A DNA stretch of 64,000 nucleotides from Acidobacteriota bacterium (GTDB lineage: Bacteria > Acidobacteriota > Thermoanaerobaculia > Gp7-AA8), in contig QHVT01000008.1 in NCBI GenBank assembly GCA_003223645.1, forward strand, positions 124,001 through 188,000, in the 5' to 3' direction. Both the position numbers and the translations under genes were made by a program. The notes beneath the pieces are model-generated. The model did not search any database. It saw only the letters and a program-made list of their open reading frames with translations, and had not been told where the DNA came from. Shown here piece by piece: positions 1-64,000 of the stretch (positions are counted from its first letter, which is position 1; each line of letters starts with the position of its first letter).

Positions 1-348
1 CGCGGCGTCCTCGAATCGCCGGACGACATCATCTTCGTCGCGGAACAGGACGGCGCGATTGCCGGCTACGTCTACGTCGCCCTGGAGCCGCTCTCGTGGA
101 AGGAGCTTCGCGGTCCGGCCGGCTTCATTCACGACGTCGCGATCGCCGAGGGATTCCGGCGGTCGGGCGTCGCCACCCAATTGATGAAGGCCGCGATCGA
201 CTGGCTGCGTACGCGCGGCGCGCCGCGCGTCATTCTCGGAACCGCCGCCCAAAACGCGCCGGCGCAAGCGCTTTTCCACCGCCTCCGTTTTCGCGACACG
301 ATGATCGAGATGACGCTGGAGTTGGATGAGGCGCGGCATCAAGAGTGA
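1..348 (+). CDS. GNAT-family N-acetyltransferase (5' end outside window)
   Basis: The reading frame is open from the first base and stops at 346-348, giving the last 115 residues of an acetyltransferase. The GNAT core is visible: a strand reading FIHDVAIAEGFRRSGVATQL contains the R/Q-x-x-G-x-A acetyl-CoA pyrophosphate loop (RRSGVA), and a later NAPAQALFHRLRF matches the helix-4 signature where family members carry Asn and Phe/Tyr. GNAT enzymes move an acetyl group from acetyl-CoA to an amine. The substrate cannot be told. The start lies upstream of the window. Confidence 0.85.
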   Translation, partial: RGVLESPDDIIFVAEQDGAIAGYVYVALEPLSWKELRGPAGFIHDVAIAEGFRRSGVATQLMKAAIDWLRTRGAPRVILGTAAQNAPAQALFHRLRFRDTMIEMTLELDEARHQE

Positions 349-473
349 ACTGCAACGCTGACAGTGCAAGAGTATCTGAAGCGACGGCGGTTCGCGCACG
401 ATCCGAAAGACGCGAATTCACTCGGAGCCGGATTCGTCAGCTCGATCGTCGAGGATCGTGATCGCGTCGCAAC

Positions 474-513
474 GAAGCGGGCGGCCGAGGGCGGCCGCCC
501 CTCCACTAAAACA
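474..513. repeat. Palindromic GC-rich repeat (family C, copy 1)
   Basis: A GGCGGCCGAGGGCGGCCGCC core next to CTCCACT sits just past the end of the lipoprotein gene. The same core with the same CTCCAC flank is at 35063-35135, so this is a dispersed family rather than a private terminator. It may still act as the terminator hairpin for the minus-strand gene. Confidence 0.6.
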
Positions 514-515
514 AC

Positions 516-902
516 CTACTGCCGCACATCCCTGGTCACTTCGATCGTCTGCGCTACATACCGCCCGTTGTCGTTGACGCCGCGAACGCTGATCTGATCG
601 CCGCGTTCGAGGTCGGTGACGTTGTACTCGCGGTTGTTGTACAGCACGCGCGTACGGCTGTCGTAGTAAATCGTCCCGCGCTGGTTCGTGCCGCTGCCGC
701 TCTGGCGCAGGTTGTTGACGTACGTGACGTCGAGATCGATGATCTGGTTGCGGGTGTCGATGGTGTTGACGTAACCCTGCACATCCGACGACTGCGTTGA
801 GGATGGGCTGCCCAGAATGATGTCGCCGAGGCCGCCGCTTCCCATCGAGCCGCAGGATGCGAGCAGAAGTACTGCGAAACTCAAAACAATTGCTCTTCGC
901 AT
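516..902 (-). CDS. Small lipoprotein, function unknown
   Basis: I chose the ATG at 902 because a strong GGAGGAG ribosome site lies just upstream and the protein then begins MRRAIVLSFAVLLLASCGS, a signal peptide ending in a lipobox (LLASC). The longer frame from 971 would put 23 odd residues in front. The mature part (about 110 residues) is rich in Asn, Asp and Thr and contains QGYVNTIDTRNQIIDLDVTY, DSRTRVLYNNREYNVTDLERGDQISVRG. This resembles small beta-barrel (OB or DUF5666-like) periplasmic lipoproteins. No enzyme motif is visible. It is transcribed divergently from the transporter gene at 935. Confidence 0.75.
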   Translation of the reverse strand: MRRAIVLSFAVLLLASCGSMGSGGLGDIILGSPSSTQSSDVQGYVNTIDTRNQIIDLDVTYVNNLRQSGSGTNQRGTIYYDSRTRVLYNNREYNVTDLERGDQISVRGVNDNGRYVAQTIEVTRDVRQ

Positions 903-934
903 CGTTGCTCCTCCACATGTCAGAATGAGCAAGT

Positions 935-2143
935 TTGACGCCGCATCGGTCGCGTTTTTACCTTCCGTCACTGATCGCGCTTCTCTATTTCAATCAGGGA
1001 TTTCCGTTCGGGATTTACGACCGCACGCTGAATCTCTACCTCAGCGTTTCGAAAGTCCCGCTCGCCACCATCGGCCTGCTCAGCACGGTCGGACTCGCGT
1101 GGACGCTGAAGCCGCTCTGGGCCCCGCTCGTCGACGCGATCACGACCTATCGCGCGTGGATCCTCGGCTCGCTCGCCGCTCTGACGCTCGCGCTCGCCGC
1201 CTTCGGCTTCGTGCCGCCCGCGAGCACGGGCTTCTGGATCGCCGCGACGGTGATGACGTTCGCGTCGGCGACGCAGGACATCGCAATCGACGCGTTGTCG
1301 ATTCGCATCACGCCGGCGGAACGAATCGGGATGGTGAACTCGGTCCGCGTGACGGCCGCGCGCGTCGCGTTCATCGTTGCCGGCGGCGGACTCGCCATCG
1401 TCGCCGACCGCATGCAATGGCGCGGCGCGTTTCTCATCGCCGCACTCGTCACGTTCCTCATCCTCGGGGCGACGCTGTTCGCCGTTCCGCGCGAAGCGGG
1501 CGGGATGGAACGTCACGAGAATCCGGTCCGCGCGCTCCTCGAATGGCTCGCGCGCCCGCAGTCGCTGCCGCTGCTCGCCGTCGTCCTTCTCTACCGCCTC
1601 GGCGACTCCGCGCTGCGGCCGATGGTCACGCCGTACTGGATCTCGCGCGGCTACACCGTGACCGAAGTCGGCAACGTGATGACGACCCTCGGCGTCACGT
1701 GCATCATCGCCGGCGCGATCGCCGGCGGCGCGTTTGTCGTCCGCTTCGGCATCTTCCGCGGCCTGCTCTGGCTCGGGCTCGTGCAGATGCTCTCGAACTT
1801 CGGCTACGCGTACGCCGCGGCGACGCATGCCGGCCGGCCGGTGATGTACGGCGCCGCGGTGATCGAATCGTTTTGTGATGGACTCGGAACCGCCGCGTTT
1901 CTCTCGTTCCTGATGTTCGTCTGCGAAAAAGAAAACGCAGCGACCGAGTACGCGATGCTGAGCGCCGTCTTCGCGATCTCGCGCACCGGCGCCGGGATGA
2001 TCAGCGGCTTTCTCGCGACGGACCTCGGGTTCGCGCGCTATTTCGCGCTCACGGCTGCGCTGGCGCTTCCGGCTCTTCTGCTGTTGCCATTGATCCGCGA
2101 ACGGGTGCGCGGCGCGGTGACACAAGTCGCCACAGACGCATGA
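935..2143 (+). CDS. MFS transporter of the PAT/AmpG-like family
   Basis: A 402-residue integral membrane protein with about 12 predicted hydrophobic segments. The stretch ATQDIAIDA (residues 112-120) is the hallmark of the PAT branch of the major facilitator superfamily, which includes AmpG (muropeptide import) and acetyl-CoA transporters. Length fits AmpG-like proteins. The start is a TTG at 935 with no clear ribosome site, so it is uncertain by a few codons. Cargo cannot be read from sequence, and no peptidoglycan-recycling gene is adjacent. The 3' end overlaps the convergent patatin gene by 95 bases. Confidence 0.85.
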   Translation: MTPHRSRFYLPSLIALLYFNQGFPFGIYDRTLNLYLSVSKVPLATIGLLSTVGLAWTLKPLWAPLVDAITTYRAWILGSLAALTLALAAFGFVPPASTGFWIAATVMTFASATQDIAIDALSIRITPAERIGMVNSVRVTAARVAFIVAGGGLAIVADRMQWRGAFLIAALVTFLILGATLFAVPREAGGMERHENPVRALLEWLARPQSLPLLAVVLLYRLGDSALRPMVTPYWISRGYTVTEVGNVMTTLGVTCIIAGAIAGGAFVVRFGIFRGLLWLGLVQMLSNFGYAYAAATHAGRPVMYGAAVIESFCDGLGTAAFLSFLMFVCEKENAATEYAMLSAVFAISRTGAGMISGFLATDLGFARYFALTAALALPALLLLPLIRERVRGAVTQVATDA

Positions 2144-2939
2144 GCCGCGCGCTCGGCGACGCGCCGTTCGCGCGGATGTCCGTTTCGACATGACGCTCGC
2201 CGAGGAGTACTTCACGCGCGCGCAGGTCGCCGAGACGCATCAGCTCCGCGAGCTTGTGCCAGCGGCGCTCGGTGAAACTGTACGGAAGGCGATGACGCGG
2301 ACGGATGACGACGACGCGTGGATCAGCGATCTCGTGATCGACGTCGAGGGCGTTCTTGTAAATGCCGCCTTCCGACTCGCCTTTGACCGTCATCAATATA
2401 ACGGCATCGCATCCGAGGCTGAAGGCGAATTCGTACGGCGCGTTGTTCGTGATCCCGCCGTCGCCGTAACGCCCGCCGTCGATGCGCGGCGTGCTCGTAT
2501 AAAACGGCGGCAGGTAATTCGCGGCGATCAGCACGTCGACGTCGCTGACCGGCACGATCACGTTCGCGCGATCGCGGAGGCGCGTGAGCGAGACGTAGCA
2601 TGGCAGCGCGTCCGGCGATGAGAGCGCGTCGCCGATGAAGCGCGCGAAGTTGCGCCGATGCATGCGCGCGTAGCGCCACGGCGACAGCTCGACGAAGAGA
2701 TTGCGCAGATCGACGTGCGGCATGCGCATGAACGACTTCCAGAAAAAGCGCACGCGATGCTCGCGCCGCGCGGCGACGATCGCCGCGTTCCACGATCCGG
2801 CGGAAACGCCGATGCAGACGGAAGGTTTTACGCCGAGAGCATGCAGCCGCTCGATCACGCCGACCTGAAACGCGCAGCGGGAAGAGCCGCCGGAGAAGAC
2901 GTAGGCGATATTCTTCGCATCGAGAAGGCGCTGCAGCAC
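2049..2939 (-). CDS. Patatin-like phospholipase
   Basis: A 296-residue patatin-family serine hydrolase expected to release fatty acids from membrane lipids. The oxyanion loop FSGGSSRCAF is at residues 15-24, the nucleophile motif GVSAGSW puts Ser at 46, and the catalytic Asp is in RYGDGG at about 160, so the Ser-Asp dyad is complete. No signal peptide is visible, so it is probably cytosolic. The GTG start at 2939 lacks a good ribosome site. It leaves only 16 bases to the divergent rsmE. The C-terminal 30 codons (Pro/Ala/Arg-rich) overlap the end of the transporter gene on the other strand. Confidence 0.88.
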   Translation of the reverse strand: MLQRLLDAKNIAYVFSGGSSRCAFQVGVIERLHALGVKPSVCIGVSAGSWNAAIVAARREHRVRFFWKSFMRMPHVDLRNLFVELSPWRYARMHRRNFARFIGDALSSPDALPCYVSLTRLRDRANVIVPVSDVDVLIAANYLPPFYTSTPRIDGGRYGDGGITNNAPYEFAFSLGCDAVILMTVKGESEGGIYKNALDVDHEIADPRVVVIRPRHRLPYSFTERRWHKLAELMRLGDLRAREVLLGERHVETDIRANGASPSARLMRLWRLVSPRRAPVRGSMATAEEPEAPAQP

Positions 2940-2955
2940 GCGAGCGATTATTCAC

Positions 2956-3648
2956 ATGCGACACCGGATTTACATCGATGCGATTCAGCCGACCGTCACC
3001 GTCAGCGGCGACGAGTTCCATCACTCGATCCGCGTCGTGCGTCTGCGCGAAGGCGAAGCCGTGGAGGTGTTCGATCGCACCGGAAAGATGGCGCATGCGA
3101 TCGTCGAGTCGATCGCGCGCGATCAAGCTGTCCTGAAAATCGGCGACGAAATCGCGTCGCGCGAGTCGTCGCTCAACATCACGCTGGCGATGGCGATCAT
3201 CCAGATGGAGAAATTCGAGCTCGTGTTGCAGAAGGCGACTGAGCTCGGCGTCCGCGCGATCATCCCGCTCGTCACCGATCGCATCGAGCTGCGCGCGGAA
3301 CGCTACGCGGGCAAGCACGAGCGATGGGAGCGCATCCTCTTCGAAGCGGTGAAGCAATCGGGCCGCAGCGTCGTTCCGGCGATCGAATCGCCGGCATCGT
3401 TCGATGATGTGATTGCGTTAGGCGGTTTGAAGATCGTGTTCGACGCCGACGCTTCTCCCTCAACCGTCGAACCGCGCGACCGCGTCACCCTCTTCATCGG
3501 CCCCGAAGGCGGATGGAGCGAGCGTGAGCTCGCGCTGGCGCGCGATCACGGCGCGCATTTCCAGCGCCTCGGTCCGCGCCGCCTGCGCGCCGAGACCGCT
3601 GCGATCGTTGCTACAGCTGTCATTGCTGCGCGTTTCGCAGACCTATGA
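2956..3648 (+). CDS. rsmE: 16S rRNA (uracil-1498-N3)-methyltransferase RsmE
   Basis: A 230-residue SPOUT methyltransferase that methylates N3 of U1498 in the decoding region of 16S rRNA using S-adenosylmethionine. It has an N-terminal PUA-like part (SGDEFHHSIRVVRLREGE, about 17-34) and the C-terminal knot with GPEGGWSE (182-189) and LGPRRLRAETA (205-215), both diagnostic of RsmE. Length is normal (240 in E. coli). It is divergent from the patatin gene and upstream of citrate synthase. Confidence 0.95.
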   Translation: MRHRIYIDAIQPTVTVSGDEFHHSIRVVRLREGEAVEVFDRTGKMAHAIVESIARDQAVLKIGDEIASRESSLNITLAMAIIQMEKFELVLQKATELGVRAIIPLVTDRIELRAERYAGKHERWERILFEAVKQSGRSVVPAIESPASFDDVIALGGLKIVFDADASPSTVEPRDRVTLFIGPEGGWSERELALARDHGAHFQRLGPRRLRAETAAIVATAVIAARFADL

Positions 3649-3712
3649 CGATCATCACCGCTGCGAGTGAAGATGCTGCGTAGAGTCCCGTTCCAAGAAG
3701 GAGGACTCCGCC

Positions 3713-5068
3713 GTGCCGACCGACACACTCGCCTCTCCTGATGTAGTAGATTACAGCGCCCTGAAACCTGGAGGTGGCTTGGTGCCCGAAACCCTGACGA
3801 TTACAGACAACCGGACCGGCAAGACGTACGACGTGCCGATCAAGGAAGGGACCATCAAGGCACTCGATCTGCGGCAGATTAAAATCGCGGAAGACGATTT
3901 CGGCCTCATGACCTACGACCCGGCGTTCATGAACACCGCGTCGTGCCGCAGCTCCATCACCTACATCGACGGCGACAAAGGCATCCTCGAATATCGCGGC
4001 TATCCGATCGAGCAGCTCGCGGAGAAAGCGACGTATCTCGAAGTCGCGTACCTCCTGCTCAACGGCGAGCTGCCGTCAAAAGAACAGCTCGCGAATTGGG
4101 TGGACACGGTCACGCATCACACGATCCTCAACGAAAACTTCCGGCATCTCATCGACTCGTTCCGCTACAACGCGCATCCGATGGGACGCTTCATCTCCTC
4201 GATGGCCGCCCTCGGCACGTTCTATCCGGAAGCGAAAAACATCTCCGACGCGACGACACGGCAGAAACAGATCGAGCGTATCGTCGCCAAGGTCATCACC
4301 ATCGCCGCGTTCAACTACCGCAGCATGGTCGGGATGCCGTACGCGTATCCCGACAATGACCTCTCCTACCCCGGCAATTTCCTGAACATGATGTACAAGA
4401 TGACGGAGGTGAAGTACACGCCGAACCCCGTGCTCGAGCACGCGCTGGACGTGCTGTTCATCCTCCACGCCGATCACGAACAGAATTGTTCGACCAACGC
4501 GATGCGCGCGGTCGGCAGTTCCGAAGTCGATCCGTATTCAGCGGTCGCGGCGGCGGCGGCGGCGCTCTTCGGTCCGCTGCACGGCGGCGCGAACGAAGCG
4601 GTCATCAAGATGCTGAACGAGATCGGCTCGATGAGCGCGATCCCCGACTTCATCAAGCGCGTGAAGAGCGGCGAAGGCACGAAGCTGATGGGCTTCGGCC
4701 ACCGCGTCTACAAGAACTACGACCCGCGCGCGAAGCTGATCAAGAAAGTCGCGTACGACGTGTTCGAAGTGACGGGCAAGAACCCGCTGATCGACATCGC
4801 CGTGGAGCTCGAGCGCATCGCACTCGAAGACGAGTACTTCATCAAGCGCAAGCTCTACCCGAACGTCGACTTCTACTCGGGCCTGATCTATCAGGCGCTC
4901 CGCTTTCCGATGGAGATGTTCACGGTGCTCTTCGCCATCCCGCGCGTGTCCGGCTGGCTCGCGCAGTGGCAGGAGATGCTGGACGATCCCGATCAGAAGA
5001 TCGCGCGCCCGCGGCAGATTTTCACCGGGGCCGCGCGACGCGACTACGTGGCGATGGATCAGCGTTAG
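3713..5068 (+). CDS. gltA: Citrate synthase
   Basis: Condenses acetyl-CoA and oxaloacetate to citrate, the entry step of the TCA cycle. The 451-residue protein is a bacterial type II enzyme: an N-terminal beta domain (KTYDVPIKEGTIKALDLRQI), then LHADHEQN (251-258), GPLHGGANE (288-296), GFGHRVYKNYDPRAK (328-341) and PNVDFYSG (383-390). These place the catalytic histidines at 290 and 330 and Asp at 386. The GTG start at 3713 is set by an AAGGAGG site about 11 bases upstream. It is longer than E. coli GltA (427) because of about 20 extra N-terminal residues. Confidence 0.96.
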   Translation: MPTDTLASPDVVDYSALKPGGGLVPETLTITDNRTGKTYDVPIKEGTIKALDLRQIKIAEDDFGLMTYDPAFMNTASCRSSITYIDGDKGILEYRGYPIEQLAEKATYLEVAYLLLNGELPSKEQLANWVDTVTHHTILNENFRHLIDSFRYNAHPMGRFISSMAALGTFYPEAKNISDATTRQKQIERIVAKVITIAAFNYRSMVGMPYAYPDNDLSYPGNFLNMMYKMTEVKYTPNPVLEHALDVLFILHADHEQNCSTNAMRAVGSSEVDPYSAVAAAAAALFGPLHGGANEAVIKMLNEIGSMSAIPDFIKRVKSGEGTKLMGFGHRVYKNYDPRAKLIKKVAYDVFEVTGKNPLIDIAVELERIALEDEYFIKRKLYPNVDFYSGLIYQALRFPMEMFTVLFAIPRVSGWLAQWQEMLDDPDQKIARPRQIFTGAARRDYVAMDQR

Positions 5069-5535
5069 CCGCGGTACGCGCTCAGCACGAACACGACGAC
5101 GTCGGCCAGCGCGTGAGCCACGATCAGCGGCCATAGATTCCGGGCGCGCCAAAACAGCGCGCCCAACAAAAACCCCAGAGGGATGACGCTCACCGCACTG
5201 AGCGGACCCTGATAGAGGTGATACGCGAAACGCAGAAGCGCGCTCGCCGTCACCGCGATGGCCGCTCCCTTTTCGGCGAGCGACGCGATGACGAAGCCCG
5301 TGACCGCCAGTTCCTCGAACGCCGCGTTCCCGATCAGAAAGACGAGCATGAGCCAGACGGGCACATGCGCGGTGAACGCGATCGAGCGCAGTCCGCGGGC
5401 ATCGGGAACGATGAGGAAGATCAGCGTTGCGGTGACCCAATAAACGAGTAGATAGATCACGAAAAGCGGGATCCCCGCGGCGGCGGCGCGCCAGGAAAAC
5501 TGCAGGCCGAGGCGGCGGATGCGGTCCGACATCAT
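5065..5535 (-). CDS. CPBP-family intramembrane glutamic protease
   Basis: A small, strongly hydrophobic protein (156 residues from the ATG at 5535) of the CPBP/Abi intramembrane protease family. Motif 1 is FEELAVTG (double Glu kept, the usual Arg absent), motif 2 is LLRFAYHLYQGP, and motif 3 is LIVAHALADVVVF (H-x3-D). This LYQG subtype is common in bacteria, and substrates are mostly unknown. The ATG at 5535 overlaps the prmA stop as TGATG, suggesting translational coupling. A GTG at 5562 would add nine residues. Its last codons overlap the gltA stop by four bases. Confidence 0.78.
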   Translation of the reverse strand: MMSDRIRRLGLQFSWRAAAAGIPLFVIYLLVYWVTATLIFLIVPDARGLRSIAFTAHVPVWLMLVFLIGNAAFEELAVTGFVIASLAEKGAAIAVTASALLRFAYHLYQGPLSAVSVIPLGFLLGALFWRARNLWPLIVAHALADVVVFVLSAYRG

Positions 5536-6338
5536 CAGCGCCGGAACAAGCCCACCCACCACTCCCCTTTCTCGCGCTCGCGCGCGAGCTCGAGTCCATG
5601 TGCGAGCGCCGCGTCGACGACGTCTTTTTTTCGCGTCGTGAGGATGCCGCTGAGAATCAGCTGCGCGCCGTCCGCCATGCGCGACACGATCTGCGGAAGC
5701 TGCGGCAGGATGACCTCGGGGATGATGTTCATCGTGATCATGTCGAATGCGCCGCCGCGCAGCGCTTCGACGCTGCCGATGAAGATCTCGTAGTCCGCGC
5801 GATTGCGCATGCGGTTGTCGCGCAGCGCGCCGTACGCGTCGGCGTCGTTGTCGAAGGCGATGACGTTCGATGCGCCGAGGAGCAGCATCGCGATCGCGAG
5901 AATGCCGCTGCCCGAGCCGACGTCGAGACCGTGTTTGCCGCGAAGATCGAGCGATTCCAGCATCTCGATGCAGAGCGACGTCGTCTCGTGCGAGCCGGTG
6001 CCGAACGCCTGCTCCTGCGGGATGACGATCGTGAACCGGTCGCTGTCGCGCGGGAAGAGCGAAGCGTCCGGCGCGACGATGAAGCGCTCGCCGATCACGA
6101 TTGGCTCGAGCGATTGCTGGTAGACCTCGAGCCAGTCGACGCGCTCGCGCTCCACATTCTGCAACTCGAACTCACCGAGCATCCGCGCCGCCGCCTCGCG
6201 ATCCTCGGCGGAATCAAAGTACGCGGAGACCACTCCGTCGCTCGACGTGCTGCCGGTCGACTTCGTGAGGAAGAGCCGCGCCTGAATCAATTCTTCGTCG
6301 TTGCCGTCGAAGAAGATCTCGAGGATGAAGTCACGCAT
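5535..6338 (-). CDS. prmA: Ribosomal protein L11 methyltransferase
   Basis: A 267-residue PrmA that trimethylates L11 with S-adenosylmethionine. The family motif [10 protein letters not shown] lies near residue 111, followed by the SAM-binding [13 protein letters not shown], the acidic end of strand 2 (FDNDADA), and the MNIIPEVI stretch in place of the usual NIL motif. Length is slightly below the E. coli protein (293) owing to a short N-terminal L11-binding domain. It starts eight bases inside the end of the pyrophosphatase gene, so ppa-prmA-CPBP is one tight minus-strand run. Confidence 0.92.
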
Positions 6339-6933
6339 CGCCGAAATGCGCGCGATAGTCTTCCATCGCCGCCTGAACCACCGCTGACGCGTGATCGAAT
6401 CCGTAGCGCGCGACGACGCGGATGCGCGGCGGCTCGCCCGGCACGAGCTTGTACGTCGAGAAGTAATGCTCGAGCCGCTCGACCAGCACCTGCGGCACGT
6501 CGGCGATGTCCTTCGCGCCGCCCCACACGTAATCCCCCTGCAGCACCGCGATGATCTTGTCGTCCGCTTCGCCGCGATCGTGCAACTGCAGCCCGCCGAT
6601 CACGCGCGCCGGAATCAACACCTCCGACTTCGTGATCGGCCGCTCGCTCAGCACGCAAATGTCGAGCGGATCGCCGTCGCCTTTTTCCGCGCCCGGCGAA
6701 AGCCGCGTCACCTGCTCCGCGCAATACGTCTGCGGAATGAACCCGTACAACGCCGGCGGCTGCGAAGACGTGCGCTGCGGCCGGTCGACTTTCAGATAGC
6801 CGCTCGCCTTGTCGACTTCGTACTTGATGAGATCGAACGGCGTGATCTCGACAAAAACATTCACCACCCGCGGCGCATCTTCGCCGGCCGAGAGGCCGTG
6901 CCACGGGTGGGGGCGCCAGCGGGCGAAGTTCAT
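6331..6933 (-). CDS. ppa: Inorganic pyrophosphatase (family I)
   Basis: A 200-residue cytosolic enzyme that hydrolyses pyrophosphate and so pulls biosynthetic reactions forward. The metal-binding signature [11 protein letters not shown] (D-x-D-P-x-D) and the later [10 protein letters not shown], with [15 protein letters not shown] near the N-terminus, identify the soluble Mg-dependent family I. The C-terminus overlaps prmA by eight bases. Its ATG overlaps the stop of the upstream PIN-like gene as ATGA. Confidence 0.95.
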
Positions 6934-7253
6934 GGCGTGATGATACGCAGCTCTCCAGGTTTCATTTCACGAAGAGCCTGAATTGCTCGTGGCAGCAACG
7001 GACCGATGTGCTCCATTCGATTCGATGGAGCATCGAAGACAATGATTCGAAGCTTCGATTTCGAGAGGTTCTGTTGGTACTGCAGGCTCTGATCGGCCGT
7101 GAGGAATGCGTCGAAGCCCGCGGATTCGGCCAGACGAAGCAGCGCGCCGTTCTTCGTTCGGGACCATCCTCGCTGCGGAACCGTGAACACCTCGAAGCCG
7201 GGCATCTCTCGACGAATCGGCTTCGGCAACGATTCGTCAATGAGCACCAGCAA
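6930..7253 (-). CDS. DUF5615-type PIN-like protein (probable toxin-like partner)
   Basis: A 107-residue protein beginning [13 protein letters not shown], with [19 protein letters not shown] in the middle and [10 protein letters not shown] at the end. This is the DUF5615 (PIN-like, Mut7-C-related) pattern, with conserved acidic residues after the first strand (IDE) and in the LTADQ segment. Such proteins almost always sit directly after a DUF433 gene, as here (17-base overlap), and the pair is regarded as toxin-antitoxin-like although activity is rarely shown. The stop overlaps the ppa start by four bases, so the pair may read through into ppa. Confidence 0.85.
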
Positions 7254-7458
7254 GCGTCACCAGCGCATCTTTTGCAAGCTCGAGCGCTGCAATCGCCTGC
7301 TCGCGCGTCACCGAGGGGAAGTCCTCGAGAAACTGCTCGATCGAGTCCCCGGCCTCGAGATAGTCGATGAAATTCTTGAGCGGCACTCGAGTGCCGGCGA
7401 AGACGACGGCGCCACCCTGCACCTCGGGGTCCGACGAGATGACTTGAGCGGGTGTCAT
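7237..7458 (-). CDS. DUF433 antitoxin-like protein
   Basis: A 73-residue protein with the DUF433 signature PEVQGGAVVFAGTRVPLKNFIDYLEAGDSIEQFLEDFPSVTREQAIAALE, a small winged-helix-type DNA-binding fold. By family precedent it is the antitoxin or regulator of the DUF5615 protein encoded directly downstream with overlapping ends. If the pair autoregulates, the operator should lie in 7459-7524, where no clear dyad was found apart from the GGCGGGCGAGACGCCCGC hairpin. Confidence 0.88.
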   Translation of the reverse strand: MTPAQVISSDPEVQGGAVVFAGTRVPLKNFIDYLEAGDSIEQFLEDFPSVTREQAIAALELAKDALVTLAGAH

Positions 7459-7499
7459 CGGGTGATTCTATCTCGCCGCCACGCCAAGCGCCGCTCCTC

Positions 7500-7524
7500 T
7501 AGGCGGGCGAGACGCCCGCGCTCC
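7500..7524. repeat. Short palindrome GGCGGGCGAGACGCCCGC
   Basis: A GCGGGCG/CGCCCGC hairpin with a GAGA-type loop lies between the minus-strand membrane-protein gene and the DUF433 gene. It could terminate the upstream transcript or be another dispersed palindrome. No U-tract follows on the minus strand. Confidence 0.45.
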
Positions 7525-7863
7525 TTAGGCGGCCAATCGCCGCTGCGCGCGGTAGTACGCGACGAAGAACAGCAGCACGAACCCGACGAGCCACAATGCG
7601 ACCGCGAGCAACGCGAGCGGACGCCCTCCTCGCAAGCCGAGAACGGCCGCGGCGAAGCACGTGAACATCGCGGTGCGGAAGCGGCGGAGTTGTTCTTCGA
7701 TGCGCGCGAGATCATTCGATGCCGGACCGGACATCGCGGCGATCGCGAGCGCGGCGGCGGCGAAGATGGGGATGAGGAAGAGCGCGCGTGGCACGATCAC
7801 AAGGGCCGAGACGCCGCCGAGGAAGAGGACGATCGCGAGGAAAGCGCAGAGGACGCGGACCAT
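7525..7863 (-). CDS. Small membrane protein, unknown function
   Basis: A 112-residue protein with about four hydrophobic segments: residues 4-25 (LCAFLAIVLFLGGVSALVIV), 28-45, 65-77 (FTCFAAAVLGL) and 82-103 (LALLAVALWLVGFVLLFFVAY). A basic tail (RAQRRLAA) follows. No family is recognised. It stands alone between the DUF433 pair and dnaJ. Confidence 0.6.
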   Translation of the reverse strand: MVRVLCAFLAIVLFLGGVSALVIVPRALFLIPIFAAAALAIAAMSGPASNDLARIEEQLRRFRTAMFTCFAAAVLGLRGGRPLALLAVALWLVGFVLLFFVAYYRAQRRLAA

Positions 7864-7885
7864 GAAACCGATTTCGATGGTAGCA

Positions 7886-7961
7886 GCTTTGGACTGCGGC
7901 AGCTACGCTGCCGCTTTCGCATACGCTCAAAACGGCGGTGTTAGCCGCCGCACTCCAAAGC
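7886..7961. repeat. Composite palindromic repeat (family D, copy 1)
   Basis: Outer arms GCTTTGGA and TCCAAAGC enclose two inner hairpins, GCGGCAGC-TA-CGCTGCCGC and CGGCGG...CCGCCG. The copy at 61603-61676 has the same layout and nearly the same left half (TTTGGACTGCGGCAGCTACG is shared). The element lies just downstream of dnaJ, where it could also fold in the transcript. Confidence 0.75.
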
Positions 7962-9079
7962 TACGAGAAAAACTCCTTCACCTTATCCATCATCTTCTTC
8001 TCCGACGGCGGGTTCTCGCCGTCGAGCACCGCCAGCTGTTCGAGAAGGGCGCGCCGTTCGGGCGAGAGCGACGTCGGGATTTTCACGGCGACGTGGACGT
8101 AGTGGTCGCCGCGGCCGTTGCCGTCGATGAAGGGGACGCCTTTGCCGCGCAGGCGGTAGACCTGGTTCGGCTGGGTGCCGGCAGTGATTTTCAGCGGCTC
8201 GGCGCCGTCGATGGTGTCGGTCTCCACCTCGCCGCCGAGGGCGGCCTGGGTGATGCTGATGGTCTGCTCGGCGTGGATGTCGTAGTCGCGGCGCGTGAAC
8301 TTCGGATGTTCGCGCACGCTGATGAAGACGTACAGATCGCCGGCCGGTCCGCCGCTGAATCCGGACTCCCCTTCTCCGGCGACGCGCAAACGGGAGCCAT
8401 CGTCGACGCCGGCGGGAATCTTCACCGCGATTTTTTTCTCTTCGCGCACGCGTCCCGCGCCGTTGCACGCGACGCATGGATCCTGGATCACTTTTCCCGC
8501 GCCGCCGCATTGCGGACAGGTGCGCGAGACCGCGAAGAATCCCTGCGAGTAGCGAATCTGTCCGCGTCCGCCGCATCCGGTGCACGTCACCGGCTGCGTG
8601 CCCGGTTTCGCGCCTGACCCGTGACACGTCTCGCACGACACCACGCGCGGCACATTGAGCGAGACGTCCTTGCCGAACGCCGCCTCCATGAAATCGAGCG
8701 TGAGGTCGTAGCGGAGATCGTTGCCGCGCGCGGCGCGCGCGCCGCGCCGTCCGCCGCGATTGCCGAAGATGTCGCCGAAGCCGAACAGGTCGCCGAGGAT
8801 GTCGCCGAAGTCGGCGAACTGATTCGGATCGAATCCGCCGAAGCCGCCGGCGCCCTGGTGTCCGAAGCGGTCGTAGCGCGCGCGCTTCTCCTCATCGGAG
8901 AGCACGCCGTACGCTTCCGCCGCCTCCTTGAACTTCTCCTCCGCGCTCGCGTCGCCCGGATTTTTGTCGGGGTGGTACTTCAGCGCGAGCTTGCGGTAAG
9001 CCTTCTTGATGTCGTCGAGCGCCGCCGACCGTTGCAGGCCGAGGACCTCGTAGTAGTCGCGTTTTTCTGTCGTGGCCAT
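7961..9079 (-). CDS. dnaJ: Chaperone DnaJ (Hsp40)
   Basis: A full-length 372-residue type I DnaJ, the co-chaperone that stimulates DnaK ATPase and delivers substrates. The J domain has the HPD triad at 36-38 ([10 protein letters not shown]). A Gly/Phe-rich linker ([18 protein letters not shown]) follows, then four zinc-binding C-x-x-C-x-G-x-G repeats ([32 protein letters not shown]) and the C-terminal substrate domain. It starts four bases after dnaK ends, in a hrcA-grpE-dnaK-dnaJ order. Confidence 0.97.
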
Positions 9080-9083
9080 GCGT

Positions 9084-10928
9084 TCAGGATGTAGTGGACT
9101 CGCCGCTCGACGCCGACATCTTCATCGGGTTGTAGAGCATCACGCTGGTCAGGATGCGAGCGGCCGCCTGCAATTCGAATATGGCATCGTTGATCTGTTG
9201 TTTCGTTTCGCTCGACACAGCTTCTTTCGCGCGGGTGAGCATGCGCTGCACTTTGTCGCGGTCCTCTTCGTTGAGCAGCTTGCCGAATTCCTTGAAGACC
9301 TTGTCGTTGGTGTAAATCATTCCCTCGAGCTTGTTTTGCAACATGCGCAGCTCGCGCCGCACCGCGTCCGTGCGCTGGTGCGCCGACGCTTCTTCGATGA
9401 TGCGGTCGATCTCGTCCTTCGAGAGCCCGCCCGCGGGATTGATCTGCACGCCCTGCGACTGCCCGGTCGCCTGATCGCGCGCGGTGACGTTCACGATGCC
9501 GTTGGAATCGATCGAGAACGTGACTTCGATCTGCGGGACGCCGCGCGGCGCGGGTGGAATGCCGACGAGATCGAACTTGCCTAGCGACTTGTTCTCGTTC
9601 GAGAACTCGCGCTCGCCCTGCAACACGTGCACGGTGACGCGCGTCTGGTTTTCCGCGACGGTCGTGAACACGAGCGAGTTCTTGGTCGGGATCGTGGCGT
9701 TGCGCTCGATGATTTTCTGAAAGAGTCCGCCGCGCGTCTCGATGCCGAGCGACAGCGGCGTGACGTCGAGCAGCACCATGTCCTTGATGTCGCCGCGCAG
9801 GATGCCGCCTTGGATCGCCGCGCCGATGGCGACGACTTCGTCGGGATTGATGTTGCGGTTCGGCTCTTTGCCGAAAACCTTTTTCACCGCCTCGATCACC
9901 TTCGGCATGCGCGTCTGCCCGCCGACGAGCACGACCTCATCGATCTGCTTCGCGGTGACGCCGGCCGCGCGCATTGCGTCGTTGACCGGATCGATGGTGC
10001 GCTGAATGAGGTCTTCGACCATCTTCTCGAAGTCGCGCCGCGCGAGGACGGTGTTGAGATGTTTCGGACCGCTCGCGTCGGCGGAGATGAACGGCAGCGT
10101 GATGCGCGACTCCTGCTCCATCGACAGCTCGCACTTCGCGCGCTCGGCCGCCTCTTTCAGCCGCTGCAGCGCCATGCGATCGTCTTTGAGATCGATCTGC
10201 GTCTGGCGATGGAACGTGTCGATGAGGTAATCCATAATCCGTTTGTCGAAGTCTTCGCCGCCGAGGTACGTGTCGCCGGAGGTCGAGAGCACTTCGAACA
10301 AGCCGTCTTCGAGCTTGAGGATCGAGATGTCGAACGTGCCGCCGCCGAGGTCGTAGACGGCGATCAACTGGTTCGCTTTGTTGTCGAGTCCATACGCGAG
10401 CGCGGCGGCGGTCGGCTCGTTGATGATGCGCAGCACTTCGAGTCCCGCGATCTTTCCGGCGTCGCGCGTCGCCTGCCGCTGCGAGTCATTGAAGTACGCC
10501 GGCACGGTGATGATGGCCTCGGTGATCTCTTCGCCGAGGAAGTCTTCGGCGAAGGCCTTGATCTCCATCAGCACGAACGCGGAGATTTCCTCGGGTGAGT
10601 ATTCGTGATCGCGGATGCGCACCTTCACGTCGCCGTTGCGCGCCGCAACGATGTTGTACGGCAGCACGCTCTTCGCGTGCGCGACTTCCTCGGAGTCGAA
10701 CTTGCGTCCGATCAGCCGCTTGATCGCGAAGACCGTGTTGAACGGGTTCGTGATCGCCTGCCGCTTCGCGATCTGCCCGACCAGCCGCTCGTTGTCCTCG
10801 GTGAATCCGACGACCGACGGCGTCGTGCGGCTCCCCTCCCGGTTCGGAATCACCTGCGGCGTCGTCACGTCGACGACGGACGCGCAGGAATTCGTTGTCC
10901 CGAGATCAATTCCGAGGATCTTGGCCAT
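9084..10928 (-). CDS. dnaK: Chaperone DnaK (Hsp70)
   Basis: A 614-residue Hsp70 chaperone. It opens [19 protein letters not shown] (phosphate-binding loop) and carries [27 protein letters not shown] and the interdomain linker [18 protein letters not shown] before the peptide-binding domain. It is shorter than E. coli DnaK (638). The C-terminal tail (ending [10 protein letters not shown]) lacks the usual acidic EEV(D/K)D-like end, so tail-dependent partner binding may differ. The upstream gap (10929-11141) contains a long hairpin separating it from grpE. Confidence 0.97.
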
Positions 10929-10960
10929 GGACGTTCGATGTTAACCCGACCACCCACCCG

Positions 10961-11137
10961 ATGGCAGATGGCGGATGGCAGATGGCAGAAGTGAGATCGT
11001 CATCCTGAGTCGGCGAAGCGCGACGAAGGATCTCGAAATGCGAAACGGCCTGCAATTTCGAGATCCTTCGCCGTCTTCGCGGCTCAGGATGACGGTTTCT
11101 TACTTCTGCCTTCTGCTTTCTGCCTTCTGCCTTCATT
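10961..11137. repeat. Nested hairpin: word repeats around a family B palindrome
   Basis: The grpE-dnaK gap holds GATGGCAGATGGCGGATGGC words (10961-10987), then a long inverted repeat from TCATCCTGAG (about 11001) to CTCAGGATGA (about 11094) whose inner arms include GGATCTCGAAAT / ATTTCGAGATCC. It ends with tandem TTCTGCC words (11103-11135). The inner palindrome matches the elements at 17216 and 34856. In the minus transcript it would be a strong fold ahead of dnaK and could attenuate or process the mRNA. Confidence 0.75.
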
Positions 11138-11141
11138 GGGT

Positions 11142-11732
11142 TCACTCTTCCCCACCCACCGCCACCTTCACCATCGCCGGCCGCAGCAGGCGATCGTGGA
11201 GGAAGTAGCCTTTTTGCAGAATCGCCGTCACGGTATGGGACGGCACCGACGGATCTTCTTCGCGCACGACCGCTTCGTGAATATTGGGATCGAACGGCAC
11301 GCTCGACTCGTCGATCGGCTTAAGGCCGTTTTTCTCCAGGACGTCGAAGAGCTGCTTGTAGATCAGCAGGACGCCGCGATGGAAGTCGTCGCCTTCTTCG
11401 GCGTGGTCGAGCGCGCGGTCGAAGTTGTCGATGACCGGCAACAGATCCTTGAGCATGCCCGCCAGCGCGTATTTGTAGAAGTCGGCTTTCTCGCGCTCGC
11501 CGCGGCGGCGGAAGTTTTCGAAGTCGGCAAGAAGGCGCAGATAGCGATCGCGCAGCTGCGCGGTCTCCTCCGACTCGCGCGGTGCTTCCGCGGGCGCGGG
11601 CACAGGCTGGAGGTCCGCCGCCGCTTCTTCGGCCGCGGCATGCATCTCGCGCTCGATCTCTTCGACCGAGTCTCCGGTGTCTTCGATGACGTAAGCGTCG
11701 TCGTCGGGAGGTCGATTGGTCTGGTCGTCCAT
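11142..11732 (-). CDS. grpE: Nucleotide exchange factor GrpE
   Basis: A 196-residue GrpE, which releases ADP from DnaK. After an acidic N-terminus (MDDQTNRPPDDDAYVIEDT) comes the long dimerisation helix with LRDRYLRLLADFENFRRRGEREK, then LLPVIDNFDRALDHA and the beta domain ending VPSHTVTAILQKGYFLHDRLLRPAMVKVA, the classic signature. The ATG at 11732 overlaps the hrcA stop (TGATG). A longer frame to 11963 runs inside hrcA and is not real. Confidence 0.95.
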   Translation of the reverse strand: MDDQTNRPPDDDAYVIEDTGDSVEEIEREMHAAAEEAAADLQPVPAPAEAPRESEETAQLRDRYLRLLADFENFRRRGEREKADFYKYALAGMLKDLLPVIDNFDRALDHAEEGDDFHRGVLLIYKQLFDVLEKNGLKPIDESSVPFDPNIHEAVVREEDPSVPSHTVTAILQKGYFLHDRLLRPAMVKVAVGGEE

Positions 11733-12784
11733 CAGCTGTGATGCTCCTGTTCTTCTTCGATCTTGCGGCTCAGCGCGCGGCCGAGGTAGTCCACGAGCGG
11801 TGCCATGCGCGCGTACTCCATCCGCATCGGTCCGATGATGCCGACCATGCCGAGGGGCGCGGCGTGCGTGCCGTAGCGGCGCGCGACGATACTGAAGTTG
11901 TGCACCTGCGTGAAGTCGCTCTCCGAGCCGATGAGAATCTGCAGTCCATCCTCGGACAAACACGTCTCGAGGAGATCGATGAGCCGCTCTTTTTCCTGCA
12001 GCGCGAGAAACGTCTTGCGCAACGCGACCCCGTCCGAGAACTCCGGCTTGTTGAGAATCGACTCGGCGCCTTCGACGTACAGCTCGTGATCGAACGGCGC
12101 GACGTCATTCACCGCTTCGATGCCGAGCGTGATCGTCTTCTGCAACATCTCATCGTGCAGGGCGCGCTCTTCTTCAGTCATGCGGATCAGGCGGCGGCGG
12201 ACCGTCTCGAGCGTGCAGCCGGAGAACTCGACGGTGATGTAGCGGCTGATTTTTTCCAGCTCCTCGCGCGTGAACGAGTAGCGCGTCTGGATGACTTTGT
12301 TCACGACGACGCCGTTCGCGCCGACGATGACGCACATCATCTTGCTCTCGCCGACGAGGACGAAATCCATCGAGCGGATGGCGAACTGCAACAGCGTCGG
12401 CATGAACACGACGCCGACCTGGTCGCTCAGCTTCGAGACCAGACGCGACGCGAGTTGCAGGACCTGATCGATCTCATTCGCGTGTCCGACCTGATCGTCG
12501 ATGACTTCACGCTCGCGCGTCGGCAGCGCACGCGAGCGCATCAGGTGATCGATGAAGAATCGATAGCCGCGATCCGTGGGAACGCGGCCCGCGGACGTGT
12601 GGGGCTGTTGCAGATAGCCGAGGTCTTCGAGATCGGCCATCACGTTGCGCAGACTCGCCGGCGAGAGATCGAAGCGCCCGCATTTTGCGAGCGTGCGGGA
12701 GCTGATCGCCTCGCCGGAGGCGATGTGCTGCATGACAATCTCGCGAAGGACTTCGCGAGCGCGAGGGTCGAGCTCGGTTCCCAT
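11732..12784 (-). CDS. hrcA: Heat-inducible transcription repressor HrcA
   Basis: A 350-residue repressor of class I heat-shock genes that binds CIRCE operators and is kept active by GroEL in studied species. The N-terminal winged helix (LDPRAREVLREIVMQHIASGEAISSRTLAK and SPASLRNVMADLEDLGYLQQPHTSAGRVPTDRGYRFF) is intact and typical, as is the C-terminal SDFTQVHNFSIVARRYG...GMVGIIGPMRMEYARM. I prefer the ATG at 12784 (MGTELDPRAREVL). A TTG at 12814 would add ten residues. A CIRCE-like dyad overlaps this start, which suggests self-control. Confidence 0.95.
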   Translation of the reverse strand: MGTELDPRAREVLREIVMQHIASGEAISSRTLAKCGRFDLSPASLRNVMADLEDLGYLQQPHTSAGRVPTDRGYRFFIDHLMRSRALPTREREVIDDQVGHANEIDQVLQLASRLVSKLSDQVGVVFMPTLLQFAIRSMDFVLVGESKMMCVIVGANGVVVNKVIQTRYSFTREELEKISRYITVEFSGCTLETVRRRLIRMTEEERALHDEMLQKTITLGIEAVNDVAPFDHELYVEGAESILNKPEFSDGVALRKTFLALQEKERLIDLLETCLSEDGLQILIGSESDFTQVHNFSIVARRYGTHAAPLGMVGIIGPMRMEYARMAPLVDYLGRALSRKIEEEQEHHS

Positions 12785-12810
12785 TAGCAGTTGAGCGCTT
12801 GGAGCGCCAG
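12784..12810 (-). promoter_or_regulatory. Degenerate CIRCE-like operator at the hrcA start
   Basis: On the plus strand the two 9-base arms are TTAGCAGTT (12784-12792) and GAGCGCCAG (12802-12810), separated by exactly nine bases. The consensus is TTAGCACTC-N9-GAGTGCTAA. Thirteen of 18 arm positions match, and the spacing is exact. The left arm overlaps the hrcA initiation codon. It is degenerate and could be chance, but the position is right for HrcA autoregulation. Confidence 0.45.
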
Positions 12811-12851
12811 GCAACTGTAACAGTCCGAGAGGACACCAACAATCCTAGTAG

Positions 12852-12952
12852 TTTGTGGCGACCGCTGCCCTCAGCGGTCGCGGCGGCGCATCGCGCCGCT
12901 GGCGCCGCCATTAGGCGGCGCTGTGACCGCTGGGGGCAGCGGTCACCACAAA
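12852..12952. repeat. Composite palindromic repeat (family A, copy 1)
   Basis: A roughly 100-base element with outer arms TTTGTGGCGACCGCTGCCC and GGGCAGCGGTCACCACAAA. Inside it has GACCGCTG/CAGCGGTC and GGCGGCGC/GCGCCGCC sub-hairpins. The element at 34708-34800 is nearly identical, so this is a mobile or maintained dispersed repeat, not a unique terminator. It lies between the divergent upstream end of hrcA and the 3' end of the next minus-strand gene. Confidence 0.82.
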
Positions 12953-12953
12953 G

Positions 12954-13526
12954 CTAGTCCACGCGCTCCGCGACTCCGGTTCGCACCGCACGCTCCACGA
13001 TCCGCCGAATCTCCTCGTCGAAGACTTTGTCCAGCGCATCCTGGCGATGGTCGAAGCGCTCTTCCTCGCGCTCGTAGACGCGGAGGTCGCGTTCGACTTC
13101 GTGCTGCTGGCGTTCGAGCTCGCGGATGCGGTCCCGCTTCTCGGCCGTCATTTCTTGGTCGTTCTCGTTATCGGTGAGCGCGTCGAGCTCGCGGTCGATC
13201 GCTTCTTCCCGTTTCTCGAGCGGCCTCATTTTCTGGTGGATCGGCTCGAGCTCTTCGAGGATCGCGTCGAGCGGCGCAACGGCGTGGCGCGCGTCATCGA
13301 TCGATGCCGCGTCGCGGATCAGATACTCGCGACCGTCGAGGCGTGCATAGAGATACGTGCCGACGAAGCGATTCTTGATGCGCATCATCGCTTGCACCGA
13401 GCCGTGCGACAGGATGACGTCGCCTTTGCCGCCGCGCGAGAACACGTACGTGAAGCGGTCGCGCTCGCCGGCAAAACAGCAAAGCGCGGTGAAGAGGAGC
13501 GCGAAGAGAAAGAGTGTGCGTCGCAT
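12954..13526 (-). CDS. Exported coiled-coil protein, unknown function
   Basis: A 190-residue protein with a signal peptide (MRRTLFLFALLFTALCCFAGERD). The mature N-terminus is a short beta-rich part containing VILSHGSVQAMMRIKNRFVGTYLYARLDGREYLIRDAASI. From about residue 90 to 180 it is highly charged and helical (EELEPIHQKMRPLEKREEAIDREL...RIRELERQQHEVERDLRVYEREEERF), very probably a coiled coil. No family recognised; probably periplasmic. It is divergent from the membrane-protein gene at 13578. Confidence 0.75.
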   Translation of the reverse strand: MRRTLFLFALLFTALCCFAGERDRFTYVFSRGGKGDVILSHGSVQAMMRIKNRFVGTYLYARLDGREYLIRDAASIDDARHAVAPLDAILEELEPIHQKMRPLEKREEAIDRELDALTDNENDQEMTAEKRDRIRELERQQHEVERDLRVYEREEERFDHRQDALDKVFDEEIRRIVERAVRTGVAERVD

Positions 13527-13577
13527 ACCCGAATGGACCGGCCTCGCGCGGGAAGGTTAGGTTACGATCACGGCCTT

Positions 13578-14150
13578 ATGGAACATCCGCCGTTCGCCGC
13601 GTGGGAAACGTTCTACGTGATCCTCGGCTCCGCCGCCGCCGCACTGACCGGCCTGCAGTTCGTGGTGGTCGTGCTGGGAGCGGAAGCGCGCGCGGTCACG
13701 CGCGGCGCGATTCGCGCGTGGGGCACGCCGACGATCATCCACTTCGGCGCGACGCTGATCTTGTCCTGCATGGTGAGCGCGCCGTGGCGATCGATTCCGA
13801 CCGCGGCAACGAGCCTCGGCATTTTCGGCCTGGCGGGACTCCTGTATCTGATCCGAGTTCATTGGCATGCGCGCCGTCAGGCCGACTACACGCCGGTATT
13901 CGAAGACTGGCTGTGGCACTTCGTCCTGCCGGGGATCTCGTATTTCGCGCTGCTCCTCGTGGCGTTCTTCCTCACGCGCCACACGCACGGCGCGCTGTTC
14001 GGCGCGGGCGGAAGCGCACTGCTGCTGTTGATCGTCGGCATTCACAACGCGTGGGACGCCGTCACCTACATCGCGCTGAGAGACCACGAGCAGCAGGCCG
14101 CTACTGATCCTGCTTCGCCTCCACAAAACCAATCTTCTCCGGCTTCGTGA
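13578..14150 (+). CDS. Multi-pass membrane protein, unknown function
   Basis: A 190-residue protein with about five membrane segments: residues 10-35 (FYVILGSAAAALTGLQFVVVVL), 52-68, 76-92, 112-132 (LPGISYFALLLVAFFL) and 139-158 (ALFGAGGSALLLLIVGIHNAW). The start is the ATG at 13578 (MEHPPFAAWETFY); longer frames run into the preceding gene region. I do not recognise the family with confidence. Its last 50 bases overlap the convergent gene ending at 14101. Confidence 0.7.
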   Translation: MEHPPFAAWETFYVILGSAAAALTGLQFVVVVLGAEARAVTRGAIRAWGTPTIIHFGATLILSCMVSAPWRSIPTAATSLGIFGLAGLLYLIRVHWHARRQADYTPVFEDWLWHFVLPGISYFALLLVAFFLTRHTHGALFGAGGSALLLLIVGIHNAWDAVTYIALRDHEQQAATDPASPPQNQSSPAS

Positions 14151-14691
14151 AGCGATCGGCCGACGTCTCGTCCAGCATCTCGAACGCGACGTAGCGGATC
14201 GCGTACTTCATCTCCGGCGCCGTCACTTCCATCCGCTGCGGCTTTCCCTTCGCCACCGTCAGCACGACCGACGTTCCCTCGGCCTCGTGCGTGTACTGCA
14301 CCACGCCGCCGTCGAGCTGTTCGACGCGCGCGCCGACCGCCTTCATGAACGGCTCCTCACACCCGAACTCGAGCTGCCGCCAGACCTTCGACTCGGTGTC
14401 GATGACCGGCGCGTGAAACTCCGGCTTCTCGTCATCGTCGACCATGTGCTGACCCGTGTTGTCGGTCTGATTGAGGACCCAGATGTCGGGCTCATTGATG
14501 ACGAAGAGGAGATGCGCCTTGTCGTTCTGCGCTTCCATGCGGCCGTAGCGGGACCCGAGGCGGTACAGCGTGTGAGTCTCGTTGTCGGGCTCGTGCACGG
14601 TAACGATCTTGAGGACGCGATGCGGGACGCATTCGGCGGTTGCGGGAAGCGCGAGTCCGAGGAGAAGCATGGCGATGTTTATTTTTTGCAT
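14101..14691 (-). CDS. Exported protein, unknown function
   Basis: A 196-residue protein whose ATG at 14691 gives a clean signal peptide (MQKINIAMLLLGLALPATAECVPH). The mature part has YRLGSRYGRMEAQNDKAHLLFVINEPDIWVLNQTDNTGQHMVDDDEKPEFHAP, then a beta-rich second half. Two Cys may form a disulfide (ECVPH and FGCEEP). No enzyme motif is seen. The start faces the SurA-like gene at 14709 with 17 bases between. Confidence 0.75.
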   Translation of the reverse strand: MQKINIAMLLLGLALPATAECVPHRVLKIVTVHEPDNETHTLYRLGSRYGRMEAQNDKAHLLFVINEPDIWVLNQTDNTGQHMVDDDEKPEFHAPVIDTESKVWRQLEFGCEEPFMKAVGARVEQLDGGVVQYTHEAEGTSVVLTVAKGKPQRMEVTAPEMKYAIRYVAFEMLDETSADRFTKPEKIGFVEAKQDQ

Positions 14692-14708
14692 ATACGCTGA
14701 GAGTACGA

Positions 14709-15347
14709 ATGCGCAAATTGTTCCCGCTCCTTCTGCTGCTCGCGCTGCTGCTCGCGCTGCCCGCATCCGCGGTGACGGTCGATCGCATCGCCGCGGTCGT
14801 CGATCAGCAGGTGCTGACGGTCAGCGAGATCACGCAGATGGTCGAGATCCGCTTCTTTCCGCGGCTCGCGAAGAGCGATGACGAGCATCGGCGCGAAGTG
14901 CTCGACGCGCTCGTCGCGCAGGCGCTCCGCTACCGCGACGTCGAGCGATTCGGCGCCGAGGACATCCCGCGCGACACCATCGAAGCGCGCGTCGAAGAGA
15001 TCAAGCGAAGGTTTTCATCGGAGGCCGAGTTCACGGCCGCGCTCGCACGCACGGAACTGACACTCGACGAATTGCAGGCACTCGCGAAGCGCCAGCTGCA
15101 AGTCGAGGCCTACATCCAGGAACGCTTCGCGCCGCTCGTGTACATCACGCCGGAAGACATCGAGGAGTACTACCGCGGCCCGTGGTCCCAACAGCGCCGC
15201 GATCGCGGACTCCCGATCCCGCCGCTCGACCAAGTGCGCGAAGAAGTGCGCGACGCAGTGCGCTCGACGCGCCTGCAGGACGAGATCGAAAAGTGGACCG
15301 CGCAGTTGAGGGCGAGAGCGAATGTGGATGTTTATGCTTGGAGGTGA
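14709..15347 (+). CDS. SurA N-terminal-domain-like periplasmic chaperone
   Basis: A 212-residue exported protein: signal peptide MRKLFPLLLLLALLLALPASA, then VDRIAAVVDQQVLTVSEITQMVEIRFF, the standard opening of SurA/PrsA-type foldases, followed by helical chaperone sequence. A central parvulin domain is absent, since the protein ends after ITPEDIEEYYRG and a final helix. It is therefore a chaperone-only version, likely assisting outer-membrane or exported protein folding. The ATG at 14709 was chosen because the frame upstream lacks a signal-like start. Confidence 0.82.
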   Translation: MRKLFPLLLLLALLLALPASAVTVDRIAAVVDQQVLTVSEITQMVEIRFFPRLAKSDDEHRREVLDALVAQALRYRDVERFGAEDIPRDTIEARVEEIKRRFSSEAEFTAALARTELTLDELQALAKRQLQVEAYIQERFAPLVYITPEDIEEYYRGPWSQQRRDRGLPIPPLDQVREEVRDAVRSTRLQDEIEKWTAQLRARANVDVYAWR

Positions 15348-15403
15348 CGGGGAGGGTTATCGGCTCGTGGCGCGCGTCGGTAATAGCGTGATCATCGTGC
15401 ACC

Positions 15404-15543
15404 GCCCCGGAACGCAGAAGGCAGAAGGCAGAGGGCAGAATTGAGAAGCACACCCCACGACGACGAGAGCCATTAACGCGTCGCCTTCGGGGGCGGGTTT
15501 CTAAATTCTGGCTTCTGCCTTCTGCGTTCTGCGTTCCGGGGCG
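15404..15543. repeat. Large inverted repeat of tandem GCAGAAG words
   Basis: The left arm (15404-15441) is CCCCGGAACGCAGAAGGC followed by further AGAAGGC words. The right arm (15501-15543) is its approximate reverse complement, TTCTGCCTTCTGCGTTCTGC then GTTCCGGGG. The 60-base loop is CCACGACGACGAGAG-type sequence. It lies between convergent genes and may be a bidirectional terminator. No gene is seen in 15348-15608. Confidence 0.7.
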
Positions 15544-15608
15544 ATCCTGCCACGGCGCCCTGCTCGCGACGAGCCGACACCCGCGCCAAACCCCTCACGA
15601 CAAAGCCC

Positions 15609-16109
15609 TCACCACTCCGCCCCCGGCTTCCCCATCCACGCCCATGCGATGTAATCCGTGAGCGGCGGTTCGAGGCCGCGCTCGCGTAAGCGCGCGTTGA
15701 CCTGGCCGCGGTGGTAGGTGCTGTGTTGGGAGACCTGCATCATCGTCTCCGCCAACGTCGTCGCGACGGGCTCGCGGCCGATGGTGCGCACGACCCATTT
15801 TCTCCACGTCACTTCCATCGGCGCGTCGAGCTGCTCTTCGCGTACGCTTGCGAGGTGCTGCGGGATGCTCTCGTGATATTCACGCGCCCACTGCGCGAGG
15901 GAGCGAAGATCGAAGTCGGCCGCGTCGCGCCTGGCCAGTATCGGCTCGCCGCTCCAGACGGAGGCGAACGCGTGTTGCACTTCGTGCAGATGAAAGAGCA
16001 GCTTGTGCGTCCGCTCGTCGTGATCGGCAGCCAGCACGACGCGCCACACGCGAGCGTCGGCCCAGGCCATGTGCTGAAACAGCTCGTCGAGGTATTTCGG
16101 TAGCGGCAT
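15609..16109 (-). CDS. DinB-like metal-binding helical-bundle protein
   Basis: A 166-residue DinB/YfiT-superfamily protein. The four-helix-bundle metal site is marked by LHEVQHAFASVW (His in helix 2) and QHSTYHRGQVNARLRERG (two His in helix 3), the standard three-His arrangement. Members include thiol-dependent S-transferases, but the substrate here is unknown. The ATG at 16109-16107 shares the palindrome CATG with the divergent oxidase start at 16108. Confidence 0.85.
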   Translation of the reverse strand: MPLPKYLDELFQHMAWADARVWRVVLAADHDERTHKLLFHLHEVQHAFASVWSGEPILARRDAADFDLRSLAQWAREYHESIPQHLASVREEQLDAPMEVTWRKWVVRTIGREPVATTLAETMMQVSQHSTYHRGQVNARLRERGLEPPLTDYIAWAWMGKPGAEW

Positions 16110-17211
16110 GCCGGAATCGTACGCCGATTTTCTGATCGTCGGAGCAGGCGTGATCGGCCTCTCCGTCGCACGCGAGATCAAGCGCCGCGAGCGCGGTGCG
16201 CGCGTGATCGTGATCGAGAAAGAGCGCGCGGCCGGAATGCACGCGAGCGGACGAAACAGCGGCGTGCTGCACGCCGGCTTCTACTACTCACCCGACTCGC
16301 TCAAGGCGCGCTTCACGCGCACCGGCAACGCGATGATGACGGAGTACTGCGTCGCGCGGGGATTGCCGGTCAATCGCTGCGGCAAGCTCGTGGTCGCACG
16401 GTCGGACGAAGAACTGCCGCGACTCGACGAGCTCTATCGCCGCGGACGCGCGAACGGCGTCACACTCGAGATGATCGACGCGAAGCAGGCGAACGAGATC
16501 GAGCCGCGCGCGATCGTGCACGAGCGCGCGATCTGGTCGCCGTCGACGTCGACAGTCGATCCGCGTGCAGTGATGGACGCGCTCGTGGGCGACGCGATCG
16601 CCGAGGGGATCGAGATCCGCTTCTCGACTCCGTTCATGCCATCGATGCAATCCCGTCATCTCATCAACTCCGCCGGCCTCGGCGCCGTCGCTCTCGCGCG
16701 CAGCTTCGGCTTCGCGCAGCACTATCGCATGATCCCGTTCCGCGGCTTGTACCTCTACTCCAACGAGCCGCGCGGCGCGCTACGCACGAATCTCTATCCC
16801 GTCCCCGATCCGCGCTTCCCCTTCCTCGGCGTTCACTTCACGATCACCGTCTACGGCGCGATCAAGATCGGTCCGACCGCGCGCCCGTCGATCCTCCACG
16901 GCGCGCTGCTCCTCGCTACCCATCCGGAACTGCGCGCGCTGGCGCTCGAAGAAATTCGCAAGACGTCGCGCAGGTACATTGTCAAACGCGCGAGCGTTCT
17001 CGCGCGCGGCGTGCGCGTGGAGGACTACACGCGCTGGGGAACGCCGGGCGTGCGCGCGCAGCTATACGACAAGCGCACCCGCGCGCTGGAGATGGACTTC
17101 GTGATTGAGCGCGACGAAAAGTCGCTGCACATTCTCAATGCGGTGTCGCCCGGGTTCACGTGCGCGATGTCGTTTGCGGAGCACGTTGCGGATTTGGCGC
17201 TCAACACATGA
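16108..17211 (+). CDS. lhgO: L-2-hydroxyglutarate oxidase (LhgO/L2HGDH-type FAD enzyme)
   Basis: A 367-residue FAD-dependent oxidoreductase of the DAO superfamily. It opens with the dinucleotide-binding FLIVGAGVIGLSVAREI. The LhgO marker HASGRNSGVLHAGFYYSPDSLKA follows, and PFRGLYLY, a GxHFTI-type segment and SPGFTCAMSFAEHVA come later. The enzyme oxidises L-2-hydroxyglutarate, a side product of central metabolism, to 2-oxoglutarate. E. coli LhgO is longer (422); the loss lies in the substrate domain, so specificity is inferred. The start codon overlaps that of the divergent DinB gene. Confidence 0.85.
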   Translation: MPESYADFLIVGAGVIGLSVAREIKRRERGARVIVIEKERAAGMHASGRNSGVLHAGFYYSPDSLKARFTRTGNAMMTEYCVARGLPVNRCGKLVVARSDEELPRLDELYRRGRANGVTLEMIDAKQANEIEPRAIVHERAIWSPSTSTVDPRAVMDALVGDAIAEGIEIRFSTPFMPSMQSRHLINSAGLGAVALARSFGFAQHYRMIPFRGLYLYSNEPRGALRTNLYPVPDPRFPFLGVHFTITVYGAIKIGPTARPSILHGALLLATHPELRALALEEIRKTSRRYIVKRASVLARGVRVEDYTRWGTPGVRAQLYDKRTRALEMDFVIERDEKSLHILNAVSPGFTCAMSFAEHVADLALNT

Positions 17212-17215
17212 ACGT

Positions 17216-17314
17216 GTCATTCCGAGCCGCGCAGACGGCGAGGAATCCCCGGCGCAAGTACGTGCTCGCTCCGTCGGCGGGGGATCCTTCGCCGTCTTCG
17301 CGGCTTCTAATGAC
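17216..17314. repeat. Palindromic repeat (family B, copy 2)
   Basis: Starts GTCATTCCGAGCCGCGCAGA and ends in CCTTCGCCGTCTTCGCGGCT, the inverse of its start, with TAATGAC closing. A GGGGGATCC/GGAATCCCC pair is near the centre. It matches the long element at 34856-34955 and, in its right half, that at 11001-11094. Confidence 0.75.
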
Positions 17315-17324
17315 AGCCCCTCAT

Positions 17325-17446
17325 CCGCCCTTCGGGCACCTTCTCCCCGCATGCGGGGAGAAGGGCAACAAATCTCGATGCTCGTACATGTTGCCCCTCG
17401 CCCCGCATGCGGGGAGAGGGTGGCGCGAAGCGCCGGGTGAGGGGCG
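17325..17446. repeat. Palindromic repeat CTCATCC...CTCCCCGCATGCGGGGAG
   Basis: Two CCCCGCATGCGGGG palindromes (about 17347-17360 and 17403-17416) sit between CCTCATCCGCCCTTCGGGCA and its near inverse GCGAAGCGCCGGGTGAGG. The whole block is one imperfect inverted repeat. Similar blocks are common intergenic repeats in many bacterial phyla. It lies downstream of both convergent genes lhgO and ligA. Confidence 0.7.
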
Positions 17447-17487
17447 GTCATTACGATCGAGGTCTGCGCATCGCGCGGTGGGCCGGC

Positions 17488-20000
<2,513 letters not shown>

Positions 20001-20107
20001 TGCCGTCGCGCCGCTAAATGCGTACTCTGGTGTAGGTTCGAAGCAATGCTCCAGACCGGTATGTCTTTCGCAGTAGCCCTGTAACGGCTGCAGTTATATC
20101 GACAACC

Positions 20108-20557
20108 GTGCATAGCAAACTCGACGGCAGCGGCAAAACGATTCTCGTCATCGACGATGACCTCGCGATTCGTGTGTTGCTGCAGGCCGTTTTGCGGCGG
20201 ATGAAATTCGACGTCGAGCTCGCCGAGGACGGCGCGGTGGGGCTGCAGAAACTCGCGAACAACGGGACCTTCGATCTCGTCCTGCTCGACTTGATGATGC
20301 CGCGGCTCAACGGCTATGAGTTCATCGACGCGATGAACGGGCGCGACGGAGACCGGCCGCACATCGTCGTCTTCACGGCGGCGGGCAAGCGCGGCGTCGA
20401 CAAAATCCCGAGTCATGCGATCTGCAACTCGATCCTGAAGCCGTTCGATCTCGACAAGTTCCTCGACATCATCGCGGAATGTTTGTCCGGCGACCATGGG
20501 ACAAGCCCGCCCGCCCCCGGCGCGGAATTGGGCACGGGCGCGGACTCGAGCAGCTAG
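20108..20557 (+). CDS. Stand-alone response-regulator receiver protein
   Basis: A 149-residue single-domain receiver. The acidic pocket (DDD at 16-18), phospho-acceptor Asp61 (VLLDLMMPRLNG), Thr90 and Lys111 (ILKPFD) are all intact, so it should be phosphorylatable. The C-terminal 25 residues are a disordered Gly/Pro/Ala tail with no output domain. It starts at GTG 20108 without a clear ribosome site. No kinase is adjacent, so it probably works as a diffusible relay or by protein contact. Two further lone receivers lie at 27405 and 27824. Confidence 0.88.
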   Translation: MHSKLDGSGKTILVIDDDLAIRVLLQAVLRRMKFDVELAEDGAVGLQKLANNGTFDLVLLDLMMPRLNGYEFIDAMNGRDGDRPHIVVFTAAGKRGVDKIPSHAICNSILKPFDLDKFLDIIAECLSGDHGTSPPAPGAELGTGADSSS

Positions 20558-20768
20558 CCGCCACGGGCGGCTGCGTGGATTGCTCCGCCTTGCGGCCTGC
20601 TTGCCGCCACGTCACGAATGCGGCTTCGAGGCGGCGCAACGCGCCTGAGATCGTCGTTTCTGCCGCGCGAAATGATTTGCAACCGGCCTGTTTTCATTTG
20701 CAACCGGCGCCGGTCGGAATGTGCATTGCGGTGTAACCGGAGATCCCACGTCTTCGCGCGGGAAAAAC
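20558..20768. other. Intergenic region, no gene seen
   Basis: This 210-base gap contains GCCGCC-type inverted segments (GCCGCCACGGGCGGC near 20562) and a direct repeat of ATTTGCAACCGGC (about 20672 and 20695). Frames crossing it are shadows of the methyltransferase region. Confidence 0.5.
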
Positions 20769-21467
20769 TCACTTGGACAGCGCCCACTCGATCTGCCGAA
20801 TGATCCCCAGCAGGATCGTCACCTCGCGCGCGTCGAGGTCCGCGCGGCCGGCCATCGCGCGCAGATCGTCGTAGATCCGGTCGGGATTGTTGTCGTGGAG
20901 GAAGCCGACTTCGAGCAGGAGCTCGCGCGCGCGCTGGTGGAGGCGCTCGACGACTTCGGCGGGCGGGAGCTCGCGATCGAGCGCGCGCGGCGCGATCGAT
21001 GACAGGTCGTAGCAGAAGACGCACGCGGACTGCGCGAGGTTCATCGTCGGAAACGTTTCGTTCGTCGGAATCGCGGCGGTGTGCTGGCAAAGCATGAGCT
21101 CTTCGCGCGTGAGGCCGCTGTCTTCGCGGCCGAACACGAGCGCGAGTGTTTGATCATCGGCAAGCGACGCGAATTTTTCGGCGAGCGTGCGCGGCGTGAA
21201 GGAGACGGGCGACGTCCGGCCGCGCATCGACGTCGTGGCGACGGTGAGGTGCGCGTCGGCGATCGCTTCGCCGAGCGTTGCGGCGAAACGAGCGTGAGCG
21301 AGCAGATCATCCGCGCCGCTCGCCCACCACCCCGCCACCGGCAGCAGCTCCGGATGCTCGCCGACGATCCACAGCTCGTCGAAGCCGAAGTTTTTCGCCG
21401 CGCGCGCGACCGCGCCGACGTTGCCGCTCTCGCGCGGCTCGACGAGAACAATGCGGAGGTGTGCCAT
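20769..21467 (-). CDS. trmJ: TrmJ-like SPOUT RNA 2'-O-methyltransferase
   Basis: A 232-residue SpoU/TrmJ-type enzyme. It begins MAHLRIVLVEPRESGNVGAVARAAKNFGF, the signature of TrmJ, which 2'-O-methylates position 32 of tRNAs. The knot motifs LALVFGREDSGLTREELMLC and PTNETFPTMNLAQSACVFCYDL are clear. The C-terminal extension (LPPAEVVERLHQRARELLLEVGFL...LLGIIRQIEWALSK) matches TrmJ rather than the shorter TrmL. The ATG at 21467 is used; the longer frame upstream runs through a repeat. Confidence 0.87.
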   Translation of the reverse strand: MAHLRIVLVEPRESGNVGAVARAAKNFGFDELWIVGEHPELLPVAGWWASGADDLLAHARFAATLGEAIADAHLTVATTSMRGRTSPVSFTPRTLAEKFASLADDQTLALVFGREDSGLTREELMLCQHTAAIPTNETFPTMNLAQSACVFCYDLSSIAPRALDRELPPAEVVERLHQRARELLLEVGFLHDNNPDRIYDDLRAMAGRADLDAREVTILLGIIRQIEWALSK

Positions 21468-21469
21468 CT

Positions 21470-21541
21470 CGGTTGCTCGGTTACGCGGTCGCGCAGTTGC
21501 GCGGCAAAAGCGAACCGCGCGACTGCGCAACCGCGCAACTA
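21470..21541. repeat. Inverted repeat of GCGCAGTTGCGCGG words
   Basis: The left part (CGGTTACGCGGTCGCGCAGT...) and right part (ACCGCGCGACTGCGCAACCGC...) are near reverse complements around a short CAAAAGCGA loop, each built from repeats of the word GCGCAACCG. It fills the gap between the trmJ start and the end of the decarboxylase gene, both minus strand. Confidence 0.65.
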
Positions 21542-22837
21542 CACATCGCGCAATGCATCCAACAATCCGTCCACATCGCTCTCCGTCGTCCGCGGATTCA
21601 TCATCGTCACGCGCAGCACGCGCTCGTCGCGCAGAATTGTCGTCGTGATCCAGGCGCGTCCGCTGCGGACCAATCGCTCGCGCAGGTCCGCCGTCGCGTC
21701 GTTGTCGAGTCCGATGCGGCGGAAGCAGAGGATGTTCAGCTGCGGCTCGTGCAGCGGCTCGAAGTCGTCGCTGTCGTTGAGACGCTCGTACAGATAGCGC
21801 GTCAGCCGCGTCACGCGCTCGATCGCCTCGACGAACGGCGCCGTGCCGCGCGACTTCAGCAGCAGCCAGAGCTTGATCGCGTCGGCGCGCTTGGAGCACT
21901 GGATCGTCATCTCGCCGATGTTCTCGGACGCGCCCGCGCTGTTGAACAGATACGGCGCGTCGGCCTGGAACGCGCGGCGCAGCCAGATGCCGTCGCGGAC
22001 GAGAATCGTGCCGAGGGACAGAGGAAGAAAGAGCATCTTGTGCGGGTCCCAGGAGAGCGAGTCGGCGCGATCGAGTCCGCGCGCGAGATGCGCGAGCGAG
22101 TCGCTCAAGAGAACCGATGCGCCGTGCGCGGCGTCGACGTGCAGCCAGGTGTTGTAACGATCGCGCAGCGAGGCGATCGCTTCGAGATCATCGAAGGCGC
22201 CCGTCGCGGTCGATCCGCATGTCGCGACGATCGCGAGCGGCGGTGTGTCGAGCGACGCGAGCATTTCTTCGAGGGCGCCGACGTCCATCCGATGCTGCGC
22301 GTCGGTCGGAACTTTCCGCACGTCGCGAACGCCCATGATCGCTGCCGCGCGTGCGATCGAGTAGTGCGCGTCCGCGGACGTGATCACGACGTTCGAGTCG
22401 AATCGCGCGCGCGCCGCGAGCAAGCCGGTCAGGTTCGCTGCCGACCCGCCCGACACTGCCGTCCCTTCCGCGCTTTCCGGATAGCCGGCGCGATCGGCGA
22501 GCCAGCGCACGACTTCCTTCTCGATCACCGTCCCGATCGGGCTCATCTCCCACACCGCGGTCGACTGATTCATCACCGAGATCAGAAAATCCGCGGCCGC
22601 CGCGTCCATGAACGGCGGACACACCTGATGTCCCATGTACATCGGGTGATGCAGCTGATTCGCGTAACGCGCGACCATGCGCGACAGCTCGAGCGGATCA
22701 GAGAGCGTGCCGTCGATGCGAACGAGCTCGCGCAGTTCGGCGAACGGACGCCATTCGACGGAGGGACGCGACTCGATCTGTTCGACGTGATCGAACAGGA
22801 GATCGACGAGGTCGTGTGCAAACTGGCGGGAGGACAT
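21539..22837 (-). CDS. PLP-dependent group II amino acid decarboxylase
   Basis: A 432-residue fold-type I PLP enzyme. HVDAAHGAS supplies the Asp that binds the pyridine nitrogen, and SWDPHKM carries the Schiff-base Lys. The N-terminal HHPMYMGHQVCPP and NQSTAVWEMSPIGTVIEKEVVRWL match the aromatic-amino-acid/glutamate/diaminobutyrate decarboxylase group. The substrate cannot be fixed from sequence. The segment HYSIARAAAIMGV before the active site is typical. No biosynthetic partner gene is adjacent. Confidence 0.88.
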   Translation of the reverse strand: MSSRQFAHDLVDLLFDHVEQIESRPSVEWRPFAELRELVRIDGTLSDPLELSRMVARYANQLHHPMYMGHQVCPPFMDAAAADFLISVMNQSTAVWEMSPIGTVIEKEVVRWLADRAGYPESAEGTAVSGGSAANLTGLLAARARFDSNVVITSADAHYSIARAAAIMGVRDVRKVPTDAQHRMDVGALEEMLASLDTPPLAIVATCGSTATGAFDDLEAIASLRDRYNTWLHVDAAHGASVLLSDSLAHLARGLDRADSLSWDPHKMLFLPLSLGTILVRDGIWLRRAFQADAPYLFNSAGASENIGEMTIQCSKRADAIKLWLLLKSRGTAPFVEAIERVTRLTRYLYERLNDSDDFEPLHEPQLNILCFRRIGLDNDATADLRERLVRSGRAWITTTILRDERVLRVTMMNPRTTESDVDGLLDALRDV

Positions 22838-22857
22838 GCGCGGGCGCGGATTCTAAC

Positions 22858-22944
22858 CGCGCGGGCTCACGGGCTCATAGGCGCATGGGCTCACAGCAGA
22901 TCCCCTATGAGCCTGTGCGCCTATGAGCCCATGAGCCCATGAGC
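22858..22944. repeat. Inverted repeat of GGGCTCATAGGCGCAT words
   Basis: Tandem words CGGGCTCATAGGCGCATGGG are followed after about 15 bases by their reverse complement (CTATGAGCCTGTGCGCCTATGAGCCCATGAGCCCATGAG). The hairpin directly follows guaB on the minus strand and precedes the decarboxylase, so it could be the guaB terminator. A related word hairpin is at 32856-32935. Confidence 0.7.
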
Positions 22945-24594
<1,650 letters not shown>

Positions 24595-24596
24595 TC

Positions 24597-24860
24597 ATGC
24601 GTTTCACCGTGGAAGAGCGACATTTGACGGATACGGGCGGCCGGCCGATTGCCACGCCGCTCGCCGTGCAGTTTCATCAATGCGCCGGCGAGAATCTCGA
24701 CGAAGCCGTGCGCCTCTTCGTCAGAGACACGGAGGGAGAGCTGATCGGAGACGTGCTGAAGTTTCCGGGACTCCAGGCAGTGGCGACGGTGAGAAAAGCG
24801 AGCGGCGTGTACACGCTGCAGTTCACGCCGTCGAGCGAGAGGAACGTTCCGCTGCGCTGA
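24597..24860 (+). CDS. Small conserved-looking protein, unknown function
   Basis: An 87-residue protein from the ATG at 24597: MRFTVEERHLTDTGGRPIATPLAVQFHQCAG then DTEGELIGDVLKFPGLQAVATVRKASGVYTLQFTPS. Codon use and composition look like a real gene, and similar short 'MxFTVEERHLTD' proteins are known to me only as hypotheticals. It is divergent from guaB and convergent with the carboxypeptidase gene. Confidence 0.65.
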   Translation: MRFTVEERHLTDTGGRPIATPLAVQFHQCAGENLDEAVRLFVRDTEGELIGDVLKFPGLQAVATVRKASGVYTLQFTPSSERNVPLR

Positions 24861-24861
24861 T

Positions 24862-24966
24862 GGCGGGCTTCGCCGGATGGCAGCTGGCGGCGCTTCGCGC
24901 GGATGGCGGCGGGCTGGGTGTGGCCATCAGCGAAGCCGCCATCCGCCATCTGCCATCCGCCATCCG
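24862..24966. repeat. Inverted repeat of GGATGGC words
   Basis: GGCGGGCTTCGCCGGATGGC and further GGATGGC words on the left are mirrored by CGCCATCCGCCATCTGCCATCCGCCATC on the right. It separates two convergent genes and may terminate both. The same words recur at 10961 and 41549. Confidence 0.7.
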
Positions 24967-24969
24967 CCA

Positions 24970-26502
24970 TCACCCTCCGCGAATGATCTCCTTCAACATC
25001 TCATCCTGCAGCCGGTACACCGCGTACACGCCCACTCGATAGTGATTGAAGAGGAATGAGAAGGCGTACACCTTTCCGCTTTGCGCGTGGACGTAGCCGG
25101 AGAGGCCGATGACGCCGGCGATGTAGCCGGTTTTTGCGTAGACCTGTCGTGCCCACGGCGCCTGCTTCAAACGGTTGCCGAATTTCGAGTCGGGGTCGCC
25201 GGAGTACGGGAGCGAGCTCACGAATTCTTCGCGCCAGGGGCTCTTCCACATATAGCGCAGGAGATCGACGAATGCGTTCGCGGACGCGCGGTTGTAGCGC
25301 GACATCCCCGATCCGTCGGCCGGACTGAATTCGTTCGGCGGCACGCCGACTTTTCCGGTGAGCCATTCCTTCACCGCCGCCGTTCCCGCCTGCCACGAGC
25401 CTTCTTTCTTCGTTTCCGCGCCGAGGATCTTCACGACCTGTTCGGCGTAATGGTTCTGGCTCTTCTTGTTGATCACATAAATGATGATGCTGAGCGGCGT
25501 GGTGTGCTTCGACACCATTCGCCAGTCGGTGCGCGTGTCGGCGGGCGTGAGCACGATCGTGCCGTCGATCTTCAATCCCGCGCGCTGAAACGCCTCGTTC
25601 GTCACCGACGCGAAGTAATGAATCGGGTTCTCGATCGTGACGAACACCTCGGTCGCGCCCGATCGCGACGGCACTCCTCCCCGCACGACGATCGTGTTCG
25701 TCCCGCGCAGGCGGGTGATGAACGGCAGTCCGCGGCCGGTGCGGCAGGCGTTCTCGAGCTTCAGGAAACTCGTCGGCGGTTCGAACTGCACGACGCACTG
25801 CTGGCCGGCGCGGCTCGGCAGCACGCGCACCTCCACGCATCCTTCCTGTTCCGTGAACGCGGACACCGGCGCCTCGTACCAGTTCACGAGCTGATCGACC
25901 GGCCACGACGGATGGATGTACTCCGTGTCCATGTAGCCGTACTCGAAAATCAGATTGCCCTGAATCGTCTTGATGCCGGCACCTTTGAGATCGGCGGCCC
26001 ACTCCTGCTGCACGGCGGTCGCGTCGCCGTCGTGAAAGCGTCCGCCGATCGTCGGATCGCCGCGGCCGACGACCTTCACGTCGCCGTTCAGCGTGCCCGT
26101 CGCGTCGATGTTGCCGCGCACGTAGACCGCGGTCGTGACTTCGAATGACGGCTTGAGCGTGTCGATCGCCGCGGCCGTCGTGAACAACTTCATGTTCGAC
26201 GCCGGCGCGAGCGGCGTGTTCGGCGAGCGCTCGGCGACGAGGCGTCCCGTGTCGACGTCGACGATCTGAATGCTCGTCTCCGAGCTCTGCGCGACGCTGC
26301 CGTTGACGAGCGACGCGAGCCGTTCCTCCAGCGTGTTGCCGACGGCGACCGGTCCCGGCGGCGGCTTCGGCGCGGCGCGACGCGTCGTCGTTCGTTTGCG
26401 CGTTGTTTTTTTCTTCGCCTGCGCTCCGGCGGCCGGAGTGAAGAGGACGAAGGAGAGGAGCGTGAGAGTCGCGACGAAGCGCGCGCGGGACGACGAGGTC
26501 AT
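24970..26502 (-). CDS. dacB: D-alanyl-D-alanine carboxypeptidase/endopeptidase (PBP4 type)
   Basis: A 510-residue periplasmic class C penicillin-binding protein that trims or cuts peptidoglycan peptides. Signal peptide MTSSSRARFVATLTLLSFVLFTPAAGA, then a basic Lys/Arg/Thr/Pro linker. The active-site motifs are SNMK (102-105), SQNHYAEQ (SxN) and AKTGYIAG (KTG). A large insertion between the first two motifs is typical of DacB. The ATG at 26502 overlaps the upstream HAD gene stop by ATGA. The C-terminus ends YRLQDEMLKEIIRGG. Confidence 0.93.
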   Translation of the reverse strand: MTSSSRARFVATLTLLSFVLFTPAAGAQAKKKTTRKRTTTRRAAPKPPPGPVAVGNTLEERLASLVNGSVAQSSETSIQIVDVDTGRLVAERSPNTPLAPASNMKLFTTAAAIDTLKPSFEVTTAVYVRGNIDATGTLNGDVKVVGRGDPTIGGRFHDGDATAVQQEWAADLKGAGIKTIQGNLIFEYGYMDTEYIHPSWPVDQLVNWYEAPVSAFTEQEGCVEVRVLPSRAGQQCVVQFEPPTSFLKLENACRTGRGLPFITRLRGTNTIVVRGGVPSRSGATEVFVTIENPIHYFASVTNEAFQRAGLKIDGTIVLTPADTRTDWRMVSKHTTPLSIIIYVINKKSQNHYAEQVVKILGAETKKEGSWQAGTAAVKEWLTGKVGVPPNEFSPADGSGMSRYNRASANAFVDLLRYMWKSPWREEFVSSLPYSGDPDSKFGNRLKQAPWARQVYAKTGYIAGVIGLSGYVHAQSGKVYAFSFLFNHYRVGVYAVYRLQDEMLKEIIRGG

Positions 26503-27284
26503 CGGGTCGGAAGGATAGCAATTCCGATGCAACGGTCGGCAAACGAAACGATGTCGATCAAGGACGTGACGATTCCGTCGGGAACGATCTCCAGTCCGTG
26601 ATCGACGTGCGGCGCGATCGCGGTGCCGCGCGTCTCCGGTTGAAAGTGCACGCCGCGCATGCCGCACGCTCGCGCTCCGTGCACGTCGACGTAGAGGTTG
26701 TCGCCGACGAACACGATCTCCTCGAACGCAACCTCCAGCCCGCGCCGCAGCTCCTCGAAGATCGACGGCCGCGGCTTGCACACGCCGTGTTCATTCGAGA
26801 ACACCATGACGTCGATCGATTGCGCGAGGCCAAGGCGGTCGAGGATCTCGCGCAAGGCGTAGCCGGGCGTGCGGCCGGTGTTGCTGATGAGACCAATGCG
26901 CAGCTCGCGCGCCTTCAATTCGCGCAGCGTCTCGCGCGCCCCCGGCAGCACCTCGGGCAATACGTCGATCGCCGCCGTCGCATACGCATGTTCGAGCCGC
27001 GCGAGCAATTCTTCATCGAATGAAGCGGGATCGAGATCGAGCGCTTCGAGCAGATGCTCGATCTGCACGCGGCACGGCACGTCGCGGTCTTCCGACCAAT
27101 ACAGCTCCTGGCAGCGGTTCCACGTCGCGTGATGCGCATGCTCCAGTGCATCGAAGGGAAGTCCGCGCGCGCGCAGCACGCCGGCGAGCCGCTCGTTGCG
27201 CAGATTCTTCTGCCGCTCCGAAACTTCGGGCGCGTTGGTGATCAGCGTTTCCCAGAGATCGAAGGCGACGGCTTTGAGGGTCAT
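26499..27284 (-). CDS. HAD-superfamily hydrolase
   Basis: A 261-residue HAD-family protein. Motif I is AFDLWETL (nucleophile Asp; the second acidic residue of DxD is replaced by Trp, as in a common subgroup), motif II LISNTGRTPG, a Lys in VCKPRPSIF, and motif IV VGDNLYVDVHGARACG. The cap domain is helical. Substrate unknown; phosphatase activity is the usual inference but the DxW motif makes it less sure. It is co-transcribed with dacB. Confidence 0.85.
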   Translation of the reverse strand: MTLKAVAFDLWETLITNAPEVSERQKNLRNERLAGVLRARGLPFDALEHAHHATWNRCQELYWSEDRDVPCRVQIEHLLEALDLDPASFDEELLARLEHAYATAAIDVLPEVLPGARETLRELKARELRIGLISNTGRTPGYALREILDRLGLAQSIDVMVFSNEHGVCKPRPSIFEELRRGLEVAFEEIVFVGDNLYVDVHGARACGMRGVHFQPETRGTAIAPHVDHGLEIVPDGIVTSLIDIVSFADRCIGIAILPTR

Positions 27285-27368
27285 GCGGCGAGGAAAGTAT
27301 CATTCCTTTTCGAGCGCCTCGTACCGGATTCAGGATTTGCTTGTGGTGCAATAAGAATGGATGTAGAG

Positions 27369-27385
27369 TTTGCACCTAACGCAAA
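27369..27385. promoter_or_regulatory. Dyad TTTGCACCTAACGCAAA upstream of receiver gene
   Basis: A 17-base inverted repeat (TTTGC-N7-GCAAA) 19 bases before the ATG at 27405. An almost identical dyad is at 27814-27830 before the second receiver gene, so a shared operator is plausible. Confidence 0.5.
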
Positions 27386-27404
27386 TCGTTCCCGGGGTGA
27401 CCAC

Positions 27405-27812
27405 ATGCCGCATCGAGACGTTCTTGTCGTCGACGACGACGCTGCCACGCGCGTCCTGCTCGAGACATTGCTGTGCCGCGCCGGACTCACGGTTCAAACC
27501 GCGGGCAACGGCGAAGAAGCAGTAGAGGCGCTCGCCCGCTGGCAGGTCGATGCGATCATCATGGACCTGTTCATGCCGCGGATGAACGGCACGGACCTGT
27601 TGGAAAGTTTTTCCCGCGAGCGGCAGGATTTACTATCGCGTGTGATCGTTCTTTCCGCCGCCCCGGAGGCGTTGCTGAAGGACGCGCGAGAGAAATATCC
27701 GATCTGGTGCGCGATGCGAAAACCCGCCGACATCAGTGAGCTGATGGAAAACGTGCTCGACTGCGTCGTCCACGATCCCGCCGCGCCGAACCGCCTGCAG
27801 CCTCAACTATAA
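27405..27812 (+). CDS. Stand-alone receiver protein (first of a tandem pair)
   Basis: A 135-residue single receiver domain: DDD at 10-12, phospho-acceptor Asp54 (IIMDLFMPRMNG), Ser84 in place of Thr, Lys106 (AMRKPAD). The tail is short. A GGGGTGA site precedes the ATG at 27405. An in-frame ATG at 27358 would add 16 residues and translate the dyad. It is followed 11 bases later by a second receiver gene with the same upstream dyad, so the two are recent or co-regulated paralogues. No kinase is nearby. Confidence 0.82.
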   Translation: MPHRDVLVVDDDAATRVLLETLLCRAGLTVQTAGNGEEAVEALARWQVDAIIMDLFMPRMNGTDLLESFSRERQDLLSRVIVLSAAPEALLKDAREKYPIWCAMRKPADISELMENVLDCVVHDPAAPNRLQPQL

Positions 27813-27813
27813 C

Positions 27814-27830
27814 TTTGCACCAGATGCAAA
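27814..27830. promoter_or_regulatory. Dyad TTTGCACCAGATGCAAA at the second receiver start
   Basis: A 17-base inverted repeat overlapping the proposed ATG at 27824. It matches the 27369 dyad at 14 of 17 positions, including both arms. A protein bound here would block translation or transcription of the second receiver. Confidence 0.5.
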
Positions 27831-28189
27831 ACGGACGTGACGTGCTCGTAGTCGAGGACGACGGACCAACTCGGTCTCTGCTCGTTGCGATCGTGCATCG
27901 CAACGGCTACCGGCCGGTGGAGGCGAAGGACGGCCGGAGCGCGTTCGTGCTGCTGGAGGCGGCGAAGTTCCGCGCGGTGCTGCTCGATCTCCTGCTGCCG
28001 GAGATGTCGGGACTCGACATCCTCTGCCATCTGATCGCCACGAACCCGGAGATGCTGACACGCATCGCGGTGATCACCGCCGCGCTGGAGCTGACGCGCC
28101 GCGCCGAGGTGAAACGCGCGCGCACGGTCGTGGGGAAGCCGTTCGAAGTGCAGGATGTCGAGCGCGCGTTGCGGCTTTGCTGCGAGTAG
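27824..28189 (+). CDS. Stand-alone receiver protein (second of a tandem pair)
   Basis: A 121-residue receiver domain: EDD at 11-13, phospho-acceptor Asp55 (VLLDLLLPEMSG), Thr85 and Lys105 (VVGKPFE). It has no output domain. Starts at TTG 27815, ATG 27824 or GTG 27839 are possible; I prefer ATG 27824. It resembles the preceding receiver (GRDVLVVEDDGPTRSLL versus HRDVLVVDDDAATRVLL). Downstream lies a series of hairpins, then the XRE regulator. Confidence 0.82.
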   Translation: MQNGRDVLVVEDDGPTRSLLVAIVHRNGYRPVEAKDGRSAFVLLEAAKFRAVLLDLLLPEMSGLDILCHLIATNPEMLTRIAVITAALELTRRAEVKRARTVVGKPFEVQDVERALRLCCE

Positions 28190-28197
28190 AACGAATA

Positions 28198-28268
28198 AGA
28201 CAAATAAGACGAATAGGACGTCTCAGATGTCCTATTCGTCTCATTCGTCCTATTCGGCTTATTGTCCT
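28198..28268. repeat. Inverted repeat of ACGAATAGG words
   Basis: AATAAGACGAATAGGACGTC is followed closely by GATGTCCTATTCGTCTCATT and CGTCCTATTCGGCTTATTGT, an inverted repeat of the same words with a CTCA loop. It starts nine bases after the receiver gene stop and is a likely terminator of the pair. Confidence 0.65.
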
Positions 28269-28280
28269 GAAAATTCAAAA

Positions 28281-28405
28281 CCCCGGTGAGCCGAGCGCCC
28301 GCGGACGTGATGCGCCCGGCCACCGGGGAAACCAGCAAGCGGCCACCGCCTCTTGTTACGTCAGGCGGCCCGGATGCCTCGTGACAACGCGGCGGCGGCC
28401 GGTTT
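28281..28405 (+). ncRNA. Tandem long hairpins; candidate structured RNA or leader
   Basis: Two adjacent folds. The first (28281-28328) pairs CCCCGGTG with CACCGGGG, then GCCG with CGGC and GCGC with GCGC around a 13-base loop. The second (28329-28405) pairs AAACC with GGTTT, a CCACCGCC/GGCGGCGG segment and TTGTTACG/CGTGACAA, leaving an inner hairpin AGGC/GCCT. They lie in the leader of the XRE gene at 28474. I do not recognise a known riboswitch class. It could equally be a palindromic repeat without a second copy here. Confidence 0.35.
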
Positions 28406-28473
28406 GCGTATCTTGCAAACTTTATGCACACTCTCTTACGAGGGATGAAAATGAGAGAGAGCGGAGTTAGAAT

Positions 28474-28929
28474 ATGCTTATGATCGGAGAGAACATCCGC
28501 CAGGCACGCTCGGCGCAGCAACGTTCGCTCGCCGACGTCGCCAAAAAGGCCAAAATCAGCATCGCTACACTGTCCCGCATCGAGAACGGCAAGCAGACCC
28601 TCGAGCTCGGACTCTTTCTCACGCTCGCCAAAGTGCTCGACCGCACGCCGAACGATCTTCTCGAAAACGACGATCCGGCCGATGGCAACGGAGTCGATCC
28701 GCTCGTGAAGAAGATCGCGGCATTCGAGACGGATCAGCGCACGCAGTTGTGGCGCGAGCTCGCCGCTTCGCGTCGCTCGCAGAAGGTCAAGAACCGCCGC
28801 GTGCAGATCCATCAGCTCAGCCAGCAGGTGGAAGAGCTGCTCGCGCAGATCGACTTCATGCGCGACGAACTGGAGAACGTCGCGCGCAAGCTTCGCCGCC
28901 CCCCCCCCCCCGCGTTCGCGTTAAAGTGA
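28474..28929 (+). CDS. XRE-family transcriptional regulator with coiled-coil tail
   Basis: A 151-residue regulator. The helix-turn-helix is at residues 4-62 (IGENIRQARSAQQRSLADVAKKAKISIATLSRIENGKQTLELGLFLTLAKVLDRTPNDLLEN). The C-terminal half is charged and helical (LWRELAASRRSQKVKNRRVQ...QVEELLAQIDFMRDELENVARKL), probably a dimerising coiled coil. Just before the stop is an uninterrupted run of 13 C (28899-28911) encoding four Pro. Length change there would swap the last six residues for others. The 3' end overlaps the convergent CheB-CheR gene by nine bases. Confidence 0.85.
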   Translation: MLMIGENIRQARSAQQRSLADVAKKAKISIATLSRIENGKQTLELGLFLTLAKVLDRTPNDLLENDDPADGNGVDPLVKKIAAFETDQRTQLWRELAASRRSQKVKNRRVQIHQLSQQVEELLAQIDFMRDELENVARKLRRPPPPAFALK

Positions 28930-31485
28930 CGAATTCTTCTTCTTGAGCCGATCGATGTCGATCAGCGTCAACACGGCGCCGTCGATCTTGTTGTCCATCG
29001 TCTTGTACGGCCGCACCCGCAGCATGTACCAGCGCCCGCTGCGGTCCTGCACTTCCATCTCCCGCACTTCGAGATTTTCGATCACGCTGACGACCATCTG
29101 ATCGAAGCCGTCCACATTGAGCGGCATCTTCAGATCGCCGATCGGCCGTCCGGCGTCGCCCGGGATCAGATTGAGCACGCGCTGCGCGCCGGGATTGAAG
29201 CGGCGGATGTGCAACGCGCTGTCGAGCATCACGATCGGGATGTCGATCGACGCGAGAAGGTTGGACAGATCGTTGTTGGCCTCGACCAGCTCCGCCGCGC
29301 GATTCTCCAGCTCCTCATTGAGCGTCGTCAGCTCTTCGTTCGACGACTGCAGCTCTTCCTTCGCCGTGTCCAGCTCTTCGTTCGTCGACTGCAGCTCCTC
29401 GTTCGACGACTGGATCTCCTCGTTCGCCGAGCGGAGCTCCTCGTTCATCGCCTCCTGCTCTTCGATGATCGACTGCAGGTACTCGCGCGTCGACTCCAGC
29501 TCGCGCTTGAGACGGACCACCTGGCGCGATTCTTCGTCGCCCCCCTTGCGGCGTGATTTCTTTTGCGGCGGCTCTTCGGGGACGACCGCGTCCTCGAACA
29601 GGACGACGAAGTAGCGGTCGTGCGCCGGCGTGAGGAACGGGATCACCTCCACGTTCACGTGCCGCGTATGCCCGTTGTTCTTGATCTGCACGTTTTCGCG
29701 CCGGACAGGGGCTTCGCGTTTGCGCGCCGAGTGAATCGCCGTACGCAATTCGGAGAGCAGTCCCTCGCGCGCCATCTTCAGGAGATTGAAGCTGGCCGTG
29801 CCGGGCGCGGGCTCGAGAAAGGAGCTCGTGCGGCCGCGAAACTGCAGGATCTCCATCGCGTCGCTGACGAGCACGCCCGGCGGCGAGAAGCGCGAGAGCA
29901 GCAGGCGGTCCGCCTCGCGAAAGACGTTGCCGGGATGGCTCGACTCTTCGACCGTGCGCACGTTCTCTTCGCGCATGCGCGGAGGCGCGGCATCGAACTC
30001 GACCGGCATCCGCGCCAGTCCGCTCTTCTTCTGATAGATCTTGTGCTTGCGGTCGGCGATGGAGAAGAGGTCGGCGAAATTGCCGATCGTCTCCGAGCTG
30101 CCGAGGAGCAGATAGCCCTTCGGGCGCAGCGCGTAGTGGAAGATGACCGTCACTTTGCGCTGCAGGGCCGAGCCGAGATAGATCATCACGTTGCGGCAGC
30201 TGATCAGATCGAGGTGCGAGAACGGAGGATCCTTGGTGAGATTCTGCCGCGCGAACACGCAGCAGTCGCGCACGGATTTGGACACGCGAAATCCGCCCTC
30301 CGATCGCACGAAGAAGCGGCGCAGCCGGTCGGCCGAAACGTCGGCGCTGATGTTCTCGGGATAGAAGCCCGCGCGCGCCGCGTCGATGGCCGCATCGCTG
30401 ATGTCGGTTCCGAAGATCTGAATCGGACATGTCCAGCTGCGGTCGTGCACGAGCTCGAGGAGACTGATCGCCAGCGAATAGACCTCTTCGCCGGTCGCGC
30501 AGCCCGGAACCCAGACGCGGATCGGAGAATCATCCACGCGGTCCTGCATCAGCCGCGGGAGGATGTTGTCGCGCAGCGCCTGAAATACTTCGGGATCGCG
30601 AAAGAACGCGGTGACGCGGATCAGGAGATCGCCGTAGAGACGCTCGACTTCGGCGGCGTCGTCGCGCAGGAGACGGAGATAGTCGTTCAGCTCGTCGATA
30701 CGATGCAGCGCCATGCGCCGGCGGATGCGCCGCTCGATGGTCGAAGGCTTGTAGTGCGTGAAGTCGACGTCATGCGCGACTTTCAGGATGCCGTAGATTT
30801 CTGCGAGCTGTTCGTCGTCGAGCCGGCCGCTGGAAGGATCGAGGATGTAGGCGTGCCGCGCGATGCGCACCAGCTCGCGCGCGATGTCCCGCGGCGACAT
30901 CACGAAGTCGACCGCGCCGGCGGCGATCGCCGCGCCGGGCATGCTGCCGAACTGCGCGCTGTCGTCCTGCGCGAACGTGATGCCGCCTTCGGCTTTCACG
31001 GCCTTCGTTCCCAGCGCTCCGTCGGATGCGGAGCCGGAGAGGACGACGGCGATGGCCTGTCCGCGCTGGTCCTCGGCGAGTGTGCTGAAGAGCAGGTCGA
31101 TCGGCAGCGGGACATTTTTTTTCTCGACGCGCAGCTTTCCCTCGCGCACCGCCACCTCGGTGCCCGGCTGCGACACGTAAATATGATCGCGCTCGATCGT
31201 CGTCCCGTTCGCCGCGAATACCACCGGCATCTTCGTCGAGCGCACGAGCACTTCCACGAGCTGGCTCTCGTGTGTTTTGGTGTGCAGGACGAAAAGCATG
31301 GCGAATCCGGGCTTCGCGGGAAGGTGGCGAATCAATTCGGCGAAGGCCTGCAGCCCGCCGGCCGAGGCGCCCACGGCGACCGTCGGAAACGGCGGAGGCA
31401 CCCGCGTCGCCGGCTTGGCTGGCTTTCCCTCTGCTTTTGGCTTAGTGTGCGATTTGCGTGTACGGGCAGTCTTCTTGCTTGCCAT
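28921..31485 (-). CDS. CheB-CheR fusion with coiled coil and PAS domain
   Basis: An 854-residue signalling protein. Residues about 35-215 are a CheB methylesterase domain (VAVGASAGGLQAF with the nucleophile Ser, VLHTKTHESQL with the His, SGSASDGALG with the Asp). About 220-490 is a CheR methyltransferase (HYKPSTIERRIRRRM, WVPGCATGEEVYSLAI, LISCRNVMIYL). Then come a PAS-like part, a long coiled coil of repeated S(S/T)NEEL units (for example NEEIQSSNEELQSTNEELD), and a C-terminal PAS (IDIPIVMLDSALHIRRFNPGAQRVL). No kinase or receiver domain. Such fusions are thought to feed PAS-sensed signals to kinases or cyclases in non-chemotactic pathways. Its start is 16 bases from a divergent solo CheB. 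Confidence 0.92.
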   Translation of the reverse strand: MASKKTARTRKSHTKPKAEGKPAKPATRVPPPFPTVAVGASAGGLQAFAELIRHLPAKPGFAMLFVLHTKTHESQLVEVLVRSTKMPVVFAANGTTIERDHIYVSQPGTEVAVREGKLRVEKKNVPLPIDLLFSTLAEDQRGQAIAVVLSGSASDGALGTKAVKAEGGITFAQDDSAQFGSMPGAAIAAGAVDFVMSPRDIARELVRIARHAYILDPSSGRLDDEQLAEIYGILKVAHDVDFTHYKPSTIERRIRRRMALHRIDELNDYLRLLRDDAAEVERLYGDLLIRVTAFFRDPEVFQALRDNILPRLMQDRVDDSPIRVWVPGCATGEEVYSLAISLLELVHDRSWTCPIQIFGTDISDAAIDAARAGFYPENISADVSADRLRRFFVRSEGGFRVSKSVRDCCVFARQNLTKDPPFSHLDLISCRNVMIYLGSALQRKVTVIFHYALRPKGYLLLGSSETIGNFADLFSIADRKHKIYQKKSGLARMPVEFDAAPPRMREENVRTVEESSHPGNVFREADRLLLSRFSPPGVLVSDAMEILQFRGRTSSFLEPAPGTASFNLLKMAREGLLSELRTAIHSARKREAPVRRENVQIKNNGHTRHVNVEVIPFLTPAHDRYFVVLFEDAVVPEEPPQKKSRRKGGDEESRQVVRLKRELESTREYLQSIIEEQEAMNEELRSANEEIQSSNEELQSTNEELDTAKEELQSSNEELTTLNEELENRAAELVEANNDLSNLLASIDIPIVMLDSALHIRRFNPGAQRVLNLIPGDAGRPIGDLKMPLNVDGFDQMVVSVIENLEVREMEVQDRSGRWYMLRVRPYKTMDNKIDGAVLTLIDIDRLKKKNSSL

Positions 31486-31501
31486 CTTCGTGAGGTAATT
31501 C

Positions 31502-32533
31502 TTGTCAAATCAGCGCATGGTGGTCATCGGGGCATCCGCCGGCGGTGTCGATGCACTCATGACACTCGTTCGCGAGCTTCCCCCTGATTTTCCAGCGCCG
31601 ATCTGTATTGTCCTCCATATTCCTCCCGATTCGCCGAGTCTCCTCGCGCACATACTCCGGCGCGAAGGAGCGCTGCCCGCGAAAGAGGCGGTGGACGGCG
31701 AGTTCTATCGCAACGGCACGATCTACGTCGCGCCTCCGGACAAGCATTTGCTCGTCGCGAGAGAGGGAAAACTGCGCACCGTGCGCGGACCGCGCGAGAA
31801 CCGCCACCGCCCGGCCGTCGACGTGTTGTTCCGCAGCGCCGCCGCGGTCCTCGGGCCGAACGTCATCGGGGTCATCCTGACCGGCGCGCTCGACGACGGC
31901 ACGGCCGGACTGCTGGCGATCAAGAAACTAAAAGGCATCGCCGTCGTCCAGGATCCGAGCGATGCCCTCTATCCGGCGATGCCGTCGAGCGCGGTCGCGC
32001 ATGTCCGCGCCGATTACGTTCTTCCGCTGTCCGGCATCGCCCGGCAACTCACGCTGACGGTCAACGAGCCGCGTCATGTCAATCCGGCGCCGCCGCCCGA
32101 TCGCGACATGCTGTTGGAGGTTTCCATGGCCGAGCTCGACCCCGACGCAATGCAGGAAGATCAACGCCCCGGCGCGCCCTCCCCCTATTCATGCCCCGAC
32201 TGCGGAGGCGTGCTGTGGGAAATCGCCGACGGCGAATACACGCGCTACCGCTGCCGCGTCGGCCACGCGTTCTCGCCGGAGACGATGCTCGGCGCACAGT
32301 CCGAGGTGCTCGAAGAAGCGCTGTGGACCGCGGCGAAAACGCTCGAAGAAAGCGCACGCCTCTCCCACCGCCTCGCCAAAACCGAGCGCACCCGCGGCCA
32401 CGACTGGCTCGCCAAGCGCTTCGAAGAGAAAGAGCGCGAAGCGCGCGACCGCGTGGAAGTGATCCGCAGATCTCTGTTGAAGAGCGACACGTCGGAAGTG
32501 CCGATCGAGATTTCGAACGCGACGTCGCGCTAA
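31502..32533 (+). CDS. CheB-type methylesterase with C-terminal zinc ribbon
   Basis: A 343-residue protein with a CheB methylesterase domain lacking the receiver: MVVIGASAGGVDAL (Ser12), IVLHIPPDSPSLL (His39) and LTGALDDGTAG (Asp). After about residue 225 a four-Cys/His ribbon follows (YSCPDCGGVLWEI...YRCRVGHAFSPETM), then a helical tail. This layout is known for stand-alone CheB homologues. The TTG at 31502 is placed by a GAGGT site; ATG 31517 would lose five residues. It is divergent from the CheB-CheR fusion, implying a joint pathway. No CheA, CheW or chemoreceptor is in the window. Confidence 0.88.
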   Translation: MSNQRMVVIGASAGGVDALMTLVRELPPDFPAPICIVLHIPPDSPSLLAHILRREGALPAKEAVDGEFYRNGTIYVAPPDKHLLVAREGKLRTVRGPRENRHRPAVDVLFRSAAAVLGPNVIGVILTGALDDGTAGLLAIKKLKGIAVVQDPSDALYPAMPSSAVAHVRADYVLPLSGIARQLTLTVNEPRHVNPAPPPDRDMLLEVSMAELDPDAMQEDQRPGAPSPYSCPDCGGVLWEIADGEYTRYRCRVGHAFSPETMLGAQSEVLEEALWTAAKTLEESARLSHRLAKTERTRGHDWLAKRFEEKEREARDRVEVIRRSLLKSDTSEVPIEISNATSR

Positions 32534-32829
32534 TTCAACTTCACGCGCCCGCCGAACCCCTCTTCGTATCCATGAAAATACTCGAGCGCCGGCTCGGGAT
32601 AGCGCCAGCAGTAGTAGCCGCCGCCGTTGTCGAAGTCCACGAGCCACAGTCCCTTCACCTCGACGCCGAGCCCGAGGATCGACTCCGCCCACTCCATCAC
32701 CACGAGCTCCTGCGCTTCAGCGTCATCATCAGGAAGCTCATTCACGCGATCGACGGCAGCCGCGGTCTCGCGCTGCACGCGAGGAAGAAGCGCGACCGCG
32801 TCCTCGTAGGAAAAGGTTTTTTTGCTCAC
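32530..32829 (-). CDS. DUF2203-family protein
   Basis: A 99-residue protein beginning MSKKTFSYEDAVALLPRVQRETAAAVDRVNEL, with VKGLWLVDFDNGGGYYCWRYPEPALEYFHGYEEGFGGRVKL, the DUF2203 pattern (the usual LVDFPA...VYLCWRLGE..I.YWH....GF.GR). Function unknown. I chose the GTG at 32829; a TTG at 32838 would add three residues. The stop overlaps the CheB stop by four bases. Confidence 0.82.
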   Translation of the reverse strand: MSKKTFSYEDAVALLPRVQRETAAAVDRVNELPDDDAEAQELVVMEWAESILGLGVEVKGLWLVDFDNGGGYYCWRYPEPALEYFHGYEEGFGGRVKLN

Positions 32830-32855
32830 GAGGGGCAACTATATCGGACTAGGCG

Positions 32856-32935
32856 CAAAGGCTCAGAGGCGCATGGGCTCACAGCTTCTCTGAGCCCATG
32901 CGCCTTTGCGCCCCTGCGCCTTCGCGCCTCTGCGG
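32856..32935. repeat. Inverted repeat of GGCGCAAAGGC / GGCGCATGGGC words
   Basis: GGCGCAAAGGCTCAGAGGCG and CATGGGCTCA are mirrored after a short loop by TGAGCCCATGCGCCTTTGCG and CCTTCGCGCCTCTGCG. It separates the DUF2203 gene (minus) from the acyl carrier protein (plus). The words are those of 22858-22944. Confidence 0.65.
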
Positions 32936-33018
32936 CTGCTCCTACTGGCACGCTCGCTCATCGTGTGCTAAAACGCGATCTGCATTTCCTGCCCCGGAAA
33001 ACACGAGGAGGGTAGCCA

Positions 33019-33261
33019 ATGGCTGGAGTTGAGGAGAGGGTCAAATCCATCATCGTCGAGCAGCTGGGCGTCGACGCCGAAGAGGTGACCCCGGAAGCAT
33101 CGTTCGTGGAGGACCTCGGCGCGGATTCGCTCGACACCGTCGAGCTGATCATGGCGTTCGAAGAGGAGTTCGGCGTCGAGATCTCCGACGACGAGGCGGA
33201 GAAGATCCGCAAAGTGAAGGACGCCGTCGAGTACATCGACAAGCGCGCGAAGGCACAGTAG
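33019..33261 (+). CDS. acpP: Acyl carrier protein
   Basis: An 80-residue acidic carrier of growing fatty-acyl chains. The phosphopantetheine site is Ser37 in [22 protein letters not shown], the universal motif. A GAGGAGG ribosome site is about ten bases upstream of the ATG. It is followed by a strong terminator and then fabF, the usual neighbour. Confidence 0.97.
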
Positions 33262-33286
33262 TCAGGACGCGCGCTCCAGGCGCGCG

Positions 33287-33361
33287 GTGCTGGGTGCCAG
33301 GTGCCGAGTGCTGAGTCTCATCACGCAGCACCCGGCACTCAGCACTCAGCACTTTTTTTGT
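33287..33361 (+). terminator. Hairpin with T-tract after acpP
   Basis: Tandem words GGTGCTGGGTGCC and GTGCCGAGTGCTGAGT pair with GGCACTCAGCACTCAGCAC, followed at once by TTTTTTT. It has the form of an intrinsic terminator, though it is built from the same type of repeated word as other gaps here. A second TTTTTT follows just before fabF. Confidence 0.7.
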
Positions 33362-33380
33362 ACGCAGCACTTTTTTGTCT

Positions 33381-34622
33381 ATGACCAAACGTCGCGTAGT
33401 GGTGACCGGCATCGGCATGATCTCGCCCCTCGGCGTCGGCAACGACGTCACCTGGCAGGGATTGATCGCAGGACGCTCCGGCATCGGACGCATCACGCGT
33501 TTCGATGCGAGCGCGTATGCCTGTCAGATCGCTGGGGAAGTGCAGGGCTTCGTTCCCGAGCAGTGGATCGAGAAAAAAGAGGTCAAGAAGTCCGACACCT
33601 TCATCCACTACGCCGTCGCCGCGGCGCAGATGGCCGTTGACGACGCGAAGTTCGATCCAAAGGCCGGCGATCCCGATCGCACCGGTGTCATCATCGGCTC
33701 GGGCATCGGCGGACTTCCGCTCATCGAGGAAATGCACAAGAAACTCCTCGAGCGCGGACCGTCGCGGATGTCGCCGTTCTTCATCCCCGGCCTGATCATC
33801 AACCTCGCGGCGGGACACATCTCGATCCGTTTCGGCTGCAAGGGTCCGAGCTCCGCTCCGGCCACCGCCTGCGCGACCGGCGCGCATTCGATCGGCGACG
33901 CGTTCAAGATCATCGTGCGCGACGAGGCCGACGTGATGTTCGCCGGCGGCAGCGAAGCCGTGATCACTCCCCTCGCGGTGGGCGGCTTCTCGGCGATGCG
34001 CGCGCTCTCAACGCGGAACGACGAGCCGCAGCGCGCATCGCGGCCGTGGGACGCGGAGCGCGACGGCTTCGTGATGGGCGAAGGCGCGGGCGTGCTGATC
34101 CTCGAAGAGCGCGAGCACGCCATCGCGCGCGGCGCGCAGATCTACTGCGAGATCACCGGCTACGGCATGTCCAGCGACGCGTTCCACATCACGTCACCGT
34201 CCGAGGATGGCGACGGAATGGCGCGCGTCATGACCCGCGCGCTCAAGGATGCCGGACTCAAACCGGCCGACATCGACTACATTAACGCGCACGGCACGTC
34301 GACATCCGTCGGCGACAAGACCGAGACGATCGCCATCAAGCGCATCTTCGGCGACGACGCGTACAAAGTGCCGGTGTCGTCGACAAAGTCGATGACCGGC
34401 CACCTGCTGGGCGCAGCCGGCGGACTCGAGTCCGCGATCGCCGCGCTGGTCGTCCGGCACGGCATCCTCCCGCCGACCATCAACTACGAAGTCCCCGACC
34501 CCGAGTGCGACCTCGACTACGTGCCCAACAAAGCGCGCGAGAAAACATGCACGCACGTGTTGTCGAACTCCTTCGGCTTCGGCGGCACGAACGCGACGCT
34601 CATCTTCTCGAAGCACGAGTAA
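33381..34622 (+). CDS. fabF: 3-oxoacyl-ACP synthase II (KASII)
   Basis: A 413-residue condensing enzyme of fatty-acid elongation, forming 3-oxoacyl-ACP from malonyl-ACP. The Cys-His-His triad is complete: Cys164 in [19 protein letters not shown], His304 in [14 protein letters not shown] and His341 in [17 protein letters not shown] use the ATG at 33381; a TTG two codons earlier is unlikely. It lies directly behind acpP. Confidence 0.96.
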
Positions 34623-34707
34623 AACGCGAGCAGCGCTTGCGCTGCTGCTCGCTCTCGCAACGATTACCAACTGCAGACCTGTGGGACCTGACAGGCGATG
34701 GCGCTAT

Positions 34708-34800
34708 GTGGCGACCGCTGCCCCCAGCGGTCGCGGCGGCGCAAAGCGCCGCTGGCGCCGCCATAGGCGGCGCTGTGACCGCTGGGGCAGCGGTCACCAC
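34708..34800. repeat. Composite palindromic repeat (family A, copy 2)
   Basis: Outer arms GTGGCGACCGCTGCCC and GGGGCAGCGGTCACCAC with inner CGCCGCTGGCGCCGCC. It is almost the same sequence as 12852-12952, 22 kb away. Confidence 0.82.
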
Positions 34801-34855
34801 AACCGCAACTTTCAAGATTGACGCTCCACCAGGGAAGCTCTGCACAATTGTCTCG

Positions 34856-34955
34856 TGTCATTCCGAGCCGCGAAGACGGCGAGGGATCCTCCGCCGAAGC
34901 ACGACCAGCGCTCCGTCGGCGGGGGATCCTTCGCCGTCTTCGCGGCTCAGGATGA
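34856..34955. repeat. Palindromic repeat (family B, copy 3)
   Basis: Begins GTCATTCCGAGCCGCGAAGA and ends GTCTTCGCGGCTCAGGATGAC, with GGATCCTCCGCCGA and TCGGCGGGGGATCC inside. Same plan as 17216-17314. Confidence 0.78.
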
Positions 34956-35062
34956 CACTTGTGCAGAATCTCCCTGGGAGGCCGGGAGGCTTGGAAGCTC
35001 GAGGCTTTGGAAAGCTTGGCGACCCACTTACGATCGGTGTCGGCAACGATCGCGCGGATGAA

Positions 35063-35135
35063 GTGGAGCGGCGCCCGCCCCCCGGGCGCCGGGATCTCGC
35101 GAGAAATCGGCGGCCGAGGGCGGCCGCCGCTCCAC
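35063..35135. repeat. Palindromic repeat (family C, copy 2)
   Basis: Arms GTGGAGCGGCG and CGCCGCTCCAC flank GCGCCCG/CGGGCGC and GGCGGCCGAGGGCGGCCGCC. The last element is shared with 474-513. Confidence 0.7.
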
Positions 35136-35255
35136 TTCAGCCTGAGTTTTCCCAGCCCACTGTTGGAAATTGCGCGCGCTTCTTGCACGGACTGGCAATC
35201 CAAAGGCACGCCGGCCGGCCTCAGACTTTTTTATCAACAAGGAGGAACCCTGCCC

Positions 35256-35864
35256 ATGTTGAACAAGACCCGACTCGCAATCACCGCTACTGTTCTGCTC
35301 CTCGCAGCGAGCGTGGCGTCCGCCGCGACGAAGTCCGACTTCCAGGATGCGATGCGCAGACTCTGGAGCGATCACGTCGCGTACACGCGGCTCTTCATCG
35401 TCGATGCGGCGGCCGGCTCGAAGGACAAAGACGCGACGACGCAGCGCCTGCTGCAGAACCAGACCGACATCGGCAATGCCGTCGCCGGGTTCTACGGCCG
35501 CGACGCCGGCAACAAGCTCACCGCGCTGCTGAAGGATCACATCCTCATCGCCGCGAACATCGTGGCGGCGGCGAAGGCCGGCGACAACGCGAAGGTCACG
35601 AGCGAGAACAAGCGCTGGCACGACAATGCCACCGCCCTCGCGAAGTTCCTCCACGGAGCGAATCCCGGCCAGTGGCCCGAGGCGACCCTGCAGTCGGCGC
35701 TATTCAAACACCTCGACCAAACGCTCTCCGAAGCATCGAACCAGCTCAAGGGAAATTACGCGGTCAGCATCAAGGACTACGACCAGGCGATGGACCACAT
35801 GCTGATGGTGGCCGACATCCTGACGAAGGGAATCGAGGCACAGTTCCCGGCGAAGTTCAGCTGA
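35256..35864 (+). CDS. Exported helical protein, unknown function
   Basis: A 202-residue protein with signal peptide MLNKTRLAITATVLLLAASVASA and an AAGGAGG site upstream. The mature protein is mostly helical and lacks Cys: DFQDAMRRLWSDHVAYTRLFIVDAAAGSKDKDATTQRLLQNQTDIGNAVAGFYG, LTALLKDHILIAANIVAAAKAGDN, MDHMLMVADILTKGIEAQFP. This pattern (W-x-x-H, long amphipathic helices) is seen in periplasmic proteins of unknown role that are sometimes mislabelled glycosyltransferases. A four-helix bundle is likely. Confidence 0.78.
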   Translation: MLNKTRLAITATVLLLAASVASAATKSDFQDAMRRLWSDHVAYTRLFIVDAAAGSKDKDATTQRLLQNQTDIGNAVAGFYGRDAGNKLTALLKDHILIAANIVAAAKAGDNAKVTSENKRWHDNATALAKFLHGANPGQWPEATLQSALFKHLDQTLSEASNQLKGNYAVSIKDYDQAMDHMLMVADILTKGIEAQFPAKFS

Positions 35865-35918
35865 CGCGCGCCTCGCATTTCGAACCGCGGCGGCATTGCC
35901 GCCGCGGTCCGAAGCGAA

Positions 35919-36383
35919 TCACGCACTGGCGCTGGCGCACGCACATCCCGCGGCGCTCGTCGTGGCACACGCGCCCGCCCTCTCCACCTCCGGCAGGTTG
36001 TCCTTCAGCACCACGAAGGCCTCCCATTGGTTGCCGTCCGGATCGCGGACCCAGGTCTTGTCCTGCGTTGCGTAGCAGCAGTCCGTCTGCATCTCGTCGC
36101 GCGTGACGAGCCCCGCCTCCGCCCATCGCTGCCGCATCGCCAGCACGTCCTCGGTCGACGCGACCTGCAGGCCGAGGTGCGAAAGCGCGCCGGCGCCGGC
36201 AAGCTGCGGCACCTCGTTGAGAGCGAGATTGAGCGGCGGATTCTGCACGTCGAACTTCGCGTAGCCGGTGCGGACCTTCGACGGCTCGATGCCGAGCATC
36301 TTCGTGTAGAAAGCGACCGAGCGCTCGACGTTGCGGACGTTGACGGAAACGTGGGCCTTGAGAACCTGAACTTCAGATGGCAT
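35919..36383 (-). CDS. arsI: ArsI/CadI-type glyoxalase-fold protein
   Basis: A 154-residue vicinal-oxygen-chelate protein. LKAHVSVNVRNVERSVAFYTKMLGIEP opens it, and DCCYATQDKTWVRDPDGNQWEAFVVL carries the vicinal Cys pair and the metal Glu that mark ArsI, the Fe-dependent enzyme that breaks the carbon-arsenic bond of trivalent methyl and aromatic arsenicals. Related CadI proteins share the motif. The tail is Cys-rich (ACATTSAAGCACASASA). The second of two ATGs (36383) has the better spacing to GGAG. It is divergent from an ArsR regulator, which supports an arsenic or metal role. Confidence 0.85.
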   Translation of the reverse strand: MPSEVQVLKAHVSVNVRNVERSVAFYTKMLGIEPSKVRTGYAKFDVQNPPLNLALNEVPQLAGAGALSHLGLQVASTEDVLAMRQRWAEAGLVTRDEMQTDCCYATQDKTWVRDPDGNQWEAFVVLKDNLPEVERAGACATTSAAGCACASASA

Positions 36384-36394
36384 CATGATCTCCT

Positions 36395-36416
36395 CATATT
36401 CGCGATTGCGAATGTG
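36395..36416. promoter_or_regulatory. ArsR-type operator dyad between arsI and arsR
   Basis: ATTCGC-GATT-GCGAAT (36398-36413), with CA and TG one base outside, is a near-perfect inverted repeat in the 72-base gap between divergent genes, just upstream of arsI. It has the form expected for an ArsR/SmtB-family operator. Confidence 0.65.
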
Positions 36417-36455
36417 AGCAAGATAAGACCGCGACTCACATCTGTCAACACGCAT

Positions 36456-36851
36456 ATGAAAAACTCCACCGACCAGGTGCTCGAAGCGCTCTTCCAGGCC
36501 CTCGCCGACCGTACCCGGCTGCGCCTGCTCAACTTGATGGCCGGCGGCGAAGTCTGCGTCTGCTTCTTCATCGAAGTGCTCGACGTGCCGCAGCCCAAGA
36601 TCTCGCGCCACCTCGCCTACCTCCGCAGCGCCGGCCTCGTCTCGGCGCGCCGCGAAGCGAAGTGGGCCCACTACACCATCACCCCGCCCGAAGAGCCGCC
36701 CGCGCGCGCCGTGTTCGACGCGGTGATGAAAGCGATGAGAGACGACCGCGAGATGCAACGCGACCGCGCCGCGCTCGAGCGCGCCTGCTGCTCGCCGCGC
36801 GCACCCGAGCTGCTGCGGCGCGCCCCGAAGCCGGTCATCGCGCGGCGCTGA
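36456..36851 (+). CDS. arsR: ArsR-family metalloregulator
   Basis: A 131-residue winged-helix repressor. ALFQALADRTRLRLLNLMAGGEVCVCFFIEVLDVPQPKISRHLAYLRSAGLVSARREAKWAHYTI is the full ArsR core, with the metal-sensing CVC in the alpha-3 position used by arsenite sensors. A further Cys pair lies near the C-terminus (RACCSPRAP). It probably represses arsI and itself through the dyad at 36395 and lets go on binding As(III). Confidence 0.93.
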   Translation: MKNSTDQVLEALFQALADRTRLRLLNLMAGGEVCVCFFIEVLDVPQPKISRHLAYLRSAGLVSARREAKWAHYTITPPEEPPARAVFDAVMKAMRDDREMQRDRAALERACCSPRAPELLRRAPKPVIARR

Positions 36852-36932
36852 CGCGAGCGAAGTTGCGTCGATTGTGACTGCGGACCCGCAGGCTTCCCTC
36901 CAACAGCAGAGTAGAGGTAGGCTGTTCGGCGC

Positions 36933-37409
36933 ATGAAGCCTCGCGTATATCTTGAGACTTCGGTCATCAGCTATCTTGTAGGTTGGCTGAATCAGCAGAG
37001 TCTTTTAGTAGCGCATAATCAAGAGTTTACGCGACAATGGTGGTCCCGACGTCGCGGTGACTAGGACCTTTTCTCATCAGCAGTCGCCGTGACCGAAGCC
37101 AGAAAAGGTGACGCACCGCTTGCCGAGGAGCGACTAAATTTTCTGGCTGAAACGACTCTGCTCGATGTAACTGATGCTGCCGTCGCTCTCGCAAAAGAGC
37201 TTCTCCGTCGTGCCCGAATCCCTGCCAAGGCTGACGTAGATGCTCTTCATGTCGCTGTTGCAGCCGTCCATGGAATGGATTATTTGATCAGCTGGAACTG
37301 TAAGCATATCGTGAACGGCAACATACTCCCGCAGGTGTACGCGGTCTGTCGTACGGCGGGTTATGAACCACCGTTAATTTGTACGCCGCAAGAGCTGTTG
37401 GAGCCATAA
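36933..37409 (+). pseudogene. VapC-like PIN-domain gene with an in-frame amber codon
   Basis: The ATG at 36933 opens MKPRVYLETSVISYLVGWL, a typical PIN start with its first acidic residue. TAG at 37062-37064 (codon 44) interrupts it, but the same frame continues with DLFSSAVAVTEARKGD, LLDVTDAAVALAKELL, KADVDALHVAVAAVHGMDYLISWNCKHIVN and stops at 37409, completing a normal 158-codon PIN protein. Relatives read RRR-x-x-YDLF here, so TAG probably replaced a Tyr codon. Either the toxin is dead or rare readthrough makes it. The downstream partner start overlaps the stop (TAATG). Confidence 0.82.
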
Positions 37410-37588
37410 TGATGACCGAAGATCCTATTGTCGAAGAGCTCCACAAAATCCGCCAGGAGATGCTTAAGTATTATGGCGGTCTCGACGGGCTTGTGAAGCA
37501 TCTTCGCGAGATTCAGGCGGAAACGCCTGAACGCGTCGTCACGCTCGCACCAAGGTCGCCGATTCAGACAAAGCGAAAGATCTCATGA
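37409..37588 (+). CDS. Small partner of the PIN toxin (putative antitoxin)
   Basis: A 59-residue protein, MMTEDPIVEELHKIRQEMLKYYGGLDGLVKHLREIQ then ERVVTLAPRSPIQTKRK. The helix with IRQEML-x-x-YGGLDGLVKHLREIQ is a common small partner of PIN proteins. It overlaps the PIN stop codon. Its function as antitoxin is inferred from position; here the order is toxin first. A second ATG at 37412 is equally possible. Confidence 0.68.
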   Translation: MMTEDPIVEELHKIRQEMLKYYGGLDGLVKHLREIQAETPERVVTLAPRSPIQTKRKIS

Positions 37589-37979
37589 GGACGAGGCGCC
37601 CTCGAGCCACATGCAGGTTCTCCCTGATTCACATCGCTCGGGATTCCGACCGTTCTGCATCCAAACACCTGAAGATCTTTCGCAGTCGCTTTCTTACGCT
37701 CCTCAGCGCGGCAAACTCTCCCTTAGGACCGTTTCCCGTCTGCATCCGCTAGGTCTAAGGCTTCGCCATGGGCCGGGGTCGCGTAGGCCCTCTACCTTCC
37801 CGAATGACGACGACAAATCGTCGGGCATCCGTCACTCCGCCTGCCACCGAACCTTCATCGAACAACATGGTCGAAGCGATGGTTTGATGGCGGACGGAAG
37901 GAAACGGTCGCCTGCACATGCGAGAAGCCAAAGCGGGCAGGGGCCGCGGCGTCTGCGAGCCAGAAGGACATTTCCGAAC
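37589..37979. other. Intergenic region ahead of the repeat array
   Basis: No convincing gene. Frames of 169 (+) and 132 (-) codons span this area and the array, but they have no recognisable domain and their downstream parts only translate the repeats. Codon use does not match the neighbours. Confidence 0.5.
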
Positions 37980-37987
37980 AAGCTGTG

Positions 37988-38520
37988 TGTTGGTTCGCGA
38001 GGGAAAGGGCTCGATTCGCGGGGCAAACTGTTTGATTCGCAAGGAAAGGGGATTGATGCGCGAAACAAAGAGGTTGATGCGCGAGTCAAACCGCTTGACT
38101 CGCGTAACAACCAAGGTTGATTGGCGAGGCCAATCGCTTGCCTCGCGAGGCAATGCGGTTTACCTCACGAATCAAACAGTTTGCCCCCGCAGACAAGCGT
38201 GATTGATCGAAAAGACCAGAATCTTGCCTCGCGAGGCAACCATCCAATGCGACGGCATCAAAAACATTGCCTCTCGCCAGTCATACCCTTGCCTCGCGAG
38301 GCTGGCCGTTTGCCTCGCCAATCAACCTTGGTTGTTACGCGAGGCAAACCGTTAGCCTCGCGAGGCAAGCATCTTTGATGCGAGAGGCAACGAGTCTTGT
38401 CTCGCAAATCAACACGGTCGTCTCGCGAGGCAACGCCCCTTATCTCGCGATGCAACCTGCTCGTCTCGCCAGGCAAGCGGGCTTGATGCGCGAAGCAACG
38501 GTCTGGTCTCGACCTGATGT
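37988..38520. repeat. Array of about 25 palindromic units at 21/22-base spacing
   Basis: Units follow the model TTGnYTCGCGAGGCAA plus 5-6 variable bases. The best units are the perfect palindrome TTGCCTCGCGAGGCAA (38138 and 38224). Unit starts fall at 37990, 38011, 38032, 38053, 38074, 38095, 38117, 38138, 38160, 38181, 38203, 38224, (one degraded), 38267, 38289, 38310, 38332, 38353, 38375, 38397, 38418, 38440, 38461, 38483 and 38504. From 38095 on the steps mostly alternate 21 and 22. A 30-base stretch at 38101-38130 recurs inverted at 38311-38340. It does not fit CRISPR (gaps too short, units degenerate). Confidence 0.85.
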
Positions 38521-38530
38521 CGATCATCGG

Positions 38531-38746
38531 CTATTTCACTTGCTCGGGCCGGTTGTTTGCCAAGGCATCCGAGAGCGTTTCTTCGTTCGGCTCCGAAGCC
38601 TGTCCGGAGTGCTCGCCGCGAGCTGATCCGTCGTACCCGAGTACTTCATCGCCAATGATCGCGTCGATCTTCTGGGTTTGTTCTTCGGTAGCACCCTGCT
38701 CTTCGATGAAGCGCGGCTCCTCGGCATGATCTTTGTCGTGACTCAT
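38531..38746 (-). CDS. Small acidic protein, unknown function
   Basis: A 71-residue, very acidic and hydrophilic protein: MSHDKDHAEEPRFIEEQGATEEQTQKIDAIIGDEVLGYDGSARGEHSGQASEPNEETLSDAL. Composition is non-random and protein-like in contrast to neighbouring frames, and it ends exactly where the palindromic array stops. A start 33 bases further out (38779) is possible. No family recognised. Confidence 0.5.
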   Translation of the reverse strand: MSHDKDHAEEPRFIEEQGATEEQTQKIDAIIGDEVLGYDGSARGEHSGQASEPNEETLSDALANNRPEQVK

Positions 38747-39133
38747 GAGCGTCAAGATGAGCAAGCGCCAGTCCAGCACGACGCACGGTACCTCGTTCAG
38801 ACGGCGTTCGAGGTGTGGTTGGGTGAGGCGAACGACGACGCGAAGTCCTTCAAATGCAGATAGTAACGACGTTCAGCGCGACTGCCGGAGCACGACCCGG
38901 GAGCGGCGCAGGCGTTCGCGAGAGCGGGTGCAGCCCTACGAACGTCAGACCACGCACATCGTCGAACGTGGCCGATCGAGGGCGCTTGTCCATCCGTGTG
39001 TGTTATGTTCGCGTTCAGCGCGCCGCGCCGGGAGACAAAGAGGCGATCAACCGATCGTTCGCCGCAGAACTATGAAAGCGTGGCTCGTGTTCAACACTAC
39101 AGACATCGGAAACGCAGATGAGGAGTAAAAGGT
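38747..39133. other. Gap and leader upstream of the cold-shock gene
   Basis: No gene is supported. A 73-codon plus-strand frame at 38854 lacks a ribosome site and any family. The last 100 bases probably form the cold-shock mRNA leader, ending GATGAGGAGTAAAAGGT before the ATG. Confidence 0.4.
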
Positions 39134-39343
39134 ATGCGTAGCACAGGTAAAGTAAAGTGGTTCAACGACGATAAAGGTTTTGGCTTCATCACGCTCGATG
39201 ATGGTGGTAAGGATTGCTTCGTTCATCACAAAGCCATTCAGGGTAGCGGCCGTAAAACGCTCGCTGAAGGCGACCGAGTTGAATTCGACATCGTGCAGGG
39301 ACAAAAGGGTCCCGCGGCGGAGAACGTAACTAAGATCGGTTAA
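39134..39343 (+). CDS. Cold-shock domain protein
   Basis: A 69-residue CspA-family single-strand nucleic-acid-binding protein. [19 protein letters not shown] contains RNP1 and [12 protein letters not shown]2; the ending AENVTKIG is standard. Such proteins melt RNA structure in cold or stress. An AGGAG site is upstream. It has its own long leader and is the only gene in this strand run. Confidence 0.95.
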
Positions 39344-39368
39344 CTCGGTTCCGTATTCACCGTCCCGG

Positions 39369-39920
39369 CTAACTCTGCGAGCCTGCTGCGTGTGCATCCT
39401 CAACGCTATGCACAAGCGCGGCAATGGCGGCAGCCAGGATTTCGAGCGCGCGTTCATCGCGAAGTTCGTCCACGATCTTCTGCCGGACGAACGGCTCGAT
39501 TCGTGACGCCTCGGCGATTACGTTCCAGTTCATGGTTCGCAGGGTCTCGAGCAGGGATGCTTGAGCGTAGGCGCCGCCGGCCGGGGCGGCGTTCAGTAAA
39601 GCCACCGGCTTTCCCACGAGCTCGCCTGTCGAGACGAGCCAGTCGAGCATGTTCTTCAACGTGCCGGGGAGGCCGTGCGCATATTCCGGGGATGAGATCA
39701 GGATCGCGTCGGCGCTGATCAGTTGCCTGCGGAGCTCGGCGACGCTGTCCGGCGGCGTCGCGCCCTCCGCGTCATCGTCGGGATTGAAGTGGGGCAGCTG
39801 TGCGAGGGCATCGTAGATCACGACTTCCACGTTCGGCGGAGCGATGCGCCGCACCGCCTCGAGTAATGAACGATTGGAAGAGCGTTTGCGGAGGCTTCCG
39901 CTGATCGCGACAATTTTCAT
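39369..39920 (-). CDS. NADPH-dependent FMN reductase
   Basis: A 183-residue flavodoxin-fold reductase. MKIVAISGSLRKRSSNRSLLEAV binds the FMN phosphate, and ILISSPEYAHGLPGTLKNMLDWLVS is the family signature (SPEYx6-PGxLKNxLDW). It probably reduces FMN or quinone-like compounds with NADPH. The ATG at 39920 is chosen over a start 48 bases earlier that overlaps the divergent gene region. Confidence 0.9.
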   Translation of the reverse strand: MKIVAISGSLRKRSSNRSLLEAVRRIAPPNVEVVIYDALAQLPHFNPDDDAEGATPPDSVAELRRQLISADAILISSPEYAHGLPGTLKNMLDWLVSTGELVGKPVALLNAAPAGGAYAQASLLETLRTMNWNVIAEASRIEPFVRQKIVDELRDERALEILAAAIAALVHSVEDAHAAGSQS

Positions 39921-39959
39921 TACGTTGGCATACTCGACGCATTTAACGAGGATGCGGCG

Positions 39960-40646
39960 ATGGTACAACGCTTACAAAGGAATCTTAAACGAACGCCGGC
40001 CGCCGAGCGGTGCAGGCGCAAGTTCCTGCGCTTCTTTCCGGACGGCTTTGGCGACGACACCTACATGGCGTGGGAGCGGGGATACAAAGCAGAGGCGCAC
40101 GACGCGTGGACCTCTACGCTGAGTCAGACGGAGCACCGGCGCCTTCTTCGGTCGGGGGACTTCGAAGAAATCGCTTTACGCGCCGTTCGGATCGAAGCCA
40201 GGACCAATTTGCTGTTTTCATTCGAGAAGATGGCATTGCGTGATGCCGTCAAGACCGCGGAGGGCGCCAAGCTTTTCGGTCAGGGCTTATATGATTTCCT
40301 GTACGGCTCTCAGGACGAAAAACTCCGCTTTGAGCGTTGGTGTGACACGGTCGCACGTTTGCCGCGACGGCAGACCCGTGTGCTGACCTGGCCGCTCATC
40401 ACCGTGTTCGGCTTTCTGGCACAACCGCAAGGACACATCTTCCTGAAGCCCACTGTCACCCGAACGGCAGCGCGGCTGTACGAATTCGATTTTCACTATG
40501 AATCGAAGCCGGCGTGGCCTACGTATGCCTCCCTGCTGAGTTTTGCGGACCGAATCGCAGAGGACAACGCCGATCTGGAACCACACGACATGATCGACAT
40601 CCAATCTTTCATTTGGGTCCAGGGCTCGGCCGAATACGACGAATAG
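39960..40646 (+). CDS. Hypothetical protein, unknown function
   Basis: A 228-residue protein with no domain I can name. Features are KFLRFFPDGFGDDTYMAWERGYKAEAHDAW near the start, LLFSFEKMALRDAVKTAEGAKLFGQGLYDFLYG in the middle, then LRFERWCDTVARLPRRQTRVLTWPLITVFGFLAQPQGHIFLKPTVTR and a DMIDIQSFIWVQG end. The last part resembles proteins of restriction-like or replication-initiation modules only vaguely. It is clearly a real gene by codon use. It abuts a kinase fragment on the other strand. Confidence 0.7.
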   Translation: MVQRLQRNLKRTPAAERCRRKFLRFFPDGFGDDTYMAWERGYKAEAHDAWTSTLSQTEHRRLLRSGDFEEIALRAVRIEARTNLLFSFEKMALRDAVKTAEGAKLFGQGLYDFLYGSQDEKLRFERWCDTVARLPRRQTRVLTWPLITVFGFLAQPQGHIFLKPTVTRTAARLYEFDFHYESKPAWPTYASLLSFADRIAEDNADLEPHDMIDIQSFIWVQGSAEYDE

Positions 40647-40891
40647 CTCGACGGGAATCGCGACGGCGACTCGCGCGCTCCTCCGGGAATGTTCTCGATC
40701 ACGGCAACGCCGCCGAGCGTCAGCGCGCGCTCGCGCATGCCGACGAGACCGAGTCGCGTAAGCGCCTCTTCCTCGGTGATGCCACGCCCGTTGTCGCGCA
40801 CGACGGCGTGAATGCACCGGTCGCGCAGCTCGACCGTGTGTCCACGTTGGTATGACACTAAAACGTTCCGTTCGTGGGCAGCATTCTGCAC
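40647..40891 (-). pseudogene. Fragment of a NarX-type sensor histidine kinase ATPase domain
   Basis: Minus-strand frame with IHAVVRDNGRGITEEEALTRLGLVGMRERALTLGG then VIENIPGG, the N and G boxes of a HisKA_3-class kinase ATPase domain. The end (ARVAVAIPVEL) is in a neighbouring frame, so a frameshift is present near 40680. The upstream half of the kinase is missing; the ligase gene begins right behind it. This is a rearrangement relic. Confidence 0.8.
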
Positions 40892-40895
40892 CGGT

Positions 40896-41486
40896 TCAGG
40901 CGCGGCGGCGGAAACGATCGAACAGCTCGTGCCTCCCGACGGCCTGCGAATAGCCGGCGTGCTTGATCTTGAACCAGTCGGTGCCGGCGGCGTACGGATC
41001 GGAGCGACGCTTCGCGATGACGCCCTCGAGATCCATCCGCACCGCGGACTCGAAGAGGCGCGGATCGCGCGTGTCCTCGACGTACCCGATCGCGGTTTTC
41101 CGGATCAGCGCCCGCAGCGCACGCTTGCGCCGCCACAGCGGACGATCGCGAAGATCGCGTCCGTCCTGCCACAGAAGATCGAATGCGACGAACGCCGGAC
41201 GGCCGCGATCTCGCATCAGCGCGTAAAAATCCGGCCCGCGCTCGCCCATGACGACGATCTCTCCGTCGAGGATCGCGTCGGTGACGCGAAGCTGCCGCGC
41301 AAGCGCGGACGCGAGCTCGCGAAACCGCGGCATCGGCTTCTGCGACTTGGAGAAGAAACGACCGCTCCCGTTCTCGACGTACAGCGTTGCGCGAAAACCG
41401 TCCAGCTTCAACTCATACAGCCACTGCCGGCCGGAGGGAACGGTCTTCGTGAGCTTTGGGCGAAGCGGCTCGATCCGAGGAAGCAT
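40896..41486 (-). CDS. ATP-dependent DNA ligase, nucleotidyltransferase domain only (LigD type)
   Basis: A 196-residue protein containing the ligase adenylation core: ELKLDGFRATLY (motif I with the AMP-linked Lys), ILDGEIVVM (motif III region), FVAFDLLWQDGRDL, EGVIAKRRSDPYAAGTDWFKIK (motifs IV-V). The OB-fold domain that normally follows is absent; the protein ends YSQAVGRHELFDRFRRRA as in LigD forms before the OB part. It may be a truncated NHEJ ligase. No Ku or polymerase domain is nearby. Confidence 0.82.
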   Translation of the reverse strand: MLPRIEPLRPKLTKTVPSGRQWLYELKLDGFRATLYVENGSGRFFSKSQKPMPRFRELASALARQLRVTDAILDGEIVVMGERGPDFYALMRDRGRPAFVAFDLLWQDGRDLRDRPLWRRKRALRALIRKTAIGYVEDTRDPRLFESAVRMDLEGVIAKRRSDPYAAGTDWFKIKHAGYSQAVGRHELFDRFRRRA

Positions 41487-41548
41487 CGCAGCGGCGGAGC
41501 TTCACACGGAGGGGATGGCGCGCGATGTTCCGGATTGGACATGTGTTG

Positions 41549-41590
41549 GATGGCGGATGGCGGATGGCGGATGGCGGATGGCGGATGGCG
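41549..41590. repeat. Tandem GGATGGC heptamers
   Basis: Six direct copies of GGATGGC just upstream of the peroxiredoxin gene. The same word, in inverted arrangement, is in the gaps at 10961 and 24862. Here only one arm is present. Confidence 0.75.
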
Positions 41591-41618
41591 ACGCTATCAT
41601 CGTCGCGAGGAGGTACGA

Positions 41619-42191
41619 ATGCTCAAACGTACGTTGATGGCGTTTCTGACGATCGCGATGTCGCTTGCGCCGGCGTTCGCGCAGGAGAAAAAACCACCGG
41701 AGCCGCCGAGATTGAAAGCGGGCGACGTCGCGCCGGACTTCACGCTGCTCGCCTATGACGGCCAGGGCGTGAAGCCGGTGTCGCTGCACGATTTCAAAGG
41801 AAAGAAGAAGGTCGTCGTCGCGTTCTTCGTCTTCGCCTTCACCGGCGGCTGAACGCGCGAAATGAAAGCCTTCCAGGCCAACCTCGCCAAACTGGAAGGC
41901 ACCGACACCCAGGTCCTGGGTGTGAGCATCGACAGCCCATTCGCCAACCACGCCTTCGCCCTCGAAAACGGCATCACCTTCCCTCTCCTCGGCGACATGA
42001 ACGCCACCGCCATCAAAGCGTACGGATTGGACAAGGAGTACACCATCGGCGGAGCCAAAATCCTCTCCGCCCGCCGCGCATCCTTCCTCATCGACAAAGA
42101 AGGAAAGATCCTCTCGGTGCAGGCGGACAACGAAGCCGTCGACCCGACGAAAATCATCGACGCGTGCGAGATTCCGCAGACGGGGAAATAG
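41619..42191 (+). CDS. Exported peroxiredoxin-like protein, probable selenoprotein (TGA = Sec78)
   Basis: From ATG 41619 (GGAGG site upstream) the frame gives a signal peptide (MLKRTLMAFLTIAMSLAPAFAQEKK), then APDFTLLAYDG...KVVVAFFVFAFTGG, then TGA at 41850-41852. It continues in the same frame TREMKAFQANLAKLEGTDTQVLGVSIDSP...SFLIDKEGKIL to 42191. The TGA is exactly where AhpC/TSA peroxiredoxins have the peroxidatic Cys (T-x-x-C-T-x-E). Fifteen bases after it a perfect 9-bp stem, GCCTTCCAG/CTGGAAGGC, holds a 15-base loop starting with G, as bacterial SECIS elements do. I read it as selenocysteine. A nonsense mutation is the alternative. Confidence 0.8.
41868..41900 (+). promoter_or_regulatory. 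SECIS-like hairpin downstream of the TGA
   Basis: GCCTTCCAG (41868-41876) pairs perfectly with CTGGAAGGC (41892-41900) around a 15-base loop beginning GCCAACC. The loop begins 24 bases after the TGA, inside the window accepted for bacterial SECIS elements, and has the required G among its first two bases. The loop is one base longer than usual models allow. Confidence 0.65.
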
Positions 42192-42469
42192 TGAGACAGC
42201 AGACGCCTCTCTGCTCCGGGACCGCACCGATTCAATCGTTAGACCACACGCCTAACGGCGGTAAAATTCCTACGGCATGGCGCATCCGATTTCGCAACAG
42301 ATCTGCATCCACTATTGCCGACGATCTCATCTGAGACTACATTGCGTGTTATCCGCTCATGCAAAACCCAACCGGTGCAATCACAGGCGGATGCGTGCTT
42401 TGCAGGCGTCACGTGTTGGCAAACGCTACTCACTGCGTCGCCTGACGGCCGAGAGCGAAAGGAGCAACG
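42192..42469. other. Gap before the Rhs operon
   Basis: 278 bases without a supported gene. The promoter of the operon should lie here, but no sigma-70 pair stands out. The end carries the AAAGGAG ribosome site of the next gene. Confidence 0.4.
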
Positions 42470-43588
42470 ATGCGGCTGACGACAGTAGTCTGTGCTGCGC
42501 TCACACTTACGGCAGTCGTGGCCGGAGCAGAACCGCGTCATGTCATCGTCTCCGCTCGTGTCAATCGTTCTTCTCTGAATGTCGCCGCCGACGAGGATGT
42601 AACGCTGGCCATCGATTTCGGCCAGCCGGGTGCCGCATCGGTTCTCGTGCTCGACCGAGACGGATACTCGGTACGAACACTGGCCCTGGCACAACCGGTT
42701 CACGGCACCGCCTCATTTCTGTGGAACGGCCGCGATGACCGCGGACAGCTGGTGGCCGATGAAGCCTATGCCTTTCGCGTCGAATGGCGGGGTGACGGCG
42801 CCGTAGACGTTTATAACCCTGGGGAAGAGGCTGCACCGGCCTCCGCAATCGACGTCGGATCGTATGACCGTCGAACAGGGACGCTGACTTATACGCTGCC
42901 CGGACCCTCGCGCGTTCACGTACAGGCGGGAACGGCGGTTCCCGATCCCAAGACGAAAAAGCTGGTCGGTCCGGTCATGAGAACGGTCGTCAATCGCGAG
43001 CCTCGCATTGGAGGAGCGATTGCCGAACACTGGAACGGGTACGATGAGAGCGACACGATCTTCGTGGCCGATCTGGACAACTTCGTCGTGGCCATCGCAG
43101 CGAGCCCGCTACCGGAGAACTCGGTTCTGACGTTTGGTAACCGTCAACGCCGCTTTGTAGATACTCTCGCGGCTCGTGGCGGCGCGTCGTTTTTCCATCG
43201 ACATGGCCATGAGGGACATCACCTCGGATTGCGAACCGAAGACGATCTTTCGCCTGTACTGAAGATCGAACCGCTCAATGCAACGTGGTCACAGACAGAA
43301 CACACGTGGATCTCGAATGATGCGAAACGGCTTCGGGTGCGGATGACGATCGTCGGGCCGACGGCGAGCGCGTTTCGCCGTCACCCGGCAACACTCGAGT
43401 TGTTCGTCGACGGACGCCGGGTGGATCAGCGAAGGGCAACGACGGACGTCGTAGAAATTCCGTTAGACCAGCGCAACGCGCCGCAGCGAATCTCCATCAA
43501 TTGGAACAGCGAATGGGGACCAGTCGCCGCGAATACGATTCAGGTGCGATCCGTCGAACGCTCCGGAACCGCGCGGAGCGGAAAATGA
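42470..43588 (+). CDS. Exported FlgD-Ig-like protein (first gene of Rhs operon)
   Basis: A 372-residue secreted protein: signal peptide MRLTTVVCAALTLTAVVAGA, then an Ig-like fold of the FlgD type (VLDRDGYSVRTL...GTASFLWNGRDDRGQLVADEAYAFRVEW). The rest is unassigned; a His-rich stretch FFHRHGHEGHHLG is near residue 245. AAGGAG precedes the ATG. Its stop overlaps the next gene start (ATGA). With the two following genes it forms a translationally linked operon in which this and the second product share FlgD-Ig domains, perhaps scaffolding or displaying the Rhs protein. Confidence 0.78.
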   Translation: MRLTTVVCAALTLTAVVAGAEPRHVIVSARVNRSSLNVAADEDVTLAIDFGQPGAASVLVLDRDGYSVRTLALAQPVHGTASFLWNGRDDRGQLVADEAYAFRVEWRGDGAVDVYNPGEEAAPASAIDVGSYDRRTGTLTYTLPGPSRVHVQAGTAVPDPKTKKLVGPVMRTVVNREPRIGGAIAEHWNGYDESDTIFVADLDNFVVAIAASPLPENSVLTFGNRQRRFVDTLAARGGASFFHRHGHEGHHLGLRTEDDLSPVLKIEPLNATWSQTEHTWISNDAKRLRVRMTIVGPTASAFRRHPATLELFVDGRRVDQRRATTDVVEIPLDQRNAPQRISINWNSEWGPVAANTIQVRSVERSGTARSGK

Positions 43589-45597
43589 ACCGGCGCACGA
43601 CCCTCTTGTGTTTCATGCTCGCAGCAGCGGCTTCCGGATCTGCGCAGAGTCTGACGGTGACTCCGCAACAGGTCTATGTCCTCGAGTGTCAGGAAACGTT
43701 CGTTACGCTTCAGGGAACAAACCTGGCCGGAACATCCTCGACCCTGGTCGACTTCGTAGCGCCCGGCGGACAGGTTTTCGAATTGGAACCGAATACCGTC
43801 GCGGCCGATCAACTCATCGTCTGGATTCCTTTGGACGTCGCGTATAGCGCTGGCAACTATGCCGTCAGTGTGAAAGCCATCGACACAAACGGTACGCGTA
43901 CGATCGGGCCGGCGACACTGTTGGTCGTGGAGCGGTCTGCCAACGGTCCACCGGGCCTGTCTTTACCGGAGGTCGTCGTCGCCGATGCAACCTCATCATC
44001 GGGTGCATACGTAACGTTCGATGCCGGCGGTGCGAATTGCGACCATCCCTCTGGTTCTCTATTTCCGATCGGCTCGACAACCGTGACATGCTCCGCGTCC
44101 AACGGCTTCGGCACGACGACGGGCACATTTTCCGTTGTCGTGCTCTCGACGACGGGACCGCCGATTCTCACGCTTCCGGAAGTCGTGGTGACGGAGGCGA
44201 CGTCGGCGTCCGGCGCAAACGTGTCTTTCGATGCCGGCGGCGCGAGTTGCGACCGCGCATCCGGCTCCGCCTTTGCCATGGGCACTACGACGGTCACCTG
44301 CTCGATGACGAACAGCTATGGCACATCCACGGGCACATTCCTCGTCGTGGTGACTGACACAGTGTTGCCGGCACTGTCGCTTCCGTCAGACATTACGAGC
44401 GGAAATCCGGTCGTCAACTACACGGCTACGGCGACGGACAATATCGACGGCCCAATCCCGGTTTCGTGTAGCCCGCCGTCAGGTTCGACGTTCCAAGCCG
44501 GCGCTACGACCGTTCAATGCAACGCGACCGATACGCATGCCAACTCGGCGTACGGTTCGTTCACGGTGACGATCATTTCGCCGTCGCTCTCGGATTTCAT
44601 CGCATCGCAGAGCGCTTATCAACTCAATAACGCGTCGAGCGGCAACGTGACGTACACCTCGAACGTGCCGCTGACGCTCACAGAGACATTGACGATCCGC
44701 TCCGATGCTACGGGCCAGATCGTACGTACTCTTTTCAGCGGCGTTCGCAATTCAGGCAGCTATCAAGACACATGGGACGGCAAGAACGACTCCGGTCAGC
44801 TCGTGCCGGACGGTAGTTACCGCTACTTCGTCACCGTCTCCGCGAATGGATCGAGCTTCACGTGGGACGGCGGCACGCACTATGCCGGCACGACGGCAAC
44901 GCAGCTGCCTTATGCGCTTTGCCGTAATGACGCCGGCACGCTGGTCTCCTGCAACGACAGCAGCATCGTGTTCGATCCGTACGCCAATAAGCCGCTGCGT
45001 GTGAACTACTGCGCCGGCGCCGGAACTCCGCCGTCCTGCACCGGCACGACTCCCTTCATCGTCGTTGGAAAGGCCGTCTTCGTCAGCGAGACCGACGACA
45101 GTTGCTCAGGAACGAACTGCTTCCTCAATGAATATCAATCGAGCGGCCCGCACGAGCTCCTCTGGTATGGCCATGGCATCACCAGCCTCTATCTCGGCGG
45201 CGCTACCGGTCTCACGGTGATCCGCCGCAACGATATCTGGCCGCGTAATTTGACGCTCGTCTATGGCACCGCGCCTCAATTATCCAATCTCACCGTCTCC
45301 TGGCTCATCTTCAATCCCGCTGGCCCATCAGTCGAAGAGGTGCGAATGAACGTGACGACATTCCAATCGCGAACCGTCACGCTCAAGGGCGAGTTCAAGA
45401 ACGTCACCTCCGGTTCGATTCTGCGGACGATTGCAACAGGAGTTCAGTTGGCAGGCCAGGTGGTCCTGACGTGGAACGGCCGTGCCGATAACGGGGCATG
45501 GGTCGCACCGGGCGTCTATGAGGCGACGATCACGGTCACGGACTCCGGAGGCAGTTCCACGGTTCTGAAGCCTTTGATCACGGTGCGCTATGAATGA
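43585..45597 (+). CDS. Exported HYR-domain and FlgD-Ig protein (second gene of Rhs operon)
   Basis: A 670-residue secreted protein. After signal peptide MNRRTTLLCFMLAAAASGSAQ comes an IPT/TIG-like domain (PQQVYVLECQETFVTLQGTNL). Three HYR-like repeats follow, each with the S-x-F-x-x-G-x-T-T-V-x-C motif (about 165-200, 230-265, 325-355). FlgD-Ig-like domains read TWDGKNDSGQLVPDGSYRYFVTV and LTWNGRADNGAWVAPGVYEATITV. HYR and FlgD-Ig domains are extracellular adhesion or assembly folds. The 3' end overlaps the Rhs gene. Confidence 0.82.
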   Translation: MNRRTTLLCFMLAAAASGSAQSLTVTPQQVYVLECQETFVTLQGTNLAGTSSTLVDFVAPGGQVFELEPNTVAADQLIVWIPLDVAYSAGNYAVSVKAIDTNGTRTIGPATLLVVERSANGPPGLSLPEVVVADATSSSGAYVTFDAGGANCDHPSGSLFPIGSTTVTCSASNGFGTTTGTFSVVVLSTTGPPILTLPEVVVTEATSASGANVSFDAGGASCDRASGSAFAMGTTTVTCSMTNSYGTSTGTFLVVVTDTVLPALSLPSDITSGNPVVNYTATATDNIDGPIPVSCSPPSGSTFQAGATTVQCNATDTHANSAYGSFTVTIISPSLSDFIASQSAYQLNNASSGNVTYTSNVPLTLTETLTIRSDATGQIVRTLFSGVRNSGSYQDTWDGKNDSGQLVPDGSYRYFVTVSANGSSFTWDGGTHYAGTTATQLPYALCRNDAGTLVSCNDSSIVFDPYANKPLRVNYCAGAGTPPSCTGTTPFIVVGKAVFVSETDDSCSGTNCFLNEYQSSGPHELLWYGHGITSLYLGGATGLTVIRRNDIWPRNLTLVYGTAPQLSNLTVSWLIFNPAGPSVEEVRMNVTTFQSRTVTLKGEFKNVTSGSILRTIATGVQLAGQVVLTWNGRADNGAWVAPGVYEATITVTDSGGSSTVLKPLITVRYE

Positions 45598-45610
45598 GGG
45601 TCTGAAGACG

Positions 45611-48600
45611 ATGAGACTGATTCGCGCCCTGCTGCTGTCCGCCTGTGCGCTGTTCGTAGCCATCCCGGCCTGGGCGACGTATTGCGTTCCACCAAAGGCG
45701 CCCGCCGCGCCGCCGGCTCCCGAGCCGAATCCTCCCGTTTGCGACCCGCAGTGTCACAACTGCTCTGCATCGCCCTGTTATCCCGCGTTCGGTACTTACG
45801 TCGACGAGACGACGGATCTCCGAATTCCGACGGCAGGGTTCCCACTGACGGTTTCGCGTCGCTATGACAGCGCGCGTCCGACGGACGGGCCGCTCGGGGC
45901 AGGCTGGTCGTCCAGTTTGACCGCGCGGCTCTACTACGCTGCATATTTGCAAGCGGCTCCGAATACATACTCGTATGAGGCGGACGTGATGATGCCGAGC
46001 GGCTCCGTCTTCCGGTTCACGAGCGCGGGTAGCACGTTCAGTCCGCCGTTCGGACGTCGCGACACGCTGGTCCACAATGGCAATGGGACCTGGACGTTGA
46101 CGCTTCAGAACTCGCGCACGATTTACCTGTTCGGCGCCGACGGCTCGCTGCAATCGATCACCGACGGCTACGGCAACGCGATCACCTTCACGTATGACGG
46201 AAACGGCCGTGTACAACGAATGGCCGACGCCGCCGGGTCCGGACGCTATGTCGACGTCACGTGGGGACCGAATGGAAGGATCGCCTCCGTAACCGATCAC
46301 TCCGGCCATACATTCAAATACTTTTACGAGTCCGTCGCTGCCACGCTCACCAGCGTCTCGGATCCGCTCGTATCGTCGGACGCATCGCAACGAACGACCT
46401 ATTACACCTACGTTTCCGGTCGCTTCGGTCCGGTGATCAGCCGAATCGAGGACCGCTGGCATCGGCTGATCTCCGATATCGCCTGGCAATCCGACGGAAA
46501 GCTGAAGAGCTACACCGAAGGCGCCTACAACAATGTCACTCCTTCGCTGTCGACCGGTGAAAAATACACGTACACCTATTCGACGTCTTCGGTCAATAAG
46601 ACCGATTCTTTCGGAACGCGCACCTTCACATTCAACGCAGACGGACAAATCACGGATCGCGTTACCTACAATGCCGCCGGCCAGCCCGCGACGACGATCG
46701 ATGACCTCGGAAATTCCACCGGGTATACCTACAACGCCCGCGGGAACGTCGCTACGATGACTCGCGGCGGCCTCACGTTCAGCTACACGTATGACGGGAC
46801 TTTTCAGGATCAGGTGGCTTCGATCACACCGAATCCGGCGGCGTCGTGGCCGGGTTCGAGATACACCTACTTCCCCGCGGGCAGCCCTGCTCCGGGAGCG
46901 CTCAAGGAAGTCTTTCAGATCCGAAAAGACGGAACGACCGCCGACCTCATCGCATCGTACACGTACAACTCCCGGGGACAGGTGGCAACAAGCACTGTTT
47001 ACGGTGTAGACACTGAATATTTTTATAATGCCGCGGGCGACCTCACGTCGGCCCACACGTCCCTCGGGACCACGTGCTATTCCTATGATTCACTCGGCCG
47101 AACGACGTCTTCGACCGATGCGACCGGGCAATCGACGTCGTATTCATACGATGCGCTCGGCCGCGTCACGGGCGTCACATTGCCGAAACCGTCCACCATC
47201 TCGACGCTGAATTTCACAACGACCTATGTGTATGACGAATATGACCCGTCGGACGGCTTGGCCTACACTCGCGTCACAGACCCTAATGGACGAGTTACGA
47301 GACAAGGTTACGACGGGCTCGGCAAGCTCTCCAAATCCATCGATGCGGCCGGCAACGCGACGCTCTACTCCTATCAGTACAACCTCCTGCGCTCGATCGC
47401 CGACGCAAACGCCAACGTCACCACCTATTCGTACGACGGAAACCGGAATCTCGCATCGACGACGTTCCCGGACGGCAACATCGAACGCTATGTAACCGGC
47501 GTCGCCGGCACGCTGACTCAGGTCACCGACCGCAGGGGCATGTTGACGCGATATACGTACGATGCGTTCAATCACGTCGTGAAGATCGAATATCTGGCGA
47601 GCAACGTGACGGTAAATTACAGCTGGCTCGGAAACCTGCCGTCCGGCTCGAGCGAAGTCGCGAACAACGTTCTCAAATACACGGACGTGATCGAATACGA
47701 CGACCGCTTCCGACTTCAGAAAGAGGAGCGCCTCGGCGGCTACAAGATCACCTATTCGTATATCCTTGGCGATCCGAAGATCGCCGGCTATACGGTCACG
47801 CCGCCTTCGGGCTCGAGCGAGCCTCCTATCACGCTGTCCTATGGCTACGGCGCCGGCGGCGTGACTTCGATCAGCGCGAGCACGATTCCCGGCTCATTCA
47901 CGTATACCTACACACAAAACGGACAATACGACACCATCACCTTCCCGAACGGCCAACAGCGCAAGTATGAATACGACCTGCAGGGCCGTCTGACCCACAT
48001 CGCCAACACGCTGCCGGGACTAGGCAACGTCGTCGATTACCAATACGGCTACGATTACAACTGGGCGACTTCGGCATACACCATGCTCGGCCAGCGTACC
48101 GGCGTGACAACGAACACCGCGTCCAACACAGGCGGGCAGCCGAATGGCCTTACGAAGTACTATTACGACGTGATATACCAGCTGACCAAAGCAACGTATC
48201 CCGACGCCACGTCCGACGAATGGACCTACGACGCCATCGGGAACCGCACCAGCGCGAAAATGTCCGGTGCCCTCGCGAACTACACATACGACCAAAACAC
48301 CGCCGGCAACAACACCACCCGTCTTCGCTCGTACACCGGTTCCAACACGTTCACCTACGACGCCAACGGCAACATGCTGGCCGGACCGAACGGATCGTTC
48401 ACGTGGGATCATGCAAACTGCCTTTCCACGTTCGGTCCGCAGGTATTCGAGTACGACGCTCGAGGACGCCGCACATCGACCGGCGTGCCCAGTGCCCCGC
48501 TTTCTCTGATCAATCAAGGCCTCAACGTCGTCCGGGAACGTGACTCGTACGGCACACGGAACGACTACATCTTCGGACCGGGCATTGACGAGCCGCTGGC

Positions 48601-49306
48601 CCGGCAGTCCGCTTCCGGCGCAGTGACCTACTTCGTCGTGGACGGCCTTGGCTCGATTACGGCGACGGTCGAAAACGGAGCGCCGGTGGATGGAGCGAGG
48701 TACCGGCCGTTTGGGACCGGAGGTCCCCCCGCACAGACGCGCTTCGGCTACACCGCACGTGAGGCCGTTGCCGGCGACCTGTACTACTACCGATCCCGAT
48801 ATTATGACGGATCCCTGGGTCGATTTATTAGCGAAGATCCAGTTAGATTCAGAGCTGGCGTTAATTTTTACAGCTATACGCGGTCTGACCCAGTGAATTA
48901 TCGCGACCCATCAGGCTTGTTCGCCGCAGCGGCTGTGGAGGTCGTTGTTGTCGTTGGAGGCGTCGTAATCGTTGGGGGGATGCTATGGGGCGCTATAAAT
49001 AATGTCGACTTTTCCCATCCGCCATTTCCCACGACCCTACCTCCGTTGGCGGCCAAGCCGCCGAACTGGTACCCGCCGCCACCTCCATCTGATCCGAGCA
49101 AATACCAGCCAAAATATCCCGATCCAGCTGATTATCCTCATATTCAGGGTCCGGAACCTCCGATAACACCTCCTAATGTCGATCAATGTACTCAGATATG
49201 CCTTTTTGCCGGTAGTCTATGCCCGGGCCCCGCAAAGAACAAAGCCACAGCATTATGCTTGGCCTGTCTGATATCGCAGTTTGTGGATCCAAGCAATTTC
49301 AAATAG
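45611..49306 (+). CDS. Rhs/YD-repeat protein with a short membrane/Cys-rich C-terminal tip
   Basis: About 1231 residues: signal peptide (MRLIRALLLSACALFVAIPAWA), Cys-rich linker (VCDPQCHNCSASPC), a DUF6531-like N-terminal segment (GTYVDETTDLRIPTAGFPLTVSRRY), then some 25 YD repeats (G-x3-R-Y-x-YD, e.g. YDALGRVTGV). The Rhs core ends LGRFISEDPVRFRAGVNFYSYTRSDPVNYRDPSGL. Behind it the tip has a membrane-like helix (VEVVVVVGGVVIVGGMLW), a Pro-rich hinge and 40 residues with five Cys ending QFVDPSNFK. In Rhs proteins the sheath encloses a toxic tip. ATG 45590 is an alternative start. A Sel1 gene follows four bases after the stop. Confidence 0.9.
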   Translation: MRLIRALLLSACALFVAIPAWATYCVPPKAPAAPPAPEPNPPVCDPQCHNCSASPCYPAFGTYVDETTDLRIPTAGFPLTVSRRYDSARPTDGPLGAGWSSSLTARLYYAAYLQAAPNTYSYEADVMMPSGSVFRFTSAGSTFSPPFGRRDTLVHNGNGTWTLTLQNSRTIYLFGADGSLQSITDGYGNAITFTYDGNGRVQRMADAAGSGRYVDVTWGPNGRIASVTDHSGHTFKYFYESVAATLTSVSDPLVSSDASQRTTYYTYVSGRFGPVISRIEDRWHRLISDIAWQSDGKLKSYTEGAYNNVTPSLSTGEKYTYTYSTSSVNKTDSFGTRTFTFNADGQITDRVTYNAAGQPATTIDDLGNSTGYTYNARGNVATMTRGGLTFSYTYDGTFQDQVASITPNPAASWPGSRYTYFPAGSPAPGALKEVFQIRKDGTTADLIASYTYNSRGQVATSTVYGVDTEYFYNAAGDLTSAHTSLGTTCYSYDSLGRTTSSTDATGQSTSYSYDALGRVTGVTLPKPSTISTLNFTTTYVYDEYDPSDGLAYTRVTDPNGRVTRQGYDGLGKLSKSIDAAGNATLYSYQYNLLRSIADANANVTTYSYDGNRNLASTTFPDGNIERYVTGVAGTLTQVTDRRGMLTRYTYDAFNHVVKIEYLASNVTVNYSWLGNLPSGSSEVANNVLKYTDVIEYDDRFRLQKEERLGGYKITYSYILGDPKIAGYTVTPPSGSSEPPITLSYGYGAGGVTSISASTIPGSFTYTYTQNGQYDTITFPNGQQRKYEYDLQGRLTHIANTLPGLGNVVDYQYGYDYNWATSAYTMLGQRTGVTTNTASNTGGQPNGLTKYYYDVIYQLTKATYPDATSDEWTYDAIGNRTSAKMSGALANYTYDQNTAGNNTTRLRSYTGSNTFTYDANGNMLAGPNGSFTWDHANCLSTFGPQVFEYDARGRRTSTGVPSAPLSLINQGLNVVRERDSYGTRNDYIFGPGIDEPLARQSASGAVTYFVVDGLGSITATVENGAPVDGARYRPFGTGGPPAQTRFGYTAREAVAGDLYYYRSRYYDGSLGRFISEDPVRFRAGVNFYSYTRSDPVNYRDPSGLFAAAAVEVVVVVGGVVIVGGMLWGAINNVDFSHPPFPTTLPPLAAKPPNWYPPPPPSDPSKYQPKYPDPADYPHIQGPEPPITPPNVDQCTQICLFAGSLCPGPAKNKATALCLACLISQFVDPSNFK

Positions 49307-49310
49307 CACC

Positions 49311-49931
49311 ATGGACAACATAGACGAAAATTTCAGAATCATGGAAACCCGTGCTATGGACGGCGACCCCACCGCCCAATGTACATTGGGTTGGCTCTAC
49401 TCGATCGGCGTGGGCGTCGAACAAGACCATACACTGGCGGCGCGCTGGTACAAAGCGGCCGCTGAACAGGGAAACTCCACGGCGCAATTCAATTTGGCGA
49501 TTTCTTACGAACAAGGTCTGGGCGTCGCGCAAGATATAGACGAAGCAAGGAAATGGTATGAGCGGGCGGCCAGTGGCGGACAGCTGACAGCAAGCTATAA
49601 TTTAGGGAAGCTGTTGCTCGCATCTGACGTGGCTGAGGGTATGAAGTGGCTGGAGTCCGCGGCCGAACGTGGACATGCCAGCGCGCAGTACACTCTTGGC
49701 CAGCTGTATGCGGCTGGAGAGCACCGGTCCACCGACTATGCGGCGGCGCTCATGTGGTTCCGCCGTGCCGCCGAACAAGGTCATGCGAATGCATTTTATG
49801 CAATCGGGTGGCTTTACGCGCAAGGTTTAGGCGTCGAAGAAGATCTCGATGCCGCGCAGGAATGGTGGGAAAAGGCTGCCGCCAACGGCAGCGCGGTTGC
49901 TAAACAGGCGCTGTCGGAGCTTCGTGGTTAA
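49311..49931 (+). CDS. Sel1-repeat protein, candidate immunity protein
   Basis: A 206-residue cytosolic protein of about five Sel1-like repeats (A-Q-x-x-LG-x-x-Y-x-x-G-x-GV-x-x-D...A-x-x-WY-x-x-AA-x-x-G), for example AQCTLGWLYSIGVGVEQDHTLAARWYKAAAEQG and AFYAIGWLYAQGLGVEEDLDAAQEWWEKAAANG. It starts four bases after the Rhs stop, the position of a cognate immunity gene. Sel1 proteins are a known immunity type in polymorphic toxin loci. The pairing here is inferred. Confidence 0.8.
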   Translation: MDNIDENFRIMETRAMDGDPTAQCTLGWLYSIGVGVEQDHTLAARWYKAAAEQGNSTAQFNLAISYEQGLGVAQDIDEARKWYERAASGGQLTASYNLGKLLLASDVAEGMKWLESAAERGHASAQYTLGQLYAAGEHRSTDYAAALMWFRRAAEQGHANAFYAIGWLYAQGLGVEEDLDAAQEWWEKAAANGSAVAKQALSELRG

Positions 49932-50073
49932 CACTTATACCGGCATTGGGTCCGACGTCCGCTCGCCCGCCTACAATCAATTGTGCCAAGTACCGGTCCG
50001 GGTAAGGGATCTATCAAAATGCAATCGCAAGATCACCAACGCCGGGACACAGCACGTGGTGGGGTGGAACGCC

Positions 50074-50592
50074 ATGAAAATAGTTGCGCGACAGCTATCG
50101 TGGTGCGCCGAGCATTGGCCTCAACCCGACAAGCTCGCGATGCGACGATGGCGGATCTCGCTGCGGGCCTTAGTCGTCTCGATAGTGCTCGTTTTATCAA
50201 CAGCGTCAACCCAGAGCTGCGGAGGCTGCAAAGACACGATCATTTCCACGAAAGTTGTGGACGGCACAGAGATAACGCTCCACCACCGGGTCTGCGGCAG
50301 CGTCGCCGGATATGCAGTGAGTTTTGCGCCGCCGCACACGGACATCGTGGGCAGAGCGTCGCATTACGAACCATTCAGGATTGAATGCGATTGTTACAAA
50401 GGGGAAGTATCGCCGCCTGTGAATTTCGAGGTCGCCTCATCGCACCAAGTCGTAATCCGCTATGACGTCAAGCGCGTATGGCGTCTCGCCAAGACGCGCA
50501 CAGTGCAAGGTTCGTTTCGCATAGAATACATACCATACGATGGCCATTCTCGATCTGAGAACCGGCACCCCGACAGCAGGCAGGCATCATGA
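50074..50592 (+). CDS. Exported lipoprotein-like protein, unknown (possible immunity)
   Basis: Two starts are possible: ATG 50074 (GGGGTGG upstream) or ATG 50140, which gives MRRWRISLRALVVSIVLVLSTASTQSCGG, a signal peptide with a lipobox-like end. The mature part is Cys-rich (CGGCKDT, RVCGSV, IECDCYKGE) and ends in a beta-type VRYDVKRVWRLAKTRTVQGSFRIEYIP. It lies between two Rhs tips, so a periplasmic immunity role is possible but unproven. It has lower GC than the backbone. Confidence 0.55.
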   Translation: MKIVARQLSWCAEHWPQPDKLAMRRWRISLRALVVSIVLVLSTASTQSCGGCKDTIISTKVVDGTEITLHHRVCGSVAGYAVSFAPPHTDIVGRASHYEPFRIECDCYKGEVSPPVNFEVASSHQVVIRYDVKRVWRLAKTRTVQGSFRIEYIPYDGHSRSENRHPDSRQAS

Positions 50593-50675
50593 GAGGTTCC
50601 GTGCAATATATGAACCGCAGGTTCCCGTGCTGCGCCGCAACCTGCGGTATTGCGCGGCTCGTGTGCTGAAATTGT

Positions 50676-50761
50676 ATCCATATAGTGAAAATAATCCGAT
50701 CAATTACGTCGACCCTTTGGGACTGAAGGCTCTTGCTGGACGACCTCGAGAAGTTGATCAA
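50676..50761 (+). pseudogene. Displaced Rhs core end (YSENNPINYVDPLGLK)
   Basis: The frame reads LKLYPYSENNPINYVDPLGLKALAG, the end of an Rhs core (the N-P-x-x-x-x-D-P-x-G-L junction), with no sheath upstream. The tip frame that follows is shifted by one frame. It is a displaced Rhs-CT junction, as in orphan cassettes of polymorphic toxins. Confidence 0.8.
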
Positions 50762-51152
50762 TGACAACAATCAACGCCCCGGTCTGTCCGGCACAACAGT
50801 TTTGTATATCGCGCTGACGGAGAGCGGCGGTGACCCGAACGCAAACGCAAGCAGTAGCAGCGCAATCGGTCTGATGCAGATCACGAAGGTCATGGCGAAA
50901 CAGGCGAAGTGCTCGTACAGCGCACTCGCAGACCCGGCCGAGGCGATTCAATGTGCCACGAAGTACATGTGCTGGCTGAGTAAGAATTTCAGTCCTAATA
51001 TGTTTAGCGTGATTGGCATGTACAATCAGGGCCCCGGCTCAGGGGGAATGGGTTCCGCCGCCGACAAATATAAGAAAAAGATCGACGATTGCAGTCTCTG
51101 TATTATGAAGAGCGGGTGCTGCGATGACTGTAATCCCAATAAAAAGAAGTAG
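50733..51152 (+). CDS. Lytic transglycosylase (SLT)-type tip of an orphan Rhs cassette
   Basis: A 139-residue SLT-fold domain: YIALTESGGDPNANASSSSAIGLMQIT supplies the catalytic Glu (TES) and the A-x-G-LMQ motif, and MYNQGPGSGG the Y-N-G region. It cuts peptidoglycan glycan strands by lytic transglycosylation. No signal peptide, so export depended on an Rhs protein. The tail is Cys-rich (CSLCIMKSGCCDDC). Its frame differs from the Rhs junction just upstream; whether translation begins at TTG 50733 is unknown. The next gene overlaps its end. Confidence 0.8.
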   Translation: MLDDLEKLINDNNQRPGLSGTTVLYIALTESGGDPNANASSSSAIGLMQITKVMAKQAKCSYSALADPAEAIQCATKYMCWLSKNFSPNMFSVIGMYNQGPGSGGMGSAADKYKKKIDDCSLCIMKSGCCDDCNPNKKK

Positions 51153-51668
51153 CGCACTCGCTGTAGCCATCGCGGTCGCGTTGGCGCGCTGTCCCTCAAC
51201 GGCCCCTTCGCCTGTTAGCCGTAGCTTCAGCTGGGACACGCTTGGAAAGCAATACCTGTGCATGGTTACTGATCGAGACGTCGGGGGAGTCCGATTGCAG
51301 GGCCTGGGCATTTCTGACACGGGTTTTGTCCGCCCTGCGACCGGCGTGTTTCTGGGCTACTTGTTGATCGAGCTTCCCGGACCGACGGATGAAACCCTAC
51401 TCGTCACTCAATGGACGGCTGGCGCGAGCACATACGAGGTCGCAGCGTATCGTGTTGTGAATGGTCACGTACGGACGGTGCTGACATTACGGCCACTCGT
51501 GAGCTCGGAATATTGGATACTGACGGAGATGGTATTGCGGATGTCGTGGTGAATGAGCGTGGCGGTGAAGGGGCATTGGTTTCGCCCACACGAATTACTT
51601 ATCGGTGGCGGAGGGATGCGTTCTATCGCTACCCTGTTGGTGTGGTTCCCGCCGAGACTAAAAGGTGA
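51124..51668 (+). pseudogene. Frameshifted exported protein, candidate immunity to the SLT tip
   Basis: ATG 51124 opens MTVIPIKRSSALAVAIAVALARCPSTAPS, a signal-like N-terminus, and runs through SFSWDTLGKQYLCMVTDRDVGGVRL to TVLTLRPL. At about 51500 the sensible continuation shifts frame: ELGILDTDGDGIADVVVNERGGEGAL...RYPVGVVPAETKR ends at 51666, while the original frame goes on with only 14 codons to 51552. DTDGDGIADVV is a Ca-type loop seen in exported proteins. A periplasmic inhibitor of the transglycosylase tip is plausible from position. Confidence 0.65.
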
Positions 51669-52134
51669 CAGCTGGGCCTAACTCTGAAGTGTGCGGAGTA
51701 GGCCTTGATGCATTCAATCGGGAAACGCCAGGAAAGCGTACGATGTGATCGATCCGACCGGTATGATCGAGGCCCCACCGAACAATGTTTGCAAATTCCC
51801 AGCGACCCGAACCCGAGTTTACCCCACCAGCGTCGCGATCAGCAGATCGTGACGTTGGTGGGTACTGGGACGAGCCACCTCCGCCGGTCGAGTTCAACCC
51901 TAGCGGTCCCGGCTTCGTCGGAAAGTCGCCAGGGATTCTTGCAGGCGGACCTAAGCCGATTGTCGCAGCGGCCACAAAGTCGCCGTCGTGATATCGTTGC
52001 TGTGGCTTAACTATGAGATTTGGAAATGTGTAAAGTTTAGTTTAAAGAAGAAATGTTGGTGGGTTCCAAACCTGGGTTCCGCCGGCGCCTAATCCGAACG
52101 GCGATGTTACACCGCCACCCAATAAGTGTGCTCA
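51669..52134 (+). pseudogene. Remnants of further Rhs tips
   Basis: Near 51735 one frame reads KAYDVIDPTGMIEAPPNNVCKFP, an Rhs core junction (YDVIDPTGM). From 51785 a Pro-rich frame follows (YWDEPPPPVEFNPSGPGF). At about 52085-52156 another frame gives VPPAPNPNGDVTPPPNKCAQCPLKSK and then stops, similar in style (Pro-rich then Cys) to the tip of the intact Rhs protein. None has a sheath. This is a stack of degraded orphan tips. Confidence 0.6.
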
Positions 52135-52539
52135 ATGCCCATTGAAGAGCAAATAAATCGAGCAATAGCGGCGGTGCAGAACCTAGCCCGCGCGGCTCGA
52201 GCGCGGAATGACCCCGTTTCATGGGCCGCTGATGTGCTGCGCCGTTCGGAGCTGGCGCCCGAAGACAAGCTTTATCTCATTGAGGTCCTATCCGCGGCAG
52301 GCGAAAAAGTCGCTGGCGAGACCTTAGCAGCCAGTGACCTCCCTCGATGTTCTTTTTGCCTAAAATCGAGTGCCGATGTTCGAGCGATGGTGGCCGCACC
52401 CAAAGCGAACATTTGTAATGAGTGCAGTGCTATCGTTCAAAAACAACTGCGTGAAGGCAGTGGTTTTCGCCGGTTTCTTGCGCGTTTACGAGCGGGGCGC
52501 AATAGGGGCAAACGGCAAGCCCGCCGTCCGCCATTGTAG
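52135..52539 (+). CDS. ClpX-type zinc-finger protein, candidate immunity protein
   Basis: A 134-residue protein. The first 80 residues are helical (MPIEEQINRAIAAVQNLARAARARN...LYLIEVLSAAGEKVAGE). Then RCSFCLKSSADVRAMVAAPKANICNECSAIVQKQL is a C4 zinc finger of the ClpX type, which in ClpX dimerises and binds adaptors. The tail is basic. Its ATG lies inside the end of an orphan Rhs tip, so it may be that tip's immunity gene, carrying a module that could interact with the Clp system. The link is inference. Confidence 0.65.
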   Translation: MPIEEQINRAIAAVQNLARAARARNDPVSWAADVLRRSELAPEDKLYLIEVLSAAGEKVAGETLAASDLPRCSFCLKSSADVRAMVAAPKANICNECSAIVQKQLREGSGFRRFLARLRAGRNRGKRQARRPPL

Positions 52540-52554
52540 CTTGTAGGGAGCTGT

Positions 52555-52618
52555 CCCTACCGCAGCATGCATGGCATACCTAATTTTACAGTTTCTGGAT
52601 GCGAGCAATTTCAAATAG
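52555..52618 (+). pseudogene. Degenerate copy of the 3' end of the Rhs gene
   Basis: The frame 52568-52618 reads CMAYLILQFLDASNFK then TAG, against CLACLISQFVDPSNFK then TAG at the end of the intact Rhs gene (49259-49306). The DNA AGCAATTTCAAATAGCAC is identical in both. This shows the tip was once duplicated 3.3 kb downstream. Confidence 0.8.
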
Positions 52619-52658
52619 CACTGGTCAGTCGCGAGGTGGACGCTGTACGATTCGGCAA

Positions 52659-53363
52659 ATGACTGTGCGGCGGATCGTTCCGTTGGGTGGAGGTGGCTTC
52701 AGCATGGAGCCACGCAACCTGCGGCTGGACAAGTGGCTGCTCACCCTGACTCGCCGCCGCCGGCCACGCGTTCTTTTTCTGCCAACCGCCAGCGGCGACT
52801 CAGCGGGATATGTTTGCCGATTTTATCGCGCATTCAGTAAACATCTTTGCGAGGCGGGACACCTCAGCCTCTTCGACAGATCCGCCACTGACCCGCGAGA
52901 GATAATCCTTTCCAGTGACTTGATCTACGTCGGCGGAGGCAACACGGCAAATATGCTCTCCATCTGGCGTGTACACGGCGTCGACCAGACGTTGCGTGAC
53001 GCCTGGCACGACGGCGTCATTCTGTGCGGCGTGAGCGCAGGCGCGATTTGCTGGTTCGAGGCGGGCGTCACCGACTCGTTCGGGCCGGAGCTTCAGCCAC
53101 TGCACGGCGGACTAGGCATTCTGAAGGGAAGCTTTTGTCCCCATTACGACGATGCGCCTCGACGTCCAGCGTATCAGCGACTCGTGGCGGACGGTGAATT
53201 GACGGCCGGCTACGCCGCGGATGACGGAGCAGCAATTCTGTTCGAGGACACCGCGATCGCGGACGTCATACGATCCCGGCGCGGAGTTGCCGCGTACCGC
53301 GTAACGCGGAGAATGAAGGCCGCAGTCGAAGAGACGCTGGACGCGCGACTTCTGGCTCCATGA
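52659..53363 (+). CDS. Peptidase E (S51) family protein
   Basis: A 234-residue class I glutamine-amidotransferase-like peptidase. IVPLGGGGFS opens it, IYVGGGNTANMLSIW lies mid-protein, and GVSAGAICWFE contains the nucleophile Ser in the S51 motif (GxSAGA). HYDD downstream supplies the His. Peptidase E cleaves Asp-X dipeptides, and relatives include cyanophycinase. ATG 52659 was chosen; the frame upstream translates the Rhs tail copy. It has no partner gene. Confidence 0.88.
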   Translation: MTVRRIVPLGGGGFSMEPRNLRLDKWLLTLTRRRRPRVLFLPTASGDSAGYVCRFYRAFSKHLCEAGHLSLFDRSATDPREIILSSDLIYVGGGNTANMLSIWRVHGVDQTLRDAWHDGVILCGVSAGAICWFEAGVTDSFGPELQPLHGGLGILKGSFCPHYDDAPRRPAYQRLVADGELTAGYAADDGAAILFEDTAIADVIRSRRGVAAYRVTRRMKAAVEETLDARLLAP

Positions 53364-53480
53364 TCTCGTCCGGCTGATTCTAACCACAAGTTGGGCGCAC
53401 GGAAAGACGAGGCGATCGGGCTGGCGCCGCGACCCCGCGAAGCTGCTCGGCGTGCGCCCGAAAACAGCGATAATAGGGGT

Positions 53481-54986
53481 GTGCGCGAACAGTTCCCGGG
53501 ATACTACCGGCCGACGCAGACAGAGTTCGACCGACTTTGGGCCGAGGGGTGGTTCGTCTTAGATGCGAACATCCTGCTCAACCTTTATCGCTATCAGGAA
53601 AAGGCCCGGGAGGAGTTTTTATCAGTCTTGACCAAACTCGCGCCTCGACTTTGGGTGCCGCACCAGGCAGTGCTTGAGTATCAACGAAATCGGGTCAACG
53701 TCATTGGCGAGCAACTCAAGAAGTTCCGAGATGTCAAGAAGTTAGTAAATTTCGAGGCGTTGAAGCAGGTTCTGAACCCATACAATAATGAGTTCCGAGC
53801 GTTGATCGATCCGACGCAGTTCCTCGCGACCGTGAAGCCGGCGTTTGAACTGTTCCTGAAACAGATAGCTGAGGTGGAGCGTCGTCAGATCATGGCTGAG
53901 TCCGACGTCGCAGATGATCCAGTAAGAGCGTTTCTCGATGAGCTTCTTCCCGACAGAACCGGCTCGCCATTCACGCAGACGGAGTTAGATGCCCTATATG
54001 CAGAGGGCGAGAAGCGCTACCATCTGGCGACACCGCCAGGTTACGCCGATCCTGCAAAGAAGGGTACGTATAAGTATCAATATGGTGGTCGGACTTACAG
54101 AACTGAGTTCGGCGACTGGTTGTTGTGGAGGCAGATTCTGGACTGGGCTCGTGAAAATGCGGTGAAAAACCTTGTGTTCGTCACCGACGATCGAACCGAC
54201 GATTGGTGGCAAATCGTGAAAGAGGAAGGTTCGCCCGCCAGAACGATCGGTCCGCGTCCTGAACTGGCCGCTGAACTTCGATCAGAGAGTGGCGTGACGC
54301 TGTTCTATATGTATCAGTCCGATCGGTTTCTGGAGCAGGCGAAGGCCGTCTTGAATATCTCTGTATCGAGTTCGTCCATAGATGAAGTACGCGACGTCAA
54401 TGAACGGCAAGTGCTGTTGGAGGCAGACATTGAGTTCACTAATCAGGTCGGGACCGATTTCGATCATCACGCGTTTCAGTTCTTAATACGCGTTAATGGC
54501 GAGGATCGATGGTGCGTGATTGCGCAGGAGACGGTAGAAGATTTCTTCGCGCTCTCCGGCAGTGGTGGTCATGCAGAAGCCTGGCAAGCTTTCCACGAAA
54601 ACTGGCCTCTGATCGAAGCTGCCACCCGCGAAGCCATTCGTAACGTCAGTATCGGGAACGACGGACGCATCGTAATCGGCATGCGCGAGCTTCATGCTGC
54701 TCGCGACGCGGCGAGGCGTGTGACGTATGATCCTGCACTCGCGCCGACGCATCGTGTCCGATTCCGTGGTGAGCAAGAAAGCTGGCCGGCTGCACGCCGT
54801 GCGCTCTACGCGACAGGTCGAATTGGGATGATCGAGATGAATCATGAAGACGGAAATTTCGATGTAACTATCACGACAAGAGGTCCGGTCAGTCGTGCAA
54901 CGATTTATCGTGCGCTGAGAGGAGCTGGCTTCGAAATACTGCCGCGCACCGGTGGAAGTGAAGAACCGCGAGAACCCGGCGCCTAA
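53481..54986 (+). CDS. PIN-like nuclease with C-terminal extension (PIN_8 type)
   Basis: A 501-residue protein from GTG 53481 (GGGG upstream), opening VREQFPGYYRPTQTEFDRLWAEGWFVLDANILLNLYRY. This is the start of DUF4935-like PIN_8 proteins, with first catalytic Asp at 28. LWVPHQAVLEYQRNR holds a second acid, and FVTDDRTDDWW the C-terminal acids; the four-acid PIN site is complete. Residues 310-500 are a separate domain of unknown fold (DTGTDFDHH-like stretch, RVRFRGEQESWPAARRALYATGRIGMIEMN). These proteins often sit in defence or mobile DNA. TTG 53391 is an alternative start. Confidence 0.8.
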   Translation: MREQFPGYYRPTQTEFDRLWAEGWFVLDANILLNLYRYQEKAREEFLSVLTKLAPRLWVPHQAVLEYQRNRVNVIGEQLKKFRDVKKLVNFEALKQVLNPYNNEFRALIDPTQFLATVKPAFELFLKQIAEVERRQIMAESDVADDPVRAFLDELLPDRTGSPFTQTELDALYAEGEKRYHLATPPGYADPAKKGTYKYQYGGRTYRTEFGDWLLWRQILDWARENAVKNLVFVTDDRTDDWWQIVKEEGSPARTIGPRPELAAELRSESGVTLFYMYQSDRFLEQAKAVLNISVSSSSIDEVRDVNERQVLLEADIEFTNQVGTDFDHHAFQFLIRVNGEDRWCVIAQETVEDFFALSGSGGHAEAWQAFHENWPLIEAATREAIRNVSIGNDGRIVIGMRELHAARDAARRVTYDPALAPTHRVRFRGEQESWPAARRALYATGRIGMIEMNHEDGNFDVTITTRGPVSRATIYRALRGAGFEILPRTGGSEEPREPGA

Positions 54987-55009
54987 CTTTGGTGTAGCTG
55001 ATGCGGCCC

Positions 55010-55500
55010 AGCTTCATAGGGGTAGGGAGAGCCGGTTAAGGCTCCCCCTCCCTCCGAACCGGACTAGCAGATCTCCCGCATCCGGCTCTCCAGTCGGTGG
55101 TTCTCAACGAGGCTGGATGAGCTGCCGATAGGCCTCACTCATGGTGAAGAGACCTATTTGCTGAAAGTAGGCGTTTGGCCAGCGTTGATGATCGATACCA
55201 CACGCAAGTCCACGGCGATGCTGTCGATAACGAAGGATCGTCAATATCCGTAACCTGCACGCTTCCCATGAAGGGGAGTCGGACGAGCAGGTGTGTCGCC
55301 GACCCAGTCTGTGTTGAGTCCATCGCGAGAGCAGCGTAGATCCGGCAACAGGTTGTAAGCGAGAGCAGGCTGCGCAACGCACGGGAGTGCGTCTACTGGC
55401 AACCGGGGAAGCTTTGCGGGGCGAGTCCTGCGTCGGTTCGATGTGAGACCAAACGCCCGGTTGAAATCGGCTTGCAATCACGGCGGATGCGCTTTTATTG
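55010..55500 (-). mobile_element. Group II intron remnant (3' end of maturase and domain V)
   Basis: On the minus strand, the frame ending at 55104 reads HQRWPNAYFQQIGLFTMSEAYRQLIQPR, the C-terminal signature of bacterial group II intron reverse transcriptases (RWPN-x-YF-x-x-x-GLF). Upstream coding is broken by frameshifts and no polymerase domain remains. Just after the stop comes a domain V hairpin at 55088-55056, beginning GAGCCGGATGCGGG and ending CCGGTTC. Typical Pro/Gly-rich post-intron sequence follows to 55010. It is dead as a mobile intron. Confidence 0.75.
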
Positions 55501-55583
55501 ACCTCGATTGAGGACATGCGAAAGCAAAGCTATGCCCGCGGCGGAGGCGCCCGATGCGCGGCAGTGGTCAACTTGCCATTTGC

Positions 55584-56100
55584 AAATGGACCGCGGGTCA
55601 TTTCTTGAGCGATCGGCGTGCGGCAGCGAAAGGACAACCGTTCATTTGTTCAAGAGTCGTCGATCATTTGCAAAAGGCCGGAGGATCAGCTTTTAAATGA
55701 TCGTCGATCATTTCTAACAGGATGGCCGACCATTTTCAGGGCGAGGTTGCATCAGATCGTTCTGAGGACGCGATCATTTCGCAATGCTCGGGCGATCACT
55801 TCAATATGATCCATGGTTCATTTCTTTTGGTCGCCCGATCCTTTTCAGGACGCAAGAGCGACCATTTCCGGAAAGTGCCGCCGGCATTGCGATCTGATTA
55901 CCAGATCGCACTCATCTGATCAGCTCTTCGAATGCGTGAGACGTATCCTTCATATCTTTCTATAGGTTGCGTCAGATCGTTCTGATGAGGCGATCATTTC
56001 CTCATGATCGGGCGAGCACTTCGTCATGATCCGGCCATCCCTTCTTTCAAATCCATGGATCACTTCTTTCTTGATCGCCGATCATTTTCCGGGGGCGGGG
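55584..56100. repeat. Array of about 20 GATCATTTC-type units at 22-base spacing
   Basis: Units follow GATCATTTC + 13 variable bases, often with GATCG before the next unit. Starts at 55684, 55706, 55728; 55772, 55794, 55816, 55837, 55860; and 55992, 56014, 56036, 56058, 56080 are 21-23, mostly exactly 22, apart. Between these blocks the spacing is disturbed, and a phrase (GCATCAGATCGTTCTGAGGA / GCGTCAGATCGTTCTGATGA) occurs at 55749 and 55969. The array has no coding sense and no CRISPR layout. It ends shortly before CCTCTCGGCCACGTGAGGCG words that recall the 38-kb array. Confidence 0.8.
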
Positions 56101-56234
56101 AACCAATTGCCTCTCGGCCACGTGAGGCGTGGCCTCGCCAAGGTAGGCGATCAAGGCATGCCGTTGGGGGCGTTCACGTAGGATGCGCGATACCCTTCTT
56201 GCTGGCGAGAACTTTGCGTATTAAAGTACTCGAT

Positions 56235-57362
56235 ATGAGATACGACGTCGCGGTGGTCGGAGCAGGGCTGGCTGGGCTGCAGTGCGCGCAACTCCTCGGA
56301 GGAAATGGCCTGCGAGTGGTGCTCGTCGATCGCAAGGCATCGGTCGCCGCGCCGGTGCAGACGACGGGGATCTTCGTGCGGAAGACGTGGGAGGACTTTC
56401 CGCTGCCGGATGAGCAACTGGGGCCGGGGATTCGCGACGTGGTGCTGTACTCCCCTTCGCGGCGCGCGATCGCGCTGCGGGCGAAGCAGGATGAGTTTCG
56501 CATCGGGCGGATGGGGTGGCTGTATCTCTACCTGCTCGAGCAGTGCGCGCGGGCGCATGTGGAGTGGATGCCGGAGACGCGCGTGATCCGCTGCGACGCG
56601 CGCGGGCTGTTCACGAGCCGCGGGCGCGTCGACGCGCGGTTCGTCGTCGGCGCGGACGGCGCGCGCTCGCTGATCGCGCAGCAGCTCGGGCTCGATCGCA
56701 ATCGCGAGCTGCTCGTCGGCATCGAGGAAGTCGTCCCGCCCATTTCGCGCGAGCGCGTGCTGCACTGTTTTCTCGATCCCGAGCTCGCGCCCGGCTACAT
56801 CGCCTGGCTCGCCAACGACGGCGAGGAAGCGCACCTCGGCGTCGCCGGCTATCGCATCGGCTGGGACCCGGCAAAGGCACTGCGCGCGTTTCGCCACACC
56901 CTCCCCTTCCCCATCGGTCGCGCGATCGAACATCGCGGCGGATGGATTCCGGTCAACGGCGTGCTCCGCAACATCGCGAATGCGCGCGGACTCGTCATCG
57001 GCGATGCGGCGGGCGCGGTGTCTCCGCTGACGGCGGGCGGTCTCGACGGCGCGCTGCGATTGACGGCGCTCGCGGCGGACGTGATCACGTCGTATCTCGA
57101 TCGCGGCGATGCGGACGTGCTGCGCGAATATTCAGGCGCGCGGTTTCATGCGCGATTCATGGCGCGGCGATGGATGCGCCGCGCGATCCGCGCGGTGGCG
57201 ACGCCGCGGCTCGCCGAAGTCGCGTTCACGATGCTGCGCACGCCGCCGCTGCGGGCGCTCGCGGAGCACGTGTTCTTCTCGCGCGGCGGCTCGTTCCCGG
57301 ACGTCAGCGTTTCTGCGGCTCGATCATCACGTCCAGCAGCGGCCCCGGCACCGTCAGCGTGA
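56235..57362 (+). CDS. Geranylgeranyl-reductase-family flavoprotein
   Basis: A 375-residue FAD enzyme from ATG 56235 (MRYDVAVVGAGLAGLQCAQLLGGNGLRVVLVDRK). FVVGADGARSLIA and GLVIGDAAGAVSPLTAGGLDGALR are the second and third FAD motifs of the GGR/halogenase-like group, which reduce double bonds in isoprenoid chains or hydroxylate. The substrate is uncertain. The C-terminal 20 residues (SAARSSRPAAAPAPSA) overlap the convergent 1204-residue gene by 59 bases, so the true stop could be affected by assembly. Confidence 0.85.
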   Translation: MRYDVAVVGAGLAGLQCAQLLGGNGLRVVLVDRKASVAAPVQTTGIFVRKTWEDFPLPDEQLGPGIRDVVLYSPSRRAIALRAKQDEFRIGRMGWLYLYLLEQCARAHVEWMPETRVIRCDARGLFTSRGRVDARFVVGADGARSLIAQQLGLDRNRELLVGIEEVVPPISRERVLHCFLDPELAPGYIAWLANDGEEAHLGVAGYRIGWDPAKALRAFRHTLPFPIGRAIEHRGGWIPVNGVLRNIANARGLVIGDAAGAVSPLTAGGLDGALRLTALAADVITSYLDRGDADVLREYSGARFHARFMARRWMRRAIRAVATPRLAEVAFTMLRTPPLRALAEHVFFSRGGSFPDVSVSAARSSRPAAAPAPSA

Positions 57363-60300
57363 AGGGCTTGCTGACGCTGTAACCAACACCACCGCACGAA
57401 AGGCGGTAGGCGCCAGGCTGCAGCAGGATGCTGCGCACTCCGTTCGCATCCGCGAGCGGCGCCAGGCCGCCGTAGACCATCATGCCTGATGCATCCATCA
57501 CCGACACGTAAGGCGCCTCGGCGGATTGTCCTGTTTGTCTGTCGATGATGCGGAAGCGCGCTTCGACTCCGCGCTCCAGCGCGATCTCGACTTCGGGAGC
57601 GACGCCGTTCGCCACTTCGATCATCCGCACGTCGGGCGCGTGCGACCACGCCTGCGCGTGAAGCCGGTACTTGCCGTCGACGACAAGGTCGAACGTGAAT
57701 TTTCCCGCGCCGTTCGTGCGCACTTCGATGCCCGGCACCATCAACACGCTGGCATTGACGATCGGCTGCCGGGTGACGGCATCGATGACGATGCCGCTGA
57801 CGGTCGCGCCGCGCAGGTCGACGTCGTGCGTCATGTCGCCGATGACATTGACGCGTCCCGCCTCGATCGGCATCGAGCCGGAGCGGCCGACTTGTACCTG
57901 ATATTCGCCGGCCCCGCTGACGCGCACTTCGTAGGTGCCGTCGCGCGCGATGCCGCCGCTCGCGATTTGCCGGCCGAGAGGCTGTCCCGTCGGAGTGAAG
58001 CGAATGCTGCCCTCGATGACCTGGCCGCGCTGCGTGACTTTTCCGCGCACGGCAATGCCGGCGTTGAAATCGAGCTCGACGGGCGGTGCGGTGCCGCCGG
58101 TGACGGTGACGCGTGTCTGCAGCTCACGGCGCGGCGGACGATTGAGCGCGGCCACGATGATTTGTTCGCCGTCGACGACGCCGGTGATGGTAAACGCGCC
58201 GCGCGAGTCGGGTTGCACGTGGTACGTGTAGCCAATGCGCACTTCGACGAACGGCAGTTCCGGCGGCGGGAGGCCGAGGATGCGGCCGGTGATCGTGCCG
58301 CCGCGATCGAGCGTGATGGTGACGTCGCCGGGAGTCGCGGCAGTCACATCGATGCCGTTGGGGGCATAGCCTTCTTTCTGCGCGGTGAGTCTGAACGGTG
58401 TGTCGCCGAGGCCGGTGAGCTTGAATGCGCCGTCGGTATCGCTCATCGTCGACAGCCAGGAAACGTCGGACGAGCCCGCAGCGATGATGTTGGTCTGCGG
58501 CAGCGGACGTCCCGCGGTGTCGACGACGCGTCCGCGCAATTCGCGTCCGCGCGACAGCTCGAAGTCGGCGCGCGAATCCTGCGCCGGCTGCAGCGTCACG
58601 GTGATGGCCTTCGTCACGTAGCCGGCGCGGCGCGCTTCGAATCGCTGCGCGCCGGGCGGCAATCCGTCGATCGTGAACTCGCCGTTCGAATCACTTCTGA
58701 CGGGCGACGGCCACGATCGATAGTCGTCGCGCATCGGTGCGGTGATCGCGACGTCGGGGAGCGGCCGTCCCTCCGAGGTCACGCGTCCGACGAGCCGCGC
58801 GCCGCGATCGAGCTCGATCGTCGCGCTGGCGGTCTTCGTTTCTTCGACCGTCACCGTCGTCTTGTTCGTGCGCGTGAACCCGAATGCCTGCACGCTCACG
58901 TCGTACGTGCCGGGCGCGACGTCGTCGAAGAAGAATCGTCCGTCGCTCGCGCGGAAGGGCTTCGGCGGCGACCAGCGGCGCGAGCTCTGCGGCTGCAGGA
59001 CGACGGAGAACTCGGTGACGGCTTTGTTGGTCTCGCGATCGACGACGCGTCCTTCGACGCGGCCGGAGCGCGGCAATTTCAGCGTGACGCCGGCGGCCGG
59101 CGCGACGACCTCGAGCGGCTCGCTGCGTGCGGCCGACGGGCCGATTGCTTCCGCGATGATCGTGACTTTTCCGGCAGGAACGCGCAGCGTGAATGCGCCG
59201 TCCGTCACCTGCGCCGAGACTTCGGGAGGCGTCGCCGTCGTCACACTCGCCGGAATGTTTGCCGGCGCGCCGTCGGACCAGACCAGGCGTCCTTCGATCG
59301 TCACGCCGCGGTCGAGCGCGATCGTCATCGGCGACGACTCCGCGCTCAGCGTCTGATTCCGCAGCTCCGCGCGGATCGTCTTCTCGCCGCCGGCAAGGAG
59401 GTCGTACGCGCCGTCGTTGATGTACCAGACGGCGCGCCCTTGTTCGTCGCTGCGGCAGATCGATTCGCTCGCGCCGCACGGAATCGGCGGCGTGCGCATG
59501 TAGGGATTCGAGCTCTGTTTGCCGGAGAGCACGACCGGCTCGTTCGGAACCGGCGCGCGGTCGCGATCGATGAGGCGGACTTCGAATCGCGTGCCGCGCG
59601 AGAGTTTGAGTTGCACGGTCTTCGTTTCGCCGGCGGCGAGCGAGTACGGACCGAAATTGCCGAGGGCGAACGGCGTCTTCTGCACCGTCACCGACGGACC
59701 GGGGCCGCGTTCCATCGGCGGGAAGCGCATCGAGAATGCGCCGTCGGGCGCGGTCGTCGCCGAAGCACCGCCAAAGTTCATGCGCACCGTTGCGGCGGCG
59801 ACCGGCTTCTGATCGTCGTCGAAGACCCGCCCGACGATCCGCGCGTACGGAGTCACGTAGACGACGCGGCTCGTGCGCGTTCCCTCTTCGAGTCGCACTT
59901 CGTTGTCGCCGCCGCCGAAAAACAACGGATGCACGGCGTACATGTGCCGCGTGCCGGCCTCGATGCCATCGATCGTGAAGTTGCCTTTCGCGTCGGTGAT
60001 CGCCGACGGCGGAACGAGATCGCTGAACTCGACCGGCAGCGCGACGCGCGCGCCGGGCACGGGCGACTCATCCTTGTTGCTGCGCACCGTGCCGGTGAGC
60101 GTCGCGGCCGGACGAAGCTGAATGACGAACGGCGGCTTGACGCTCTCGGTGAAGAGCGCGCCGGCGCGATTGCCTTCGCGCGCATCAAGCGCGGGCTTTT
60201 CCGACGGCGCGTGCGCGATCTCGAACGAGCCGTCTTCGCCGCTGCGCGCGGGAGTGCAGGCGTGGCAGCGGACGACCGCGCCGGCGACACTGCGCCCGGC

Positions 60301-60918
60301 GGCATCGACGACACGGCCGCGAATCGTCGTTCCCGGTTTCAGCGCGACGTCGAGCTCGAGGTCGCCGCGATCGCGGTTGCGGAGAGGGCGATCGGTGTGA
60401 GCGTAGTCAGGATGAATCACCGTGATGCGATTCAGGCCCGATATCGAATCGGGCAGCGGCGTTTCGTAATCGCCGTTCGCATCGGTGCGCGTGATCATGG
60501 AGTTGCCGACGACGACGAGCGCGGCGGCGACGCCTTTGCCGTTCGCGGTCACGCGTCCGCGGCGCGCGGCGGATTTTCGAAGGACGAACGTGCCGGCGTC
60601 TTCGCCGTCCGCGAAGTCGCGCTCGTAAAACTCGCGGCCCGCGGCGTCCATCATCAGATCGACGACCGGATTCGACTTCGTGTCGACGCGGAACGCGCCG
60701 CCGTCATTCGTCTCGACGGTGTCGAGCCACTGCGGCTGCGGCTCCTGCGACAGCAGCCGCGCGGATACGCGATCGTACGTCTCGAGCGCGCGCACGCGGA
60801 CGCGCACGCCGCGCAAAGGCTTGCCGTCCTCGTCGAGCACGCGTCCGGTGATGACTGCATGCAGCGGCAGCGTGAGGAAGAGGAACAGCGCGGCGGTCAG
60901 GGCAGTGCGTCGAGCCAC
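57304..60918 (-). CDS. Giant secreted protein of carboxypeptidase-regulatory-like repeats
   Basis: A 1204-residue protein from GTG 60918, with signal peptide VARRTALTAALFLFLTLPLHA. Behind it are about 12 copies of a beta-sandwich repeat of the CarboxypepD_reg class, each with G-x-V-x-D-x-x-G-x-P-x-x-x-A-x-V and later DG-x-F-x-x-x-x-x-x-x-G-x-Y. Examples are GRVLDEDGKPLRGVRVRVR, GRVVDAAGRSVAGAVVRC, GRVVDTAGRPLPQTNIIAA and GIVIDAVTRQPIVNASVLM. No catalytic domain is present. Such proteins act as surface or envelope scaffolds in Acidobacteriota and Bacteroidota. A longer frame to 61137 lies over the ankyrin gene. Confidence 0.86.
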   Translation of the reverse strand: MARRTALTAALFLFLTLPLHAVITGRVLDEDGKPLRGVRVRVRALETYDRVSARLLSQEPQPQWLDTVETNDGGAFRVDTKSNPVVDLMMDAAGREFYERDFADGEDAGTFVLRKSAARRGRVTANGKGVAAALVVVGNSMITRTDANGDYETPLPDSISGLNRITVIHPDYAHTDRPLRNRDRGDLELDVALKPGTTIRGRVVDAAGRSVAGAVVRCHACTPARSGEDGSFEIAHAPSEKPALDAREGNRAGALFTESVKPPFVIQLRPAATLTGTVRSNKDESPVPGARVALPVEFSDLVPPSAITDAKGNFTIDGIEAGTRHMYAVHPLFFGGGDNEVRLEEGTRTSRVVYVTPYARIVGRVFDDDQKPVAAATVRMNFGGASATTAPDGAFSMRFPPMERGPGPSVTVQKTPFALGNFGPYSLAAGETKTVQLKLSRGTRFEVRLIDRDRAPVPNEPVVLSGKQSSNPYMRTPPIPCGASESICRSDEQGRAVWYINDGAYDLLAGGEKTIRAELRNQTLSAESSPMTIALDRGVTIEGRLVWSDGAPANIPASVTTATPPEVSAQVTDGAFTLRVPAGKVTIIAEAIGPSAARSEPLEVVAPAAGVTLKLPRSGRVEGRVVDRETNKAVTEFSVVLQPQSSRRWSPPKPFRASDGRFFFDDVAPGTYDVSVQAFGFTRTNKTTVTVEETKTASATIELDRGARLVGRVTSEGRPLPDVAITAPMRDDYRSWPSPVRSDSNGEFTIDGLPPGAQRFEARRAGYVTKAITVTLQPAQDSRADFELSRGRELRGRVVDTAGRPLPQTNIIAAGSSDVSWLSTMSDTDGAFKLTGLGDTPFRLTAQKEGYAPNGIDVTAATPGDVTITLDRGGTITGRILGLPPPELPFVEVRIGYTYHVQPDSRGAFTITGVVDGEQIIVAALNRPPRRELQTRVTVTGGTAPPVELDFNAGIAVRGKVTQRGQVIEGSIRFTPTGQPLGRQIASGGIARDGTYEVRVSGAGEYQVQVGRSGSMPIEAGRVNVIGDMTHDVDLRGATVSGIVIDAVTRQPIVNASVLMVPGIEVRTNGAGKFTFDLVVDGKYRLHAQAWSHAPDVRMIEVANGVAPEVEIALERGVEARFRIIDRQTGQSAEAPYVSVMDASGMMVYGGLAPLADANGVRSILLQPGAYRLSCGGVGYSVSKPFTLTVPGPLLDVMIEPQKR

Positions 60919-61544
60919 TCCGCAAATTCTACCCTTCCATACTTGCGCGCGACATCGGACGGCGTCATCCCGTCGCTCCCTTTCGCGCTCCGCTCCGCGC
61001 CGTGCGCGAGCAGCAGCTTCGCGATCTCGATGTCGCCGCGACTCGCGGCGCCGTGCAAGGGCGTGTAGTCCATCTGCTGCCGCGCGTTCGGATTCGCGCC
61101 GCGCTCGAGCAGCAAACGCGTCGTCTCCTGATCGCACACGGCCGCCGCCGCATGCAGCGGCGCGACGCGCTGCGCATTTTCGGCGGCGGCGTTCACGTCC
61201 GCGCCTTCTTCGATGAGCCAGCGCGCGATTTCTGCATGGCGGAAGAAGATCGCGAGTCCGGCGGCGGGAAATCCGTCGGCGGTGCGCGAATGCAGAAGCG
61301 CGCGATCCTTCGCGAGCATCGACTTCACGCGCTCGCTGTCGCCCAGCGCGACCGCTTCGCCGAAGGAGACGGGCCCGCCGCGATCGATGAGGAGCTGCGC
61401 GATGTCCGACTTGCCGTGATAGATCGCGAAGAGGATCGGCGTGATGTTGTTCTCGCTCGATTGCAGCAGCGACGGATCGGCGTCGAGGAGAGACGCGACG
61501 CGAGCCGCGTCGCCCGACTTGATGGCTTCAGTGAATTCGCCCAT
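60897..61544 (-). CDS. Ankyrin-repeat protein
   Basis: A 215-residue cytosolic protein with four or five ankyrin repeats, e.g. FTEAIKSGDAARVASLLDADPSLL, TPILFAIYHGKSDIAQLLIDRGG, APLHAAAAVCDQETTRLLLERGANPNA, DYTPLHGAASRGDIEIAKLLLAHGAER, MTPSDVARKYGRVEFAEWL. Ankyrin repeats bind other proteins. It overlaps the downstream giant gene by 22 bases, so the two are translated together. Confidence 0.92.
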   Translation of the reverse strand: MGEFTEAIKSGDAARVASLLDADPSLLQSSENNITPILFAIYHGKSDIAQLLIDRGGPVSFGEAVALGDSERVKSMLAKDRALLHSRTADGFPAAGLAIFFRHAEIARWLIEEGADVNAAAENAQRVAPLHAAAAVCDQETTRLLLERGANPNARQQMDYTPLHGAASRGDIEIAKLLLAHGAERSAKGSDGMTPSDVARKYGRVEFAEWLDALP

Positions 61545-61602
61545 GCAGGCATGGTAGTGCGGGCGGGCGGGAGAGCGTTTCTCGAATCTTGCGAATTTCG
61601 TC

Positions 61603-61676
61603 TTTGGACTGCGGCAGCTACGCTGCCGCTTTCTTACACGTATACAAAAGCGGCGGCGCAGCCGCCGCAGTCCAAA
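61603..61676. repeat. Composite palindromic repeat (family D, copy 2)
   Basis: TTTGGACTGCGG and CCGCAGTCCAAA outer arms with inner CGGCAGC-TA-CGCTGCCG and GCGGCGGC-GCA-GCCGCCGC. Shares the left 30 bases almost exactly with 7886-7961, 54 kb away. It lies between AraC and ankyrin genes. Confidence 0.78.
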
Positions 61677-62579
61677 TTAGCGGCGTTCCGCGCCCGGCGT
61701 CACACCAAACGTCCGTTTGTACAGCGCAGCGAAGGAGCCGAGGGACTCGAAGCCGGAGGCGAGGGCGGCGTCGAGGATCGTGCAGCCGGAGTGGCGCAGT
61801 TGCGCGCGGGCGCGCTCGAGGCGAAGCCGGCTGAGGTAGCGGTGCGGCGTGACGCCGTGGAAGCGCGTGAAGAGTCGATGAAAATGAAACGGCGACAGGC
61901 ACGCCGCCCGCGCCGCCTCGGCCACGCTGACGCCGCGCGTGCAGTTCGCGTGGAGATACGACGTCGCGACTTCGAGCCGCCGCGCGAGCTCGTCGCGCGT
62001 CGAGGCGCGGACGGACGGCAGCTGCGCGACGCGTGCGTCGACGTCGCGGCGCGTGCGAACGAGCTGCAGCGCGAGCGTGTAGAAGGATTCGCTCAGCGCA
62101 TCGCGTGGAGTGGTGCGCGCCTCCGGCGCGCCCCCGCCCGAAAGCGCGCCGGAGGCGCGCACCACGCGACGCGCTTGTGCCATCTCCGCGACGAGCGGCG
62201 AGTCGAATTGCAATCGCTCGGAGAAGGAGATCGCGCCCGCGCGGTCGGGGTCATCGAGCAGTTCCGCACTGCGTGTGACGGTCGCGCGGAACGCGTCTTC
62301 AACGAATCCGCGCTCGAAGAAGACGCAGAACGTTTCTACCGGCTGCAGAGCGTCGACGGTGATCGAATACTCCTCGCCGTCGTTCAGCAGCAGCACACAG
62401 CCTGGCGTCAGTTCGTAGCGTCCGTCGCGCGTTTCCCACGCCGCGCTGCCGCGCACCACCGATTTCAGCGAGAGCGGACCGGCGAATCCGCGCTCGTGAT
62501 GGCGCGTGCCGCGCGCGTTCAGGATCGCGTTGACGCGCCCGAATCGATGCGCAGGCGGGTTGATCGCGACTTCAGCCAT
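61677..62579 (-). CDS. AraC-family transcriptional regulator
   Basis: A 300-residue regulator. The C-terminal two-HTH domain is clear (VATSYLHANCTRGVSVAEAARAACLSPFHFHRLFTRFHGVTPHRYLSRLRLERA and ILDAALASGFESLGSFAALYKRTFGVTPG). The N-terminal part is a cupin-like sensor with TPGCVLLLNDGEEYSI. In the linker (about residues 139-157) a perfect 22-bp inverted repeat is inserted in frame (62110-62165). No clear target neighbour. Confidence 0.93.
   Translation of the reverse strand: MAEVAINPPAHRFGRVNAILNARGTRHHERGFAGPLSLKSVVRGSAAWETRDGRYELTPGCVLLLNDGEEYSITVDALQPVETFCVFFERGFVEDAFRATVTRSAELLDDPDRAGAISFSERLQFDSPLVAEMAQARRVVRASGALSGGGAPEARTTPRDALSESFYTLALQLVRTRRDVDARVAQLPSVRASTRDELARRLEVATSYLHANCTRGVSVAEAARAACLSPFHFHRLFTRFHGVTPHRYLSRLRLERARAQLRHSGCTILDAALASGFESLGSFAALYKRTFGVTPGAERR
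62110..62165. repeat. 22-bp inverted repeat inside the AraC gene
   Basis: Arms 62110-62131 and 62144-62165 are exact reverse complements (left begins GTGGTGCGCGCCTCC), with a 12-base loop. It encodes VVRASGALSGGGAPEARTT in the linker between sensor and DNA-binding domain. It looks like an inserted palindromic repeat; no second copy was found in this window. Confidence 0.85.
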
Positions 62580-62663
62580 GAGCGTGTCGATTCTACGTCC
62601 GTTAGCAAAACGACGAGCTCGGGTCGCGCACCCGTACGCTTATGCCACGCACAGGCACGAATC

Positions 62664-62858
62664 ATGTTCTCCCCATCCAACGTGGAACGAACGCAAAAGC
62701 GGTGCGAGCACTGCGGGCACTCCCGCGCGGCGCATGTCGACGGCCTGCGCTGTGCGTTGTGCGGGTGTGTCCCAGGGCGGCGGACGTTCGTGCAGGAGTC
62801 GTTCGGGTTCCGGCGCGCGTTACAACGCCCGGTGACGCGCAGCACACGGAAACGGTAG
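62664..62858 (+). CDS. Small zinc-ribbon protein
   Basis: A 64-residue protein with CEHCGHSRAAHVDGLRCALCGCVPG, two CxxC knuckles plus two His, a probable Zn site. The start is ATG 62664. It is basic (ends RRALQRPVTRSTRKR). No known family; function unknown. It is divergent from araC. Confidence 0.6.
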   Translation: MFSPSNVERTQKRCEHCGHSRAAHVDGLRCALCGCVPGRRTFVQESFGFRRALQRPVTRSTRKR

Positions 62859-62905
62859 GCTCATCCGTAGGATGATTTCGGCTCGCTGTTTCGTTGCCAT
62901 TTTGT

Positions 62906-63127
62906 ATGGACGAGAAGATCAAGAGAATGCCGAAGCTCATCTCCGTCTCCGAACGCAATCTTCAAAGCGCCGCCATCCGTCTCCTCCCGAAGCACAACAA
63001 GCTGGTTTCTTCGGAAGTCGACTATCTTCGCCGGGTCCTTGGCGACAAGGCGACGCAGGCGCAGATCGACGAGAAAGTACAGCTCGTTCGCCATCTGCCC
63101 TGGCGCGAAATCGTCGGCGAAGTATAG
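62906..63127 (+). CDS. Small hypothetical protein
   Basis: A 73-residue protein, MDEKIKRMPKLISVSERNLQSAAIRLLPKHNKLVSSEVDYLRRVLGDKATQAQIDEKVQLVRHLPWREIVGEV. Helical, charged, without a known domain. It could be a small regulator. The codon use is protein-like and its composition fits the neighbours. Confidence 0.55.
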   Translation: MDEKIKRMPKLISVSERNLQSAAIRLLPKHNKLVSSEVDYLRRVLGDKATQAQIDEKVQLVRHLPWREIVGEV

Positions 63128-63207
63128 GCGGCACGGCCGCCTGCGTTGAATGCCCAGGGCTTCGGCATAATGGTCGCTCGTGGTAGCGATTCACGCGGAG
63201 CGCATGC

Positions 63208-64000
63208 GTGACGTTTGACGTCGCCGTCATCGGCGCAGGTGCCGCGGGTCTCGCGGCAGCACGCACGCTCTCGGGTGCGCGCAAGCGGGTCTGTCTCATC
63301 GAAGCACGCCAGCGCGCCGGCGGGCGCATCTCTACGCTGCACGTGCCCGATCTCCCCATTCCGATCGAGCTCGGCGCGGAGTTTCTGCATGGCGAAGCCG
63401 CGTCGACGTTCGCGATCGTCGACGCCGCCGCCCTTCCGGTGTACGAGCTGCGCACCGACTACTGGTATTCGCGCAACGGATCGTTCACGCACATCCGCGA
63501 TTTCTGGGGACTGATCAACCGCGTGCGCGCGCGCATCGGTCCGCTGAAGCAGGACGTCTCGTTCGCGGAATTCATGCGCACGCAGCGCGCGCTCTCGCCG
63601 CGTACGCGCCAGCTCGCGTGCAACTTCGTCGAGGGGTATCACGCGGCACACGCCGACCGCATCAGCGCGCTCGCGCTGCGGATGGCGGACGGCGAGCAGG
63701 AAGGGGAGCCGAAGCAGTACCGGCTCGCGAGCGGCTACGACTCCATCATCGAGTGGATGCGCGCGGGACTCGATCCGGAGCACGTCGATCTCCGGTTCGG
63801 CAGTGTCGTAAAACGTGTGCAGTGGTCGAAAGGCAACGTGGAGATCGACTGCGGCACGTTCACCGTTCGCGCGCGCGCGGCGATCATCACGATTCCGATC
63901 GGCGTGTGGAAAGCGCCGGCGGAGCAGGATGGCGCGATCGTTTTCGATCCGCCGTTGCGCGAAAAAGAAAAAGCGCTGGCCCGTCTCGAAGCGGGACACG
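63208..64000 (+). CDS. Flavin-containing amine oxidase (3' end outside window)
   Basis: From GTG 63208 the frame is open to the end of the window (264 residues). MTFDVAVIGAGAAGLAAARTLSGARKRVCLIEARQRAGGRI is the FAD-binding motif of the monoamine-oxidase family, followed by ELGAEFLHG and YRLASGYDSIIEWM. The flavin-link Cys and C-terminus lie beyond the window. It is likely an amine oxidase or an FAD-dependent dehydrogenase; substrate unknown. Confidence 0.88.
   Translation, partial: MTFDVAVIGAGAAGLAAARTLSGARKRVCLIEARQRAGGRISTLHVPDLPIPIELGAEFLHGEAASTFAIVDAAALPVYELRTDYWYSRNGSFTHIRDFWGLINRVRARIGPLKQDVSFAEFMRTQRALSPRTRQLACNFVEGYHAAHADRISALALRMADGEQEGEPKQYRLASGYDSIIEWMRAGLDPEHVDLRFGSVVKRVQWSKGNVEIDCGTFTVRARAAIITIPIGVWKAPAEQDGAIVFDPPLREKEKALARLEAGH

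What the first reader, a model, noticed from the sequence alone, without database searches (positions are those of the whole stretch)
41619..42191. Exported peroxiredoxin with Sec in place of the peroxidatic Cys and a SECIS-like hairpin
In-frame TGA (41850-41852) replaces exactly the active-site Cys of an AhpC/TSA-type protein (T-x-x-[U]-T-x-E). The reading frame is intact on both sides and a signal peptide is present. A perfect 9-bp stem 15 bases after the TGA closes a loop beginning with G, matching bacterial SECIS rules. A secreted selenocysteine peroxiredoxin would be a strong antioxidant outside the cytosol. The other frames show no alternative gene, and the downstream half has a normal peroxiredoxin end.
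Basis: partly seen in the sequence, partly recalled or inferred. Interest (0 to 1): 0.85.

Follow-up and report, generated by a model that had tools for sequence, protein, structure and literature searches.

The report
Exported selenocysteine peroxiredoxin with distant SECIS
This soil bacterium (Acidobacteriota) makes an exported peroxide-destroying enzyme that carries selenium at its active site, and the RNA signal that tells the ribosome to insert the selenium amino acid seems to be an unusual two-hairpin version whose recognition loop lies well beyond the distance that the usual rule allows.

Summary
In detail: window 41619-42191 is one intact AhpC/TSA reading frame, with TGA at 41850-41852 exactly at the peroxidatic position and a predicted signal peptide. 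It is a real selenoprotein gene. The genome has selA, selB, selD (itself with an in-frame TGA) and a tRNA-Sec. At stringent cut-offs, 113 of 114 homologues across Acidobacteriota carry TGA here and none has Cys; the exception is a small in-frame deletion. All 26 carriers in a 297-genome sample have selA. The 9-bp stem is conserved, but its 15-nt loop breaks the bacterial SECIS model, and 18% of synonymous resamplings form it anyway. The likelier SelB-binding hairpin lies further on, at 41905-41923 (ACACCCAG-GUC-CUGGGUGU), 60 nt after UGA against the usual 16-37. It shows frozen synonymous codons (GGT 39/40, ACC 40/40), a free loop base, and compensatory changes at every pair that varies. A sister clade of the same gene has instead a covarying canonical hairpin at 23 nt. 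I read this as a two-part SECIS: a spacer helix plus a distal recognition hairpin. SelB binding and the spacer role are inferred, not shown. New variant of a known kind.

The parts
41607..41613 (+). Shine-Dalgarno-like GAGGAGG before the ATG (approximate)
   Evidence: sequence
41619..42191 (+). Peroxiredoxin (AhpC/TSA) gene, 190 aa with Sec at residue 78
   Evidence: orthologues
41619..41684 (+). Predicted signal peptide (about residues 1-21/22, AFA|Q); cleavage point approximate
   Evidence: sequence reading; same N-terminal type in homologues
41850..41852 (+). In-frame TGA read as selenocysteine, peroxidatic position
   Evidence: TGA in 113 of 114 homologues, no Cys form at these cut-offs
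41868..41900 (+). Proximal helix P1: GCCTTCCAG / CTGGAAGGC, 15-nt loop at 41877-41891; inferred spacer helix
41905..41923 (+). Distal hairpin P2: ACACCCAG-GTC-CTGGGTGT, loop 41913-41915; inferred SelB-binding part of the SECIS
42165..42167 (+). Codon for Cys183, the only other Cys of the protein, invariant in the family; inferred resolving Cys
   Evidence: A3 column C161 = residue 183, 32 of 32

Best explanation
The gene encodes an exported AhpC/BCP-type peroxiredoxin whose peroxidatic residue is selenocysteine (Sec78). SelB with Sec-tRNA reads the UGA under direction of a two-part RNA signal in the coding sequence. A proximal helix (P1, from 15 nt after the UGA) folds away the intervening mRNA, so that a distal hairpin (P2, triloop G-U-N, loop 60 nt after UGA) reaches the decoding ribosome and is bound by SelB. 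The enzyme reduces peroxides in the periplasm through Sec78. The selenenic acid formed is resolved by the invariant Cys183 and recycled by a periplasmic thioredoxin-like reductant. Shown here: frame, family, TGA conservation, Sec machinery, structural constraint on P2 and, less strongly, on P1. Inferred: SelB binding to P2, the spacer role of P1, export, peroxidase activity, the resolving role of Cys183 and the reductant.
For: Machinery: selB at 375 bits against a cut-off of 242, tRNA-Sec 69.9 bits and confirmed by ARAGORN with anticodon TCA, selA 473.7 bits, selD 373.9 bits with its own in-frame TGA. Conservation: 27/27 in the phylum sample, 85/85 in family f19, 7/8 in f1, 3/3 in f37 carry TGA. 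All 26 carrier genomes have selA against 192/297 overall. P2: 98% of cells paired and three pairs with changes on both sides, 5 such cells against 0.7 in shuffles, 0/500. f37 has AUGCCCAG-GUG-CUGGGCAU at the same place. Synonymous sites: ACC 40/40, CAG 39/40, GGT 39/40, AGC 39/40 in and beside P2 and TTC 33/34, CAG 39/40, CTG 35/36 in P1, while the loop codon GTN is free. Excess synonymous identity in these columns is 0.284 against 0.028 elsewhere, p about 1e-5. P1 has a U-A to C-G double change, and f37 keeps a P1 of different sequence. Internal control: clade B has no structure at the P2 site (4.6 of 8 pairs, at chance) but a covarying triloop hairpin at 23 nt (score 0.160 against 0.061, 0/500). 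In this genome the second Sec-Prx (L003) folds to a GUU triloop 17 nt after UGA, and selD can form a GGA triloop there (by eye). Fold: AlphaFold pLDDT 91.3, best PDB match Bcp4 3hjp.
Against: No experiment. P2's 60-nt spacing is outside the published 16-37 nt, so SelB use of P2 is an extrapolation. P1 pairing is largely given by the amino-acid sequence (5.8 observed against 5.17 expected pairs). The 40 clade A sequences are related, which weakens any p-value; independent double changes are few (three pairs in P2). Pro of the Prx motif PxxxTxxC is replaced by Val. For selD the GGA triloop hairpin is not the minimum-energy fold.
Confidence: 0.78

Rival explanations
1. Selenoprotein as above, but the proximal 9-bp stem alone is the SECIS; P2 is conserved for another reason.
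For: The stem is at a normal distance (loop 24 nt after UGA) and its loop starts with G in this gene. P1 arms also show frozen codons.
Against: 15-nt loop against 3-9 nt in the model. The loop sequence is not conserved and often starts with C (CAGCAGAA) in family f19. P2 has the stronger constraint, the G-U-N triloop seen in this genome's other Sec-Prx gene, and better covariation.
Confidence: 0.12
2. Sec insertion is real and P2 is a second, efficiency-tuning element (for example a ribosome-pausing hairpin), with SelB binding P1 or an alternative fold that mixes the two.
For: Both helices are conserved together in two separate branches.
Against: P2 keeps the G-U loop typical of SelB targets and lets only the last loop base vary. 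Clade B works with one triloop hairpin only.
Confidence: 0.08
3. Pseudogene or assembly error: the TGA is a true stop and the gene is dying.
For: One relative (G299, L062) has an in-frame deletion removing Sec and its neighbours.
Against: TGA is at the same codon in 113 of 114 genes, the protein is conserved on both sides, and the Sec machinery is complete.
Confidence: 0.01

Closest known systems
Selenocysteine peroxiredoxin family (Prx, PF00578, TxxU; PrxU of Eubacterium acidaminophilum, NF040737)
   Same: AhpC/TSA fold, Sec in place of the peroxidatic Cys, T-x-x-U motif
   Different: Scores 57.9 bits against a cut-off of 270 for PrxU; signal peptide; Val, Ile or Ser where the motif Pro usually is; C-terminal invariant Cys
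BCP/PrxQ-type peroxiredoxins (S. solfataricus Bcp4 3hjp, S. tokodaii 2ywn) and AhpE
   Same: Closest solved relatives by sequence and fold
   Different: Cys enzymes, not exported as far as known; no Sec, no signal peptide
Canonical bacterial SECIS (bSECISearch model; E. coli fdhF)
   Same: P2 has a small loop with G then U and a stem of 8 bp; fdhF also carries GGU in its loop (own knowledge)
   Different: 60 nt from UGA to loop instead of 16-37, with a conserved helix in between
Clade B orthologues of the same gene (families f31, f74, f50, f64, f55)
   Same: Same exported Sec peroxiredoxin
   Different: Compact canonical hairpin GGCGUAUCA-GGC-UGAUA(U)CGCC with loop 23 nt after UGA

Membership tests
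Selenoprotein (bacterial type) | In-frame TGA with conserved coding on both sides | tested here: met
Selenoprotein (bacterial type) | selA, selB, selC, selD in the same genome | tested here: met
Selenoprotein (bacterial type) | Sec present in the purified protein | not testable with these tools
   needs 75Se labelling or mass spectrometry
Peroxiredoxin (AhpC/TSA, BCP-like) | Pfam AhpC-TSA over its gathering score | tested here: met
   105.7 bits against 26
Peroxiredoxin (AhpC/TSA, BCP-like) | Thr three residues before the peroxidatic residue and an invariant downstream Arg | tested here: met
   T75, U78 and R153 invariant in 32 sequences
Peroxiredoxin (AhpC/TSA, BCP-like) | Pro of the PxxxTxxC motif | tested here: not met
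   V71 here; V, I or S in relatives, Pro only in L035
Peroxiredoxin (AhpC/TSA, BCP-like) | Thioredoxin fold of peroxiredoxins | tested here: met
   AlphaFold model pLDDT 91.3; top PDB match Bcp4 E 2e-14
PrxU (NF040737) | Score over the curated cut-off | tested here: not met
   57.9 bits against 270
[quoted passage not shown]
   loop GTC, 8 bp
Canonical bacterial SECIS (P2) | 16-37 nt between UGA and loop | tested here: not met
   60 nt (41853-41912)
   15 nt
   24 nt
SECIS in general | SelB binding and UGA decoding | not testable with these tools
   needs a binding assay and a reporter

The most novel reading that the evidence does not exclude
A distinct class of bacterial SECIS: a long-range two-part element in which a conserved spacer helix lets SelB use a G-U-N triloop hairpin about 60 nt downstream of UGA. 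It occurs in at least two separate branches of Acidobacteriota, while sister branches of the same gene use the compact canonical form, so the signal has moved within one gene family.
Probability: 0.7. Interest if true: 0.75.

Novelty: new variant of a known kind. Interest (0 to 1): 0.62.

Why it matters
Published reviews say that some bacterial selenoprotein genes lack a SECIS that fits the model and that other classes must exist (PMC13188914, PMC12013277). This family gives a defined, testable candidate: same gene, two SECIS layouts, with clear silent mutations to try. If right, selenoprotein searches that stop at 37 nt miss genes, and the geometry of SelB delivery is more flexible than thought. 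It also documents a widespread exported selenium peroxidase in a major soil phylum in which about two thirds of the sampled genomes have selA.

Tried and rejected
Pseudogene: rejected by TGA conservation and complete Sec machinery. Rfam: no match over the gene even at E up to 1, so no known RNA family helps. Viral contigs: no relatives. Conserved neighbours: ORFs around L029 and L031 were read by eye and showed none; L031 has an msrA-like ORF upstream. Cys orthologues: at E up to 1e-20 nearly all matches that extend over the C-terminal Cys carry TGA, and matches without TGA mostly stop near residue 165-169, i.e. other Prx families. P1 as a sufficient SECIS: judged less likely, see rivals. Literature: paper searches found no report of this family in Acidobacteria or of an exported Sec peroxiredoxin; only open-access papers are held.

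Full report
The gene. Window 41619-42191 translates, with TGA read as Sec, into 190 residues that match AhpC-TSA across the TGA. The TGA at 41850-41852 is codon 78, in AFTGG-U-TRE, exactly the peroxidatic position. The N-terminus reads as a signal peptide, and homologues start in the same way. AlphaFold gives a confident model (pLDDT 91.3), and the closest solved folds are BCP/PrxQ-type peroxiredoxins, first Bcp4 of S. solfataricus, which is also among the best sequence hits.

The genome decodes UGA as Sec. selB, selA, selD and a tRNA-Sec with anticodon TCA are present. selD itself has an in-frame TGA, and a second, BCP-type Sec peroxiredoxin (FYPKADTPG-U-TKE) lies at G000:C4:58825-59229.

Conservation. 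In 297 genomes drawn from the phylum, 26 carry 27 orthologues at E up to 1e-30, all with one TGA inside. All 26 genomes are in the list of selA carriers, against 192 of 297 overall; by my arithmetic chance would give this about once in 1e5 if genomes were independent, which they are not. Family f19 gives 85 of 85, family f1 7 of 8, and f37 3 of 3. Without double counting that is 113 of 114. The exception, L062, lacks Sec and its neighbours through a 24-nt in-frame deletion in an incomplete genome. No Cys form appears at these cut-offs.

The proximal stem. 17.6% of synonymous resamplings of the same protein keep all 9 pairs, so by itself it is weak evidence. Its core is conserved in 40 clade A sequences (96.7% of cells paired, with a U-A to C-G double change), and codons in its arms are frozen (TTC 33/34, CAG 39/40, CTG 35/36) while those in its loop vary.

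The distal hairpin. In codons +18 to +24 after the TGA lies a perfect 8-bp hairpin, ACACCCAG-GUC-CUGGGUGU (41905-41923). In 43 sequences 98% of cells pair, and each of the three pairs that vary has at least one compensatory double change. The clearest case is f37: AUGCCCAG-GUG-CUGGGCAU. GGT is used for Gly +23 in 39 of 40, although GGT is rare at most other conserved Gly of the gene; ACC at Thr +19 is 40/40 and AGC at Ser +25 is 39/40. The loop codon GTN uses all four codons. Columns of P1 and P2 show an excess synonymous identity of 0.284 against 0.028 elsewhere (Mann-Whitney p 1.2e-5, not corrected for relatedness).

The internal control. Clade B (f31, f74 and others) encodes the same protein but has no pairing at the P2 site beyond chance. 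It has instead GGCGUAUCA-GGC-UGAUA(U)CGCC with loop 23 nt after UGA, four pairs with double changes and a covariation score of 0.160 against 0.061 (0/500 shuffles). In this genome the second Sec peroxiredoxin folds to a GUU triloop at 17 nt; selD can form a GGA triloop at 17 nt, which I saw by eye and which is not its minimum-energy fold. P2's GUN triloop is of that kind, while P1's 15-nt loop is not.

Tree. Clade A's 40 sequences form one group; the three f37 sequences with the same layout are nested among clade B with strong support, so the label needs at least two changes. Whether layout A is ancestral or arose twice is open.

Enzyme mechanism. Sec78 and Cys183 are the only selenol/thiol residues of the protein; both are invariant in 32 sequences, as are Thr75 and Arg153. 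This suggests a 2-Cys-like cycle with a selenenylsulfide. That the partners come close in space was not measured. The motif Pro is replaced by Val (L035 keeps Pro).

Literature. Sec peroxiredoxins are a known family. A 2006 survey counted four selenoproteins in three families in Acidobacteria (PMC1794560). I found no report of this exported family or of a SECIS at this distance, in an open-access library only. Reviews state that some bacterial SECIS elements do not fit the model.

Verdict. A genuine exported selenoprotein (export by sequence reading); a new variant of a known kind for the enzyme; the two-part long-range SECIS is the surprising part and is well supported as a conserved RNA structure, but SelB binding is inferred.

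Noticed in passing
G000:C4:58825-59229 (L003, TGA codon starting at 1773, minus strand): Second Sec peroxiredoxin in the same genome, BCP/PrxQ type (PKADTPG-U-TKE), with a hairpin GGUUCCGG-GUU-CCGGGACC 17 nt after UGA.
   Followed up: partly
L062 (G299:C82): The one relative without the TGA: a 24-nt in-frame deletion replaces Sec and its neighbours by Trp. Decay or assembly artefact.
   Followed up: partly
window 41548-41590: Perfect 7-bp tandem repeat GGATGGC x6 just upstream of the gene; related 7-bp repeats at 10960 and 24936.
   Followed up: no
window 55016-55090, minus strand: Rfam match to group II intron domain (RF00029, 51 bits).
   Followed up: no
L022, about 2480-2700: Dense repeats of the type GCGCATAGGCTCATAGG directly upstream of selD; similar CCTATGAG repeats in the window at 22904-22947.
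   Followed up: no
window 37994-38476: Several 21-bp and 43-bp imperfect tandem repeats in a region without a clear gene.
   Followed up: no
window 45590-49306: Large RHS/YD-repeat type protein gene (1238 aa).
   Followed up: no
L031 3043-3513: A methionine sulfoxide reductase A-like ORF directly upstream of the Sec peroxiredoxin in this relative.
   Followed up: no
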